DNA of 50,880 bases from an uncultured Eubacteriales bacterium (GTDB taxonomy: Bacteria; Bacillota; Clostridia; Oscillospirales; Acutalibacteraceae). Each line of letters begins with the position of its first letter. Positions within the stretch are counted from its first letter, which is position 1. The translations under genes and the position numbers were made by a program. The notes beneath the pieces were generated by a model. It was not told the origin of the DNA. It did not search any database and saw nothing but the letters and a program-made list of their open reading frames with translations. Location: assembly GCA_900317025.1 (NCBI GenBank), contig ONFG01000019.1, forward strand, positions 1 to 50,880. The letters are read 5' to 3'. Shown here one piece after another: positions 1 through 50,880 of this stretch.

Positions 1-35
1 AAAAAGCTGCCGCAGGCGATTTGCTTGCGGCAGCA
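1..35 (-). terminator. Intrinsic terminator of the first LRR surface protein gene
   Basis: Read on the minus strand, an inverted repeat (arms GCTGCCGCA / TGCGGCAGC) is followed by five T residues. It lies about 25 bases past the stop codon of the gene ending at 60. Confidence 0.8.
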
Positions 36-59
36 TCGTGTTTGTTTTGTTGTGTTTTA

Positions 60-911
60 TTACTGCTCCTTCGGCTTCTTGAACGAGTAGTAGATAATGT
101 CGAGAAGCGCTACGCCGATGAGGATACCTCCAACGACAACGGGAATGTTTACCCCCGACCCCTGAGGTACGGCTTCGGAGGAAGCGGTCTCTGACACGGA
201 GGATGCCGACGAGGAAGTTGTCTCACTCGAAGAAGTTTCGCTTGAAGAAGTTTCGCTTGAAGACGCTTCACTTGAAGACGTTTCGCTTGAAGACGCTTCA
301 CTTGAAGACGCTTCACTCGAAGACGCTTCACTCGAAGACGCTTCACTCGAAGACGCTTCACTCGAAGACGCTTCACTTGAAGACGCTTCGCTTGACGATG
401 AATCATCGTCTGCCTGCTCGGTAAGCGCCGCATTGTAAGAGGGAGTTATCGCGGTAAAAAGCTCGTTGCCGTCGGCTACCTTTACCGAGCCCCACGCGCT
501 CTCGTCACCCGCGAAGTTTACGTTTTTGAGGCTCTCGCACTGCTGGAACGCTTCCTCGCCGATCTCGGTGACCGTCAAAGGGAGAGTTATCGTTTCAAGG
601 TCCTTGTCTATTGCAAATGCGTGGTCGTCGATTCTCTTGATGCCGTCCGGCACTTCTATGCTCGTTATGTCGGGGTTCATCTCAAATGCCCTCGAGCCGA
701 TCACCGTTACAGCCTTTCCGTCTAGCTTGGCCGGGATAACGATTTCTTCATCTTCGCCGAGGTATCTGAGGATAACAACGTCGCCGCCCTGCACCTCATA
801 GTTGTAGTCGCCGGACGTTACCGCCTCGGCACCGGCAGCTACCGGCAAGGAGCCGATCAAAAGCAGCGCAGACGCAAATGCTGCCGCCGCGGTCCTTAAT
901 GTTTTCTTCAT
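60..911 (-). CDS. Leucine-rich-repeat (BspA-like, LRR_5) membrane-anchored surface protein
   Basis: The start is ATG at 911 (MKKTLRTAAA), with GGAGG 8 bases upstream; an in-frame extension to 953 has no ribosome-binding site. The 283-residue product has an Ala-rich signal peptide (about residues 1-28, ending VAAGAEA). Two or three LRR_5 units follow (IGSRAFEMNPDITSIEVPDGI, then IDDHAFAIDKDLETITLPLTV). Next come a Ser/Glu/Ala stalk of about 75 residues made of SSEAS repeats, one transmembrane helix (VVVGGILIGVALLDIIYYS) and a short KKPKEQ tail. There is no LPxTG motif, so the protein is held by its helix with the LRR outside. LRR_5 proteins often act in adhesion or ligand binding; the ligand here is unknown. 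It has its own promoter and terminator, and the next gene upstream (1029-2777) encodes a second LRR_5 protein of similar plan. Confidence 0.85.
   Translation of the reverse strand: MKKTLRTAAAAFASALLLIGSLPVAAGAEAVTSGDYNYEVQGGDVVILRYLGEDEEIVIPAKLDGKAVTVIGSRAFEMNPDITSIEVPDGIKRIDDHAFAIDKDLETITLPLTVTEIGEEAFQQCESLKNVNFAGDESAWGSVKVADGNELFTAITPSYNAALTEQADDDSSSSEASSSEASSSEASSSEASSSEASSSEASSSEASSSETSSSEASSSETSSSETSSSETTSSSASSVSETASSEAVPQGSGVNIPVVVGGILIGVALLDIIYYSFKKPKEQ
226..390 (-). repeat. Tandem 15-bp minisatellite, eleven units, encoding SSEAS
   Basis: Eleven head-to-tail 15-base units run from 226 to 390, each a variant of cttgaagacgcttca. They differ at third codon positions and at an Ala/Thr/Val position. 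The unit is a multiple of three, so gain or loss of units would change stalk length without breaking the frame. Confidence 0.9.
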
Positions 912-972
912 GACAAATCCTCCTAATGTGTTATAAATGTTCCAATGATCCAACTCATTGGCAGTTTTCTAT

Positions 973-1001
973 ATTTTACCATAAATATCCGGTAATTGCA
1001 A
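973..1001 (-). promoter_or_regulatory. Sigma-A promoter for the LRR gene at 60-911
   Basis: On the minus strand, TTGCAA (996-1001), 17 bases, then TAAAAT (973-978). This is about 60 bases upstream of the ATG at 911. Confidence 0.65.
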
Positions 1002-1028
1002 CAGGGTACGCGTAAATAACAAGATACG

Positions 1029-2777
1029 TTAAACCTGCGGCTGAGAGCCGTCGTAGGGGGCGTATGCACCGGTGTATTCCGAAGGATCGGCGGCAGCCGT
1101 CGGGGAATCGACCGAGATACCGCCGGCATAGTCCGTTGTGTACGCGCCCGAGTATGTTGTCGGGTCTGCGGACTGCACGGGAGCGTCCTCGGGATTGTTG
1201 TATGTAACGCCGAAACCGGAAGCCGTATACGCGCCTGTATATGCCGCGGGGTCTGCTGTCGGCATGGACTCGATCGGCTGACCCTCGATGTACTCGTGGA
1301 TAACGTTGAATGAGGAAGTACCGCTGTATGCGCCCGTATACGCCGCGGGGTCTGCTGTCGGCATGGACTCGATCGGCTGACCCTCGATGTACTCATGGAT
1401 AACGTTCATGTCGGGCGCCGCGTATGCGCCCGTATATGACTGCGCCTGTTCGTAATCATCGGGAGATTCTTCCGTGATCTGAGCTGCCGGCTCGGGTGAT
1501 TTGTCGAGCGTTATCTGCGAGATCTCGGCGGGTGGTACTAAAACGCTTTCTCCCGTCGCCGGGGCAGGTACGCTTTCAGGCACTTCGTCCGGCTGCTGCT
1601 CTTTAGAGATCTCCTGCGCGCCGATCGCATACGCGTCGGATGCCGGCTGTTCGATGTGCGCCGCGGGAACATTACTTTGGGCGTTTGCCTTGCCCTTTCT
1701 CATCAGAAAGAAGAGCGAGACTACGATAAATACGCCGATAACGTCGGCGACCACGAGAAGCGCCTTCAGCGCGCTGCCGACATTCTCGCCTGCGCTCGAG
1801 ATCGAGCTGCCGACTCCGTCCGGTATACCGCCGATTTTGTCAGAGACGCCGCCCGTATTGCCGGAGGAGGTGTCGAGATCATCGGCGAAATCGTAGCCGC
1901 TGTTATCGTATTCATCCGGCACGTAATCATAGCCGCCGTAACCGTCCGGGTCGGGAGGCAGCTCCTCGATATCCGCTATCCCGCTGAAATCGTAGCTGTC
2001 GTCTACGCCGAAAGCGGCAAAATAGTCAAGGGAAAACGTGCCGTCTTCATTCACCTTATTCTGCGGGTACTGACCGTACCACGCCTCGACCTTGCAGGTA
2101 TCGGGGATCTCTGCGTCGTTTGTAACGCCGCCCCAGAAATCGCCGTCGGCGGGATAGTATAGCACATACATACCGGTGCAGTTATCAAACGCACCCTTTC
2201 CTATCTTCTTCAGGTTTTTCGGAAGATAGAGTATTGAAAGCTCCACGCAGTCCTTGAACGCCTCGGGAGCGATCTCCTCCACGCTGCTCGGCACAACGAA
2301 GCCTGTGGCTTTCTTTCCCGTCGGGAACTGGCAGAGCCTTTTTCCGTCCTTGCTGTAGAGGACGCCGTCCTTAGATGAGTAGGCTTCGCTCTCGGGGGAG
2401 GCGTCTATGCGGTCGAGCAGCGGCAGACCGTAGAGATGAAGGTAATCGAGATACTGGTGTTCAACGACTTTAAAATCCTCTCGTATTATCGCGCTGCGCG
2501 GCGATCCCTCTATTGTTACGGAGGTGACGCTGCCCGATGAATCGAAGGCGCTGCGGTCGATATACGAAACAGGTTTTCCGTCTATCTCCTTCGGGACCAG
2601 GCACTGTGCACCGTTGCCCGAATACTTCATTGCCACGTATTCATCGCGTGTTTTGCCGTCTGCGTCTGTGTAAGGAATACATTCGAACTGTGAATCGGCA
2701 GCCGCCGTGAAACTAAAAAGTGAAAAAAGAATGGCTGCGATCAGCAAAGCCGGTAAGGCTCTGTTTGTTTTTTTCAT
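1029..2777 (-). CDS. LRR_5 surface protein with a transmembrane helix and a repetitive YTGAY tail
   Basis: Two ATGs adjoin (2780 and 2777). GGAGG lies 7 bases before the second, which I take as the start. The product (582 residues) has a signal peptide (about residues 1-27), LRR_5 segments (IDGKPVSYIDRSAFDSSGSV; VVPSSVEEIAPEAFKDCVEL), and an Asp/Gly/Tyr-rich linker. A hydrophobic helix (ALLVVADVIGVFIVVSLFFL) is followed by RKGK, and then about 210 residues rich in Pro, Glu and Ala containing five or six copies of (D/E)xxxYTGAY. The positive residues directly after the helix predict that the repeat tail is cytoplasmic. Two 33-residue units (YTGAY...NVIHEYIEGQP...) are almost identical. LRR_5 proteins are generally surface binding proteins; I know no function for the tail. 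The gene probably forms a pair with the LRR gene downstream, although that one has its own promoter. Confidence 0.8.
   Translation of the reverse strand: MKKTNRALPALLIAAILFSLFSFTAAADSQFECIPYTDADGKTRDEYVAMKYSGNGAQCLVPKEIDGKPVSYIDRSAFDSSGSVTSVTIEGSPRSAIIREDFKVVEHQYLDYLHLYGLPLLDRIDASPESEAYSSKDGVLYSKDGKRLCQFPTGKKATGFVVPSSVEEIAPEAFKDCVELSILYLPKNLKKIGKGAFDNCTGMYVLYYPADGDFWGGVTNDAEIPDTCKVEAWYGQYPQNKVNEDGTFSLDYFAAFGVDDSYDFSGIADIEELPPDPDGYGGYDYVPDEYDNSGYDFADDLDTSSGNTGGVSDKIGGIPDGVGSSISSAGENVGSALKALLVVADVIGVFIVVSLFFLMRKGKANAQSNVPAAHIEQPASDAYAIGAQEISKEQQPDEVPESVPAPATGESVLVPPAEISQITLDKSPEPAAQITEESPDDYEQAQSYTGAYAAPDMNVIHEYIEGQPIESMPTADPAAYTGAYSGTSSFNVIHEYIEGQPIESMPTADPAAYTGAYTASGFGVTYNNPEDAPVQSADPTTYSGAYTTDYAGGISVDSPTAAADPSEYTGAYAPYDGSQPQV
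1222..1410 (-). repeat. Two direct repeats (period 99 bp) in the YTGAY tail
   Basis: The block 1243-1307 recurs at 1342-1406 with a single mismatch. The 99-base offset equals 33 codons, so it is an in-frame segmental duplication of the tail. The near identity at synonymous positions suggests a recent duplication or gene conversion. Confidence 0.85.
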
Positions 2778-2835
2778 CATAATACCTCCCCTTTCCGGGC
2801 AAACTCGATCCGCGCATATGTAAATATAGTTTTAT

Positions 2836-2867
2836 GCCCGCGTCCTGAATAGTACCCGGACGCGGGC
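2836..2867. other. Perfect 10-bp hairpin between trpB2 and the LRR gene
   Basis: GCCCGCGTCC (2836-2845) and GGACGCGGGC (2858-2867) form a strong stem with a 12-base loop. On the minus strand it lies downstream of trpB2 and of the interspersed repeat, but the following bases (ATAAAACTAT) are not a proper T-tract. It may end trpB2 transcription or sit in the leader of the LRR gene. Confidence 0.5.
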
Positions 2868-2882
2868 TTAGTTTCTTATACT

Positions 2883-3000
2883 AAACTCAATTAAAAAGCT
2901 TTAAAAGCTTTTTATAGCGCCGCAGGCGCGTTTAAGTTTGTATGAGACGGGATGACGCGCTTTGCGCGGCATCAGCGTGCAAAGCACGCGCATTTCAAAT
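2883..3000. repeat. Interspersed multi-hairpin repeat, copy 1
   Basis: 118 bases that recur in the same orientation at 23838-23954 with about 97% identity (one single-base indel and three substitutions). The element holds nested stems: AAAAGCTT/AAGCTTTT; GCGCC-gca-GGCGC; GCGC-ttt-GCGC; GCGTGC-aaa-GCACGC. Outer arms AAACTCAA and TTAAGTTT enclose the first two. No protein is encoded. Its right end overlaps the last codon and stop of trpB2. Confidence 0.85.
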
Positions 3001-4386
3001 TAAAGCATTTAATTTGAAATTAGTATGCAAACCGTCAAAGCCCTTTTGGAGTTCTTCGTCCGTCGGGATATAGTCGGTCATTACGCCGTCGTTGAATTTC
3101 TGATATGCGACCATATCGAAGTAGCCTGTGCCGGTAAGGCCGAAGAGGATCGTCTTCTCCTCGCCCGTCTCCTTGCACTTTAGCGCCTCGTCGATAGCGA
3201 CCTTGATAGCGTGGCTGCTCTCGGGCGCGGGAAGGATGCCCTCGATACGCGCGAACTGCTGAGCCGCCTCGAATACGGAGGTCTGCTCAACTGCAACGGC
3301 TCTCATGTAGCCGTCATGGTAGAGCTGCGAGAGCGTGGAGCTCATGCCGTGGAAGCGGAGACCGCCGGCGTGGTTTGCCGAGGGAATGAAGCCGCTGCCG
3401 AGCGTATACATCTTTGCGAGCGGGCATACCATGCCGGTGTCGCAGAAGTCGTATGCGAACTTGCCCCTTGTAAAGCTCGGGCAGGAAGCCGGCTCAACGG
3501 CGATGAAGTCGTAGTCCTGCTCGCCTCTGAGCTTCTCGCCCATGAACGGCGAGATCAGGCCGCCAAGGTTGGAGCCGCCTCCTGCGCAGCCGATGATGAT
3601 ATCGGGTTTGATTCCGTATTTATCCATAGCGGTCTTCGTTTCAAGACCGATGATCGACTGATGAAGAAGCACCTGGTTGAGCACGCTGCCGAGCACGTAG
3701 CGGTAGCCGTCGTTCGACGTTGCAACCTCGACCGCCTCGGAGATCGCGCAGCCGAGGCTGCCCGTAGTTCCGGGGAACTTCTCGAGGATCTTTCTGCCGA
3801 CGTTCGTCGTCTCCGACGGAGAGGGCGTTACGGAAGCGCCGTACGTTCTCATTACCTCGCGGCGGAACGGCTTCTGCTCGTAAGAGACCTTTACCATGAA
3901 GACCTTGCAGTCAAGGCCGAAGTAGGAGCACGCCATCGATAGAGCCGTACCCCACTGGCCGGCGCCTGTCTCGGTAGTTACGCCCTTCAACCCCTGCTTT
4001 TTTGCGTAGTAAGCCTGAGCGATGGCAGAATTGAGCTTGTGGCTGCCGCTTGTATTGTTGCCCTCGAATTTATAGTAGATCTTGGCGGGAGTGCCGAGCT
4101 TCTCTTCGAGGCAATAAGCGCGAACGAGCGGCGCGGGGCGGTACATCTTATAGAAGCTCTGGATCTCCTCGGGGATATCAATGAAAGGAGTCGTCTCGTC
4201 AAGCTCCTGCTTGACAAGCTCGTCGCAGAAGACGGGGCGCAGGTCGTCGAAGCTCATCGGCTCGTGCGTTGCGGGATTGAGCAGCGGCGCGGGCTTATTC
4301 TTCATGTCCGCACGAACGTTATACCACTGCTTCGGTATCTCGTCTTCCTTGAGATATATTTTGTAAGGGATATTCTTGTCTGCCAT
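2995..4386 (-). CDS. trpB: Tryptophan synthase beta chain, TrpB2 type
   Basis: A PLP enzyme that condenses indole with L-serine to give tryptophan. The 463-residue length and the N-terminal block (IPKQWYNVRADM) are typical of the TrpB2 subfamily, not of the shorter TrpB1 that pairs with TrpA. The PLP lysine is Lys117 in SGSHKLNSA; the phosphate-binding loop is CAGGGSNLGG. The ATG at 4386 has GGAGG upstream, and a strong promoter lies at 4453-4481. No trpA or other trp gene is in the window, so the enzyme probably salvages free indole or works alone. The last codons and the TGA stop lie in the palindromic edge of an interspersed repeat, so the end of the protein (NFKLNALI) may derive from that element. 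Confidence 0.93.
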   Translation of the reverse strand: MADKNIPYKIYLKEDEIPKQWYNVRADMKNKPAPLLNPATHEPMSFDDLRPVFCDELVKQELDETTPFIDIPEEIQSFYKMYRPAPLVRAYCLEEKLGTPAKIYYKFEGNNTSGSHKLNSAIAQAYYAKKQGLKGVTTETGAGQWGTALSMACSYFGLDCKVFMVKVSYEQKPFRREVMRTYGASVTPSPSETTNVGRKILEKFPGTTGSLGCAISEAVEVATSNDGYRYVLGSVLNQVLLHQSIIGLETKTAMDKYGIKPDIIIGCAGGGSNLGGLISPFMGEKLRGEQDYDFIAVEPASCPSFTRGKFAYDFCDTGMVCPLAKMYTLGSGFIPSANHAGGLRFHGMSSTLSQLYHDGYMRAVAVEQTSVFEAAQQFARIEGILPAPESSHAIKVAIDEALKCKETGEEKTILFGLTGTGYFDMVAYQKFNDGVMTDYIPTDEELQKGFDGLHTNFKLNALI

Positions 4387-4452
4387 AAAACAACCTCCGT
4401 TCGGTGCGCCGCGAGGATCACACCGTAAAATATGAACATTTTTCTAAATTAT

Positions 4453-4481
4453 ATTATAGCTCACTTTAGCAGATCAGTCAA
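4453..4481 (-). promoter_or_regulatory. Sigma-A promoter of trpB2
   Basis: TTGACT (4476-4481), 17 bases, TATAAT (4453-4458) on the minus strand. The leader is about 60 bases with no evident T-box or attenuator. The rest of the gap 4482-4752 has no gene; its right part (about 4686-4747) resembles the repeat unit at 22809-22931. Confidence 0.75.
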
Positions 4482-4752
4482 CAAAAAGATAGAATTTTGT
4501 ATAAATGCACAAGCAGTATGCGAGCCGAGCGTTTCTTCGTTCGGGAGCATTGTATTCTCGCGTCCGGCAAAAAGCTTGAGTAATCAATAATACCGACGTG
4601 CCGACCCGCGCAGGACAAGCACTGTGGATAAAGCGCTAAAAAGGCGAACTGGCTGTAATGTATAATTTAATGGGCAGCTTTTGGCGCGGAGATCGGCTAA
4701 GGTGAACGAAAAAACAATCGGAACTGCCTGCGCCTGCTTGGGCGACCGATCA

Positions 4753-4781
4753 TTGACACAAAGGCAGAGATGTAATATAAT
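4753..4781 (+). promoter_or_regulatory. Consensus sigma-A promoter of rnz
   Basis: TTGACA (4753-4758), exactly 17 bases, TATAAT (4776-4781). The ATG of rnz follows 32 bases later, with GGAGGTGGG as ribosome-binding site. Confidence 0.85.
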
Positions 4782-4813
4782 TTATTAATAAGAACTGTTT
4801 TGGAGGTGGGCCC

Positions 4814-5722
4814 ATGATCGACGTTTGTCTTCTCGGAACGGGCGGTACTATGCCGCTGCCGCAAAGGGCGCTGACGGCTCTGTGCGTTAGGTGCTGCGGG
4901 AAAAGCCTGCTTGTCGACTGCGGCGAGGGAACGCAGGTGCAGCTTCGCAGGGCGGGGCTGAGTATGCACGATATCGACGCGATACTCATTACCCATCTCC
5001 ACGCCGACCACATCTCCGGGCTGCCGGGGCTGCTGCTTTCGATGGCGAAGTCGGAGCGAAAAGAGCGCGTTATGATGATCGTGCCGCCGGGCGGGACGTT
5101 CGTTGTGCGTTCGCTCTGCGTGATCTCGGCGAATCTGCCGTTTGAGGTCGCCGTTACCGAGCTGCGGTCCGCTCACGAGGAGTTTACGCTCGCCGGACTT
5201 CGGGTAACGGCACAGCTTGCCGACCACAGCGTGACGTGCTATGCGTATTCTTTCGCGCTGCCCCGTCCGGGCAGATTTAACCCGCAGAAGGCGTCACTGC
5301 TCGGCGTTGACGTGAAGGACTGGAAAACGCTCCAGCGCGGCGAAAGCATAACGGCCGGCGGCAAAAAAATAACGCCCGATATGGTTATCGGCGCGCCGAG
5401 AAAGGGCTTGAAGCTCGCCTACTGCACCGACACGCGCCCGACGGCGGAGCTTGTCGCGCTCGCGAAAAATGCCGATCTTCTAGTCTGCGAAGGAATGTAT
5501 GCCGAAGAGGATAAGCTGCCGATGGCGAAGAAAAAAAAGCATATGCTCTTCTCCGAAGCGGCAAGGCTTGCAGCCAAAGCCGGCGCGCGCGAGCTTTGGC
5601 TGACGCATTTCAGCCCGTCTCTCGACAACCCGGCACAGTATGAGAGCTGCGTTCGCGTGCTTTTTGAACACACGATCATTCCCGAAGACCTTCAAAAAAC
5701 AGAGTTAAATTTTGAGAAATAG
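4814..5722 (+). CDS. rnz: Ribonuclease Z (tRNA 3'-end endonuclease)
   Basis: A metallo-beta-lactamase-fold enzyme that cuts the 3' trailer from tRNA precursors. The 302-residue length fits the short bacterial form. The zinc motif HLHADH is at residues 61-66, preceded by LVDCGEGTQVQLRRAG, which is characteristic of RNase Z; later metal ligands are in TDTRP and LTHFSP. The ATG at 4814 has a strong GGAGG site and a consensus promoter. It is monocistronic: a strong hairpin follows the stop within a few bases, and both neighbours are on the other strand. Confidence 0.93.
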   Translation: MIDVCLLGTGGTMPLPQRALTALCVRCCGKSLLVDCGEGTQVQLRRAGLSMHDIDAILITHLHADHISGLPGLLLSMAKSERKERVMMIVPPGGTFVVRSLCVISANLPFEVAVTELRSAHEEFTLAGLRVTAQLADHSVTCYAYSFALPRPGRFNPQKASLLGVDVKDWKTLQRGESITAGGKKITPDMVIGAPRKGLKLAYCTDTRPTAELVALAKNADLLVCEGMYAEEDKLPMAKKKKHMLFSEAARLAAKAGARELWLTHFSPSLDNPAQYESCVRVLFEHTIIPEDLQKTELNFEK

Positions 5723-5723
5723 C

Positions 5724-5760
5724 AAAAGATTCCCCCGGATATTTCGTCCGGGGGAAATAT
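5724..5760. terminator. Bidirectional terminator between rnz and the aminotransferase gene
   Basis: TTCCCCCGGA (5730-5739) and TCCGGGGGAA (5747-5756) form a perfect 10-bp stem with a 7-base loop. It serves rnz on the plus strand. On the minus strand it is followed by TCTTTTG, so it also suits the convergent gene ending at 5801. Confidence 0.75.
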
Positions 5761-5800
5761 ATGTCTATAAGGTATGATCCTGTTTGCTGCGTTTTCTTGT

Positions 5801-7075
5801 TTATGCCATAAGCTTGTTTACTGCCGCAAGCTTTGTGCACACGCAGAAGATATCGGCAGCCTTTGCAAGTTCGTCAACGCTCGGGTAAGTCGGAGCGATA
5901 CGGATATTGCTGTCCTTCGGATCGCTGCCGTAGGGGAATGTTGCGCCTGCGCCCGTAAGTACTACGCCTGCTTCCTTGCAGAGCCTTACGACCTCTTTTG
6001 CCGTACCCTCTAAAACGTCAACGCTGATGAAGTAGCCGCCGTTCGGCTTGGTCCACGCTGCGCAGCCCGTGTCCTTTACCTCTTTGTCGAGAGCGTCGAG
6101 AACGCACTTGAACTTCGGCGCGATGACCGCCTTGTGCTTCTCCATGTATGCGCGCAGACCTGCGCTGTCTTTAAGGTAGCGCTGGTGGCGAAGCATATTG
6201 AGCTTGTCGTAGCCGATGGTCTGCTTTGTGTAGCGAGCCTTGAGAACGTCCATATTGGTCTTGGAGCAAGCCATTACAGCGACGCCTGCACCCGGGAACG
6301 TGATCTTGGACGTGGAAGCGAAGATGATCGGAAGATCTTCATTGCCGTTCTTTTTGCACTCGTCCATGATTGAAAGGAGGCTGTCGGGCGTGTCGCTGAC
6401 ATCGTGGATAACGTAAGCGTTGTCCCATATGATGCGGAAATCCTTTGCCTTCGGCTTGAGTGCGGCGAAGCGGCGGACGGTCTCGTCGGAGTATGTGATG
6501 CCGGTCGGGTTGGAGTACTTAGGAACGCACCAAATGCCCTTTACGGCTTCGTCCTCGGAAACGAGCTTCTCGACCATATCCATATCGGGGCCGTTCTCGT
6601 CTGTGGGAATGTTTATCATCTCAATGCCGTAGTACTCGGTGATGCCGAAATGGCGGTCGTAGCCCGGCACCGGGCAAAGGAACTTGACCTTCTCCTGTGT
6701 AAGCCAGGGCTTGCAGCCGGCAACGCCCTTTACCATGAAGGTCGTGATCGTGTCGAACATCATATTAAGGCTTGAGTTGCCTCCGACAAAGACCTCGTCG
6801 GGCTGAACGTCAAGAATATCTGCAAACATTTTCTTTACGCCGGGAATACCGTCAAGAATGCCGTAGTTACGGCAGTCGGTACCCTCGTCGGTGCAGTCGC
6901 TTGCTGAGTTGAGAACGTCGAGCATGGGCATCGAGATATCGAGCTGCTCTGCGCCGGGCTTTCCTCTTGCCATGTTGAGGCTGAGCCCCATCGCCTTGTA
7001 AGCCTCGTAAGCCTTTTCAAGAGAAGCCTTTTCCTCAAGAAGCTCTTCCCTGCTCATTTCGTTGTAACATTTCAT
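5801..7075 (-). CDS. Class I aminotransferase, probable aspartate aminotransferase of subgroup Ic
   Basis: A fold-type I PLP enzyme of 424 residues. The PLP lysine is Lys257 in STSKITFPGAGVA; PKYSNPTG (185-192) and IIWDNAYVIHD (215-225) are PLP-binding motifs. The opening (LEEKASLEKAYEAYKAMGLSLNMARGKP) matches the family often annotated as MocR-like aminotransferase/aspartate aminotransferase type Ic; there is no helix-turn-helix domain, so it is an enzyme and not a MocR regulator. The likely reaction is aspartate plus 2-oxoglutarate to oxaloacetate plus glutamate, but amino-acid specificity cannot be read from sequence alone. The ATG at 7075 has GGAGG 9 bases upstream. It appears to be a single-gene unit with its own promoter and a leader of about 100 bases. 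Confidence 0.85.
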   Translation of the reverse strand: MKCYNEMSREELLEEKASLEKAYEAYKAMGLSLNMARGKPGAEQLDISMPMLDVLNSASDCTDEGTDCRNYGILDGIPGVKKMFADILDVQPDEVFVGGNSSLNMMFDTITTFMVKGVAGCKPWLTQEKVKFLCPVPGYDRHFGITEYYGIEMINIPTDENGPDMDMVEKLVSEDEAVKGIWCVPKYSNPTGITYSDETVRRFAALKPKAKDFRIIWDNAYVIHDVSDTPDSLLSIMDECKKNGNEDLPIIFASTSKITFPGAGVAVMACSKTNMDVLKARYTKQTIGYDKLNMLRHQRYLKDSAGLRAYMEKHKAVIAPKFKCVLDALDKEVKDTGCAAWTKPNGGYFISVDVLEGTAKEVVRLCKEAGVVLTGAGATFPYGSDPKDSNIRIAPTYPSVDELAKAADIFCVCTKLAAVNKLMA

Positions 7076-7183
7076 AATAGACAGCCTCCGTAGTGTTTTG
7101 ATTAACGACCCTGTCGGATCGCCGCCGCACGGGAACGCTTGCCCTCGGCGTGGTTTCAGGGCGCTGTTTTTCGCCCGAAGACT

Positions 7184-7212
7184 ATTCTAATACATATATA
7201 TAGAAAATGCAA
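7184..7212 (-). promoter_or_regulatory. Sigma-A promoter of the aminotransferase gene
   Basis: TTGCAT (7207-7212), 17 bases, TAGAAT (7184-7189) on the minus strand. The transcribed leader of about 100 bases (to 7076) can form small hairpins (for example GGGC/GCCC near its 5' end), but I recognise no known riboswitch. The rest of the gap up to bioY is A+T-rich and holds nothing else I can name. Confidence 0.6.
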
Positions 7213-7322
7213 GAGAAAAGTTCAAATCCTGCAGAATTTCTCCGTTTTTATCGAATTCGCGGCGATTTATCACGAATATTTGACAATTTGACAAGAAATT
7301 CATTCAAGAAGGCATAAAACAA

Positions 7323-7360
7323 TAAAAAAAACCCCGACAGGATAGGATCGCTGCCGGAGT
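7323..7360 (-). terminator. Intrinsic terminator of bioY
   Basis: On the minus strand CCGGCAG and CTGTCGG pair (one G-U pair) and are followed by GGTTTTTTTT. It starts about 30 bases after the bioY stop. Confidence 0.75.
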
Positions 7361-7387
7361 ATCGGAAAGGCTGTGTAATTACTGTAT

Positions 7388-7990
7388 TTACGCCGACGCC
7401 GACGACGGCTTCTTATTATCGGTGTATCCCAATTTGGAGAGCGGGATCGAAAGCCTGTTTACAAGCAGGACAGCAACCGCCATTTTTACCGCGTCGGGAA
7501 TAAGGAACGGGAAGACGCACAGCGACAGGATCGTCATTATGCCCTTGACCTCGCCCGTTTTCGCGAAAACGAAGTAGAACCAGACCGTGCCAAAGGCGTA
7601 GCAGACAGCAAGACCGACGACCATGCCGATTATCAGAAAAACGACCGAGCCGGGCTTCAGCTTCTTGAAAAGCGCGATGATAACAACGGCGAAGAGAAAG
7701 CCGACGATGTAGCCGCCCGTAGGCCCCGTTACCGCGGCAAGCCCCGACTTAAAGCCGGAGAATACCGGAAGCCCGAATGCGCCGAGCGCGATGTAAACAA
7801 CGACGGAAAGCACGCTCTCCTTTAGAGGGAAAAGGCCGGCTATGAGGAAAACGGCAAATGTCTGGAGCGTAAACGGCACAAACGGACCGAGCGCCGGGAT
7901 ACTTATCCACGAGCAGATCGTTAAAAGCGCCGCGGAGATACCGACGGTGGTGATTGTAATGATATTCGGGTTTATCTTTTCTTTTTGCAT
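7388..7990 (-). CDS. bioY: Biotin transporter BioY (ECF S component)
   Basis: BioY is the membrane subunit that binds biotin and docks with a shared ECF module for import. The product (200 residues) has about six hydrophobic helices. Hallmarks are the first-helix region AALLTICSWISIPALGPFVPFTLQTFAV and the FSGFKSGLAAVTGPTGGYIVGF segment, with the conserved GPTGGY. The start is the ATG at 7990 (MQKEKINPN), with AAGGA about 10 bases upstream; an ATG at 7999 sits on top of that site and a longer extension has none. No biotin synthesis genes and no adjacent EcfA/T are present, so it must use a module encoded elsewhere. The promoter is overlapped by a perfect inverted repeat, a likely biotin-responsive operator. 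Confidence 0.92.
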   Translation of the reverse strand: MQKEKINPNIITITTVGISAALLTICSWISIPALGPFVPFTLQTFAVFLIAGLFPLKESVLSVVVYIALGAFGLPVFSGFKSGLAAVTGPTGGYIVGFLFAVVIIALFKKLKPGSVVFLIIGMVVGLAVCYAFGTVWFYFVFAKTGEVKGIMTILSLCVFPFLIPDAVKMAVAVLLVNRLSIPLSKLGYTDNKKPSSASA

Positions 7991-8030
7991 AATAAACATC
8001 CTTTTGAGCGTTAGTTCAGCTGACGTTACT

Positions 8031-8059
8031 ATTATAAATCGTAAACCTAAATTTGTCAA
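8031..8059 (-). promoter_or_regulatory. Consensus sigma-A promoter of bioY
   Basis: TTGACA (8054-8059), 17 bases, TATAAT (8031-8036) on the minus strand: a perfect consensus, which implies that repression is the main control. Confidence 0.85.
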
Positions 8060-8076
8060 TAGTAAGTTTACGATTT
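8036..8076. promoter_or_regulatory. Operator-like palindrome over the bioY promoter
   Basis: AAATCGTAAAC (8036-8046) and GTTTACGATTT (8066-8076) are perfect 11-base inverted arms with a 19-base spacer. They bracket the -35 element. The half-site GTAAAC resembles the half-site I recall for BirA, the biotin repressor, though my recollection is of a spacer about 2 bases shorter. The function is inferred from position and gene. Confidence 0.6.
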
Positions 8077-8165
8077 TTTGTGAAATTATATACAGGAGGA
8101 TAACGGCGTCCGGTCAAGCGCTACGTTTTATGGATAAACACAGCTCCTGCTTTTTTTATCCGCAC

Positions 8166-8204
8166 GAAAAAACAGCCCCGCGGGAAAACCGTCGGAGCTG
8201 TTTT
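8166..8204 (-). terminator. Terminator of the riboflavin/GH31 transcript
   Basis: On the minus strand AACAGCTCC and GGGGCTGTT form the stem, followed by TTTTCG. It lies just after the GH31 stop at 8221 and could also stop plus-strand transcription. Confidence 0.75.
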
Positions 8205-8220
8205 TGTATGAGCTTATGAG

Positions 8221-10260
8221 TTACACGACCTCGAAGGACGTTTCGGCCTCATCGCCGAAGACAGCAAGCGTCTGCTTTTCGATAACGCTTCTGCCGTTTT
8301 GAACGCCGGCTTCGCGGCAAAGCGTGAAGATAGCGCCCTCGGCGCCGTTTGCTATGAAGCGGAGCGTCGAGAAGTCAAGTTCGGCGGTGCAGGCGGCGGA
8401 GTTTACGAGCGGGAGCGCTTTGCCTCCGCGAATGAACACGACTACCTCGTCGTTCGGTATCTCGACGAAGTGATGACCCTTGTCGTAGATCTTCGTTCTG
8501 AAGCTGTTCTCCGACTTAAAGAAGACTGCGAGCATCTTCTCCGGGATATAGACGCTTCTGCCGATCGCGTTCGGCTCGCAGACGGGCGCGATCATTATAG
8601 AGCCTCCGACCAAGAGCTGGTCTTCAACGGCTTCGGCAAACTTATCGCCCCTGTACTCAAAGGCAAGCGGCTTGAACATCATGTCGTCGGTCTCGGCAGC
8701 GTTTATATACTCGCTGTAAAGGTACGGGATAAGCGCGTAACGAAGCTTCAGCAGCGAGCGGAAAGCCTCTCTGTTCTCGAAGCGGTAGAACTCCTGGTCT
8801 CTCGTTCCGAGCGCGGAATGGTTTCGCATAAGCGGGTTGAATATGCCAAGGGCAAGCCAGCGCAGCGCAAGCTCCTCGGTGCAGTTGTCGCCGAAGCCCA
8901 CCATATCTGCGCCCGTGTAGAGGAAGCCGCACATATTGAGCGACGGGAGCATTTGCAGATTGAGCTTGATGTGCGACCACCACGACTGATTGTCGCCCAT
9001 CCAGATGCCGCTGCAGCGGTGCATACCGATGTATGACGCGCGGGAGAACATGAGGATGTTCTTGTCGGGCGCTATCTTTGCAAACGCATCGGACGCCGAC
9101 TTCGTCATGTTGAAGCCATAAAGATTATGCACCGTGTTGTGGCAGACCGCTTTGCCGTTTACGTTATGATACATAGAGGAGTAGTCCTCGCTGCTGTTTG
9201 CAAGCCCGAGAACGGCGTCTTTGAGAGCAAAGAAGTCGTAGATACCTACGTTTCTGCCCTTGTAGGAGGCGACCTTGTCGATCGCTCTTTCAAGGCAGCC
9301 CTCGGAGTAAAAGATCGCCGGCTCGTTCATATCGTTCCAGAAGCCGTCGATACCGGCGTCGGTGAGGCGCTTATACTTCATTCCGAACCACTCGGCGGCT
9401 TTCTCGTTGAGAAAATCGGGGAAACAGACCTTGCCCGGCCATACGGCTGCGACAAAATCCCTGCCGTCTTTATCCTTGCAGAAAAAGCCGTTATCCCTGC
9501 CCTGTTCATAGACGTCGTAGCCCTCTTCGATCTTCACGCCCGCGTCGATGATCGGGACGAGGTGGATATTCCTGCTCTTCGCCTCGTTTACAAACTCCGG
9601 GAAATCGGGAAAGCGTTCTTCGCTTACGGTGAAGTCCTTGAAGCTCTCCATGTAGTCGATATCAAGGTAAACGGCGTCAAGAGGCAGGTCGTTTTTGCGG
9701 TAGCCGTCAATCACGTTCCTGACGTCGGCGCTTGTATTGTAGCTCCAGCGGCTCTGCTGAAAGCCGAACGCCCAGAAAGGCGCAATGTAGCTTTTGCCGA
9801 TGAGCGACCTGAAGCGGCGAACGACCTCGAGCGGCGTTTCGCCCTCGATGACATAAATGTCAAAATCGGGCGCGCCGATGGTGACGCTCATCTCGTTTAC
9901 CTTGGTGTAGCCGATGTCGAAGACAACGCGGTCGGGGTAGTCTACAAAAAGCCCGAAGACCTCTTCCCCGTCGACGATGACGAACGGGTGAGCACCGTAA
10001 AGTGAGCGCTTCGTCTCGGTGTGCATAGGGTCGTCGGAGCAATATGTCTCGTAGATCCAGCCGCGCTTGTTGATGCCTCTTACAGCCTCGCCCATGCCGT
10101 AGACCTTGTCGTCTTTGCAAAGGCTGCATTTAAACGAGCGTGCGTCCGCGCCCATCCGAATATGAGGCGGCATACCGGAGGACGCGGAGATCCCGCCTTG
10201 CACAGCGTTTGTATTAAACGGCGCGCCGAATGTAAATTTGCTGATTCCGTTTATATCCAT
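8221..10260 (-). CDS. Glycoside hydrolase family 31 alpha-glucosidase
   Basis: A cytoplasmic (no signal peptide) GH31 enzyme of 679 residues that should release alpha-linked glucose or a related sugar from short oligosaccharides. The catalytic nucleophile is Asp310 in DGFWNDMNEP; the domain entry LDAVYLDIDYM and the later segment IWMGDNQSWW (likely acid/base Asp) are typical GH31 motifs. An N-terminal beta-domain (about 1-150) and a C-terminal beta-domain flank the barrel. The start is ATG at 10260, with AAGGAG 8 bases upstream; an in-frame TTG at 10266 is too close to that site. The gene begins 12 bases after the HAD gene stop, so it is probably the last gene of the riboflavin operon transcript. 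Exact substrate is not deducible: maltase, isomaltase and alpha-xylosidase all fall in this family. Confidence 0.92.
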   Translation of the reverse strand: MDINGISKFTFGAPFNTNAVQGGISASSGMPPHIRMGADARSFKCSLCKDDKVYGMGEAVRGINKRGWIYETYCSDDPMHTETKRSLYGAHPFVIVDGEEVFGLFVDYPDRVVFDIGYTKVNEMSVTIGAPDFDIYVIEGETPLEVVRRFRSLIGKSYIAPFWAFGFQQSRWSYNTSADVRNVIDGYRKNDLPLDAVYLDIDYMESFKDFTVSEERFPDFPEFVNEAKSRNIHLVPIIDAGVKIEEGYDVYEQGRDNGFFCKDKDGRDFVAAVWPGKVCFPDFLNEKAAEWFGMKYKRLTDAGIDGFWNDMNEPAIFYSEGCLERAIDKVASYKGRNVGIYDFFALKDAVLGLANSSEDYSSMYHNVNGKAVCHNTVHNLYGFNMTKSASDAFAKIAPDKNILMFSRASYIGMHRCSGIWMGDNQSWWSHIKLNLQMLPSLNMCGFLYTGADMVGFGDNCTEELALRWLALGIFNPLMRNHSALGTRDQEFYRFENREAFRSLLKLRYALIPYLYSEYINAAETDDMMFKPLAFEYRGDKFAEAVEDQLLVGGSIMIAPVCEPNAIGRSVYIPEKMLAVFFKSENSFRTKIYDKGHHFVEIPNDEVVVFIRGGKALPLVNSAACTAELDFSTLRFIANGAEGAIFTLCREAGVQNGRSVIEKQTLAVFGDEAETSFEVV

Positions 10261-10272
10261 ATCCAAAACTCC

Positions 10273-10935
10273 TTATTGTTCGCTGACAAGACTCCTAACT
10301 GCCGACACAAGCTCCCCGGGCGACGAGATCACGATATCGCTGCCGTCAAGCTCCCCCTCTTCGCCGAAGCCGTAGGCGCAGCCGACAAACGGAAGCCCGT
10401 TTTTGCGCGCGGCTTCAAGGTCGGAGCTTCGGTCGCCCACGACGATGTATCGATCGTCGGGAAAGCGCTCGATGATGTGCGGCACGACAGCCGCCTTCAA
10501 AGCATAGCCGAAGCTTTCGGCGGGGAAATAGCCGGCAAAAAAGCGGTCGAGGTCAAAGTGCGCTCTGTGGGCTTCAAGATATGCCTTGTCGCAGTTTGAG
10601 AGGATCACCAGACGCATACCGTCCGCTTTAAGCGTTGAGAGCGCGTCTGTCACGCCGGCGTAAAGGTGTGCTTCGCCCAAGTATATACCCTTTTTCATGT
10701 TCTCGCCGACAGCCTTTGCCGCTTTTTTCATAATATCCGTTGGAAGCGCGGGCATGAACGAGCGCCACATCTCGTCGGCGGTCATGCCGAGGTAACGGCT
10801 GAGCCGCTCGTCCGTGACCGACAGGTCTGCGGTGAAGCCGTCGGCTTCGAGCTTGGCGAGCGCTTTTCTCACCGCTGCGCCGTAGAGCGCCTTTGTATCG
10901 TGGAGAGTTCCGTCGTAATCAAGTATCAGCGTCAT
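10273..10935 (-). CDS. HAD-family phosphatase in the riboflavin operon
   Basis: A 220-residue class I HAD hydrolase of the phosphoglycolate phosphatase type: motif I is LDYDGTLHD (nucleophile Asp6), motif II is VILSNCD, and motif IV is VVGDRSSDLEAA; an alpha-helical cap lies between motifs I and II. It starts 3 bases after the ribH stop and is followed 12 bases later by the GH31 gene, so it is embedded in the riboflavin transcript. The pathway needs a phosphatase acting on 5-amino-6-ribitylamino-uracil 5'-phosphate, a step often filled by HAD enzymes, and this gene is a plausible candidate. That role is inferred from position; HAD enzymes are promiscuous and it could equally be a general phosphatase. 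Confidence 0.85.
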   Translation of the reverse strand: MTLILDYDGTLHDTKALYGAAVRKALAKLEADGFTADLSVTDERLSRYLGMTADEMWRSFMPALPTDIMKKAAKAVGENMKKGIYLGEAHLYAGVTDALSTLKADGMRLVILSNCDKAYLEAHRAHFDLDRFFAGYFPAESFGYALKAAVVPHIIERFPDDRYIVVGDRSSDLEAARKNGLPFVGCAYGFGEEGELDGSDIVISSPGELVSAVRSLVSEQ

Positions 10936-10938
10936 GGT

Positions 10939-11409
10939 TTAAAGCTGCTTCATGAGGTTTACCATTTCGATAGCGGAAAGCGCACAGTCGTAGCCCTTAT
11001 TGCCCGCCTTTGTGCCTGCGCGCTCGATCGCCTGCTCGATGTTCTCGGTCGCAATAACGCCGAAGAGAACGGGAACGCCGCTCTGAACGCCAACCTGAGC
11101 GATGCCCTTCGTCGTTTCGTTCACAACAAGCTCGTAGTGAGAGGTCGAGCCTCTGATAACGGCGCCCACGCAGATGACTGCGTCATACTTGCCGCTTTCC
11201 GCCATTCTGCGCGCGATGATCGGTATCTCGAACGCGCCCGGCACCCATGCGGCGTCGATGTTCTGCTCGTCAACGCCGTGACGGACGAGACCGTCGACCG
11301 CGCCGTCGAGAAGCTTCTGCACGATGAAGCTGTTGAATCTCGACGCGATGATGCCGACCTTCATTCCTTCGGGTGCTACTACCTTGCCTTCTAAAACATT
11401 GATGTTCAT
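10939..11409 (-). CDS. ribH: 6,7-dimethyl-8-ribityllumazine synthase
   Basis: Condenses 5-amino-6-ribitylamino-uracil with 3,4-dihydroxy-2-butanone 4-phosphate to give lumazine, the direct precursor of riboflavin. The 156-residue length is standard. Conserved blocks are [35 protein letters not shown] and [16 protein letters not shown]; the His in STSHYE is the usual catalytic residue. The ATG at 11409 has AAGGAG upstream. It is the fourth gene of the riboflavin operon, 53 bases after ribBA. Confidence 0.96.
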
Positions 11410-11462
11410 GATAATTCTCCTTGTCTTGTATAATATGGGCTGCTGCCCGTTTGTTCTGTCGA

Positions 11463-12680
11463 TCAGTCTTTAAGGTCGATATCGTTAAAAATGTGACCCA
11501 TGCGCTCCTGCTTCGTTCTGAGGTAGCGGCGGTCATATTCGCCGGGAGCGATCTCTATCGGGACGCGCTCCTTGATCGTGAAGCCAAAGCCGTCAAGACC
11601 GTAGATCTTGCTCGGGTTGTTAGTGAGCAGGCGAAGCGACTTTATGCCGAGATTTTTAAGTATCTGCGCGCCGCTCCAGTATTCCCGAAGGTCGGCGGCA
11701 AAGCCAAGCTCAAGGTTGGCGTCGACGGTGTCTCTGCCCTGCTCCTGAAGCTCGTAGGCACGAAGCTTGTTGATAAGCCCGATGCCTCTGCCCTCCTGGC
11801 GCATATAGAGGATCACGCCTCTGCCCTCCTGCTGCACTTTCTTCATCGCTGTGTGGAGCTGGTCGCCGCAGTCGCAGCGCGCCGAGCCGAAGACGTCGCC
11901 CGTAAGGCACTCGGAATGAACGCGGCATAGGACGTCTTCACCGTCGCCGATCTCGCCGCAGACGAGCGCTACGTGGTGCTCGCCGGTGATATCGTTTACA
12001 AAGCCGTAGATCTGAAAATCGCCGTAAGACGTCGGCAGCTTCGCACACGCTTTTTGGATCATGTGATTCTCATGTCGGCGCAGGTAATCCTGAAGCTCCT
12101 TTATCGTGATGAAGCAGAGACCATGCTCCTGCGCCATCTTCTGAAGCTCGGGGGTACGCATCATCGTGCCGTCTTCGCGCATGATCTCGCAGCAAAGACC
12201 GCACTCCTCAAGCCCCGCAAGGCGGCAGAGGTCGACGGTCGCTTCGGTGTGGCCGCTGCGAACGAGCACGCCTCCCTTTCTTGCGGTAAGCGGAAAGACG
12301 TGACCCGGGCGGCGAAGATCCTCGGGCTTTGTGTTTTTGTCGGTGCAGGCGCGGCAGGTGTAGCCGCGCTCCTCGGCGGAAATGCCGGTCGTCGTGTTTA
12401 CGTGGTCGATCGAGACGGTAAACGCGGTGGAATGGTTGTCGGTGTTTTCCGAGACCATCTGAGGCAGGTTCAGCCTGTGGGCGATCTCCTGCGACATCGG
12501 CGTACAGATAAGCCCCTTGCCGTAGGTCGCCATGAAGTTCACGTTTTCGGTCGTCGCAAACTGCGCGGCGCAGATGAGGTCGCCCTCGTTCTCGCGGTCG
12601 GGGTCGTCGGTGCAGAGGATAAGTTTCCCGTTTTTCAAAGCCTCAAGCGCCTCGGGGATCGTGTTGTATTTAAAACTCAT
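11463..12680 (-). CDS. ribBA: Bifunctional DHBP synthase / GTP cyclohydrolase II
   Basis: Supplies both starting precursors of riboflavin. The N-terminal half (about residues 1-205) is 3,4-dihydroxy-2-butanone 4-phosphate synthase, with [11 protein letters not shown] and RRPGHVFPL. The C-terminal half is GTP cyclohydrolase II, with zinc cysteines in [20 protein letters not shown], then [11 protein letters not shown]. The fused length of 405 residues is usual. The start is ATG at 12680 ([11 protein letters not shown]) with AGGAAG upstream; an in-frame extension to 12749 overlaps ribE and lacks a binding site. It lies 16 bases after ribE. Confidence 0.96.
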
Positions 12681-12696
12681 TGCATTTCTTCCTTTC

Positions 12697-13377
12697 CTAA
12701 AAGCCGTTTTGTTCGAGATATTCGAGCGTGAGCAGGCTCGGCTTTGCATTTTTATCCTTACCGTCGAGCGGCGGCGCGTTTTTATCGGTGTTAAAGTTCA
12801 TCAACCGCTCGACGTATTTGCCGACAACGTCGTTTTCGAGGTTCACAGCGTCGCCCGCGCGTTTTTGAAGGAGCGTCGTTTCGCTGCCCGTATGCGGTAT
12901 CACCGACACGCCGAAGGACGACGAGTCGACCTCGGTCACAGTAAGGCTTATGCCGTCGATGCAGACAGAGCCTTTTTCTATTATAAGGCGCAGCACCGGT
13001 GGCTTCGCCCTGATCCTGACGCGGACGGCGTTTTCGTCACGCTCCATTCTTTCGATAACGCCCGTGCCGTCGATGTGGCCGGAGACGATATGGCCTCCGA
13101 AGCGCCCGTTTGCCTGCATCGCGCGCTCGAGGTTCACTTTGTCGCCGGATCTCAGGCTGCCAAGGTTCGTGCGCGAGAGCGTTTCGGGCATAACGTCGGC
13201 GCAAAAGCCGCCGGGCAGGAGCTTCGTTACCGTAAGGCAGACGCCGTTTACGGCGATCGAGTCGCCGACCAGCGTACCTTCAAGGACTTTTTGAGCCGCA
13301 AGTGATATCTCGCCTGAGCGCGCACCCGAGATAACGCTTCGCACCGTTCCGACCTCTTCGATTATTCCGGTAAACAT
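12697..13377 (-). CDS. ribE: Riboflavin synthase, alpha subunit
   Basis: Dismutates two lumazine molecules into riboflavin and the pyrimidine precursor. The N-terminal [12 protein letters not shown] is diagnostic, and the two lumazine-binding repeats are visible (about residues 1-95 and 96-195), each with a [17 protein letters not shown] or [12 protein letters not shown]-like segment. At 226 residues it is slightly longer than usual because of a charged C-terminal tail. The ATG at 13377 has AGGAGG upstream and overlaps the end of ribD by 16 bases, a sign of translational coupling. Confidence 0.95.
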
Positions 13378-14471
13378 GGCTTGCCTCCTAAAACGTCGTA
13401 TTCCAAAAGCAGGTCGCCGTCAAAGGCTGTGACCTTCGGCGCGGACAGCAAAACGGCGCTGTCGGGGCTTGAAAAGCCGCTGCCCTCGACGGGCGTTTTC
13501 GCCGTTCTTCCACCGATTATTTTCGGGGCAACGTAGGCGCAGACGTGGCTGACAATACCCGCCTTGAACGCCGCCTCGCCAATCTCGCCGCCGCCCTCGA
13601 CAAGCACGCTCGAGATCTTCTCTGCGCCGAGGTGCTCCATAAGCGCCGAAAGGTCTACCCTGCCGTTTTCGTCGGGGAGGCAAACCGTTTTGACGCCGAG
13701 CGCTTCAAGTGCTTCGCGCTTTTCCTCATTATCCTCGGCGAACGCCACAAGAGTTTCATACTGCTTCGCCGTTTTGCAAATGTTAGATTCGAGAGGTATC
13801 CTCAGCTTTGAGTCTGCAATGACTCTAAGCGGCTGATGGGCATTTTCAAGGCGGCAGTTAAGCATCGGGTCATCGGCGAGAACCGTACCGATGCCCGCTA
13901 AGACAGCCGCATATTCCCCTCTGAGAGAATGGACGTGCGCGCGCGCTTTCTCGCCCGTTATCCACTTTGAAAGCCCCGTGTAAGCGGCGATCTTGCCATC
14001 GACGCTCTCGGCGAATTTCACGGTGACGTAAGGTCTGCCCGTCGTTATATAGTGAAAAAACGCGGGGTTCAGCTCGTTACATTCGCTTCTCATATAGTCT
14101 TCGACAACCTCAATACCGTGCGCCCTCAGCATTGCGGCGCCCTTTCCGGATACGAGAGGGTTGGGGTCGCGCGAGCCGACGATCACTCGGGCAAGCTTGT
14201 TTTCGATGATCGCCTCAGTGCAGGGCGGCGTTCTGCCGTAGTGGCAGCACGGCTCCAGCGTGACATAGATATCCGCGCCCTCTGCGCAGCCTTTTAAAGA
14301 CGCGATGGCGTTGCGCTCGGCGTGAAGACCGCCGATCCTTTGGTGGTATCCCTCGCCAATGATCTCACCGTCTTTGACGATCACCGCGCCGACAAGCGGG
14401 TTTGGCGACGTATAGCCGCGCCCCAGCCTTGCAAGCTCGATCGCCCGCTGCATATATTTCTTTTCGATCAT
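13362..14471 (-). CDS. ribD: Bifunctional pyrimidine deaminase/reductase RibD
   Basis: Carries out the deamination and side-chain reduction after GTP ring opening. The N-terminal deaminase domain (about residues 1-145) has HAE at 50-52 and PCCHYGRTPPC at 74-84, the zinc ligands. The C-terminal reductase domain (about 146-369) has GKIAAYTGLSKWITG and VLVEGGGEIG. The start is ATG at 14471 (MIEKKYMQRA) with GGAGGTGATC 5 bases upstream; a frame extension to 14615 runs through the riboswitch and is not coding. It is the first gene of the riboflavin operon, controlled by the FMN element upstream. Confidence 0.95.
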   Translation of the reverse strand: MIEKKYMQRAIELARLGRGYTSPNPLVGAVIVKDGEIIGEGYHQRIGGLHAERNAIASLKGCAEGADIYVTLEPCCHYGRTPPCTEAIIENKLARVIVGSRDPNPLVSGKGAAMLRAHGIEVVEDYMRSECNELNPAFFHYITTGRPYVTVKFAESVDGKIAAYTGLSKWITGEKARAHVHSLRGEYAAVLAGIGTVLADDPMLNCRLENAHQPLRVIADSKLRIPLESNICKTAKQYETLVAFAEDNEEKREALEALGVKTVCLPDENGRVDLSALMEHLGAEKISSVLVEGGGEIGEAAFKAGIVSHVCAYVAPKIIGGRTAKTPVEGSGFSSPDSAVLLSAPKVTAFDGDLLLEYDVLGGKPCLPE

Positions 14472-14489
14472 AAGATCACCTCCGCTGCA

Positions 14490-14522
14490 TAGAAAAAAAC
14501 CCTGCGACAACTCACAGGGCTT
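14490..14522 (-). terminator. Riboswitch-controlled terminator upstream of ribD
   Basis: On the minus strand CCCTG (with flanking GC pairs) and CAGGG form a stem followed by seven T residues. It lies between the FMN aptamer and the ribD ribosome-binding site, where the expression platform of a transcription-attenuating FMN riboswitch belongs. Confidence 0.85.
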
Positions 14523-14547
14523 GAAAACGCACATTTTGCGCCGAAAA

Positions 14548-14662
14548 CCTCTTTCATCCGGACTATACCGTCGGCGCCGGAATCTCACCGGCTCGGCGCT
14601 CTTTTGAGCGTTCACGGGCTTTTACCGTCGGTGGGGAATCGCACCCCGCCCCGAAGCTTTCA
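14548..14662 (-). promoter_or_regulatory. FMN riboswitch (RFN element)
   Basis: The minus strand carries the conserved RFN landmarks in order: CTTCGGGGCGGGGTG, GATTCCCCACCGACGGTA, AGCCCG, CCGGTGAGATTCCGG, GCCGACGGTATAGTCCGGAT and GAAAGAGG. FMN binding is expected to favour the terminator at 14490-14522 and to reduce transcription of the operon. Confidence 0.97.
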
Positions 14663-14673
14663 CTTACACTAAT

Positions 14674-14702
14674 ATGATAGCATATACTAACCGAAATGTA
14701 AA
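14674..14702 (-). promoter_or_regulatory. Sigma-A promoter of the riboflavin operon
   Basis: TTTACA (14697-14702), 17 bases, TATCAT (14674-14679) on the minus strand, just upstream of the FMN aptamer. Confidence 0.65.
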
Positions 14703-14769
14703 GTACCAATACGTTTATTTTTCATTTTTTTTAATTGAGCCGGAACGCGGCTTTTAACGCAGCGCCGGT

Positions 14770-16083
14770 TCAGTTATCCTCCGGCTTTGGCACGGTAATC
14801 TCTACCCTGCCGGTACACGTTCCGAAGTCGATCTCCTGCGTTTTGACGACGACGATGACCTTGCCGTCGGGCAGCTCGGTCTCGGAGCCGTCGCGAAGCC
14901 TGAGCCTCCAGCTCTCGCCGCTTATGTTTTTTAGCCCCCATACGCCGGGGCGGTTCTGGCTTCGCATTACGGAGCCTGTGACCTCGGTAAAGTCGTCGCT
15001 GTCGGCGTCGGTATGGCAGCGGAAAAGCTTCTTTCCCGGGAAGAGCGGTACTCTGTACTTTTTCGTTAAGAGCACAGGCGGGCGCGGTATGCGCATACCG
15101 CAGCAGACGCACTTGCTTTCGTCGAGGTCGAGGTCAAGGAACGTCTCGCCGCCGCACGGGCATTTTACTACACAATCGCGCAGCTTGGTAAAGACGATCT
15201 GCCACTCGTTGTCGGTCGGGCGGGCTGTCTCGCCCTTTAAGCAGGGCTGAGAGAACGCCTTTATGAACATATCGCGCACAAACTGAGGGTAAAGCCCCCA
15301 CAGGCGTGTCACGTTGCAGTGAACGCCGCGCACGGGGATATTCGTGTCGTCGTAAGGGTCGTAGATAAAGAGCGGGTATTTGCCGTAGAACTTGTGCTCC
15401 AGCTCCTCCGTCATACACGGGCAGAGCGTTCGCCGCCCCTCAAGCGGGTGGTCGAGGAAAAGCAGCCTGAAGAGGATAACGGCAAGCGAAAAACGGTCGC
15501 TCATGACGTCGGGCGCCTTGATGCTGCGAACGACCTCGGGCGCCATGTAGCGCGCCTTGCCCGCAATCCCGAGGCTTTCGCCGTAGGGAGCGACGTTGTC
15601 GGTGTCGCAGATGAGCACGTCTCCCGTTTGCGGATCGATAAAGAAGTTGCCGTCGTTCAGATCCTGATACGAGAAGCCTTTTCGGTGCAGCTCGCGGAAT
15701 GCGTTCGTTATGTTGAGCGCCGCCGTAACAACGACCGTTATCGACGAGAACTTCTCCTTCGTGAGCAGAAAGTCGGAAAAGCACTTGTAGTTCTTCGGTA
15801 CTAGGTCCATCACGTAGCCGTACTCGCCATCGATGACGCGGCTAAGGTACTTCGGCCAGACGAACGTCGGCGACGGCGAGCCTGTGTCGATGTTACTCGC
15901 AAGATTGCGGTAAAACTTGTCTCCGTTGTTTATCGTGCGGTGGTACCACTTCAAGGCGTAGTCCCTGCCCTCAAGCTCAACGAGGTAAACGCTTCCCTGC
16001 CCGCCTTCGCCAAGCTTCGACTTTATGTATGCAGTTTTATTGTTTTCCAGCGCAATGGCATAGCCAACGCAGAATGAAGGCAT
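14770..16083 (-). CDS. Protein kinase-like protein with zinc-ribbon and FHA-like C-terminal part
   Basis: 437 residues, no membrane helix. The kinase-like domain (about 1-285) has a glycine loop GEGGQGSVY, the lysine in YALKWY, a catalytic loop YQDLNDGNFF in place of HRDxxxxN, a metal site CDTDN in place of DFG, and the activation-segment motif YMAPEV. The key Lys, Asp, Asn and Asp are all present, so activity is plausible. Then comes a Cys cluster (CPCG ... CVCCG) that looks like a zinc ribbon, and a C-terminal stretch (about 345-430) with FHA-like features (RPGVWGLKNISGESW). ATG at 16083 has AAAGGATG upstream. It lies 24 bases after the membrane-protein gene at 16108. Similar kinases elsewhere work with PP2C phosphatases and VWA proteins, which are not seen here. 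Confidence 0.75.
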   Translation of the reverse strand: MPSFCVGYAIALENNKTAYIKSKLGEGGQGSVYLVELEGRDYALKWYHRTINNGDKFYRNLASNIDTGSPSPTFVWPKYLSRVIDGEYGYVMDLVPKNYKCFSDFLLTKEKFSSITVVVTAALNITNAFRELHRKGFSYQDLNDGNFFIDPQTGDVLICDTDNVAPYGESLGIAGKARYMAPEVVRSIKAPDVMSDRFSLAVILFRLLFLDHPLEGRRTLCPCMTEELEHKFYGKYPLFIYDPYDDTNIPVRGVHCNVTRLWGLYPQFVRDMFIKAFSQPCLKGETARPTDNEWQIVFTKLRDCVVKCPCGGETFLDLDLDESKCVCCGMRIPRPPVLLTKKYRVPLFPGKKLFRCHTDADSDDFTEVTGSVMRSQNRPGVWGLKNISGESWRLRLRDGSETELPDGKVIVVVKTQEIDFGTCTGRVEITVPKPEDN

Positions 16084-16107
16084 TTCCGATCATCCTTTCC
16101 CGCTGTT

Positions 16108-16785
16108 TTATCTGCCGAGGACGGCTTTTTTGTACTCGCCCTGAGTACCCGGTATGTAGGAATAGTATTCAAGCGGATTACCGCCGACTCCCCAGATGAA
16201 GTTCTCGCGCATGATGCCCTTGTCAGAAGCGTCCCACGTAAAGAGCTTTACTCCAAGCATCGTGTAGCCCTTCGCCGCGCCGTCGGCAGCGCCGCTCGAG
16301 AGCATGGCGGAATCCCACGAATAAGATGTGACGAGGTTATACATAAGCGGCACCTCGCTTGCGGGGTACTTCTCCGAGCCTTCGCCGTCTGCCGAGGAAT
16401 TGAGCGGCCAGTATGTCACCCACTGGTCGTTCATGAACCACATGACGGAGTAGACGCCTGCGTCGAGACCGTCGCGCGTCTCATAGAGCGTGAGCACACT
16501 TTTCGGGTCGTCGCCCTTGCCCTCGTAGGAAAACTCGGCATACAACACGCTGTCGCTGTCGTCGCCGTAGTAATAATCGACGGTATAGCTTTTTGCGTCG
16601 GTCTTCAAAAAGGGCGTTACGTCTGCCGAGGGTTCCGAGCGCAGGTTCGTTTTGACAGTCTGCTCGATATCGTAGGCGCTTCTGCCTGCCTTGAACATAA
16701 AAAGCAGAGTGACCACTGCCGCGATCAGCAGAAAGGGCACAGTAAACAGCGCTTCTTTGAATATTATCTTTCTCTTTTCGTTCAT
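16108..16785 (-). CDS. Single-pass membrane protein of unknown function, kinase-associated
   Basis: I do not recognise this family. The 225-residue product has one N-terminal hydrophobic helix (ALFTVPFLLIAAVVTLLFMF, residues about 11-30) after a basic KRK start, so the remaining 190 residues are probably outside the cell. The outer part is rich in Tyr, Trp, Ser and Asp and looks like a compact globular domain. It sits between a six-helix membrane protein and a kinase, 20 and 24 bases from each, so the three are probably one operon. It could be a sensor or cell-envelope target linked to the kinase; nothing in the sequence proves that. Confidence 0.7.
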   Translation of the reverse strand: MNEKRKIIFKEALFTVPFLLIAAVVTLLFMFKAGRSAYDIEQTVKTNLRSEPSADVTPFLKTDAKSYTVDYYYGDDSDSVLYAEFSYEGKGDDPKSVLTLYETRDGLDAGVYSVMWFMNDQWVTYWPLNSSADGEGSEKYPASEVPLMYNLVTSYSWDSAMLSSGAADGAAKGYTMLGVKLFTWDASDKGIMRENFIWGVGGNPLEYYSYIPGTQGEYKKAVLGR

Positions 16786-16805
16786 ACGCGTTTCACCTCA
16801 CGCCG

Positions 16806-17801
16806 TCAGAGCTGGACGTTTTGTATCGCATAAACGCCCGCGGTAACAGCCGCAGACATTATGATGATAAGCAGATAGCCGAGTGCCGGACGGCGCTTTT
16901 CGCCGTCGAGCAAAACCGAGAAGCGGCCGTTGTTGAAGACTACGAGTGCCGCCGCGATTATCGGCAGACAGCGCAGCGCGACCGTGCTTCCGAGCCACAG
17001 GGCGCGCGCTCCCGCTGCAAGGTAAAAGACGCCTATCACAAGGCTGAGCCTCCCCACGCTTTCATAGCGGTACTGGCGCTTGCCGAGAAGGACCGCGAAC
17101 ATGAACACGAAGGAGGGAGCGACGAGCTTGTCGCCGAGCGGGATATCGTAGATCATAAACACGCCGAGGGCGGCGCATACGATCATGATGATCCAGCCTA
17201 TAGGGCAGGTGACCAGGTGGGGTCTTCCCTGCTCACAGTCGCTTTCACACCAGAAGCGTACGAGCCTTTTAAGCACCGGCTCGGCGCTGCTTTCCTGAGC
17301 CTGCTCTTCTCCGCCTTCCGCGGGCGCGCTCTCTTGTTCGGACTGCCCTGCGTTCTCTTCTTCCGCAACGTCCTGCAAAAACAACATCTCGTCTTCCTCC
17401 TTTTCGATCTCGTCTTCATCGCTGTCCGAGTCGTCAAGCTCAGGAAGCTCACCGTCCCACAGCGCTATTATCTGGTTTACCGCAAACACCGCCTTTTTCT
17501 CGTCGGAGGAAAGGCGATCGCAAAGCAGGTCTGCCGCCTGCCACATATGCTCGGCGTATTCTTCCTTGTCGCTGACGGCGCGCTCGATCTCGTCCATCGC
17601 GCCGCACTCATACATCGCTTTGAGCCTGTTGTACTGCCGCTTGCATTTCGGCACGAAGTCGGAAACCAGCGCAAGCGTTTTTTCTCGTTCGGCAAAAATA
17701 TCAACTTCCATGTCCCACATGATATGGGCAAGGGCGTTGAAAAAGCTGTCTTCTCCCAAGGAAATCACCCAAAACATCGTCTGCGCCGCTTTGTGGAGCA
17801 T
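16806..17801 (-). CDS. Multi-pass membrane protein with a cytoplasmic acidic linker, kinase-associated
   Basis: I do not recognise a named family. The 331-residue product has a soluble helical N-terminal region (about 1-110), a very acidic Asp/Glu/Ser linker (about 115-175), then about six hydrophobic helices (about 195-328, from PIGWIIMIVCAALGVFMIY to LLIIIMSAAVTAGVYAI). It is first in the apparent operon leading to the kinase-like gene. The start at 17801 is uncertain: no good Shine-Dalgarno precedes it, while a TATTAT -10-like element lies at 17833-17838, which would give a leader of only about 25 bases. Confidence 0.7.
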   Translation of the reverse strand: MLHKAAQTMFWVISLGEDSFFNALAHIMWDMEVDIFAEREKTLALVSDFVPKCKRQYNRLKAMYECGAMDEIERAVSDKEEYAEHMWQAADLLCDRLSSDEKKAVFAVNQIIALWDGELPELDDSDSDEDEIEKEEDEMLFLQDVAEEENAGQSEQESAPAEGGEEQAQESSAEPVLKRLVRFWCESDCEQGRPHLVTCPIGWIIMIVCAALGVFMIYDIPLGDKLVAPSFVFMFAVLLGKRQYRYESVGRLSLVIGVFYLAAGARALWLGSTVALRCLPIIAAALVVFNNGRFSVLLDGEKRRPALGYLLIIIMSAAVTAGVYAIQNVQL

Positions 17802-17960
17802 TTCGGGCGCATAATTAAAGCATTATAGAACTATAATAACACATTCGTTCGGAAATTGAAACAGCTTTTTTAAAATATTTTCAAAATTGTCAAAAAACGA
17901 TACTCATGTTCCCGAAGGAGCGGACTTGTTTATAATTTACGAATTTTTCAAATTTCTTTC

Positions 17961-17989
17961 TTGTATTATTACGCGAATAATTGTATAAT
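17961..17989 (+). promoter_or_regulatory. Sigma-A promoter of the CPBP-tadA operon
   Basis: TTGTAT (17961-17966), 17 bases, TATAAT (17984-17989). The ATG at 18022 follows, with AAAGGAGATC. Confidence 0.7.
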
Positions 17990-18021
17990 TATTATGACCT
18001 TTATTGAAAGGAGATCAAGCT

Positions 18022-19404
18022 ATGAATGAATATACAGAAAACATCGGCGGCGGACTGCCCTCCGACGAGCTTTCGGCAGCGCAGCAGAGCAAGCCTGTCG
18101 AGCTTATGAAGCAGCCTGCCGACCCTTCACCGGAGCGGCAGAGTCAAACGCACGCTTCCGCGCCGAGCGCGCAGCCTTTCGTGCAGCCCGCGCAGCCGCA
18201 GTACGCTCCGCCCCGGCAGCAGGTAAGACCGCAGTATGCCACGCCGCCGCAGTTTGTACAGCAGCCGCAATATGCGCAGCAGGGATTCGCAAGGGCGCCG
18301 TATCCGCAGGGGCAGGCCATGCAAAGCAACCCTCAGCCGCAGTACTATCAGAACGGCGCTTCCGTTGCCGGAGTCGCCAACGCATACCCGATGTACGTTT
18401 ATCACAAATCGCCGCAGGAGACGGAACGCGAGGAGATAAGAACGGTCTCGAACGTCGGCGGCAAGCTCACGATAGCGATCATCATAACGATGGTCGTCGT
18501 GGCGTCGGTCATTGCCATAATCGGGTTTTTCACCGGCATCGTTCTGGAGACGCCAACGCTCGGAGAAGACCCTTACATGGGCTTCACGCCGATGGGCTTC
18601 TACCTTTACGAGGGCATAATCTCACTTGTTTCAATATTTATCCCGAGCCTTATAATTCTCTGCTCCGTAAGGAAGGCTCGCGGCATGAGGTTTGACGACT
18701 TCCTGCCGTTTAAAAAGCTCGAGGGCAGGAAGCTTGCTGCGGTGGTCTTCGGCGGCATGGCGATCTGCATGATCGCGCAGGTGATGGCCGTTATGATCTC
18801 GGTAAGCTTCGCGGTGTTCGGCTTCGATATCGACGAGGCGATAGATACACCGATGGGAACGCAGCCGCTGGACATCGTAATGAATACGATCTGTACGGCG
18901 ATAATCCCGGCTCTCGTCGAGGAATTCGCTTACAGAGGCGTCGTTCTCGGCGTCCTCAAGAGGTATGACACCGGCCTTGCGATAGTCGGCAGCGCCTTCC
19001 TCTTCGGAATGCTCCACGGCAACCTCGCGCAGATACCGTTTGCGTTCGTTATCGGGCTTGTGCTCGCGTTCGTCAGAGTAAAGACGGACTCCATGCTCCC
19101 GAATATCCTTATCCACTTCGGCAACAACTTCTACGCCGTAATCCTGTCGACCATTGAGGAGACAGCTCCAGAAAATGTCGCGACGATCGTCTCGCTTGCC
19201 GTAATGGCGGCGCTCATGCTTGTCGGATTCGTGTGCATATACTACCTCGCGAAATCGGACAAAGACTTCTTCCGACTTGAAAAGAGGCAGCAGACGAACC
19301 TCACAACGCGAGAGAAATACAAGGCGTTCTTTACCTCGGGAACGGTCATCGCAAGCACAATCATTCTTTGCATCGAAACGGTCACGATGCTTGAGTTCAC
19401 ATGA
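18022..19404 (+). CDS. CPBP-family intramembrane metalloprotease with a Pro/Gln/Tyr-rich N-terminal region
   Basis: 460 residues; the start is ATG at 18022 with GGAG 7 bases upstream (an in-frame TTG at 18004 overlaps that site). Residues 1-145 are low complexity, with several PQYA-like units (PAQPQYAPPRQQ, RPQYATPP, QQPQYAQQ, QPQYYQ) and no signal peptide, so this part should be in the cytoplasm. About eight membrane helices follow from residue 150. The CPBP (Abi/CAAX protease, PF02517) active-site motifs are present: EEFAYRG at 300-306, FGMLHGN with His332, and LIHFGNN with His365. Family members cleave or sequester membrane substrates, and some act in bacteriocin immunity; the substrate here is unknown. 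The stop overlaps the tadA start (ATGA). Confidence 0.88.
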   Translation: MNEYTENIGGGLPSDELSAAQQSKPVELMKQPADPSPERQSQTHASAPSAQPFVQPAQPQYAPPRQQVRPQYATPPQFVQQPQYAQQGFARAPYPQGQAMQSNPQPQYYQNGASVAGVANAYPMYVYHKSPQETEREEIRTVSNVGGKLTIAIIITMVVVASVIAIIGFFTGIVLETPTLGEDPYMGFTPMGFYLYEGIISLVSIFIPSLIILCSVRKARGMRFDDFLPFKKLEGRKLAAVVFGGMAICMIAQVMAVMISVSFAVFGFDIDEAIDTPMGTQPLDIVMNTICTAIIPALVEEFAYRGVVLGVLKRYDTGLAIVGSAFLFGMLHGNLAQIPFAFVIGLVLAFVRVKTDSMLPNILIHFGNNFYAVILSTIEETAPENVATIVSLAVMAALMLVGFVCIYYLAKSDKDFFRLEKRQQTNLTTREKYKAFFTSGTVIASTIILCIETVTMLEFT

Positions 19405-19898
19405 GTATAGAGCGCGACGAGCGCTTTATGAGAGCAGCGCTCGAGCAGGCAAGGCTCGCCTACTCGCTCGGGGAGGTCCCGGTCGGTGCGGTCGTCGTAA
19501 AGGGCGACGAGATCGTCTCGGCAGGCTGCAACAAGCGCGAGACGGGCAGGAACGCTTTGAGCCACGCCGAGCTTTCGGCGATAAGCGCGGCCTGCGAAGC
19601 TCTTCACGGCTGGCGGCTGTGGCAATGTGAGCTTTATGTAACGCTCGAACCTTGCCCTATGTGTACGGGCGCGATAATAAACGCGCGGCTGCCGAGAGTC
19701 GTATTCGGAGCCTACGACGCGAAAGCCGGATCGTGCGGAAGCGTTGTCGATCTGTTCGAGTTCCCCTACAATCACAAGGCGGAGGTCGTCGGCGGCGTTC
19801 TCGGGGAAGAATGTTCCGAGCTTCTGAGCAGCTTTTTCAAAGAGCTTCGCGAACGAAAAAACAATAAGATACCGCTCACCGGGGCTGAACCTCGGTGA
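19401..19898 (+). CDS. tadA: tRNA-specific adenosine deaminase
   Basis: Converts adenosine 34 of tRNA-Arg(ACG) to inosine. 165 residues, standard for the family. Catalytic zinc motif: HAE in NALSHAELSAI, then PCPMCTGAI. The substrate-recognition segment VFGAYDAKAGSCGS is also typical. The ATG overlaps the stop of the CPBP gene by four bases, so the two are coupled in translation. A strong terminator begins inside its last codons. Confidence 0.95.
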   Translation: MSIERDERFMRAALEQARLAYSLGEVPVGAVVVKGDEIVSAGCNKRETGRNALSHAELSAISAACEALHGWRLWQCELYVTLEPCPMCTGAIINARLPRVVFGAYDAKAGSCGSVVDLFEFPYNHKAEVVGGVLGEECSELLSSFFKELRERKNNKIPLTGAEPR

Positions 19899-19908
19899 GC
19901 GGTTTTTT
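19871..19908. terminator. Bidirectional terminator between tadA and the zincin gene
   Basis: ACCGCTCACCG and CGGTGAGCGGT form an 11-bp stem followed by TTTTTT on the plus strand. The stem starts within tadA, and the T-tract touches the stop codon of the convergent gene at 19907. Confidence 0.85.
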
Positions 19909-22564
19909 ACTTAATGACTGTTACAGTGCCGTTTTTGATGCCCGTTGCACCTTCGTTTACGGTGTAGTCCTTTTCGCCGTTGTTGTCCCAGTTGTTGTTG
20001 CCGTCGTTGAAGCAGAGCGTTGCAGTGCTTGCCGACGCCGGCAGCGGGATAACATACTTGTAAGCGTAGCCGGAAACGTCGCTGTTCTTCGTCATCTTGA
20101 CGCCGGGGACAGCCGTCCATGAGCCGCTGCCTGCTTTGTAGTGGATATTCGGCTCGTTAAAGCCGCTGTAGTATATGACGGCGGCTTTTTCTGCGGTGAA
20201 CTGCGCCTTTTTCGTGACGTGCTCGGCGCCGCCGGAATCCTTCACCTTCGCATATACGGTGTAGCTGCCCGTGCCGCCGATGAAGACCTTAGCCGCAGAC
20301 GAGGAGGAGTAGCCGCTCTCGTAGACTACGTCACTGCCTTTTGTACAGATGATATTGAACTGGCAGCCGGAGTCGGGCGCGGCTGCGGTGATGCTTGCGA
20401 ATTCGCCCTCATAAACCTTGTCGCTGCCCGTCGTTACGTCGACAGTGCCGTAATATGAGAAGTTCTCATACTGCGCCGTTACCGTCATATCGGAGGTGAC
20501 GCTCGAAATGTCGGCGTCCCAGCCGGTAAATCTGCCGTATTTATCGGAGGCTGCCGGGTCGGGAACGGAAGCTGCGTCGCCGCTCGGGACGAATCGGAAG
20601 TACAGCCTTTCGCCGTCGGGATCGAGGAACTGCACTCTGTAGACGCGCTCGGACTCGCCGTTCGGATTCCCGACGAGACTTTGGATATACTCAAACTCGT
20701 CGCCGGGGAAGGAGTCGATTATCTCAAAGCCGGTAGCATCACTGTGAGTCGCGTTATACTTGTTTTGAAGACACATCATAAGATAGTCGAATCTGCCTCG
20801 GAAGGAATTGAATCTCGGGTCGTAATAAGTGCAGTAATCGTGAAAGACGGAGCGAACGGTGTCCCAGCCGACTATCTCGGTGGTTCGGTACATTATGTAA
20901 TTCAGTCCGTCGTAATGGCTTTTGCCCGTGCGGGGAACGATAGATTTTTCGTAGCCGTTGGCGCTAACGCTCTTTGTGTATTCGGCAAGACCGTCCCAGC
21001 TTAAACGGTCGCCCCAGCCGTGGTTGAGGAATTCGCCCTCGCCCTTTTGCAGCAGGACGTAAAGCTTCTTGTACTCCGCGCCGAACTCGGTGTCGAAGTG
21101 CCAGCGGTAGGAAAGCCTGTCGAAAAGGTGAGCCACTTCATGGTAGGCTACGTCGGAGATTATGTCTTCCTCGCAGAAGCGGCGGCAGGCGGTGCTCATG
21201 TAGTCGCTGCGCCACTTGATCGGGTTTATGCCGCTGAGCGCCTGGTAAGACTTCATGTACGGCTCATATGTGGAGATAAGATAGAGCCGCGTTCCGCCGA
21301 AGGGAGTCTCTCCCATGAGGTCATACATCACGCCGTAGCCCCATTCGACGTCGTCGCACCACGCCTGAAGCTGCTCGCGGCTTATTCCCTCGACGTCCTT
21401 CTGCTCGAGGACCAACCCTATGTTTTCGCTCACAACTCTTACCTTGTCGACCGGCTCGCTGTCGTAGTCGACCTCGGTAAGCGTAAGGTCATCGTAATAC
21501 GCCGTACCGGTGCCGTAGAGCAGACACTCGACGTCGGCAAGACCACGGTTTGTCGATTCAAAATAGACGGTGATCGTCGTCTCGCCGCAGTCGGACTGTA
21601 TCCAGTTGTTGTAGCTGTCGAAGATCGCGCCCTCGCCGTAGTTGTAGGTGCCGTCTTCATTGCGGTTTACCGCCCAGCCACTGTGAATGCCGCCGACCTG
21701 AACGAAGATGCCGTTGTGGTGCTCATCGTTCACAGTGAGATTGCCGCGGACCTTGGCGGTCAGCTTATAGGTAGACTCGGGCTTCAGGCCGCTGAGCCTG
21801 TTGACGGCGAAAACTATGCTCTCGTTTTTGCTCGTGAGCTTCAAGCCCTTCGAGCCGTTCGTTCCGGCGCCGCTCTCGATAACGCAGTCGGAAGCCTTCA
21901 CGCCGTTGCCGAGTATCCATGCGTCGCCCATCGCCGCGCGCTCAAAGCCTCCGTCGAGGTCGTAAACTATCTCGTCAAGCGGACGAACGACGACGGGCTC
22001 TTCGGAATCGGTCTGAGGTTCGGCACTGTCGGTATCGTCGACGTCGGTAACGATCACGTCGGAGTCGCTTTCCGGCTCGGGCGGCGGCGGAAGCTCGTCG
22101 GAATCAAGCGGCGGTAAAGGCGGCTCTTCGAGCTCGCTGTCCGGTACGGGGATCACGGGCGGCAGCTCGTCCGTATCGTGGACAAAGTCGGTCTGAACGT
22201 CTGCCTGCCAGTCGGTGTCCCGGGGTTCGCTGTCGGTCTGAGACGTGTCTGTATCGGTGATCGGCTGCTCTTCGGTGTCGGTATCTTCGACCTCGGAGTC
22301 GGTCACGTCGGTGTCGGAGGCGAGGTCGGGATCTTCAGGCACGGGATCCGGCTCGGAGTCGATCAATATCTCTTCGCCGAGAGAATAGCCCTTGCTGTTT
22401 TTCGGCACATCTCCCCCTCGCGTGATGTACGACTGGATAAGATATGCGTCCGAGAGGGACGCGCCCTCGTTCTCGTCGACGTCGGCAAGCGTCCACTGCA
22501 CGGTTTTGATGTTAATAAGCTCGAGCAGCGCCCGCCGGAATCGCAGGCAATGCCGCCATTGCAA
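19907..22564 (-). CDS. Secreted zincin with dockerin-like, jelly-roll and CBM25-like modules; 5' end out of frame
   Basis: The open frame encodes up to 885 residues. Modules in order: a dockerin half (ALLELIN..., then a calcium loop DVDENEGASLSDA and helix YLIQSYI); an acidic D/T/E/P linker with DTDT runs; a beta-rich domain of jelly-roll type (about 195-360); a metalloprotease-like region with the zinc motif HEVAH (21128-21142, about residue 475) and a likely third ligand nearby in GLAEYTK; a flexible beta-repeat with GRFTGWD; and a C-terminal starch-binding module resembling CBM25 (AVIYYSGFNEPNIHYK...GSWTAVPG). This frame has no ATG before the dockerin, only a weak TTG at 22564. A perfect signal peptide with ribosome-binding site lies one frame away at 22613, so the gene is frame-disrupted in this sequence. 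Expected role: extracellular protease or amylosome-type component. Confidence 0.7.
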   Translation of the reverse strand: MQWRHCLRFRRALLELINIKTVQWTLADVDENEGASLSDAYLIQSYITRGGDVPKNSKGYSLGEEILIDSEPDPVPEDPDLASDTDVTDSEVEDTDTEEQPITDTDTSQTDSEPRDTDWQADVQTDFVHDTDELPPVIPVPDSELEEPPLPPLDSDELPPPPEPESDSDVIVTDVDDTDSAEPQTDSEEPVVVRPLDEIVYDLDGGFERAAMGDAWILGNGVKASDCVIESGAGTNGSKGLKLTSKNESIVFAVNRLSGLKPESTYKLTAKVRGNLTVNDEHHNGIFVQVGGIHSGWAVNRNEDGTYNYGEGAIFDSYNNWIQSDCGETTITVYFESTNRGLADVECLLYGTGTAYYDDLTLTEVDYDSEPVDKVRVVSENIGLVLEQKDVEGISREQLQAWCDDVEWGYGVMYDLMGETPFGGTRLYLISTYEPYMKSYQALSGINPIKWRSDYMSTACRRFCEEDIISDVAYHEVAHLFDRLSYRWHFDTEFGAEYKKLYVLLQKGEGEFLNHGWGDRLSWDGLAEYTKSVSANGYEKSIVPRTGKSHYDGLNYIMYRTTEIVGWDTVRSVFHDYCTYYDPRFNSFRGRFDYLMMCLQNKYNATHSDATGFEIIDSFPGDEFEYIQSLVGNPNGESERVYRVQFLDPDGERLYFRFVPSGDAASVPDPAASDKYGRFTGWDADISSVTSDMTVTAQYENFSYYGTVDVTTGSDKVYEGEFASITAAAPDSGCQFNIICTKGSDVVYESGYSSSSAAKVFIGGTGSYTVYAKVKDSGGAEHVTKKAQFTAEKAAVIYYSGFNEPNIHYKAGSGSWTAVPGVKMTKNSDVSGYAYKYVIPLPASASTATLCFNDGNNNWDNNGEKDYTVNEGATGIKNGTVTVIK

Positions 22565-22613
22565 ACGCTGCCGACAGCAGCGCGGCGATCACTCTTTTCG
22601 GAGATATTTTCAT
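22512..22613 (-). pseudogene. Signal-peptide fragment of the zincin gene, in another frame
   Basis: ATG at 22613 follows AAAGGGAGGC at ideal spacing and encodes MKISPKRVIAALLSAAFAMA and on to a typical cleavage site (PAGAA), then hits a stop after 33 codons. Directly beneath, the other frame reads ALLELINIKT, the end of a dockerin repeat. One extra base or two missing ones would join them in frame. However, the first calcium loop of the dockerin would still be absent, so a small out-of-frame deletion is also possible. Confidence 0.7.
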
Positions 22614-22631
22614 AATCTTGCCTCCCTTTAC

Positions 22632-22660
22632 TTGACATATATCAAAGCGTGTTATAAAAT
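22632..22660 (+). promoter_or_regulatory. Strong rightward sigma-A promoter upstream of the repeat array
   Basis: TTGACA (22632-22637), 17 bases, TAAAAT (22655-22660) on the plus strand. It points away from the zincin gene and into the non-coding repeats, 467 bases before udg. A 9-bp perfect hairpin (22657-22680, arms AAATGCAGC/GCTGCATTT) overlaps the start region. Confidence 0.6.
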
Positions 22661-22808
22661 GCAGCCGTCTTGCTGCATTTGTTAAGGAACCACTGATTAA
22701 AAATATACACCATATTTGTGATAATTTCCACAAGTTTTTATAATTCTTTGATTTTTTTATTATCCTGTCCTCTTGCCACCAACAAACCGGGAAATAGAAT
22801 AAGCACGT

Positions 22809-23037
22809 CTCAGTAGGTGTAAAATATCAGGAGAGAGAAAAGTAAGGCGTATTGGATACGCCGATCCGCGCGGAGAACAGGTGAAAATATGACAAACTAA
22901 AATCGCGAACTGCCTGCAGGCGCTTGCCTGCCTCAGTAGGTGTAAAATATCGGGAGAGAGAAAAGTAAGGCGTATTGGATACGCCGATCCGCGCGGAGAA
23001 CAGGTGAAAATATGACAAACTAAAATCGCGAACTGCC
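22809..23037. repeat. Two tandem copies of a 106-bp non-coding repeat with hairpins
   Basis: Copies at 22809-22914 and 22932-23037 differ at one position (105/106). Each holds a perfect hairpin GGCGTAT-tgg-ATACGCC, the palindrome CCGCGCGG, two AGGTG(T)AAAATAT boxes, and ends in CGAACTGCC. Each copy is then followed by a different 6-bp hairpin with a 4-base loop: GCAGGC-gctt-GCCTGC after copy 1 and CCGGGT-gcat-ACCCGG after copy 2. Open frames across the array exist on the minus strand but show no ribosome-binding site. This explains most of the gap 22614-23126. Confidence 0.85.
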
Positions 23038-23038
23038 A

Positions 23039-23069
23039 CCGGGTGCATACCCGGCCGGGGTTGTTTTTT
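23039..23069 (+). terminator. Terminator-like hairpin after the tandem repeat
   Basis: CCGGGT (23039-23044) and ACCCGG (23049-23054) form a stem, followed by CCGGGG and then TTGTTTTTT. The spacing of the T-tract from the stem is longer than usual. It also overlaps a possible udg promoter (TTGTTT 23061-23066, 17 bases, TAAGAT 23084-23089). Confidence 0.4.
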
Positions 23070-23126
23070 GGGTGGAGATGTGGTAAGATAGAGTAAAATG
23101 AGTATGTCAGCGGAGGATAAACAGAT

Positions 23127-23732
23127 ATGTATGAGAGCTGGGAAGAATTAAAGAGCAGCTGTATGGACTGCCGGAGGTGTGAACTTGCGCAGACGAGAAC
23201 GAACCTCGTTTTCGGCGTGGGCGACCCTAACGCAGAGGTGCTTTTCATCGGAGAAGGGCCGGGCGAGCAGGAGGACCTGCGCGGCGAGCCTTTCGTGGGG
23301 AGAGCGGGGCAGCTTCTCGATAAGATGCTCGCAGTCGTCGACCTCGACAGGAATAAGAATATATACATTGCAAATATCGTAAAATGCCGCCCGCCGAAAA
23401 ACCGTGACCCGAAGCCCGAGGAGCAGGATCAGTGCATCGGCTGGCTGAGAAATCAGACGAAGCTCATCAGACCGAAGATCATCGTCTGTCTCGGCAGGAT
23501 CGCCGCCGCGAGGATCATTAAGCCGGACATCAAGATCACAAGGGAACACGGCGTTTTCTTCGAGAGAAACGGCACGCTGCTCATGGCGACCCTCCACCCC
23601 GCCGCGCTGCTCAGAAACCCCAACAATAAGCCCGCCGCCATGGAGGACTACTTCAGGCTGCGCGAGAAGATCCGCGAGATCTGCGTCCACACCTACAGCG
23701 AAGAACAATTATACTATAGTCAACGACATTAA
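23127..23732 (+). CDS. Uracil-DNA glycosylase, family 4 (iron-sulfur type)
   Basis: Removes uracil from DNA to start base-excision repair. 201 residues. Motif A is GEGPGEQEDLRGEPFVGRAG, characteristic of type 4 enzymes; the second motif is HPAALLRNP. The N-terminal cysteines in CMDCRRC and later cysteines (VKCRPP, QCIGW) can hold the 4Fe-4S cluster of this family. The ATG at 23127 has GGAGG upstream. The gene stands alone between non-coding repeat DNA on both sides. Annotated in other genomes as UDG or uracil-DNA glycosylase family protein. Confidence 0.93.
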   Translation: MYESWEELKSSCMDCRRCELAQTRTNLVFGVGDPNAEVLFIGEGPGEQEDLRGEPFVGRAGQLLDKMLAVVDLDRNKNIYIANIVKCRPPKNRDPKPEEQDQCIGWLRNQTKLIRPKIIVCLGRIAAARIIKPDIKITREHGVFFERNGTLLMATLHPAALLRNPNNKPAAMEDYFRLREKIREICVHTYSEEQLYYSQRH

Positions 23733-23762
23733 CGTTTTCCCATTAAATTCTCAAAACCTTTT

Positions 23763-23787
23763 GTGGGGGCTTTCCGGTCGCCCCCAC
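23763..23787. other. Hairpin downstream of udg
   Basis: GTGGGGGC (23763-23770) and GCCCCCAC (23780-23787) pair perfectly. No T-tract follows on either strand, so it is not a classical terminator, though it could stabilise the 3' end of the udg mRNA. Confidence 0.5.
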
Positions 23788-23837
23788 GCCCCTTCGGAAG
23801 CATCTCTCAAAGAGTAATTATCTATGTCGTCTACTAT

Positions 23838-23954
23838 AAACTCAATTAAAAAGCTTAAAAGCTTTTTATAGCGCCGCAGGCGCGTTTGAGTTTGTATGAG
23901 ACGGGATGACGCGCTTTGCGCGGCATCAGCGTGCGCAGCACGCGCATTTCAAAT
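23838..23954. repeat. Interspersed multi-hairpin repeat, copy 2
   Basis: 117 bases matching 2883-3000 in the same orientation. In this copy the outer arms AAACTCAA and TTGAGTTT are perfectly complementary, and the last hairpin reads GCGTGC-gca-GCACGC. It lies between the udg stop and the terminator at 23969-24000, so it would be carried in the udg 3' untranslated region. The rest of the gap 23733-24157 holds nothing else I can name. Confidence 0.85.
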
Positions 23955-23968
23955 ATTATAACAAAAAC

Positions 23969-24000
23969 GCATCCGAAGCAAATGCTCCGGATGTTTTTTT
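23969..24000 (+). terminator. Intrinsic terminator, probably of udg
   Basis: CATCCG ... CGGATG with an inner AGCA/TGCT stem, followed by seven T residues on the plus strand. Confidence 0.7.
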
Positions 24001-24157
24001 GTACCCCTCTTCACTTTTTCGGCGCGTTGATTTAAAATGATAAAACGATGAAGCGCCAAAAAGAAAAACCGACAACGCAACGGCGCAGTCGGCGATTTGT
24101 ATTTTTACTTTGCGGTGATAGTGAGCGGTGAGGGTAAGTAAGTGGGTATACAAACCG

Positions 24158-24739
24158 TCAAGCCGTAAAACCGTATGCTCTGATTATGCTCGTGAGCGAG
24201 GTGGTAAGCGTCTTTGAGATGTGCTCGATGACAGTTTCCTTGTCGAGGGTCTCTCTGTCGCGGATCCAGTCCATCAGCATCCCGGACAGCGCCTCGGTGT
24301 AAAAATTGGTAAGAAAGGATCTGTACTTCTCGTCAAGACGCATATTGAGATTCTTTTCCTTCGCTTCGATAAACTGATCCATGAGGGCGATAAAGTCAGA
24401 ATAGAAGAACGACTTCACAACGTCGTGACCGATCGAATCGTAAGCGCACGTTATAAGGTGGTTGTTTTCTTCAACGTAGTTCATCACGAAGGCGATCGTC
24501 TCGTCAAAGTCGGATATCGGGTCATAGTGCTTTACAACCTCGACTGCGTCCTGCTGCACCATCCATTTCAAAAGTGCGTAGATATCCTGGAAATGGTAGT
24601 AGAAGGTCTTTCTGTTTACACCGCAGTCCGTGATGATCTCGGTTACGGTAATCTTTGAAAAAGGTTTTTTCTCCATGGCATTTCGCAGCGAGCGTGCAAG
24701 CGCCCTTTTCGTGTTCATAGAGGTTACTGCGTGTGTCAT
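24158..24739 (-). CDS. TetR-family transcriptional regulator
   Basis: 193 residues. The N-terminal DNA-binding domain (about 10-55) has the TetR pattern: ALARSLRNAMEKKPFSKITV, then TEIITDCGVNRKTFYYHFQD, the recognition helix region. The all-helical C-terminal part (about 70-190) should bind an unknown effector. The ATG at 24739 is preceded by GGGAG at 10 bases and a promoter at 24761-24789. It lies downstream of the ECF operon in the same direction but with its own promoter, so a regulatory link to that operon is possible but unproven. Members with this N-terminus include DhaS-like proteins. Confidence 0.88.
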   Translation of the reverse strand: MTHAVTSMNTKRALARSLRNAMEKKPFSKITVTEIITDCGVNRKTFYYHFQDIYALLKWMVQQDAVEVVKHYDPISDFDETIAFVMNYVEENNHLITCAYDSIGHDVVKSFFYSDFIALMDQFIEAKEKNLNMRLDEKYRSFLTNFYTEALSGMLMDWIRDRETLDKETVIEHISKTLTTSLTSIIRAYGFTA

Positions 24740-24760
24740 TAATTATCAACTCCCACCATA

Positions 24761-24789
24761 ATTATACTAATTTTTCACGAACAATTAAA
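24761..24789 (-). promoter_or_regulatory. Promoter of the TetR gene
   Basis: TTTAAT (24784-24789), 17 bases, TATAAT (24761-24766) on the minus strand, in an A+T-rich gap. The -10 is perfect, the -35 weak. Confidence 0.55.
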
Positions 24790-24886
24790 CGGATAAATTA
24801 GAAACTTTGACCACATCATTGTAAATTTTTTTGATAAAATAACTTCAAATGTTCCAAAATTAGTAACATTTTCTATTAAATAATGT

Positions 24887-25570
24887 TCATAACCCGTATT
24901 TTTTTCTGATGCGTTCGAGCTTTTCGCCGACAGGTCTTGAAAGAACGAGCAGAAAAGCAACATTGGATACGGCATAGATCGCCGTCACGGGGAGCGCTGC
25001 CGCAAGCGCCGCGAGATAGCGGGAGGTAATGAAGGTGCCATCAAACCAGACGGTCGTCCAGATATCCATGAATGCGGAGTAAACTACGCCGGAGAGCACG
25101 CCGAAAAGGATCAGAAACGCGCGGCTCTTTTGAAGAGGCTTCGACAAAAGCCCCGCCGCAAAGCCGATCATGCCCCAGATGAACATCTGAAACGGCGTCC
25201 ACGGACCTTGCATGAACAGGAAATTCGACAAAAAAGCCGATAGCGAGCCGCATAAAAAGCCCGCCTCGCAGCCCAGATGGATCCCGCAGATAACGACGAT
25301 CGCCGTTACCGGCTTAAAAAACGGAATCGGCGCGAAAATGAAACGCCCGACGACGGAAAGCGCCGTCATCGCGGAAAGGATAACAAGGCGTTTCGTGCCG
25401 CCCTCGCGCCCCTCAAAAGCGAGAAAAAACAGCAGGCACGACACCACGGCGATTGCCGCCGAAACAAGCATATATCGGCGGTCATAAAAAACGAACGAGC
25501 CGACCCCAACGAGCAGCGGGATAACTATCAGTACCGTAAAAAGCTCCGTCAGAAGCTTCTTTTTCGTCAT
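24887..25570 (-). CDS. ECF transporter S component (substrate-binding membrane subunit)
   Basis: 227 residues with about seven hydrophobic helices. The start is ATG at 25570 (MTKKKLLTELF), with GGAGG at 9 bases; an extension to 25612 lacks a site. The motif MQGPWTPFQMFIWGMIGFAAGLL and the preceding FAPIPFFKPVTAIVVICGIHLG are typical of ECF S components that bind vitamins or their precursors. It is the last gene of an operon: barrel protein, DUF4430 protein, EcfT, EcfA and S component. Which ligand it carries is not readable from the sequence. The company of transcobalamin-like proteins suggests a corrinoid, by inference. Confidence 0.85.
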   Translation of the reverse strand: MTKKKLLTELFTVLIVIPLLVGVGSFVFYDRRYMLVSAAIAVVSCLLFFLAFEGREGGTKRLVILSAMTALSVVGRFIFAPIPFFKPVTAIVVICGIHLGCEAGFLCGSLSAFLSNFLFMQGPWTPFQMFIWGMIGFAAGLLSKPLQKSRAFLILFGVLSGVVYSAFMDIWTTVWFDGTFITSRYLAALAAALPVTAIYAVSNVAFLLVLSRPVGEKLERIRKKYGL

Positions 25571-25596
25571 TTTGCGATTCCTCCAAACTGTAGTTA

Positions 25597-27234
25597 TTAC
25601 TTTTTCCGGCACGAGGCGGCAATGGCCTCCGTCGTTACGGCGCCGGGGATAAGCCCCCGGGCGATATGCGCCTCGGGCGTCGTGAAGTATGAAAGCCCCG
25701 AGAAAAACTGCCCGGGCGTATCGGTGCAGGCGATCGCGCCGTCAAACAGAAGCGCGCAGCGGTCGGAGCAAAGAGCCGCCGTCTGTGCGTCGTGGGTAAC
25801 GATCACGACGGTAACGCCTATGGTCTTTAGCTTGTTTACAAGCTTCGCTGACGTCTGCTTAGCTTCGAGATCCATGCCCTTTGTCGGCTCGTCAAGCAGC
25901 ATGACGTCGGGCTTTAAAAGGAGCAGCTTTGCTATCGCCGCCTTCTGCTGCTCGCCGCCGCTCAGGTCGTAAGGGTGACGGTCGAGAAGGTGAGCGATTC
26001 CAAGCTTTTTACTGACAGCTTCGATCTCATCGGTAACGTCTCCGCCCGACGGGAAGGCTCCCGCAGCTTTTGCGGCTTCGATGAGATCGTCTCTGACGGT
26101 CGGGGTCACGAAAAGCTCACGCGGCGACTGCGGCAGGAGCGCCGTTCTGATATCTCCGCGCTTTGTGGCGTTCTTTCCCGAAAGCAGCAGCTTGCCGCTG
26201 TATGGCTTATACACTCCGGATATAACCTTCAAAAGCGTCGATTTCCCCGCTCCGTTGCCGCCGAGGATGCTCAGCACCTCGCCCTTGTAAACGGAGAGCG
26301 ACAAGCCCGAGAGCACGTCCGGCGAGTCCTTTGAATAGCGGAAGAAAACGTCGTCAAGCTTTATCGCGGGCTTGGCAGGGCTGTTCTTATTGACGGTCGC
26401 CGCGGGAAGATTAGAGAAGACGTAGTTATCCGAAAGGAAGCTGCGGCACTGAGCCGTAGTTATCGGGCAGACGCCGCTGCCGCCGAGAGTATGGAATACA
26501 CGCGCCGCCGCAGGCATAGCGCCGATGAAAAAACAAGATTTGCCGGCTGCTTCTTTTGGCGGGGCATCAGCGATGAGCCTGCCGTTTTCAAGGCAGAGCA
26601 CCCTGTCGACGTAAGGGAATATCTCGTCGCTTCGATGCTCACATATGACGACGGTCACGCCAAGCTCACGGTTCAGGCGCATCACCTGCGAGATGAGAGA
26701 CTTTGAGGCGATCGGGTCGAGCTGAGAGGTCGGCTCATCGAGCAGAAGCAGCGAAGGCTCACAAACGGTCGCCGCGGCAAGATTGACAAGCTGCTTCTCG
26801 CCGCCGGAGAGCGACGATATCCTGCGGCGGTAAAGATCCTCGATGCCGTAGTAAAGCGATATCTCGGCTGTTTTGCGGCGTATCTCGGAGCGGGAGGAGC
26901 CAAGGCTTTCAAGCCCGAATGCAAGCTCCCGCCAGACGGTCTCGGCAACGAGCTGAGCCTCGACGTTCTGGGCAACGCAGCCGACTTCGCTGACGGCTGT
27001 GCGCTCCGTAAGCTCCTCTGCTTTTTTGCCGCCAATGAGTATGCTGCCGGAAAGCTCTCCAAACGGCGCAAGTCTTCGCTTCAAAAGCCGCAGCAGCGTT
27101 GTCTTGCCGCTGCCTGATCGGCCGCACAGCAGCACAAGCTCGCCCTCGTTCACGGTAAAGGTAACGTTATCTAAAGCGTATTTTTCGCTGTCGGGATATC
27201 TGAAGCACACGCCGTCAAATTTAACCGCCTCCAA
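25597..27234 (-). CDS. Fused tandem ABC ATPase of an ECF transporter (EcfA1-EcfA2 type)
   Basis: 545 residues with two complete nucleotide-binding domains, so one chain replaces the usual EcfA/EcfA' pair. Domain 1 (about 1-225): Walker A GRSGSGKTT, signature LSGGEKQ, Walker B LLLLDEPTSQLD. Domain 2 (about 285-500): Walker A GGNGAGKST, signature LSGGEQQ, Walker B VMLLDEPTKGMD. The start is a UUG at 27234 (then GAGGCGGTT), with GGAGG 7 bases upstream; there is no nearby ATG in frame. It overlaps the end of ecfT by 64 bases, which suggests translational coupling. It should power uptake through EcfT and the S component downstream. Confidence 0.92.
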   Translation of the reverse strand: MEAVKFDGVCFRYPDSEKYALDNVTFTVNEGELVLLCGRSGSGKTTLLRLLKRRLAPFGELSGSILIGGKKAEELTERTAVSEVGCVAQNVEAQLVAETVWRELAFGLESLGSSRSEIRRKTAEISLYYGIEDLYRRRISSLSGGEKQLVNLAAATVCEPSLLLLDEPTSQLDPIASKSLISQVMRLNRELGVTVVICEHRSDEIFPYVDRVLCLENGRLIADAPPKEAAGKSCFFIGAMPAAARVFHTLGGSGVCPITTAQCRSFLSDNYVFSNLPAATVNKNSPAKPAIKLDDVFFRYSKDSPDVLSGLSLSVYKGEVLSILGGNGAGKSTLLKVISGVYKPYSGKLLLSGKNATKRGDIRTALLPQSPRELFVTPTVRDDLIEAAKAAGAFPSGGDVTDEIEAVSKKLGIAHLLDRHPYDLSGGEQQKAAIAKLLLLKPDVMLLDEPTKGMDLEAKQTSAKLVNKLKTIGVTVVIVTHDAQTAALCSDRCALLFDGAIACTDTPGQFFSGLSYFTTPEAHIARGLIPGAVTTEAIAASCRKK

Positions 27235-28082
27235 AGGCTCACCTCCGTTATTGACGGGACGAGCGCCGCCGCCCCGAAGAATATATAAGACGCGACCGCG
27301 GCGGAGTTTAGCGGTAGCTCCGTTACGGAAGGGTAAAAAGAAAAGCCGAGATACCCGCCTGCACCGGACAGGACCACGAAGACAAGCGCCGCCGCAGTTA
27401 CCGCCGCAGTCAGAAGATCGCCCCGGCGAAAGCGGTACTCGGAATACGCCGTCCTGCCTTTTAGCTCGACGCCGCGCGAACGCATGGAGTCGGCGGTGTC
27501 GACGGAGTCTTCGAGTATCATCGTCACGAGAGCCGAAAAGACAGTAAGCGACGAGCGGGCGCGCCCGAAAAGTGATGACGAGTCGTAAAGCCCGCAGGCT
27601 TTTCTTACCTCCATCATTCGCTTATATTCCGAGAGGAATAGAGGGATAAGCCTCAGCGTAAGCGACAGCAGGACCGCAAGCTTTGGGAAGGGTCTGCCGA
27701 AGAGGTATATCACCTTGTCGGAGGTCATGCAGAGCGAAAGCGACGAGCACCACAGGACCGCCGCCGCACATAGCACCGACATGAACGCGCCGAAAAGCAG
27801 AGCCTCGCGCGTTATCGGAAGACCGCCGAGAAAAAACAGCACCGTTACCCCATGGTGGGAGAACAGCGGGTTCAAAAGCGTTACGGCTAGCATAAAAACA
27901 GCCATGAGCGCGACCTGCCGCGGCTTTACGCCGACCGTCAGCGCGCGGTGAAGAGACGCCGCAAAAAGCGACAGCAGAGCGATGGCGGGGTTCGTCGTCA
28001 GCACCGTTGCGCAGAGTATGAACGAAAACCACAGCATCAGTGTCAGCGGGTGCAGATGCGAAAAGGCAGATTCGTTGTTCAT
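27171..28082 (-). CDS. ECF transporter transmembrane coupling subunit (EcfT/CbiQ family)
   Basis: 303 residues with about six or seven hydrophobic helices. The cytoplasmic coupling motif with Ala-Arg-Gly is in ADSMRSRGVELKG; a related first motif is RKACGLYD. This subunit joins the ATPases to the S component. The ATG overlaps the DUF4430 gene stop (ATGA at 28079-28082), and the gene overlaps ecfA at its end, so the four genes are tightly coupled. Confidence 0.9.
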   Translation of the reverse strand: MNNESAFSHLHPLTLMLWFSFILCATVLTTNPAIALLSLFAASLHRALTVGVKPRQVALMAVFMLAVTLLNPLFSHHGVTVLFFLGGLPITREALLFGAFMSVLCAAAVLWCSSLSLCMTSDKVIYLFGRPFPKLAVLLSLTLRLIPLFLSEYKRMMEVRKACGLYDSSSLFGRARSSLTVFSALVTMILEDSVDTADSMRSRGVELKGRTAYSEYRFRRGDLLTAAVTAAALVFVVLSGAGGYLGFSFYPSVTELPLNSAAVASYIFFGAAALVPSITEVSLWRRLNLTACASDIPTAKNTL

Positions 28083-28621
28083 TCGTGCTTCTCCCCCTGC
28101 GCGGCGTAGTAATTGTCGCCAACGTCGCGCCCAAGGTCGCAGGTGTAGAGCCAGCGCAGTGAGTCGCCGTCGTGAAGCGTGTATTCCGAGCTTGAAACGG
28201 TCGGGAAATCGCCGTTTACACTGTACATCCAGCCGGAAAGGTCGCCGCAGTCGTATTCATATATGTTGTTAATCCCCTTGACGTAGACGGAGCGGTCGGA
28301 TATGGCGGAATAGTCAAAATGTATCCTGCGCTCATTAAGCGCGTTTGAGAGGACGTCAAACGCCGTGTCTCCGTCTGAGATCGCCACCTCGGTCTCGGGG
28401 ATTATCAGCCCGTCGTCTGGTACAAGGTCATTTGCTTTGAGCACTTGACCGACCCCGCTGTCGTTCGCTATCTCTTCGCAGCTCACAAGAAGCGTGACGG
28501 TGCCTGTTTGAGCATCGGAACAGCCGGAAGAGTAGTGCTCCTCGACCGACTCATAATTCAGCGCGAAGACGAGCGCCGCTGCCGCAAGAAGGGCAGCCGC
28601 CGCAAAAAGTATACGTTTCAT
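28079..28621 (-). CDS. DUF4430 (transcobalamin C-terminal-like) exported protein
   Basis: 180 residues with an N-terminal hydrophobic segment (ILFAAAALLAAAALVFAL) that is a signal peptide or anchor. The rest (about 40-170) matches the DUF4430 pattern, with DGDTAFDVLSNAL, and DLSGWMYSVNGDFP followed by LHDGDSLRWLY. In animals this fold is the C-terminal beta domain of intrinsic factor and transcobalamin. Here it is a separate gene directly after the alpha/alpha-barrel gene (4-base gap) and overlapping ecfT. Proposed role: surface ligand-binding partner of the transporter. A bacterial role in corrinoid binding is inference. Confidence 0.8.
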   Translation of the reverse strand: MKRILFAAAALLAAAALVFALNYESVEEHYSSGCSDAQTGTVTLLVSCEEIANDSGVGQVLKANDLVPDDGLIIPETEVAISDGDTAFDVLSNALNERRIHFDYSAISDRSVYVKGINNIYEYDCGDLSGWMYSVNGDFPTVSSSEYTLHDGDSLRWLYTCDLGRDVGDNYYAAQGEKHE

Positions 28622-28625
28622 GCGA

Positions 28626-30020
28626 TCATTTCCTGTTCTTCGTTCTTTTCATGACCGTGTGGTTCAAAACGATAACGGCAGCTGCAACCACGGCGACGGA
28701 GATTAAAAAAGCTGTCTCCCTCACGCCTATGCCGCGCCCTCCCTGTGAAGAGGTCTGCGACGAAGCTTCAAGCCGGCTCACGTTTTCATCCGCCGCTGTG
28801 AGTGACTGAGACGATGCGCCGATCGGCTCAAACAGATCGTCGCCGAGGGCAGCCCCCTCGTTTGAAGCGATCTCGTCGGGCGAGAAGAACGTGCCGTCAA
28901 AGCCCTCAGGGAACGCCGAATACAGCTTTTCAAAGCCCGAAATATACCTTCTGTCGCCGGGAGCGAACGCCGCGTACTTGTCAAGGATACGCTTTGCCGC
29001 CGCTTCGTCGCTCGTATCAAGCGAGTAGATCCCGATTGAGAGAGACGTCACCTCGGTAAAGAACTCGTCGGAGTGCTCGGAGCGAAGGTCATAAAGCGCA
29101 CGGCTGCCGGTTTTACAGCGCAGGTAAGCGGAAAGCGCGTAAAAGCTCTGGGCGGTGGCGTAAGCGTCGCTGCCGGAGCCGGACTCGTTGTGCGCGAAGC
29201 CGCCGTCGTCCCTGCGGTAGGAAAGCAGCCCGTCGAGAAGCGTTTTGCCGTTTTTGACAAACCGCTCGTCAGCCGTCGGGTCAATGCCGAGCGAGCAAAG
29301 CGCGACTATCGTCTGTGCTGTCGTCTCGCAGGAGGGCGCGCCCCAGTTTTTGACGGTGGCGTCGTCGGTCACGTTTGCCGAGAGAAAATCGGTCATACGC
29401 GAAACGGCGGCTCTTACCTCGCCGCTTCCGGTCACATACGGCGAAAGCGCCGTTACCGCCATCGCTGTGACGTCCGTTTCGGGCACAGTCTCGTTCATCA
29501 TCCAAAGCGCGCCGCTGTCGAGCTGCCTGGAAAGTATCTCATCGACAAGCGCCTGCCTTGAAAGGTCGGCGCCCTCGGGCAGCTCATAAAGCCCGCTGTC
29601 GAGGACGATAAGCGCAAAGATAAGCTGATTGATGAGCTTTTCGGAAAGCTCGCCGTTCGTGAAATTGTCGGTAAGAGCTTTAAGTATACCGCTCCCGACT
29701 ATATCGCCGCCGTTTGCTGATACCGCAAGAGAGAGCCGCTCAAGGTCGGGTACGGTGAGGCGGTCACTGTTAGACGAGTAATACACGAGAGCCGCCTTCG
29801 CGTAGCTTTCGTCGGGCTTTCCCGAGCGCCCCGCGGAAAACGCGAGCCAGTCGCAGGCGTTCTCGCCCACATGGAGTGAAACGCTGCCGACGTTCTCGCT
29901 CTGCCATTCCAGAATGCCGTTCATCGCCTCTTTCTCGGGGCTGAGGGTCGTCTCGGCGTAAGCGGCAAGCGGCGCGATAAGCAAGACGCACGCGGTAAAA
30001 AATGCTATTATCTTTTTCAT
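28626..30020 (-). CDS. Membrane-anchored alpha/alpha-barrel (prenyltransferase/squalene-oxidase-repeat) protein
   Basis: 464 residues; start ATG at 30020 (MKKIIAFFTACVLLIAPLAA), with GGAG 8 bases upstream. Signal peptide (1-22), then an all-helical region (about 30-390) of repeated helix pairs with alpha/alpha-toroid features such as ETTAQTIVALCSLGIDP and YRRDDGGFAHNESGSGSDAY, followed by a Ser/Gln stalk and a C-terminal helix (AFLISVAVVAAAVIVLNH) ending in KRTKNRK. So the barrel is outside, tethered by its C-terminus. The same fold forms the N-terminal half of transcobalamin and intrinsic factor; no catalytic Asp-rich motif of a prenyltransferase or cyclase is evident. It is the first gene of the ECF operon. 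Confidence 0.82.
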   Translation of the reverse strand: MKKIIAFFTACVLLIAPLAAYAETTLSPEKEAMNGILEWQSENVGSVSLHVGENACDWLAFSAGRSGKPDESYAKAALVYYSSNSDRLTVPDLERLSLAVSANGGDIVGSGILKALTDNFTNGELSEKLINQLIFALIVLDSGLYELPEGADLSRQALVDEILSRQLDSGALWMMNETVPETDVTAMAVTALSPYVTGSGEVRAAVSRMTDFLSANVTDDATVKNWGAPSCETTAQTIVALCSLGIDPTADERFVKNGKTLLDGLLSYRRDDGGFAHNESGSGSDAYATAQSFYALSAYLRCKTGSRALYDLRSEHSDEFFTEVTSLSIGIYSLDTSDEAAAKRILDKYAAFAPGDRRYISGFEKLYSAFPEGFDGTFFSPDEIASNEGAALGDDLFEPIGASSQSLTAADENVSRLEASSQTSSQGGRGIGVRETAFLISVAVVAAAVIVLNHTVMKRTKNRK

Positions 30021-30030
30021 ATTGAACTCC

Positions 30031-30067
30031 AAAAAAGGCAAGGGCGCTCCACCGGAAACGCCCCTTG
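30031..30067 (-). terminator. Terminator between the HAD-IIB gene and the ECF operon
   Basis: CAAGGGCG (30039-30046) pairs with CGCCCCTTG (30059-30067, one bulge), and on the minus strand is followed by CC then six T residues (30031-30036). The T-tract ends directly against the GGAG ribosome-binding site of the next gene. Confidence 0.7.
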
Positions 30068-30081
30068 TTTTATCTCCGGGA

Positions 30082-30909
30082 TCACGCGATCTCGGCTTTG
30101 CGGTGAAGCATATAGTCTTCGACGACCTTTGCCACACCGTCGTTGTCGTTTGAAGCTGTTACAAGGTCCGCGATCTTTTTGACGTCGTTCTCGCCGTTTT
30201 CCATGCACACGCCAAGCCCTGCGTAACCGATCATCGTCATGTCGTTGTAGCTGTCACCGCAGGCGATGAGCTGCGTGCGGTCGAGCGAGAGCTTTTTAAG
30301 CAGCGGCGCAAGCGACGCGCCCTTGTTTACGCCAAAGGGCATAACCTCGAGAAAGAACGGGCAGCTTTTGAAAACGTCAAAATAGCCCTTGTATCTCTCA
30401 GTAAGGATATCGCGGTACTCGTCGATCAGCGACGGCTCGCCCGCGATAAGGAGCTTGTTTACATCGAAGGTGACGTAATCGGCGAAATTGTCGACCTGCT
30501 TGAAGCTCATGCCGAGGATCTTCGCCTCGACGTAGGTGTAGTCGTTTACCTTGTCATTCATGACGATCGTATCGCCCTCGTACGTCATGACCGTAAGATC
30601 GGTATCCTTCAGCGCGTCACACACGGGCTTTATGCACTCTCTTGGGAAATACTTAGTACACATCACTTCGCCCGTTGCGGCGTTGATGACTCTGCCGCCA
30701 TTAAAAGCCATGACGTAGCCGCCGAATTTATCAAGCATAAGCTCCTCGGCGATCGCCTTTAAACCAAACTGATGTCTGCCCGAGGCTACAACAACTCGCT
30801 TGCCCTGCCTCTGCGCCTCGATAAGAGCGCTGCGCGTGCGGTCGGTGATCTCCTTTTTGGAGTTGGTCAGCGTACCGTCAACGTCAAGTGCAATTATCTC
30901 ATAATCCAT
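30082..30909 (-). CDS. Cof-type HAD-IIB family phosphatase
   Basis: 275 residues of the HAD class IIB (Cof/YwpJ type). Motif I is IIALDVDGTLTNSKKE with the nucleophile Asp; the catalytic Lys is in MPFGVNKGASLAPLL; motif IV is IACGDSYNDMTMIGYAG. The large cap domain (about 85-190) sits between. These enzymes dephosphorylate sugar phosphates, FMN or other small phosphates; the true substrate is unknown. It lies 56 bases after the DegT gene and ends in a terminator before the ECF operon. Confidence 0.9.
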   Translation of the reverse strand: MDYEIIALDVDGTLTNSKKEITDRTRSALIEAQRQGKRVVVASGRHQFGLKAIAEELMLDKFGGYVMAFNGGRVINAATGEVMCTKYFPRECIKPVCDALKDTDLTVMTYEGDTIVMNDKVNDYTYVEAKILGMSFKQVDNFADYVTFDVNKLLIAGEPSLIDEYRDILTERYKGYFDVFKSCPFFLEVMPFGVNKGASLAPLLKKLSLDRTQLIACGDSYNDMTMIGYAGLGVCMENGENDVKKIADLVTASNDNDGVAKVVEDYMLHRKAEIA

Positions 30910-30965
30910 AAATGATCCCCCGATCGAATTAAAAATATGACTCCCTTGTATTTATAGACTGCGGA

Positions 30966-32174
30966 TCAATTCATCGCAGAATATACCTTTTTGAAGCAGT
31001 CGATTACGTAGTCGATCTGCTCGTCCGTCATAAGCGAATAAGACGGAAGCGTTACCTCGCCCTTGAACATCTCGTAGGCGTTGGGATAGTCTTTAATGTC
31101 AAAGCCGAGCTTTTTGTAAGCCGTGTGCATAGGCAGCGGCTTGTAGTGGACGTTCGTGGTGACACCCTGCTCGAGCATCCTGTCCATGAACTCGTTGCGG
31201 AAGCTCTCGTCACGATCCTTGAAGTTGACCATGTAGAGGTGGCAGCTTGAGCCGTTCGGTGCAAAATGATCGGCGATATCCATTCCCGGAAGAGACGTAA
31301 GCGCGTCATTGTAGCGCTTGAAGATATGGCGGCGCTTCGTCATGATCTCGTCGGCGCGGTCAAGCTGCGCAAGACCTACCGAAGCGAGGATATCGGTCAT
31401 GTTGTGCTTGTAGCCGAGAAACTCGATGTCGTACTCCCAGAAAGGCTTCTCGCCCTCGGGCTTGAAGTCTCTGTCCTGACCGTGGCAGGCAAGGAGCATG
31501 AGCTTCTTCTTCATCCACGCTCCGTCGATGCCGTCTATCGGGCGCCACGTAAGAGCGCCTCCCTCGGCGGTCGTGAAATTCTTTACTGCGTGGAACGAGA
31601 AGCTGGTAAAGTCTCCAAGCTCTCCCGAGCACCTGCCGTCGGCGCGGCGCGCCAGCAGCGAGTGTGCGCCGTCTGCCGTGACGGCGATCCTGCCCATCGC
31701 GGACTGGATATCGTTTTTAGGCTCAAAAAGGCTTTTCTTGCTCTCGACGATCGAGTAAATCCTGTCGTAATCGCACAGCATGCCTCCGAGATCGACGGGG
31801 ACGATCGCCTTCGTCTTCGGCGTTATCGCAGCCTCTATGGCATCGTAGTCGATATGGTAGCTGCCTTTTTCGACATCGACGATGACGGGCTTTGCGCCGA
31901 CGTGCTCGATAACGCTTGCCGACGCCGAGTATGTATACGCGGGCGCGATCACCTCGTCGCCTTCGCCGACTCCGAGAAGCCGCAGCGCCATCTCATGGCA
32001 CGCCGTGGCGGAGTTCATGCAAACGGAATACTCCGTATGGCACAGATCGGCGATCCTCTTTGAAAGCTCTTCGGTCCTGGGACCGGTAGTAATCCACGAA
32101 GACCTCATCGTTTGAACTACTGCGTCGATCTCAGTTTGACCTATATCGGGCGGTGAGAACGGTATTTTCATCAT
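30966..32174 (-). CDS. DegT/DnrJ/EryC1/StrS-family aminotransferase
   Basis: 402 residues, fold-type I PLP enzyme of the family that aminates nucleotide-sugars (or cyclic ketones) for surface glycans, antibiotics and related products. The PLP lysine is in SFSFHAVKNFTTAEGGA; TADGAHSLLARR (PLP aspartate) and SATACHEMALRLLG are also typical, as is the start IPFSPPDIGQTEIDAVVQTM. The ATG at 32174 has AAGGAG upstream (a second ATG follows directly). It lies 12 bases after recN. No other sugar-nucleotide genes are nearby, so the substrate is unknown. Confidence 0.9.
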   Translation of the reverse strand: MMKIPFSPPDIGQTEIDAVVQTMRSSWITTGPRTEELSKRIADLCHTEYSVCMNSATACHEMALRLLGVGEGDEVIAPAYTYSASASVIEHVGAKPVIVDVEKGSYHIDYDAIEAAITPKTKAIVPVDLGGMLCDYDRIYSIVESKKSLFEPKNDIQSAMGRIAVTADGAHSLLARRADGRCSGELGDFTSFSFHAVKNFTTAEGGALTWRPIDGIDGAWMKKKLMLLACHGQDRDFKPEGEKPFWEYDIEFLGYKHNMTDILASVGLAQLDRADEIMTKRRHIFKRYNDALTSLPGMDIADHFAPNGSSCHLYMVNFKDRDESFRNEFMDRMLEQGVTTNVHYKPLPMHTAYKKLGFDIKDYPNAYEMFKGEVTLPSYSLMTDEQIDYVIDCFKKVYSAMN

Positions 32175-32186
32175 ACATTTTCTCCT

Positions 32187-33845
32187 TTACTTTGCGTTGA
32201 GCATCTCTTCGGCGTGCTTCAGGGAAAGCTCCGAAGGTTCGCTGCCGTCGATGATCCGCGACAGCTCGTATTTGCGCTGTTCAAAATCAAGGCGCTTGAC
32301 GTTGGTGTAGGTACGCCCCTCAGAAACGCTTTTACTTATATACAGATGAATATCAGCAAGGGCGGCTATCTGCGCCTGATGCGTGATACAAATGACTTGG
32401 TGTGAACGGGACAGGCTTCTGAGCTTCTTGCCGACCTTTGAAGCTGCCGAACCGCTGATGCCGGTGTCGACCTCGTCGAAGATAAGCGTGTCGATCTCGT
32501 CCTTCTCGGCGATGATCGACTTTACGGCAAGCATCATTCTAGAAAGCTCGCCGCCCGAGGCTATCTTTGAAACGGGCTTCGGCTCTTCGCCGGGGTTGGC
32601 GGATATGAGCAGTTCGAGCAGATCACAGCCGTTTTCTGTATATGCGCACTTCGTAAGGCTCGGCGTCATCACGACGTTAGGCATATCAAGGTAGCGCATC
32701 TCGTTCATAACAGCCTCGGAAAAATCGTTCGCCGCCTTTTTGCGGGCGTCGGTAAGCCTTTGCGCCGACTCTTCAAGCTCGGCCTTCGCCTGAGTATACT
32801 CGGCCTCCAGCCGTTCTTTGTTTATATCGTAGGAAAGCAGCTCCTCCAGCTCCCTGCGGGAGTTCTCGCAGAACTCGAGTATCTCTTCGATCGTGTCGCC
32901 GTATTTGCGCGAAAGCGAACGCAGCAGCTCAAAGCGCTCCTCGACCTGCTCGATCTCTTCGGGGTCAAACTCGAGGTCGTCGTAGACGCTTCTCAGCTCG
33001 TAGTGGCAGTCGTTAAGCTCCTCATAGGACGACTGCATTCGTTCGGCGATCGGTTCGAGGTCCGGGTGCAGAGAAGAGAGGTCTTCAAGCTCCCCGCAGA
33101 TCTCAGAAAGGCGGGAAAGTATTCCTTCTTCCTCGTCGCCGGTAAGCGCGGCATAAGATCTTCCGACGCCGTTTTTTATTCGTTCGCCGTTGTTCAAAAG
33201 CCTGCGCCTTGCTTCAAGCTGTTCAAGCTCGCCCGGCTCCGGCTCTGCCGACTCGATCTCGTCGATCTGGTATTTGAGGAGGTCGATCCTGCGCTCCCTG
33301 TCCTGAATGTTGTCGGTAAGCGCGCCGAGACGGCGCTTCAAGTCGGAGTAGACGGCAAACTTTGTCTTGTAGTCTTCGATAAGCTCCGGGTAGCAGCCTA
33401 CGGCGTCGATGTATTTGATGTGGCTGTCAGCGGTCATGAAGTCGTAGCCCTCGTTCTGACCGTAGATATTTATGAGATAGATACTGACCTCGCGCAGCGC
33501 CGACAAGGGCGCCGGGCGGCCGTTTATCCTGCACGTGTTTTTGCCGGCGGACGTGATAGTCCGCTGGAGGATGTAGTCGCCGTCTTCGCACTCGTAGCCG
33601 AGGGACGAAAGCTTTTCTTCGGCTGTCTTCGATACGTCGGTAAACGTGGCGCTTATAAACGCCTGCTTTGCGCCCGAGCGGATAAGCTCCCTTGACATTC
33701 GCTGGCCCATGATCGCGTTTATCGAGTCGATGATGATAGATTTACCCGCGCCGGTCTCGCCCGTCAGTATATTGAACGCTTCATCGAAGTCTATGCTCGC
33801 CTTTTCGATGACGGCAACGTTTTCTATGTAAATATTTGAAAGCAT
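32187..33845 (-). CDS. recN: DNA repair protein RecN
   Basis: An SMC-like ATPase for double-strand break repair. 552 residues. Walker A is GETGAGKSIIIDSI; signature KIASGGELSRMMLA; Walker B LIFDEVDTGISG. The middle (about 150-370) is coiled coil. It follows argR by 30 bases, a conserved order in clostridia. The end is followed by degT after 12 bases. Confidence 0.96.
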   Translation of the reverse strand: MLSNIYIENVAVIEKASIDFDEAFNILTGETGAGKSIIIDSINAIMGQRMSRELIRSGAKQAFISATFTDVSKTAEEKLSSLGYECEDGDYILQRTITSAGKNTCRINGRPAPLSALREVSIYLINIYGQNEGYDFMTADSHIKYIDAVGCYPELIEDYKTKFAVYSDLKRRLGALTDNIQDRERRIDLLKYQIDEIESAEPEPGELEQLEARRRLLNNGERIKNGVGRSYAALTGDEEEGILSRLSEICGELEDLSSLHPDLEPIAERMQSSYEELNDCHYELRSVYDDLEFDPEEIEQVEERFELLRSLSRKYGDTIEEILEFCENSRRELEELLSYDINKERLEAEYTQAKAELEESAQRLTDARKKAANDFSEAVMNEMRYLDMPNVVMTPSLTKCAYTENGCDLLELLISANPGEEPKPVSKIASGGELSRMMLAVKSIIAEKDEIDTLIFDEVDTGISGSAASKVGKKLRSLSRSHQVICITHQAQIAALADIHLYISKSVSEGRTYTNVKRLDFEQRKYELSRIIDGSEPSELSLKHAEEMLNAK

Positions 33846-33875
33846 TTTTTCACCCTGCTTTTTATTCGGTCCGCA

Positions 33876-34328
33876 TCACAGCACCGTCATTCTTTTGAGA
33901 GCAGCCACTGTTCCGACTGCAAGCTCCTGCGTCTTCGCAGCGAGAAAGATAGTGTCGTCGCCCGCTATCGAGCCGACGATCTCGCTGTACTGAGCCGAAT
34001 CAATCGCGGCGCAAAGCGCCTGAGCCATGCCCGCCTCTGTCTTTATTATAACAAGATTTCCGGCAAAGTCAATATCTATCACCGCAGTAGTCAATAAGGA
34101 ACGAAGCCTTTTTGACGCGTCGTTATCTTTTGCGGCCGACAAAGCGTAGCAGTATTTGCCGCTTTTTGACATGACCTTTACGAGCTGAAGCTCCTTTATA
34201 TCTCTCGAAACGGTGGCCTGGGTCACATTGTAGCCGCACGCGCGCAGCTCTTCGATCAGCTCGTCCTGCGTCGAGATCTCCTTGCTTTGTATCAGCTTTA
34301 CGAGCCTTTCCTGCCTGCCTCTTTTCAT
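33876..34328 (-). CDS. argR: Arginine repressor ArgR
   Basis: 150 residues. The N-terminal winged helix (about 1-70) reads RQERLVKLIQSKEISTQDEL and GYNVTQATVSRDIKELQLVK. The C-terminal arginine-binding and oligomerisation domain (about 80-150) has GMAQALCAAIDS and GSIAGDDTIF. It controls arginine synthesis or use; no arginine genes are in the window. It sits between nadK (1-base gap) and recN, the usual clostridial arrangement. Confidence 0.95.
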   Translation of the reverse strand: MKRGRQERLVKLIQSKEISTQDELIEELRACGYNVTQATVSRDIKELQLVKVMSKSGKYCYALSAAKDNDASKRLRSLLTTAVIDIDFAGNLVIIKTEAGMAQALCAAIDSAQYSEIVGSIAGDDTIFLAAKTQELAVGTVAALKRMTVL

Positions 34329-34329
34329 C

Positions 34330-35187
34330 TCAGCCCATCCTTTCGTTAAGCTTTTCGTCGAGTATACGGTAAAAATTCTTGCTATTGAGTTTAATGAATC
34401 TTGCGCTGATATCAGCCCTTGAAACGACTATGCTGTCGTTTTCGCCGATCGTCTCGGAAAGCCTGCCGTCGACCGTTACGACGGGGTTTTCGCGGCTGTC
34501 GCGGCCCCGGTAGATAGCGACCTCGGAGTCGTCGGAGAAAAGCACGGAGCGCGAAAACAGCGAATGAGGGCAGATCGGGGTAAGCAGGATACACTTCATA
34601 TGCGGCTCGATCACAGGGCCGCCCGCAGACAGCGAATACGCCGTCGAGCCGGTCGGTGTGGAAAGGATCACGCCGTCGGCGCGGTATTCCGTAATAAATT
34701 CGCCGTTGAGGTGAACGTCCAGGTCGATCATTCGCGACACGGCGCCGTTCGTCACGGTGACGTCGTTGAGCGCATACGCCTTGTGCGATACGCCGTCGCG
34801 TATGACAGTTATCTCGAGCAGCATACGCTCGTCCACGGTGTAGCTGCCGTCAAAAAGCTTCGAGAGCAGTGAAAGCTCCGAAGGCTCCAGCCCCGCAACG
34901 AAGCCGACTCTGCCACAGTTGACGCCGAGCACGGGCTTTCCCAGCACGGCGGCGTCCTTAGCGGTATGGATTATCGTTCCGTCGCCTCCTATCGAGATCG
35001 CCATATCGGCGTTTTCTACGGCTTCAAACTCCGTTTTGACGTATTCCGCTTTGTCGCTTTTTATCGTATCGTGAAACGCATACGGGATCGTGAAGGTGCA
35101 GCCGTACTCCGTAAGGCGTTCGATGATCCTGCACGCGTATTCCGTTGCAAGCTTCTTCCCCTTGTATGGGATTATCGCAGTTTTCAT
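34330..35187 (-). CDS. nadK: NAD kinase
   Basis: Phosphorylates NAD to NADP using ATP. 285 residues. The diagnostic GGDGT is in ISIGGDGTIIHTAKDA; then GVNCGRVGFVAGLEP, and ADGVILSTPTGSTAYSLSAGGP, the NAD-binding loop. It is preceded by tlyA (20-base gap) and followed by argR, consistent with the clostridial operon. Confidence 0.96.
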   Translation of the reverse strand: MKTAIIPYKGKKLATEYACRIIERLTEYGCTFTIPYAFHDTIKSDKAEYVKTEFEAVENADMAISIGGDGTIIHTAKDAAVLGKPVLGVNCGRVGFVAGLEPSELSLLSKLFDGSYTVDERMLLEITVIRDGVSHKAYALNDVTVTNGAVSRMIDLDVHLNGEFITEYRADGVILSTPTGSTAYSLSAGGPVIEPHMKCILLTPICPHSLFSRSVLFSDDSEVAIYRGRDSRENPVVTVDGRLSETIGENDSIVVSRADISARFIKLNSKNFYRILDEKLNERMG

Positions 35188-35207
35188 ATAATGTACCTGC
35201 CGGTAAT

Positions 35208-36020
35208 TTATTTTGTGTCGAGTTTCTCGTGAGAGAGCTTTACGAGCGCTTCAGGGGCGAGCCCTTCAGCAAGCGTGGGTTCGGCGCTCTTTTGGATATA
35301 CAGAAGGTATTCGATATTGCCCTCGGGACCTTTCACCGGAGAATAGTCAAGACCGAGAACGGAATAGCCGTTTTGGCTAACAAATTCAATTATATCGTTT
35401 ATAACGGCGGCGTGTACCTTCGGATCGCGAACTACGCCGTTTTTCCCGACGTTCTCTCTGCCCGCTTCAAACTGCGGCTTAATAAGACAGACCGCAGTGC
35501 CGCCGTCTTTGATGAACTGCCTTGCTACGGGGAGGATCTTTTTCAGTGAGATGAACGAGACGTCGACGCTGAAAAAGTCGACCGTTTCGGTGATCTGCTC
35601 GTTCGTTACATAGCGGAAATTCGTGCGCTCGAGGTTCACTACGCGCTCGTCCTGACGAAGCTTCCACGCAAGCTGACCGTAGCCGACGTCTATTGAGAAG
35701 ACCTTTCTTGCGCCGTTCTGGAGCATACAGTCGGTAAAGCCGCCGGTCGACGCGCCGATATCCATTGCAACGGCGCCGTTTAAGTCGAGTGAAAATGCCT
35801 CGACCGCCTTTTCGAGTTTCAAGCCTCCGCGGCTGACGTATTTCAGCGTATTTCCGCGCACCTCGAGGTTTACGTCCTCGGGGTAGGTCGAGCCTGCCTT
35901 GTCTGCCTTCTGGTTGTCGGCGTAAACGATGCCCGACATTATGATCGCCTTCGCCTTTTCGCGGCTCTCTGCAAAGCCTTTTTCAAAGAGCAGAACATCC
36001 AATCGCTTTCTGATCGGCAA
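35208..36020 (-). CDS. tlyA: TlyA-family rRNA methyltransferase (hemolysin A family)
   Basis: 270 residues. An N-terminal S4 RNA-binding domain (about 1-60, RKRLDVLLFEKG...) is followed by an FtsJ-like SAM methyltransferase domain (about 60-250) with motif AMDIGASTGGFTDCMLQNGA. TlyA methylates ribose in 16S and 23S rRNA; the hemolysin name is historical. The start is UUG at 36020, with GGGGTGATC just upstream; no better ATG is near. Part of the same operon as dxs (12-base gap). Confidence 0.93.
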   Translation of the reverse strand: MPIRKRLDVLLFEKGFAESREKAKAIIMSGIVYADNQKADKAGSTYPEDVNLEVRGNTLKYVSRGGLKLEKAVEAFSLDLNGAVAMDIGASTGGFTDCMLQNGARKVFSIDVGYGQLAWKLRQDERVVNLERTNFRYVTNEQITETVDFFSVDVSFISLKKILPVARQFIKDGGTAVCLIKPQFEAGRENVGKNGVVRDPKVHAAVINDIIEFVSQNGYSVLGLDYSPVKGPEGNIEYLLYIQKSAEPTLAEGLAPEALVKLSHEKLDTK

Positions 36021-36032
36021 AAGATCACCCCA

Positions 36033-37889
36033 TTAATTCCATGTTAGTTTATTTACCATGCCGGTGCAGTCGATGCCGAGTTCTTCCAGAGTTTGCTCTA
36101 CGGTCGCCTGCGCGACAAATTTATCTTTGATACCGGTAAGCTCGTAGCTTCCGGTAAAGCCCTGATCCCTCAGCGCCATGAAGAACGATTCGCCGACTCC
36201 GCCGTGCTCCATGCCCTCTTCAAAGAAGTAGACCCTTTTGAAGGCTGCCGCCGTTTCAACGGCTTCCTCGGGAATCGGGCGAATACGTTCAAGCTTTAAT
36301 ACGGTTATATCGACGCCCTTGTCTTTCAGAACTGAGAGTGCCTGCGCGGCATGGGCGAAAAGCCTGCCGTACGTTATCAAGACGGCGTCTTCGCCGCTGC
36401 CGTAAGTCGTGAAGAGCGCGCCGGGGCGGAAGCCCTCAGGTCGGGGCGGTTCGCCGCCTCTCGGGTAGCGAACTGCCGCAATGCCGTCGTCGTGGTAGAT
36501 GGCGCGGTCGAGGTCTGCCTTCAGCTCGTCGAAATAGCAGGGCGAATAAACGGTCGCGCAAGGTATCGGGTAAAGCATCGCGACATCGAAAACGCCCTGG
36601 TGCGTCTCGCCGTCTTCTCCGACGATGCCGGCTCTGTCAACGCCGAGTACGATGTGGAGCTTCTGCGCCGCGGCGTCGTGGATAAGCTCGTCGTAGCTGC
36701 GCTGCAAAAAAGACGAATACACGGCGAAGACGGGTATCATACCCTGCGCCGCCATTCCTGCGGCGAACGTTACGGCATGACCCTCGGCGATGCCGACGTC
36801 AAAAAAGCGCTCCTTGTACTTCCTTGAAAAGGAGCCAAGCCCCGTGCCGGACTTCATAGCGGCGGTGATGGCGCAGATCTTTTCGTCCTTTTCGGCAAGC
36901 GAACACATAATCTCGCCGAAGCGGGCGGAATAGCCCTTTTTGGACGAAAGCGGCTCGCCCGTGTCGATATCGAAGCTGCCGACTCCGTGGTACGACTTCG
37001 GGTCGTTTTCGGCGTAGCTGTAGCCCTTGCCCTTCGTCGTAATGACGTGGATAAGCACGCCCTGCGTTACATTTTTCGAGGCGTTGAGCGCATGGATAAG
37101 CTTGCGCAGGTCGTGACCGTCGACGGGGCCGTAGTAAACAAAGCCGAGGTCTTCAAAGATCGTATTGCGGTAGACTGACGTTCTGAGCTTCGACTTCGAG
37201 TGAAGCAGCAGCTTTCTTATCGGAGTGCCGACAAGCGGCGTGTGCAAAAGGATCTTCTCGACGACCTTTTTCGTCTTGATATAGCCGGGGCGGATCCTTA
37301 TCTGAGTAAGGTACTTCGCCATCGAGCCGACGTTCTTCGAGATCGACATCTTGTTGTCATTGAGGATTATCGTGAAGTTCTTCGGGCTTCTGCCGGCGTT
37401 GTTAAGCCCCTCGTAAGCAAGACCGCCCGTGAGAGCGCCGTCGCCGATAACGGCTATGGTACGGGAGCTGTCGCCTTTGAGCGCCTTTGCGCGCGAGATA
37501 CCGTACGCCGCCGAGATAGATGTCGAGCTGTGACCCACATTGAAGGCGTCGTACTTGCTTTCGCTGCGCTTTGGGAAGCCCGAAAGACCGTCTTTCTTTC
37601 GTATGGTCGACATCTTGTCGCGCCGACCGGTGAGTATTTTGTGAGTATAAGACTGATGACCTACGTCCCAGACTATAGAGTCCTTCGGGAGGTCATAGAC
37701 ATAGTGCATCGCGACGGTCAGCTCGACTGTACCGAGGTTCGGCGAAAGATGACCGCCGTTTTTAGAGATCGTTTTTATCAGCATATCCCGTATCTCGTCA
37801 CACAGAACGTAAAGCTCCTCGATCGAGAGCTTTTTCAGATCGGCGGGCGAGTCGATTTTATCGAGGTATTTATACCGAGGTTTGTCCAA
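36033..37889 (-). CDS. dxs: 1-deoxy-D-xylulose-5-phosphate synthase
   Basis: First enzyme of the MEP isoprenoid pathway; thiamine-diphosphate enzyme joining pyruvate and glyceraldehyde 3-phosphate. 618 residues. Visible motifs: the catalytic His region HLSPNLGTVELTVAMH; the ThDP/Mg motif VIGDGALTGGLAYEGLNNAG; the second-domain glutamate region in FFDVGIAEGHAVTFAAGMA; and DRAGIVGEDGETHQGVFD. The start is UUG at 37889, with AAGGA about 10 bases upstream. It follows ispA, so precursor and chain-elongation steps are co-transcribed. Confidence 0.96.
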   Translation of the reverse strand: MDKPRYKYLDKIDSPADLKKLSIEELYVLCDEIRDMLIKTISKNGGHLSPNLGTVELTVAMHYVYDLPKDSIVWDVGHQSYTHKILTGRRDKMSTIRKKDGLSGFPKRSESKYDAFNVGHSSTSISAAYGISRAKALKGDSSRTIAVIGDGALTGGLAYEGLNNAGRSPKNFTIILNDNKMSISKNVGSMAKYLTQIRIRPGYIKTKKVVEKILLHTPLVGTPIRKLLLHSKSKLRTSVYRNTIFEDLGFVYYGPVDGHDLRKLIHALNASKNVTQGVLIHVITTKGKGYSYAENDPKSYHGVGSFDIDTGEPLSSKKGYSARFGEIMCSLAEKDEKICAITAAMKSGTGLGSFSRKYKERFFDVGIAEGHAVTFAAGMAAQGMIPVFAVYSSFLQRSYDELIHDAAAQKLHIVLGVDRAGIVGEDGETHQGVFDVAMLYPIPCATVYSPCYFDELKADLDRAIYHDDGIAAVRYPRGGEPPRPEGFRPGALFTTYGSGEDAVLITYGRLFAHAAQALSVLKDKGVDITVLKLERIRPIPEEAVETAAAFKRVYFFEEGMEHGGVGESFFMALRDQGFTGSYELTGIKDKFVAQATVEQTLEELGIDCTGMVNKLTWN

Positions 37890-37929
37890 AACTATTCATT
37901 CCTTCCGAACTGCAGCGCAGGACAAGCTG

Positions 37930-38802
37930 TTAGTTTAAACGGTGTGAAAGTGAGAGCGCGAGGTCTTCAAGGTAAGACGTATCGGCGGGGATACCTGCAA
38001 GAGCCTCGACCGCCTGCTTTGTAAGCTTAAAAGCGAGCGCTCTGCCCTCGTTTACGCCAACTTTGGTCACGTAGTTCACCTTTTCATTTTCGGCGTCGCT
38101 GCCGACGGGCTTTCCGAGCGTTTCGGTGTCGGATTCGATATCGAGGATATCGTCGACGATCTGGAACGCAAGCCCTATCTTTTCGGCATACGTTCTGACT
38201 GACGCGATAACTCCTTCGTCTGCGCCCGCAAGCACGGCTCCCATCACGCACGCGGCGCTCAGGAGCGCGCCGGTCTTTTTGGCGTACATTTCCTTTATGG
38301 TGTCGAGGTCGGGGTCTTTGCCCTCGGTCTCCAGGTCGATGACCTGACCGCCTACCATGCCCGTCGGTCCGCACGCGTATGCCAGCACGGCGGCTGCCGA
38401 CGCGCCGTTCATACCCGCCTTTTCAAGACTTTCGGGTCTGAGCATCACGTCAAAGGCAAGCGACTGGAGAGCATCGCCCGCAAGCAGGGCTATGTCCTCG
38501 CCGAAGACCTTATGATTCGAGGGCTTACCTCGTCTCAAGTCGTCGTTGTCCATGCAGGGCAGGTCGTCGTGGATAAGAGAGTAAGTGTGTATCATCTCGA
38601 TCGCACACGCATATGGCAGCGCTGCTTCGACCTCGCCGCCCAGAGCCTCGCAGAACGCGAGCACCAGCGTCGGGCGCACTCTCTTTCCGCCGGCAAGCAG
38701 GCTGTAGCTCATCGCCTTTATAACGGCAGCCTCGCGGCAGCTCTCGTTTGGAAGTAGCTCTCTCAGCTTCTCCTCGATGATGGGCAGGTATTTATTATTC
38801 AT
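37930..38802 (-). CDS. ispA: Polyprenyl (farnesyl) diphosphate synthase
   Basis: Condenses IPP with allylic diphosphates, making farnesyl (or geranyl) diphosphate. 290 residues. The first Asp-rich motif is LIHDDLPCMDND, the second is FQIVDDILD; GGKRVRP binds IPP. The short length and bulky residues before the first motif fit a C15 product. The ATG overlaps the end of xseB by 8 bases. Confidence 0.95.
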   Translation of the reverse strand: MNNKYLPIIEEKLRELLPNESCREAAVIKAMSYSLLAGGKRVRPTLVLAFCEALGGEVEAALPYACAIEMIHTYSLIHDDLPCMDNDDLRRGKPSNHKVFGEDIALLAGDALQSLAFDVMLRPESLEKAGMNGASAAAVLAYACGPTGMVGGQVIDLETEGKDPDLDTIKEMYAKKTGALLSAACVMGAVLAGADEGVIASVRTYAEKIGLAFQIVDDILDIESDTETLGKPVGSDAENEKVNYVTKVGVNEGRALAFKLTKQAVEALAGIPADTSYLEDLALSLSHRLN

Positions 38803-39004
38803 CCTTAGTCTCCCGGCTTTCGGCTGTTATCGTGGTGAATTTGAGCTTCGCGGAGTCGAGCTTTTCGTAACAGAGACCGACGAGCGCCGCGCCCTCCTCA
38901 TAAAGCTCCATCGACTTTTCAAGCGTTATGTCACTGCTCTCTAGAGACTTTGCGATCTCTTCGAGACGCTTCTTTGCGTCGGAGTACGTTTTATATTCAT
39001 TCAT
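38795..39004 (-). CDS. xseB: Exodeoxyribonuclease VII small subunit
   Basis: 69 residues in this reading, starting at ATG 39004 (MNEYKTYSD) with GGAGG at 8 bases; an upstream ATG at 39019 overlaps that site. The motif KRLEEIAKSLESSDITLEKSMELYEEG is diagnostic. Works with XseA to degrade single-stranded DNA. It begins 4 bases after the xseA stop. Confidence 0.94.
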   Translation of the reverse strand: MNEYKTYSDAKKRLEEIAKSLESSDITLEKSMELYEEGAALVGLCYEKLDSAKLKFTTITAESRETKDE

Positions 39005-39008
39005 GATT

Positions 39009-40220
39009 TCAGCCTCCATGTTTTTCTGTCTTTATAACGGAGCATTCCGCCGTGCCGTCGGCAAAGCGAACACTGAGCTTGTCGCCGGGGCTGAGCTTTT
39101 CGACCGAGGCAACGCATTTACCCTTTTTGCTTGCGACGGAGTAGCCCTTTTGCAGCAGCCTGATCGGGCTAAGCGCGTTGACGGCGTTCGCGAGAGAATC
39201 CGTTTTAATCCTTTCAAGCTCGAGCTTATTCTCGGCGGCGGACGTTATGCGGTTTGAAAGAAGCTCGACCGTCAGCCTTTCGTTTTCTATATATTTTTCG
39301 GGGCGGAGCGCAGCAATGGAATCCTTCAACCGGTCGACGTCCTGGTAAGCCGTATAGAGGCGGTCGCCGGTAAGGGACTTGATCCTGTCAAACGCGGAAT
39401 CAACGCTCTTTCTAAGCTCCTCTTTATCCGGTACCGCAAGCTCCGCCGCTGCCGAAGGCGTGGGCGCGCGAAGATCTGCGGCAAAGTCGCAGAGCGTAAC
39501 GTCCGTCTCGTGGCCGACGGCGGAGATTATCGGAATGGGCGAATCATAGATCGCCCAGATCAGGTTTTCATTGTTAAAGCAGTTGAGGTCCTCAAAGGAG
39601 CCGCCTCCCCTGCCGATTATGATTACGTCGACATTACGCTCGCCGGAAAAGTAGCGGATACCGCGCGTTAGCTGCTCCGAAGCGGCGTCGCCCTGAACGG
39701 CCGAAGGGTAAAGCACCACCTCGGCAAGCGGGCAGCGGCGCGCCACGACGTTTTTTATGTCTTCGATAACGGCGCCCGTCGGCGAGGTAACAACGCCGAT
39801 CCTGCATGGCAGCGGCGGGAGCGGGCGCTTGTGACGCTCGTCAAAAAGCCCCTGTGCCGCAAGCTTGTTTTTAAGCTGCTCATAAGCGAGAGCAAGCGCG
39901 CCCATGCCGTCGGGCTGCATACTCTCAACGTAAAGCTGATACTGACCGCTTACCTCGTAGACCGAGACGCGCCCGGCCACGATGACCTTCATGCCATCTT
40001 CCGGCCTGAAGCGGACCCTGGACGCGCTGCTCGAGAACATTACGGCGCGTATCGACGAAGCACTGTCCTTCAGGGAAAAGTAGAAATGCCCGGAGGAGTA
40101 GTTGCTTTTGAAGTTGGATATCTCACCGCTGACGAAAATGCTTTTCAGGTTGCGGTCGCCGTCGACAAGATGCTTTATGTATGTGTTGACCTGAGATACT
40201 GTCAAGACATTGGCATTCAT
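39009..40220 (-). CDS. xseA: Exodeoxyribonuclease VII large subunit
   Basis: Catalytic subunit of exonuclease VII. 403 residues. An N-terminal OB-fold (LTVSQVNTYIKHLVDGD ... VSGEISNF) is followed by the catalytic domain with IGVVTSPTGAVIEDIKNVVARR, IIIGRGGGSFEDL and SAVGHETDVTLCDFAAD, which are diagnostic. The ATG at 40220 overlaps the stop of the M22 gene and has GGGGATG upstream. Confidence 0.96.
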   Translation of the reverse strand: MNANVLTVSQVNTYIKHLVDGDRNLKSIFVSGEISNFKSNYSSGHFYFSLKDSASSIRAVMFSSSASRVRFRPEDGMKVIVAGRVSVYEVSGQYQLYVESMQPDGMGALALAYEQLKNKLAAQGLFDERHKRPLPPLPCRIGVVTSPTGAVIEDIKNVVARRCPLAEVVLYPSAVQGDAASEQLTRGIRYFSGERNVDVIIIGRGGGSFEDLNCFNNENLIWAIYDSPIPIISAVGHETDVTLCDFAADLRAPTPSAAAELAVPDKEELRKSVDSAFDRIKSLTGDRLYTAYQDVDRLKDSIAALRPEKYIENERLTVELLSNRITSAAENKLELERIKTDSLANAVNALSPIRLLQKGYSVASKKGKCVASVEKLSPGDKLSVRFADGTAECSVIKTEKHGG

Positions 40221-41173
40221 GTTTTCATCCCCTTCAGACGGCGCGCTGCCATTACAGCCGTGCCGCAGGCGTTGTCGCTCGAAAGCTCGGCCGAGGCGAA
40301 CAGGCAGTCAAAACGCTTTGCGAGCGCATCGCGAATGATCGTATCCGACATCACGCCGCCGGCAAATATAACGGGCAGGCTGCCGTATTCGTTGAGTATG
40401 TTCCCGCACATTTTCTCGAGCGTTTTTTCTATGAACATAAGACAGGTGAGAGCGATCTCGGCTCTGTCGATATTATTCTCCGCCATTTTCGCGCAGATAT
40501 TCTCAATGCCGGAAAGGCAGCAGTTCGTACCCTTCACACACGGCTTTACCGATACCTTCTTCTCGCACGAAAGCGCAAGCTTTTCAAGCTGCGCTCCGCA
40601 GGGAAACGTCAGCCCCATTTTCACGCCGACACGGTCGACTGCCTGCCCGGCGTGAAGGTCGAGCGTCTCGCCCACGATCTTCGCCTTAAAAACAAGCTCG
40701 GGGTCCGGCTCGGCGATGACTGCCTCGGTCGTACCACCGGAGACGTGGAACGCGATAAACTTTTCATTATAGAGGCTTTCGCAGCCCGACGAATGAACGG
40801 CGGCGGCGATGTGACCCGCCTGATGAGAAAACTCAAATACCGGCACGCCCAGCACGGAGGCTATCGAGCGCGCCGTATTGACGCCGACCGTAAAGCAAGG
40901 CATATAGGAGCCTTCAACGTCTCTCGGGCGCGCGGAAACGCCCACTGCGGCAAGCTCCGGCGTAAAGCCAAGCGCGCTGTACATATCCGCGATGACCGCG
41001 TGGAGCTGAGCCGTGTGATGGAAGACGGCGTCGCTTTGGCGAAGCCCTCTCCCGCCCTTTTCAACGGGAAGAAGCTTCCGGCGGTGTACGACCTCGCCGC
41101 TGTCGAGCGCGCAGAGCGCCGCCGAGGTCGTATAATTGCTCGTATCTATACCGAGTACGTATTTACTGCTCAT
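40217..41173 (-). CDS. Peptidase M22 / TsaD-like protein
   Basis: 318 residues of the ASKHA/TsaD superfamily (glycoprotease family). Visible: the N-terminal LGIDTSNYTTSAAL, the metal-ligand pair in FSHQAGHIAAAV (HxxxH), FHVSGGTTEAV, the region AVDRVGVKMGL and FAGGVMSDTIIRD. True TsaD makes the t6A tRNA modification; this protein lies in the nusB-xseA cluster where clostridia commonly carry a TsaD paralogue, so it may not be the main TsaD. The start overlaps nusB by 11 bases and the stop overlaps xseA by 4. Confidence 0.82.
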   Translation of the reverse strand: MSSKYVLGIDTSNYTTSAALCALDSGEVVHRRKLLPVEKGGRGLRQSDAVFHHTAQLHAVIADMYSALGFTPELAAVGVSARPRDVEGSYMPCFTVGVNTARSIASVLGVPVFEFSHQAGHIAAAVHSSGCESLYNEKFIAFHVSGGTTEAVIAEPDPELVFKAKIVGETLDLHAGQAVDRVGVKMGLTFPCGAQLEKLALSCEKKVSVKPCVKGTNCCLSGIENICAKMAENNIDRAEIALTCLMFIEKTLEKMCGNILNEYGSLPVIFAGGVMSDTIIRDALAKRFDCLFASAELSSDNACGTAVMAARRLKGMKT

Positions 41174-41630
41174 CGCTGCTCTTCTCTTCTTTTACACGAA
41201 CGGCTGCGCCGAGAACGGCGTTTACGAACGACGCTTCTTTCGGTGCCGCGTACTTCTTCGTAAGCTCGACAGCCTCGTTGATAGCGACGCTCTCGGGCGT
41301 TTTGCAGCAGCTCATCTCGCTTATCGCAAGGCGCATGACGCTCAGCGGCACACGCGAAAGGCGCTCGAACGTCCAGCCCTTGATGTTGGCGCGTATCACG
41401 TCGTCTACTTTTTCACGATTGTTTGAGAAATACTCAAGCACCTTGACGGTGAATTCGTCGGCTACGATAAGACGCGATTCAACGGCGTTGTCGAGAATAT
41501 CATGATAGCTGTCATCGGAAAATGTCATCTCGAAAAGTATCGCGAAGCACTGCTCGCGAGCCTCTCTCATTCTGGCGATAAACGCCTCTTTCTCTTCCTT
41601 TGAACGGCCCTTTGTGTTTTTATTACTCAT
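41163..41630 (-). CDS. nusB: Transcription antitermination protein NusB
   Basis: 155 residues, standard. All-helical RNA-binding protein that, with NusE, supports rRNA antitermination. Landmarks: ARMREAREQCFAILFEMTF, then LSVMRLAISEMS, and ESVAINEAVELTKKYAAPKEASFVNAVL, which is diagnostic. The ATG at 41630 has GAGGAG upstream. First gene of the long operon, with a clear promoter. Confidence 0.95.
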   Translation of the reverse strand: MSNKNTKGRSKEEKEAFIARMREAREQCFAILFEMTFSDDSYHDILDNAVESRLIVADEFTVKVLEYFSNNREKVDDVIRANIKGWTFERLSRVPLSVMRLAISEMSCCKTPESVAINEAVELTKKYAAPKEASFVNAVLGAAVRVKEEKSSDEQ

Positions 41631-41670
41631 AAAAGCTCCTCGTTTTCTTTGGTGGCTTTATTTTTCTTTA

Positions 41671-41684
41671 TCGGCAATTGCCGA
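41671..41684. promoter_or_regulatory. Perfect 14-bp palindrome in the nusB leader
   Basis: TCGGCAATTGCCGA, located about 15 bases after the predicted -10. It could be an operator for a repressor or form a short hairpin. Confidence 0.35.
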
Positions 41685-41698
41685 CAAGTCTTCATATT

Positions 41699-41727
41699 AT
41701 TTTACCACATACAGCCACATAAAGCAA
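41699..41727 (-). promoter_or_regulatory. Sigma-A promoter of the nusB operon
   Basis: TTGCTT (41722-41727), 17 bases, TAAAAT (41699-41704) on the minus strand, about 70 bases before the ATG of nusB. Confidence 0.65.
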
Positions 41728-41784
41728 TAGATTCGATTTACCGAAAAATTACATTTTTTTAACCACAATATTTGCGTTCAAAGA

Positions 41785-42477
41785 TTAAGCCTGCCCCCCT
41801 TCAAACATTTCCGACAAAAGCCCGACCGCGCGCTTTTCGATGCGGGAGACATAAGACCGCGAGATACCGAGCCTTGCAGCGATATCCTTCTGTGTGAGAG
41901 GGTCGGCGCCGTTCAACCCGTAGCGAAGCGTTATTATATCGCGCTCGCGCTCGGGCAGCTTTTCAAGGTACTGCGCCGCCTTTTCGGATCCTATTTTCAG
42001 GAACGTCTGCTCGGCGATATCCGTTTCGTCGGCAAGTATGTCGATTAGGGTAAGCGCGTTGCCGTCTTTGTCGGTGTCGATGGTATCGTCGAGGGAGATG
42101 TCGAAGGCGTTTTTTTTGCGGCTGCGAAAGTACATAAGTATCTCGTTTTCAATACAGCGCGAGGCGTAGCTCGAAAGCTTCGTGCTTTTTGAGATATCAT
42201 AGCTGTCGATCGCTTTTATCAATCCGATCGTGCCGATGGAAACGAGGTCGTCGCTGTCACAGGGCGCGTTATAATACTTTTTGACGATATGTGCGACAAG
42301 CCGCAGATTATGCTCGATGAGTCTGCTGCGGGCGCTTTTATCGCCGTTTTTCATCAGCTCAAGGCATCGCGCCTCTTCCTTCGCCGACAGAGGCTTCGGA
42401 AACGACCCCGCCCCGACGACGTGGAGGACCGCGACAAGTGCAAAATTGCTCAGAAACGAGATGATAGCTTCAAACAT
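41785..42477 (-). CDS. sigK: Sporulation sigma factor sigma-K, pro form
   Basis: 230 residues from ATG 42477 (MFEAIISFLSNFALVAVLHV); a frame extension upstream is not supported. The first about 30 residues are a hydrophobic pro-sequence, as in pro-sigma-K, which keeps the factor inactive at membranes until SpoIVFB-type cleavage. Then come sigma-70 regions 2 (LIEHNLRLVAHIVKKYY ... DLVSIGTIGLIKAIDSYD) and 4 (LPERERDIITLRYGLNG ... TQKDIAARLGISRSYVSRIEKRA). The sequence is continuous, with no skin-type insertion. It directs late mother-cell genes during spore formation, so the host likely makes spores. A divergent lipoprotein gene starts 180 bases away. Confidence 0.9.
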   Translation of the reverse strand: MFEAIISFLSNFALVAVLHVVGAGSFPKPLSAKEEARCLELMKNGDKSARSRLIEHNLRLVAHIVKKYYNAPCDSDDLVSIGTIGLIKAIDSYDISKSTKLSSYASRCIENEILMYFRSRKKNAFDISLDDTIDTDKDGNALTLIDILADETDIAEQTFLKIGSEKAAQYLEKLPERERDIITLRYGLNGADPLTQKDIAARLGISRSYVSRIEKRAVGLLSEMFEGGQA

Positions 42478-42572
42478 ATTACCACCGCCTAAGATAAAAT
42501 ACGGGCAAAACCGCGCCCTACAAACATTATATTCACCCCCGCTGAAAATAGTAGCGGCGGCAGGTTGCCGAG

Positions 42573-42601
42573 TTGACAGAGCGGGGATTACGTGGTAAAA
42601 T
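42573..42601 (+). promoter_or_regulatory. Sigma-A promoter of the cohesin-like lipoprotein gene
   Basis: TTGACA (42573-42578), 17 bases, TAAAAT (42596-42601). The ATG follows 56 bases later with AAGGAAG. Confidence 0.75.
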
Positions 42602-42657
42602 CTATTTAATAAGATGCGGGCGACCGCTATTTTGACAAAGAAAGGAAGAAAATTAAA

Positions 42658-43449
42658 ATGTTTCATCTATTTTCCAAGCGCGCCGCAGCCGTGGCTGCCG
42701 CCGCACTGTGCCTCTGTATGATCGCCGCGGGCTGCGGCAATAAGGACACAGACACCTCGTCGATCGGGGAAACATCGTCGATTGTTCAGACGACGGACTC
42801 CGCCGGGAGCGAGGCTTCTTCAAGCGAGAGCACATCCGGAAAAGAGACTTCGAGCAAGGACACTTCAAGCAAAGCCTCTTCAAAGGAAAGCTCCAAGGCT
42901 GAGTCGGCAGCAGCTTCCAAAGCCGAAAGCGCTAAGGCAGAAAGCTCGCAGGCAGCAGAAAAGGCCAACACAAAGCCCGCCGAAAGCACTGCTCCCGCAG
43001 AGGAAAGCAAGGCCGACAGCAGCTCCGTCAAGTATCACGCAGGCGATACTGTCGCAGTTTACGTAAAGTTCGGTCACATTGCGATGAACGGTCAGCCCGC
43101 CAAGATCGGCGCATACGACTACTGGCTCTCTTACGACGCGTCGGCGCTCGAGTACGTCTCCTCATCGGAGCAGACGACCAGTGACCTAAAAATGGTCAAC
43201 GAGAAGGAAGCCGGAATGGTAAAGATCGCTCACATCGCCGCACTTGGTTTCAGCGACGACTACACTGGCGAGAAAAAGCCGACATATAAGGTCACATTTA
43301 AGGTCAGGAAAGACACCGACGACCTCGGTCTGAGCGGTCAATGCCCATCTCTCGCAGCTGTTTCGATGGACGGCAAAACGACTCAGGTGCTCGTCAACAA
43401 CAAGGGTCTTAAAGATACCTACTCCGATTTCTCCGTAGAAATCGAGTGA
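42658..43449 (+). CDS. Lipoprotein with a Ser/Glu/Lys/Ala stalk and a cohesin-like domain
   Basis: 263 residues. A signal peptide ends in a lipobox (CMIAAGC; lipid-modified Cys26). Residues 27-125 are a low-complexity stalk of SSK, KAES and SSE units. The C-terminal domain (about 127-263) resembles a cohesin: it starts HAGDTVAVYVKFGH, then KIGAYDYWLSYDASALEYVS, and later PTYKVTFKVRKDT, the usual order of beta strands and spacing. Cohesins bind dockerins to hold enzymes in complexes; here the anchor would be the membrane, giving a one-cohesin cell-surface receptor. The match is by eye, so a related immunoglobulin-like domain is possible. It is a single-gene unit with promoter and terminator, divergent from sigK. 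Confidence 0.65.
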   Translation: MFHLFSKRAAAVAAAALCLCMIAAGCGNKDTDTSSIGETSSIVQTTDSAGSEASSSESTSGKETSSKDTSSKASSKESSKAESAAASKAESAKAESSQAAEKANTKPAESTAPAEESKADSSSVKYHAGDTVAVYVKFGHIAMNGQPAKIGAYDYWLSYDASALEYVSSSEQTTSDLKMVNEKEAGMVKIAHIAALGFSDDYTGEKKPTYKVTFKVRKDTDDLGLSGQCPSLAAVSMDGKTTQVLVNNKGLKDTYSDFSVEIE

Positions 43450-43456
43450 TCCGACA

Positions 43457-43488
43457 AAAAGGACGGTCCGTTGGATCGTCCTTTTTTT
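43457..43488 (+). terminator. Terminator of the cohesin-like lipoprotein gene
   Basis: AAGGACG and CGTCCTT form the stem, followed by TTTTTT on the plus strand, a few bases after the stop at 43449. Confidence 0.85.
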
Positions 43489-43496
43489 GCAGGGTG

Positions 43497-43530
43497 AAAA
43501 AAGGGCGACCCGCGAGGATCGCCCTTTATT
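43497..43530 (-). terminator. Terminator of the pilus operon
   Basis: On the minus strand AAAGGGCGA and TCGCCCTTT form the stem, followed by TTT. It lies 12 bases after the last pilin gene. Confidence 0.85.
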
Positions 43531-43541
43531 GTTCTTATGAT

Positions 43542-45026
43542 TTATGCCGCTGCGTTCGCTTTTCTGCGAGCCTTGAAGGCAAGTACGATCATCGCGCCGC
43601 CGATAAGCGCTACCGCAAGACCGATCGCGGAAATGCCGATTATTCCGGCGCCGCCCGTTACAGGAAGGTTCGTCTTCTTGACGTTGAGAACATCGATCTC
43701 GGTCGTCTTGTTGTCCTTCATCTTGACTTTAACCTCGAGAACGTTTGCGTTCTCCTGGTAGCCGTCTGGCGTTTTTGTTTCCTTGATGTAATAGGTGCCG
43801 TCACGCAGACCGATAAAACGGAAGATGCCGTCCTTGTCGGAGACGGACTGCGCAAGCTTATCCTTACAGTCTTTGTCGGAGTAAAGCGTGAATTCAGCGC
43901 CGGAAAGCGCCTTCTTGTCGCTGTCGTGCTTGAAGCCCTTTATCTGAGCCGTCCATACGACTACAACGGGCGATTCGATCGTCGTTACCGGGATCTTGAC
44001 AGGTTCACCGTCGGAATCAGTGTCAACGTCGGTGTCGGAGCCGTCAGCGTCAGGCGCGCCCTTGAGCTTCGTAAAAGTAAGCGTTGCGGAGTTGGGGATC
44101 AGCTCACCGACCGACTTATCAGCCTCGAGGTCGATGTATGTCGGGAAGATGATGTCGATCCACTTATCTTTATAAGAAGCGAGATCAGCAGGCTTGAAGT
44201 CCACGGTGATCGTCTGCTTGGAAACGTCAGCTGTATAGGAAGACGCCGCAAGCTCTTTGCCGCCGACGCTTGCCTTGACCTCGGACTTGTCCGGAGGGAT
44301 AAGCCTGTTGTCGAGAATGTCGCCTACAGAGAAAACACTCATCATGTCGATGCTGGAGGGTACCAGTACGGAGACCTTCCAATATGCTCTGTGGCCGATA
44401 ATAGAAGCTATGTTGCCCTCTTCGCCCCATGTCTTGCCGTTGTCTTCCGAGACCTTCTTCGTGATCTTCGGGTTCGGAAGCTCCTTTTCGATCTCCTCGT
44501 CGGTGTCGTCTACCTCACTGTCCGGCTCCTCGGCGTGGTTGATCTCCTGCTTCGGGTACGCGTAAACCTCGTACATAAAGCCGGTTCCTGCCGGGTCGGT
44601 CATAGGAAGATCTACAAGGAAGGGAACGGTCGTGCCGGCTGCATCTGCGGGCTTCTCGTTTTCAACAACGAGATAACGCCCCTGCGCCTGCGCGGGAACG
44701 GTCACGGTAACTGCGCCGCTTTCGTCTGTAAGAGCCGATGTAAAGCTGGGTTCAGCGTCGGGAAGCTCTGTCAGGGTCTCGTCGTCGTCTACCCTGTAAA
44801 GGGCAAAGCCGACGCCTGCGATGGGCTTCTTGTCGGTGATCGTAAGCTTCTCGCCCGTTACGGACGAATCAACGGTAACGTCGCTGCCGTTCTCGGTTTC
44901 CAAGGCATAAATCGTAAGGGTAACGTCCTTTGTCGTGTCCTTTACCTGTGCGGACGCTGTGAGGGCAAACGAGCCCAGTACGATCACTGCCGCGAGGAGG
45001 ACACCGAGAAATCTTTTCATTTTCAT
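43542..45026 (-). CDS. LPxTG-anchored pilin-like protein (third gene of the pilus operon)
   Basis: 494 residues; start ATG at 45026 (MKMKRFLGVLL), with AAGGA at 8 bases; other ATGs upstream and downstream fit less well. Signal peptide, then Ig-like domains. A pilin motif appears as YEVYAYPK, and an E-box in YYIKETKTPDGYQE (CnaB-type domain, isopeptide-forming). An acidic DTDVDTDSDG stretch lies between domains. The C-terminus has the sorting signal LPVTGG, a hydrophobic helix and KARRK, for sortase. Such proteins are pilus backbones joined by Lys-Thr bonds through the YPK lysine. The neighbour (45087-46628) is a paralogue, so one is probably the main shaft and the other a minor subunit; I cannot tell which. 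Confidence 0.88.
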   Translation of the reverse strand: MKMKRFLGVLLAAVIVLGSFALTASAQVKDTTKDVTLTIYALETENGSDVTVDSSVTGEKLTITDKKPIAGVGFALYRVDDDETLTELPDAEPSFTSALTDESGAVTVTVPAQAQGRYLVVENEKPADAAGTTVPFLVDLPMTDPAGTGFMYEVYAYPKQEINHAEEPDSEVDDTDEEIEKELPNPKITKKVSEDNGKTWGEEGNIASIIGHRAYWKVSVLVPSSIDMMSVFSVGDILDNRLIPPDKSEVKASVGGKELAASSYTADVSKQTITVDFKPADLASYKDKWIDIIFPTYIDLEADKSVGELIPNSATLTFTKLKGAPDADGSDTDVDTDSDGEPVKIPVTTIESPVVVVWTAQIKGFKHDSDKKALSGAEFTLYSDKDCKDKLAQSVSDKDGIFRFIGLRDGTYYIKETKTPDGYQENANVLEVKVKMKDNKTTEIDVLNVKKTNLPVTGGAGIIGISAIGLAVALIGGAMIVLAFKARRKANAAA

Positions 45027-45086
45027 AGACATTGTCCTTTTCTTTATACATTGTGCAGAAGCTTGGTTCTGCACTGGTGCGTAGGA

Positions 45087-46628
45087 TCAGCGAGAGCCGA
45101 CCTTTTTTGATCTGAAAAAGTATACGCCGCCGATAATCGCAAGCGCCGTGCCGATAAGAGCGTACATTCCGGCGCCCGTTCCGCCTGTGAGCGGAAGCTC
45201 TGTCGAGGGGATATCAACGATGTAGTTAACGTTTTCGAGAGAGAAGTTAGCTTCGGTCGCCTCGGCGATCGTCGCTGCAGCACTCGGAGTGAACTTCACG
45301 AGAGCGTCGTCAAAGCCCTTGATCTCAAACGGGATCTTCGCGCCGATAAGCTCATAGCCCTCGGGAGCCTTTGTCTCGAGCAGGTAATACTTACCAACTG
45401 CGAGACCCTTAATGGAGTATTTGCCGTCTGTAGACTTGATAACTGCGCCGATGGGCTTGTCATCAGCCGCATTACAAAGCTGGAACTCGGCGTTGAGCTT
45501 CGTCTCGGCGTCGCCCTTTTTGATCTTAGTAAAGTCAAGAGCGCCTGTCCAAACGTAGGGGTCGTCCGTGCCGTCCTTATCGCCGGGGTTGATCGGCCAG
45601 GTCGGCTTGGGCTCTGCGTCGGTATCGGTGTCGGGAGTATCCGTATCTGTATCGGGGAGCTTGTCGGGATCGACATTGTCGTCGTTAGTGTCAGGCGTAT
45701 TGTCGGTGTAGCCGGAAACGTCAGCCGAGTTTGTGTACTGGAGAACAACGTGGTTGCCGATCCTCTGAGCGATGGAGTCGGGGTTAGCAAGGTCGATCTC
45801 GGTCGTGTACTTAATGTCGACAGTCGTCTTTGCAACGAGCTTCTTGATACCGGACTCGGCAAACGTAAGAACGAGCTTGCCGTTTGCGTCGAAGCTGCCG
45901 GAGTAATCGCCGTCTGCAAAAGCCTTGTCGTCGCCTTCCGCATTATTGACAGCGGTCACCGCAGAGGGATTGATGAGCCTCTTGTCGAGGATATCGGTAA
46001 CGACAAGAGACTTGTAGTTCTCGATGTTCTCGGGAAGATTTACCGTGATTCTCCAGTAAGCGAGCTTCTTGTCGTAAGAGAGGATCGAAGCCTCCATGCG
46101 GTAGTCGGCGTCCTTATCGGAGACCTTCTTTGTGATAGTCGGGGTGGTTTGGAATACGGGGACCTTCGGATAAACGTCTACCGTGTAGAGAAGACCGTCG
46201 TCCGTCGGGTTGGTCATCGGGAGGTCGACCTCGAACTTCGAGACAGCGGAAGTCTGGTTGGCACCGAGAGTCTTCTGTTCAACGGTGTATCTGCCCTTTT
46301 TGAGGTTTGTGACCGAAGCAAGACCGGCCTCGTCGGTCGTGATGTCGGTCGTGAAAGCGTCGTCGCCCGTTCCCATCGAAACGGTGAAGACAGCGCCCGA
46401 TACCGGAGTTTCAAGAGCGTCGCTCTTGCCCTCTACATCAACCTTGCCCGTTGCACCCTCTGTGCCGGCCTGAGCCGTGTTGGGAGTGCCTGCGTAGAGA
46501 TGTATGTTGAGCGTCAGCGGTTTTTCGGCGTTGTAGACGACGTCGTCGGCAGCGCTCGCACTGATCGCAAAGCATGACATCACAAGCATGACAGCCAGCA
46601 ACACGCTAAAAAATCTTTTTCCTTTCAT
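45087..46628 (-). CDS. LPxTG-anchored SpaA-like pilin (second gene of the pilus operon)
   Basis: 513 residues, ATG at 46628 with AGGATAG upstream. Signal peptide ending ISASA, then an N-terminal domain with a predicted isopeptide CnaB-like fold, the pilin motif YTVDVYPK, a DTDTDTPDTDTD acidic linker and a C-terminal CnaB domain with E-box KYYLLETKAPEGYELI. The sorting signal is ELPLTGG followed by a hydrophobic helix and FRSKK. The features match major pilins such as SpaA. It lies between the tip-protein gene (57-base gap) and the second pilin (60-base gap), with no terminator between, so the three genes are one transcript. Confidence 0.9.
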   Translation of the reverse strand: MKGKRFFSVLLAVMLVMSCFAISASAADDVVYNAEKPLTLNIHLYAGTPNTAQAGTEGATGKVDVEGKSDALETPVSGAVFTVSMGTGDDAFTTDITTDEAGLASVTNLKKGRYTVEQKTLGANQTSAVSKFEVDLPMTNPTDDGLLYTVDVYPKVPVFQTTPTITKKVSDKDADYRMEASILSYDKKLAYWRITVNLPENIENYKSLVVTDILDKRLINPSAVTAVNNAEGDDKAFADGDYSGSFDANGKLVLTFAESGIKKLVAKTTVDIKYTTEIDLANPDSIAQRIGNHVVLQYTNSADVSGYTDNTPDTNDDNVDPDKLPDTDTDTPDTDTDAEPKPTWPINPGDKDGTDDPYVWTGALDFTKIKKGDAETKLNAEFQLCNAADDKPIGAVIKSTDGKYSIKGLAVGKYYLLETKAPEGYELIGAKIPFEIKGFDDALVKFTPSAAATIAEATEANFSLENVNYIVDIPSTELPLTGGTGAGMYALIGTALAIIGGVYFFRSKKVGSR

Positions 46629-46685
46629 AATACTATCCTACTTTCATGGTATTAGTCTTTTAATTAATGAAAACGTTCCGAGAGA

Positions 46686-49600
46686 TCACGATCTTCTCGC
46701 TGTTTCGGAGCCTTCCTTCTTTGTCGGTCTGAGGATATAGATGCCGAGCGCGATGAGTGCAGCGCCGATCAGGATAATTATTGCCACGCCGACGCCGCCC
46801 GTCTTGGGCATTTTCCTCGACTTGGGGTTGGTGATGTCGATCTGAGCGTTGTCATTTTCCCTGACCTTGACATGGACATACTCGCCGAGAAGCTCGTAGC
46901 CCTCTGCCGACTTAGTCTCATATACAACGTAATCGCCGACGGGAATCTGACTGAACACAGCCTTGCCGTCCGCTCCGGTAACTTCGGTCATGGGCGTTTC
47001 AGCCGAGGCAGGGATCCAGCCGTCGTCTGTCTGAACTGCTTTTACGAGCGCGAAGGAAACGTTTTCGAGAAGCTTTCCGTCTTCGCCGGACTTAACGACT
47101 GTTACGTCGCCAAACTTCTGATTTGATGTGTTTTTGAATACAACATCGGCCGGGTCGACCTCGTTGCCCGCGGAAAGAACTGTATATGTTCTGCCGCTCG
47201 ATGTCACTTCCTTCTCGTTGACCGTGTAATACTTGACACTGATCGGAGAGGAAGCCGCGTCAACCGTTACCCAGTAGCGCGTACTGTCGCAGGTATAGTC
47301 GCCGTCGGTCTTGCTCGTCTCTTCAAGCATGTAATCATACGTGCCTGTGAGCATGAGACCGTCGAGCACGAAGGAGACCGCGCCGTTGTCAGAGTTCTTA
47401 GCCGTCTTTTTATCGTCCGTCTTCTCGCCGTTTACGACCTTTGTAAGAGCGAAATCGAACTTGACGCTCGAGGGAGCACCGTCGAGAAGCTTCTTCGCAT
47501 TGACGACTGCCGTGTCGGAATTGATCGTGTTGTTGAATTCTACAGCACCGCCGACCGTTACCTCAACGGAATCCTTCTGAGCCGTGTAAATTTTCTTCTG
47601 ATCGTCCGTCATCTTCTCAACGAACTTGACGGATGATCCTACCGGAAGACCGGTCAGCTTTTCGCCGTAATAGGAGTTTGCCGTAACGGAGACTGTACCG
47701 TCCTTCTTCGACGGATAAGACGTCTCGCCGGGGAGCTTGACGAAATAGTCAAAATCAAAGACGGAGCTGTCGCTTTCGGAATTTGTGACGTTTTTCTTTA
47801 TAGTGACCTCGCCGACCTTTATCACGTTCGTAACGGAGACGGTGAAATCGTTATACTTATCGTTTTCTGTGCTGCTTGTGTTGAAATCGAATGAAACGGA
47901 ACCGCCGCCGTTTTCGCCTGCGTCTGCCGCAGCTCTGTTATTAACGATCACTCCCGTGTCAGCGGTGGAGTCGTTCTTTACAAAGTTGTCTGTGACGGTA
48001 TATTTCGTGTCGTATTTATAAGCCGACGTGACGGTCTCGGCGATGGTCACCTTTTCGCCGTCAACGAGCTTATTGGTATACTTTTTGGAAACTCCACCGT
48101 TGATCGTATCGGAGATAGAGCTGCCTTTATCGCCCGTGATCGCAAAATCGAACTTTTCGGTATTGGAGGAAACGAAGCTGTTCTCTACTCGGGTCTTAAC
48201 GGAGCTGGCAACGCCGGAAAGATCGAGCGTCTTCTCGACCGTAAGGAAGTTGTCCGGTTCGGGGATAGTCGGGCTTACGGAGAAGCCGAGATGCAGGTTG
48301 CTCTCAACGAGACCTCTTTCCATGTAGAACACCGTGAGCGTATGCTGCTTCTTTGTATTGAACTGTTTCGTCTGACTGCCGGATGGCGTTGTATAGTCGT
48401 CGTCTGCGAGGAAGATCTTTGATTTAAGATCCTGTGTCGCCTGTGCCACAACGCTGCCAAACTCCGACTGCCCCTCTGTGGGGTTTTCCTTGAGAACTCC
48501 CGCGCCGGTATCGACCGTCGAGGAAAGCCTATCAATGTTGAAGTTGATGCTTCCCTTTGCGTTTCCGTGGTCGCCGCCGAGGTCGAGCGCAAGCTTGCCG
48601 TCGACGAATACCCATACGTCGTCATCGCCCTCAAAGGTAAACTCCATAGGCTCGTTCGTTTTAACGTAGGTTCCGTCGGATTTTGTGGCGTAAATGTTGC
48701 CGTCCTCGGTGAGGTTGAAGTCGATATCGAGTCTCATGCCGAAGCCGTAGTCTCTGCCGATGCCGTTGCCGTCTATCGTATTGTCAAACGGGAAGAAGCC
48801 TCTGTGGTCGCCCGCCTTGTTGTTGCCAAGTGTAAGATATGCGTCAATGATCTGCTTACTGCGGTCGTTCGTGTAGTGCATCTGAGTGGCTTGGCCGTTC
48901 TCATATGTAAAGTAAGCAATATCGGGGTCTACATTGTCGCCGGCTTTGCCCATCGAGTCGAACTCATACTTGGTGTACTTATAAGTCGTTCCGGGTACGG
49001 TCGCGTTGACGACTCTCATCGGGAACTGCGTAGTTACAGTATTTGTGTAATCGTTGGCGCCGCTGAAATACGGAGATGTCATGCCGCCCTTCATCACAAG
49101 CTTGCCGTTTCTCGGCGAGCCGGTTCCATCGAGGGAATCCTCAACGAGGCCCTGTATGCTGCCGGCATAAGCGTTATTGTCGGTGTTGTCGAGCTTTGAC
49201 TTGATAGCCTCGGAGTTGTTGACGAAGACGCTGAAGTTGTTAAGCCCCTCCATCGTTGTGTAAGAGCTGGTCCAAGCTTCACTTCTGAGGTGCGAGTTCC
49301 TGAAGGTAAACGGATTGCCGTTGTCGTCAGTCGAGTTGCCCGCAGGGATCGACGCTCCGAGCATATTGATGTCCATGAGCGTACCATAAGGGAAGTTATC
49401 GAAGCTCTCGGAGTAATTCTTATACGTCGTGTCTCCGAAGGTGTACTGAGTCTGGTCATACGCGCTCCAGTGAGACGTAAAGTTACCGAAGTAGAGCGGG
49501 TAATTCCAGTTGTTTGCAGGCGTTCCCGCCAAATCGGAAATGTAGCTGTTGAAGCTCTTGTAGGGAATCCTGTTGCGGTAGGTCCTCGAGGTATGCTCCT

Positions 49601-50321
49601 CCTTGAGCTGACTACGCCAGCCGTAAACAAGCTCGTAGTCTGTCAGATAGTCGTAGAACGTCGCGTCTACGGGATAGATCTCCACATTGCCCTTCGTGGT
49701 GCTGTCTTTTCCGACATACTCGGCTATCATGTTGGTGTTGCCGTAAACCGGGCTGCTCGTCGGATCGCCGAGGTCGTTGTCATACCAGCCGGAAGTCTCG
49801 AGCGTGTTGTCGCTGTTGCAGTTTACATAGAAGATCTTGCCGCTCTGCACCGCAATGTTGCCAGTCTGAGTGAGCACATCGCTAGTCGGGAATACGTTCT
49901 CTTCCGTCCACGAGGAGTGTTTCGTCATGCGAAGCACCTGGAAGTGCGTGCATACCTGTCCCTCGGGGATATAAAGGACGTAGATCGCCTTTGTCGCGAT
50001 GTCGTGACCGTCATAAGGGTCATGCGTTATCTCAAAGCTGTAAGCGTCGAGATAAGCGAATTTGCCGGTCTGGGGCTTTGCGGAGTCTTCACTCCACCAC
50101 CAAACTGCCGGGCGTGCGCCATTCTGGATCCACTGTAATCCTTCCTGTCCGCCTGCCGCAAAGTCAAAGAAGATACAGCTATCGTACTTCGACTCGGCGT
50201 CCGCCTCGAGATTAACGGCACTTCCCACAAAGAGCGTCGAGATCAGCATCAAAACGGCAAGGACTACAGACAAGCTGCGGACCGATCTTCCGCGGATCAA
50301 TTCTTTGGTTGAAAAATGCAT
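46686..50321 (-). CDS. Large fibro-slime pilus tip/adhesin protein with MPxTG anchor
   Basis: 1211 residues; start ATG at 50321 (MHFSTKELIRG), with GGAAGG about 10 bases upstream. Signal peptide (about 15-45). The region around residues 450-700 has the fibro-slime domain pattern: DYGFGMRLDIDFNL, FEGDDDVWVFVDGKLALDLGG, and HTLTVFYMERG. Then come several Ig-like repeats of the FctA/Spy0128 and CnaB type (KVTIAETVTSAYKYD; YDYMLEETS; DYVVYETKSAEGYELL). The C-terminus is KMPKTGG, a hydrophobic helix and PTKKEG, a sortase signal in which Leu is replaced by Met. It is the first and largest gene of the operon, as is usual for tip adhesins; the ligand is unknown. Confidence 0.88.
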   Translation of the reverse strand: MHFSTKELIRGRSVRSLSVVLAVLMLISTLFVGSAVNLEADAESKYDSCIFFDFAAGGQEGLQWIQNGARPAVWWWSEDSAKPQTGKFAYLDAYSFEITHDPYDGHDIATKAIYVLYIPEGQVCTHFQVLRMTKHSSWTEENVFPTSDVLTQTGNIAVQSGKIFYVNCNSDNTLETSGWYDNDLGDPTSSPVYGNTNMIAEYVGKDSTTKGNVEIYPVDATFYDYLTDYELVYGWRSQLKEEHTSRTYRNRIPYKSFNSYISDLAGTPANNWNYPLYFGNFTSHWSAYDQTQYTFGDTTYKNYSESFDNFPYGTLMDINMLGASIPAGNSTDDNGNPFTFRNSHLRSEAWTSSYTTMEGLNNFSVFVNNSEAIKSKLDNTDNNAYAGSIQGLVEDSLDGTGSPRNGKLVMKGGMTSPYFSGANDYTNTVTTQFPMRVVNATVPGTTYKYTKYEFDSMGKAGDNVDPDIAYFTYENGQATQMHYTNDRSKQIIDAYLTLGNNKAGDHRGFFPFDNTIDGNGIGRDYGFGMRLDIDFNLTEDGNIYATKSDGTYVKTNEPMEFTFEGDDDVWVFVDGKLALDLGGDHGNAKGSINFNIDRLSSTVDTGAGVLKENPTEGQSEFGSVVAQATQDLKSKIFLADDDYTTPSGSQTKQFNTKKQHTLTVFYMERGLVESNLHLGFSVSPTIPEPDNFLTVEKTLDLSGVASSVKTRVENSFVSSNTEKFDFAITGDKGSSISDTINGGVSKKYTNKLVDGEKVTIAETVTSAYKYDTKYTVTDNFVKNDSTADTGVIVNNRAAADAGENGGGSVSFDFNTSSTENDKYNDFTVSVTNVIKVGEVTIKKNVTNSESDSSVFDFDYFVKLPGETSYPSKKDGTVSVTANSYYGEKLTGLPVGSSVKFVEKMTDDQKKIYTAQKDSVEVTVGGAVEFNNTINSDTAVVNAKKLLDGAPSSVKFDFALTKVVNGEKTDDKKTAKNSDNGAVSFVLDGLMLTGTYDYMLEETSKTDGDYTCDSTRYWVTVDAASSPISVKYYTVNEKEVTSSGRTYTVLSAGNEVDPADVVFKNTSNQKFGDVTVVKSGEDGKLLENVSFALVKAVQTDDGWIPASAETPMTEVTGADGKAVFSQIPVGDYVVYETKSAEGYELLGEYVHVKVRENDNAQIDITNPKSRKMPKTGGVGVAIIILIGAALIALGIYILRPTKKEGSETARRS

Positions 50322-50350
50322 TAATTTTTCCTTCCTTTCTTCAAAAATAC

Positions 50351-50396
50351 GATCTGCCATGTCCGTCGCTTCTGACACAGCGCAAGCCGGCAGATC
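50351..50396 (-). promoter_or_regulatory. Stem-loop in the leader of the pilus operon
   Basis: GATCTGCC (50351-50358) and GGCAGATC (50389-50396) pair perfectly, with an inner CGCT/AGCG stem. It lies in the leader RNA between the promoter and the ATG at 50321. No known riboswitch is recognised (no c-di-GMP motif). Confidence 0.5.
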
Positions 50397-50437
50397 CACA
50401 CAACAGAGATCGCAGCGGTCGTCTCTATTGTATATAC

Positions 50438-50466
50438 ATTATATAGTATTTCTTAAAGTTTTACAA
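50438..50466 (-). promoter_or_regulatory. Sigma-A promoter of the pilus operon
   Basis: TTGTAA (50461-50466), 17 bases, TATAAT (50438-50443) on the minus strand. The leader is about 110 bases. From 50467 to 50661 the DNA is A+T-rich with no gene seen; it holds a perfect 7-bp inverted repeat (50591-50597 and 50609-50615, TTATCAT/ATGATAA). Confidence 0.7.
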
Positions 50467-50661
50467 TAGCTTTGTTAATTTTATTTCAAAAACAGGTTAA
50501 AATTTGTTAAAAGCACTTACATTTTCGGTTGTCTCACGGGCGTTATCGTAGAATTTTCCTCAAAAAGGCATTTTGCCGGTTCCATAATGCTTATCATACA
50601 TATTTTTCATGATAATATATATATGATTTGAGGGACAAACAAACCTTATAGTGGGGCTATT

Positions 50662-50825
50662 AAAAAACAAACGAAGCCGATACCAAAAGTTGGCACAGCT
50701 TCTAAAAGCTTATATAGATTTCTTTTCCAGCGTCCGTCAACAGACTTATTCGTATTTATCGAATAAACGAAGTGCAAAACGCCGCGCATTGCGGCAGCGT
50801 TTCAGGATGTGAAATTGTCAATAAT
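50662..50825 (-). ncRNA. Candidate small RNA upstream of the pilus operon
   Basis: Between a promoter at 50832-50861 and a terminator-like hairpin (GAAGC/GCTTC arms 50673-50702, then a T-rich stretch at 50662-50672 on the minus strand) lie about 164 bases. They contain GCCGC/GCGGC and TTATTCG/CGAATAA stems. A 47-codon frame (50646-50789) starts without a ribosome-binding site. I do not recognise an RNA family; the 5' and 3' ends do not pair as in 6S RNA. Confidence 0.3.
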
Positions 50826-50831
50826 ACTTGT

Positions 50832-50861
50832 ACTATACTTTTGTTGTCTGGATTGTGTCAA
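50832..50861 (-). promoter_or_regulatory. Sigma-A promoter near the right edge
   Basis: TTGACA (50856-50861), 18 bases, TATAGT (50832-50837) on the minus strand, pointing to the candidate small RNA. Confidence 0.5.
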
Positions 50862-50880
50862 GTTTTATTTTACACCATCA

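Follow-up and report, generated by a model that had tools for sequence, protein, structure and literature searches.

Described systems for corrinoid capture and import

Bacterial proteins with toroid and transcobalamin-like domains, encoded in CbiO/CbiQ operons, were proposed in 2007 to scavenge vitamin B12 (Burroughs et al., PMC1796856), mostly in bacteria without B12 synthesis of their own. In the proteins considered there the toroid may stand on either side of the SLBB domain; the text of that report deals with fusions and with operons that hold a further SLBB paralogue, and does not speak of a toroid-only protein whose partner is an SLBB protein encoded apart. It is likewise silent on the S component and on riboswitches, both of which are described here. 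No bench test of a system of this predicted kind was found in the literature. The DUF4430 domain has been named as the C-terminal domain of transcobalamins (PMC4350170). On the transporter side, ECF-CbrT of Lactobacillus delbrueckii (PMC5997447, PDB 6FNP) is an importer of cobalamin and cobinamide, and the S component is described in the same paper as the substrate-binding protein of ECF transporters. For L. rhamnosus, a DUF4430 protein adjoining rtpR is recorded, as well as an 'Additional lipoprotein component of putative cobalamin ECF transporter' (PMC9963975); their tags differ, which may reflect one protein numbered separately in two strains, or two proteins.

The locus analysed in this study resembles the systems of Burroughs et al. 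in its domains, operon partners and proposed role. Relative to the text of that report, the new elements are the split form as the norm, with barrel and DUF4430 each in a gene of its own at 66 of 80 loci, the link to CbrT, and the riboswitch counts.

Organisation of the operon

The window (the whole stretch of DNA analysed, 50,880 nucleotides) carries five genes on its minus strand, forming one operon:

28626..30020, minus strand: alpha/alpha-barrel (toroid) protein, predicted to be exported, 464 aa; hydrophobic stretches; family profile matches squalene-hopene cyclases
28079..28621, minus strand: DUF4430 (transcobalamin C-terminal-like, SLBB) protein, 180 aa; PF14478; N-terminal hydrophobic anchor or signal
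27171..28082, minus strand: EcfT (CbiQ family) transmembrane component; PF02361, E 2.9e-12
25597..27234, minus strand: fused double EcfA ATPase; ABC_tran in two stretches, E 1.6e-62
24887..25612, minus strand: S component, CbrT-like (cobalamin); 6fnp_A match; GTG start

By coordinates, 4 bases separate the barrel gene from the DUF4430 gene, DUF4430 and EcfT share 4 bases (ATGA), and EcfT and EcfA share 64 bases, provided that EcfA starts with the TTG at 27234. Coordinates and domain matches thus agree with the original prediction, which had placed a barrel protein, a DUF4430 protein, EcfT, a double ATPase and an S component in a single operon. The linkage of barrel, DUF4430 and EcfT is kept in relatives: the EcfT frame starts less than 200 nt from the end of the DUF4430 frame in 63 of the 68 loci with an EcfT match (of 80). 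Clustering of these three genes is more than chance.

The two exported proteins

The barrel protein is hydrophobic over residues 4-22 and again over 438-456, which suggests an N-terminal signal or anchor, a barrel domain and a C-terminal membrane anchor. Its own sequence has no match in Pfam, NCBIfam or PDB. The 24-row A1 profile of the barrel family matches squalene-hopene cyclases (E 9.6e-11), and Prenyltrans is matched at E <= 0.01 by 55 of the 139 A6 rows, 71 of which hold the barrel; the window protein is read as an alpha/alpha-barrel because its family has these matches. Barrel homologues occur in 25 of 60 genomes, the organism's own genome counted. The DUF4430 protein, with one hydrophobic stretch at residues 4-22, matches PF14478 at E 1.3e-15 (58.1 bits, cut-off 23.8), which places it in the SLBB/DUF4430 transcobalamin-like clade, and has at least 579 tblastn relatives in genome contigs. 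An extra exported component of a cobalamin ECF system and DUF4430 are common to L. rhamnosus, as recorded in PMC9963975, and the window; unlike the lipoprotein component named there, the window protein has a hydrophobic anchor and no clear lipobox.

In animal intrinsic factor, transcobalamin and haptocorrin the barrel and the beta domain lie on one chain, whereas in the window they are encoded by two genes and the products appear to be membrane anchored. One-chain proteins with barrel and DUF4430 do exist in relatives (L122, L045, L040, L037, L069, L070, L081 and L117). The operon's DUF4430 class, defined as scoring over 150 bits, is fused behind the barrel in five of the 80 loci and additionally in L037, L040 and L045, and in the reverse order in none, so that the domain order of the animal carriers is found in eight fusions of this class. 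Weaker DUF4430 copies (<= 150 bits) are joined to a barrel in 24 further frames of the 80 loci, with DUF4430 first in 17, and all six such frames of the nearer relatives start with DUF4430. A general rule that fusions place the barrel first was therefore rejected; it is true of the operon's DUF4430 class and not of the weaker copies.

Fold models of two homologous fusions (not the window proteins) were compared with known structures by Foldseek. The best 14 and 15 matches, respectively, were all B12 carriers (transcobalamin, intrinsic factor and haptocorrin), with best E-values of 3.3e-7 and 1.5e-10 and TM scores of 0.39-0.50 by target length. Across both domains the rmsd against the carriers was 12.6-17.7 Å for one model and 14.4-15.9 Å for the other. 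The comparison with transcobalamin thus upheld the fold of both domains, while a transcobalamin-like packing of the domains was, judged by these rmsd values, reproduced by neither model. Three barrel and DUF4430 profiles run against PDB (E <= 10) found no animal B12 carrier chain, and a viral structure search gave nothing at E <= 0.001.

The two-piece carrier of the original prediction is consequently backed by the natural fusions and by the Foldseek matches of the two fusion models, and not by their domain packing. Joint corrinoid binding by the barrel and DUF4430 proteins is nevertheless somewhat favoured. A corrinoid operon without a joint pocket, in which one protein binds corrinoid (or cell wall) and the other merely docks on the transporter, is rather unlikely, and it is the alternative that survives best. 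It would fit the prevalence of separate genes, the packing in the two models and the mostly reversed order of the weaker DUF4430 fusions, as well as genome G044, where the barrel gene has one cobalamin riboswitch and the DUF4430-EcfT-EcfA-S genes have another. Against it stands the position of the operon's DUF4430 class, behind the barrel in eight relatives and never in front. Since the statement on a joint carrier rests on this class, its odds are unaffected by the order in the weaker copies. In six genomes of the same genus (G004, G007, G010, G012, G014 and G016) the S component and the barrel are on different contigs, and in G010, G014 and G016 the S component belongs to its own EcfT-EcfA-S cluster on that other contig; this counts against a carrier that serves the transporter. 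That barrel and DUF4430 are still adjacent in these three genomes, with the transporter elsewhere, argues against independent roles of the two proteins.

Transporter and substrate

The S component (region 24887-25576 in searches) matches PF07155 at E 5.2e-12. As a single sequence it matches 6fnp_A in PDB at E 9.1e-10, and its family profile does so at 9.2e-20, the next match being 4hzu_S at 0.0002; judged by these comparisons, its nearest solved relative is CbrT. The CbrT-type composition of EcfT and two ATPase domains is present in the operon, the double ATPase scoring 310.7 bits against ECF_ATPase_1, slightly under the cut-off of 315. The operon and the ECF-CbrT system described in PMC5997447 thus share the S family, EcfT and two ATPase domains, but in the window the two ATPases form one fused protein, its gene lies next to that of the S component, and two exported proteins are added.

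No cobalamin riboswitch was found in the window or in the organism's own genome (92% complete). A direct scan of related loci detected cobalamin riboswitches in 32 of 48, in every case on the same strand as the operon. Preselection had supplied 25 of these 48 loci, and 10 of the 23 others carried one. By coordinates, 25 of 40 loci have an operon-strand riboswitch no more than about 450 bases ahead of the first frame of the system, and 15 have none there; as frames were delimited by stop codons at both ends, distances to genes are approximate. Direct scans upheld the riboswitch in 22 of those 25 loci: that of L082 was not seen, and the matches of L070 and L072 score under the gathering threshold. 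The matches of L074 and L132 barely attain this threshold. Locus L129 has two matches, one of them behind the pair. Of ten barrel-bearing relatives outside the genus, five have a cobalamin riboswitch next to the point where the barrel frame begins. G027 holds a related EcfT-EcfA-S cluster that lacks the pair; there a cobalamin riboswitch precedes EcfT by about 86 bases.

Among 22 genomes of the genus, 15 have the barrel; the S component is present in 14 of these 15 and in none of the seven others, and CbiC in none of the 15 and in six of the seven (the Fisher tests of this analysis take no account of genome relatedness and are a guide only). Within the genus the barrel accompanies the S component and excludes this marker of B12 synthesis. 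The organism's own genome contains MetH and lacks CbiC, and MetH lies immediately upstream of the barrel in three congeners (G003, G018 and G021). Of the 35 genomes with no barrel match, 13 have an S component, though some of these matches are weak; the pair is therefore not always needed.

The expected co-occurrence of the genes with one another and with cobalamin riboswitches across genomes was thus found in relatives, and the earlier proposal of an ECF importer for corrinoid is strongly backed by the CbrT-like S component, the relatives' riboswitches, the MetH neighbours and the exclusion of CbiC. Corrinoid uptake by the operon is almost certain. A transporter for something else, riboflavin, folate or cobalt for example, is suggested by the Pfam labels (ECF-ribofla_trS, above cut-off, for the S component and cobalt transport protein for EcfT), by a weak NCBIfam folT match of the S component (27.9 bits, cut-off 60) and by nitrogenase-like genes inside some relatives' clusters (L111). 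However, CbrT is far ahead as the best solved relative, the relatives' riboswitches are of the cobalamin type, and the FMN riboswitch in the window precedes apparent riboflavin synthesis genes. The kinship with CbrT, the type of riboswitch and the linkage to MetH led to the rejection of these substrates as highly improbable. That the two exported proteins serve in adhesion or in the wall and bind no ligand is equally improbable, since very long multi-domain frames containing these domains in some related loci, and the pair in Blautia L124 and L127 with no EcfT or S match in the stretch examined, are outweighed by the riboswitch linkage and the closeness of EcfT to DUF4430.

Proposed mechanism

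Taken as a whole, the reading as a corrinoid scavenging operon with a two-protein carrier resembling transcobalamin and intrinsic factor is probable; corrinoid as substrate, joint binding and hand-over are each inferred. Counting against it are the missing cobalamin riboswitch in the window and the organism's own genome, the lack of profile matches to animal carriers, the domain packing in the two models, the order of the weaker DUF4430 fusions and the genomes that have the S component but no barrel match. The operon would scavenge corrinoid (vitamin B12 or a precursor), with the exported and separately anchored barrel and DUF4430 (SLBB) proteins as the two halves of a carrier. The halves may come together at the outer surface of the cytoplasmic membrane and grip the corrinoid between them. 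The original prediction had spoken of the outer membrane face, which is corrected here, the cytoplasmic membrane being meant because of the Gram-positive kinship. The carrier would then hand the corrinoid to the S component of CbrT type. The EcfT/double-EcfA motor would turn this component inward, and MetH would use the imported corrinoid inside.

If this is true, a conserved carrier made of two exported proteins, in many loci behind a cobalamin riboswitch, adds a capture step to ECF transport and bears on the origin of animal B12 carriers, and the natural fusions together with the split pairs make the 2007 prediction testable. The wider proposal is more tentative, its chances being put slightly below even: Bacillota ECF transporters may commonly use a dedicated two-protein corrinoid trap at the membrane surface, with the split form as the bacterial norm, repeated fusions that rebuild the animal architecture, and such a bacterial carrier as the source of intrinsic factor and transcobalamin.

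BtuFCD has corrinoid import in common with the operon and differs in the families of its binding protein and permease. One congener (G008, locus L055) carries a BtuF-like protein, a FecCD permease and cbi genes behind a riboswitch.

Gene content and organisation of the operon

Gene calls confirmed five genes at the predicted positions, all on the minus strand, and reproduced the 4-base gap, the ATGA overlap and the 64-base overlap between them:

28626-30020 (-), barrel protein
28079-28621 (-), DUF4430 protein
27171-28082 (-), EcfT
25597-27234 (-), double EcfA ATPase
24887-25612 (-), S component

The DUF4430 protein scores above the Pfam cut-off, EcfT and the two ABC ATPase domains are clear in the Pfam search, and the S component is assigned by Pfam to the ECF families. 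The barrel protein alone had no match in Pfam, NCBIfam or PDB sequences; a profile of its family (24 members) matched squalene-hopene cyclases at 9.6e-11. Hydropathy analysis revealed a hydrophobic stretch at each end of the barrel protein, and a single one, at the N-terminal start, in the DUF4430 protein.

A TetR-type regulator (24158-24739, -) is encoded on the same strand 147 bases beyond the S component. Further along, a large frame (19907-22564, -) was read by eye as containing Asp/Ser/Thr-rich repeats and an HEVAH stretch, and its product is perhaps a secreted metallopeptidase. The genome also encodes a second DUF4430 protein (G000:C1 659-844; loci L002 and L052), in a 354-aa frame without a barrel match.

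Substrate and regulation

Corrinoid uptake by the window operon is, as sequence-based cases go, close to certain. The best solved relative of the S component is CbrT of Lactobacillus delbrueckii (6fnp_A), matched at 9.1e-10 with the S component alone and at 9.2e-20 with a 12-member profile, for which the next-best solved structure scored 0.0002; ECF-CbrT has been shown to import cobalamin and cobinamide (PMC5997447). The riboflavin in the Pfam name of the S component is a family label only. An FMN riboswitch (14542-14662, -) lies ahead of frames that, on inspection by eye, look like genes for riboflavin synthesis.

Comparison of a DUF4430 alignment with genome contigs revealed at least 579 relatives, of which the best 80 loci were kept (L063-L142); the record titles mention Clostridia, Bacillales and comparable groups, as well as a single Nitrososphaerota archaeon MAG (L131). 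Among these best 80 of at least 579, some of them truncated where a contig ends, a barrel match on the operon strand was seen in 76, and barrel, DUF4430, EcfT, EcfA and S component were all present in 56. The original prediction had called for a search for cobalamin riboswitches near such loci, and the outcome was positive: a direct Rfam scan of 48 of the best 80 found them in 32 (33 matches, all on the operon strand), 25 of the 48 having been preselected by an earlier pointer to a riboswitch. The scan confirmed 22 of these 25 and was positive for 10 of the 23 others.

Among the 60 nearest genomes, the barrel frame begins next to a riboswitch in G029, G030, G033, G044 and G049, that is, in five of ten barrel-bearing genomes outside the genus versus none of 15 inside it; none was found by Rfam scan in the window or its genome. 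In G044 (loci L039, L147) the barrel gene and the DUF4430-EcfT-EcfA-S genes are under two separate cobalamin riboswitches.

Distribution among related genomes

In a genus sample of 22 genomes, including the window's own, the barrel is present in 15, and the S component was found in 14 of these versus none of the seven without a barrel. In the exception, G009 (76% complete), the contig stops within the ATPase. CbiC, taken as a marker of B12 synthesis, was found in six of the seven barrel-less genomes versus none of the 15 barrel-bearing ones, and the same six account for the genus's only cobalamin riboswitch matches. One of them, G008 (locus L055), encodes a periplasmic-type binding protein, FecCD permease, CbiK, CbiC and CbiD there by Pfam; the seventh barrel-less genome, G013 (68% complete), yielded no barrel, S component, CbiC or cobalamin riboswitch. 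The window's genome contains MetH, CbiC was not found in it, and MetH is the frame directly upstream of the barrel in G003, G018 and G021.

Outside the genus the S component accompanies the barrel in 10 of 10 genomes, and also occurs, sometimes as a weak match, in 13 of 28 genomes without a barrel match, so a recognisable barrel is not indispensable to the transporter. These barrel-less cases include an EcfT-EcfA-S cluster in G027 that is preceded, at a distance of about 86 bases, by a cobalamin riboswitch.

Split and fused arrangements

When the top-scoring DUF4430 at every one of the 80 loci (best 80 of at least 579) was considered, the barrel was encoded separately by the neighbouring upstream gene in 66, preceded DUF4430 in a fused frame in five, was encoded by the neighbouring downstream gene in two, lay elsewhere in two, and was not seen at the threshold used in five. 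Three further fusions (L037, L040, L045) come from relatives at family and order level. All eight fusions with a DUF4430 above 150 bits place the barrel first, as do the animal carriers. Among weaker DUF4430 copies, the 80 loci hold 24 further two-domain frames, 17 of them DUF4430-first and seven barrel-first, and in nearer relatives 6 of 6 are DUF4430-first.

Hydropathy analysis indicated two hydrophobic stretches between the domains in L069, L070, L081 and L117; the L045 model has two helices at the corresponding place, and like stretches are visible for L040 and L037 in alignment A4. L122 has no such stretch and a lipoprotein-like start. In G010, G014 and G016 the barrel adjoins DUF4430 although EcfT, EcfA and S are on another contig.

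In two Blautia loci (L124, L127) DUF4430 is followed by the barrel, with no EcfT or S match in the stretch examined. In L111 (8406-11823, +), the DUF4430 gene is separated from the S component by NifH/nitrogenase-like and second nitrogenase-component-like genes, possibly a sign of tetrapyrrole chemistry linked to uptake.

Structural relationship to animal B12 carriers

AlphaFold2 models were obtained for the natural fusions L045 (pLDDT 83.7, pTM 0.63) and L122 (pLDDT 88.9, pTM 0.73). The closest PDB structures, the top 14 for L045 (best 3.3e-7) and the top 15 for L122 (best 1.5e-10), are all transcobalamin, intrinsic factor or haptocorrin, followed by terpene cyclases; no B12 carrier was found by three sequence profiles. 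The free transcobalamin beta domain (5no0) was also matched, with TM 0.76 (L045) and 0.75 (L122) by 5no0 length, and DUF4430 has been placed at the C-terminus of transcobalamins (PMC4350170). Over both domains the rmsd to the carriers is 12.6-17.7 A (L045) and 14.4-15.9 A (L122), so the domains match singly and their packing does not. In these two models the proposed likeness to transcobalamin holds for the single folds; a transcobalamin-like domain packing was not reproduced. By homology, the window's own barrel and DUF4430 proteins would adopt the same folds; their joint corrinoid pocket, and hand-over to the importer, are likely but unproven. The L122 model also matches 3u7z of Ruminococcus gnavus (RUMGNA_00854, 'putative metal binding protein'; TM 0.70 by 3u7z length), perhaps a solved bacterial DUF4430-like domain.

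The SLBB superfamily was defined by Burroughs et al. in 2007 (PMC1796856), where bacterial toroid-SLBB fusions in both orders are described, CbiO/CbiQ operons and hosts usually without B12 synthesis are noted, a role in B12 scavenging is proposed and transfer to animals is suggested. Relative to the system predicted there, the window operon is a variant with split, anchored components. No bench test of this system was found in the literature covered, most subscription papers and bioRxiv preprints being outside its scope, and finding the B12 transporters of many gut genomes is called an open problem in PMC6593275. PMC9963975 uses the label 'Additional lipoprotein component of putative cobalamin ECF transporter' and also contains, with a different tag, a DUF4430 protein next to rtpR.
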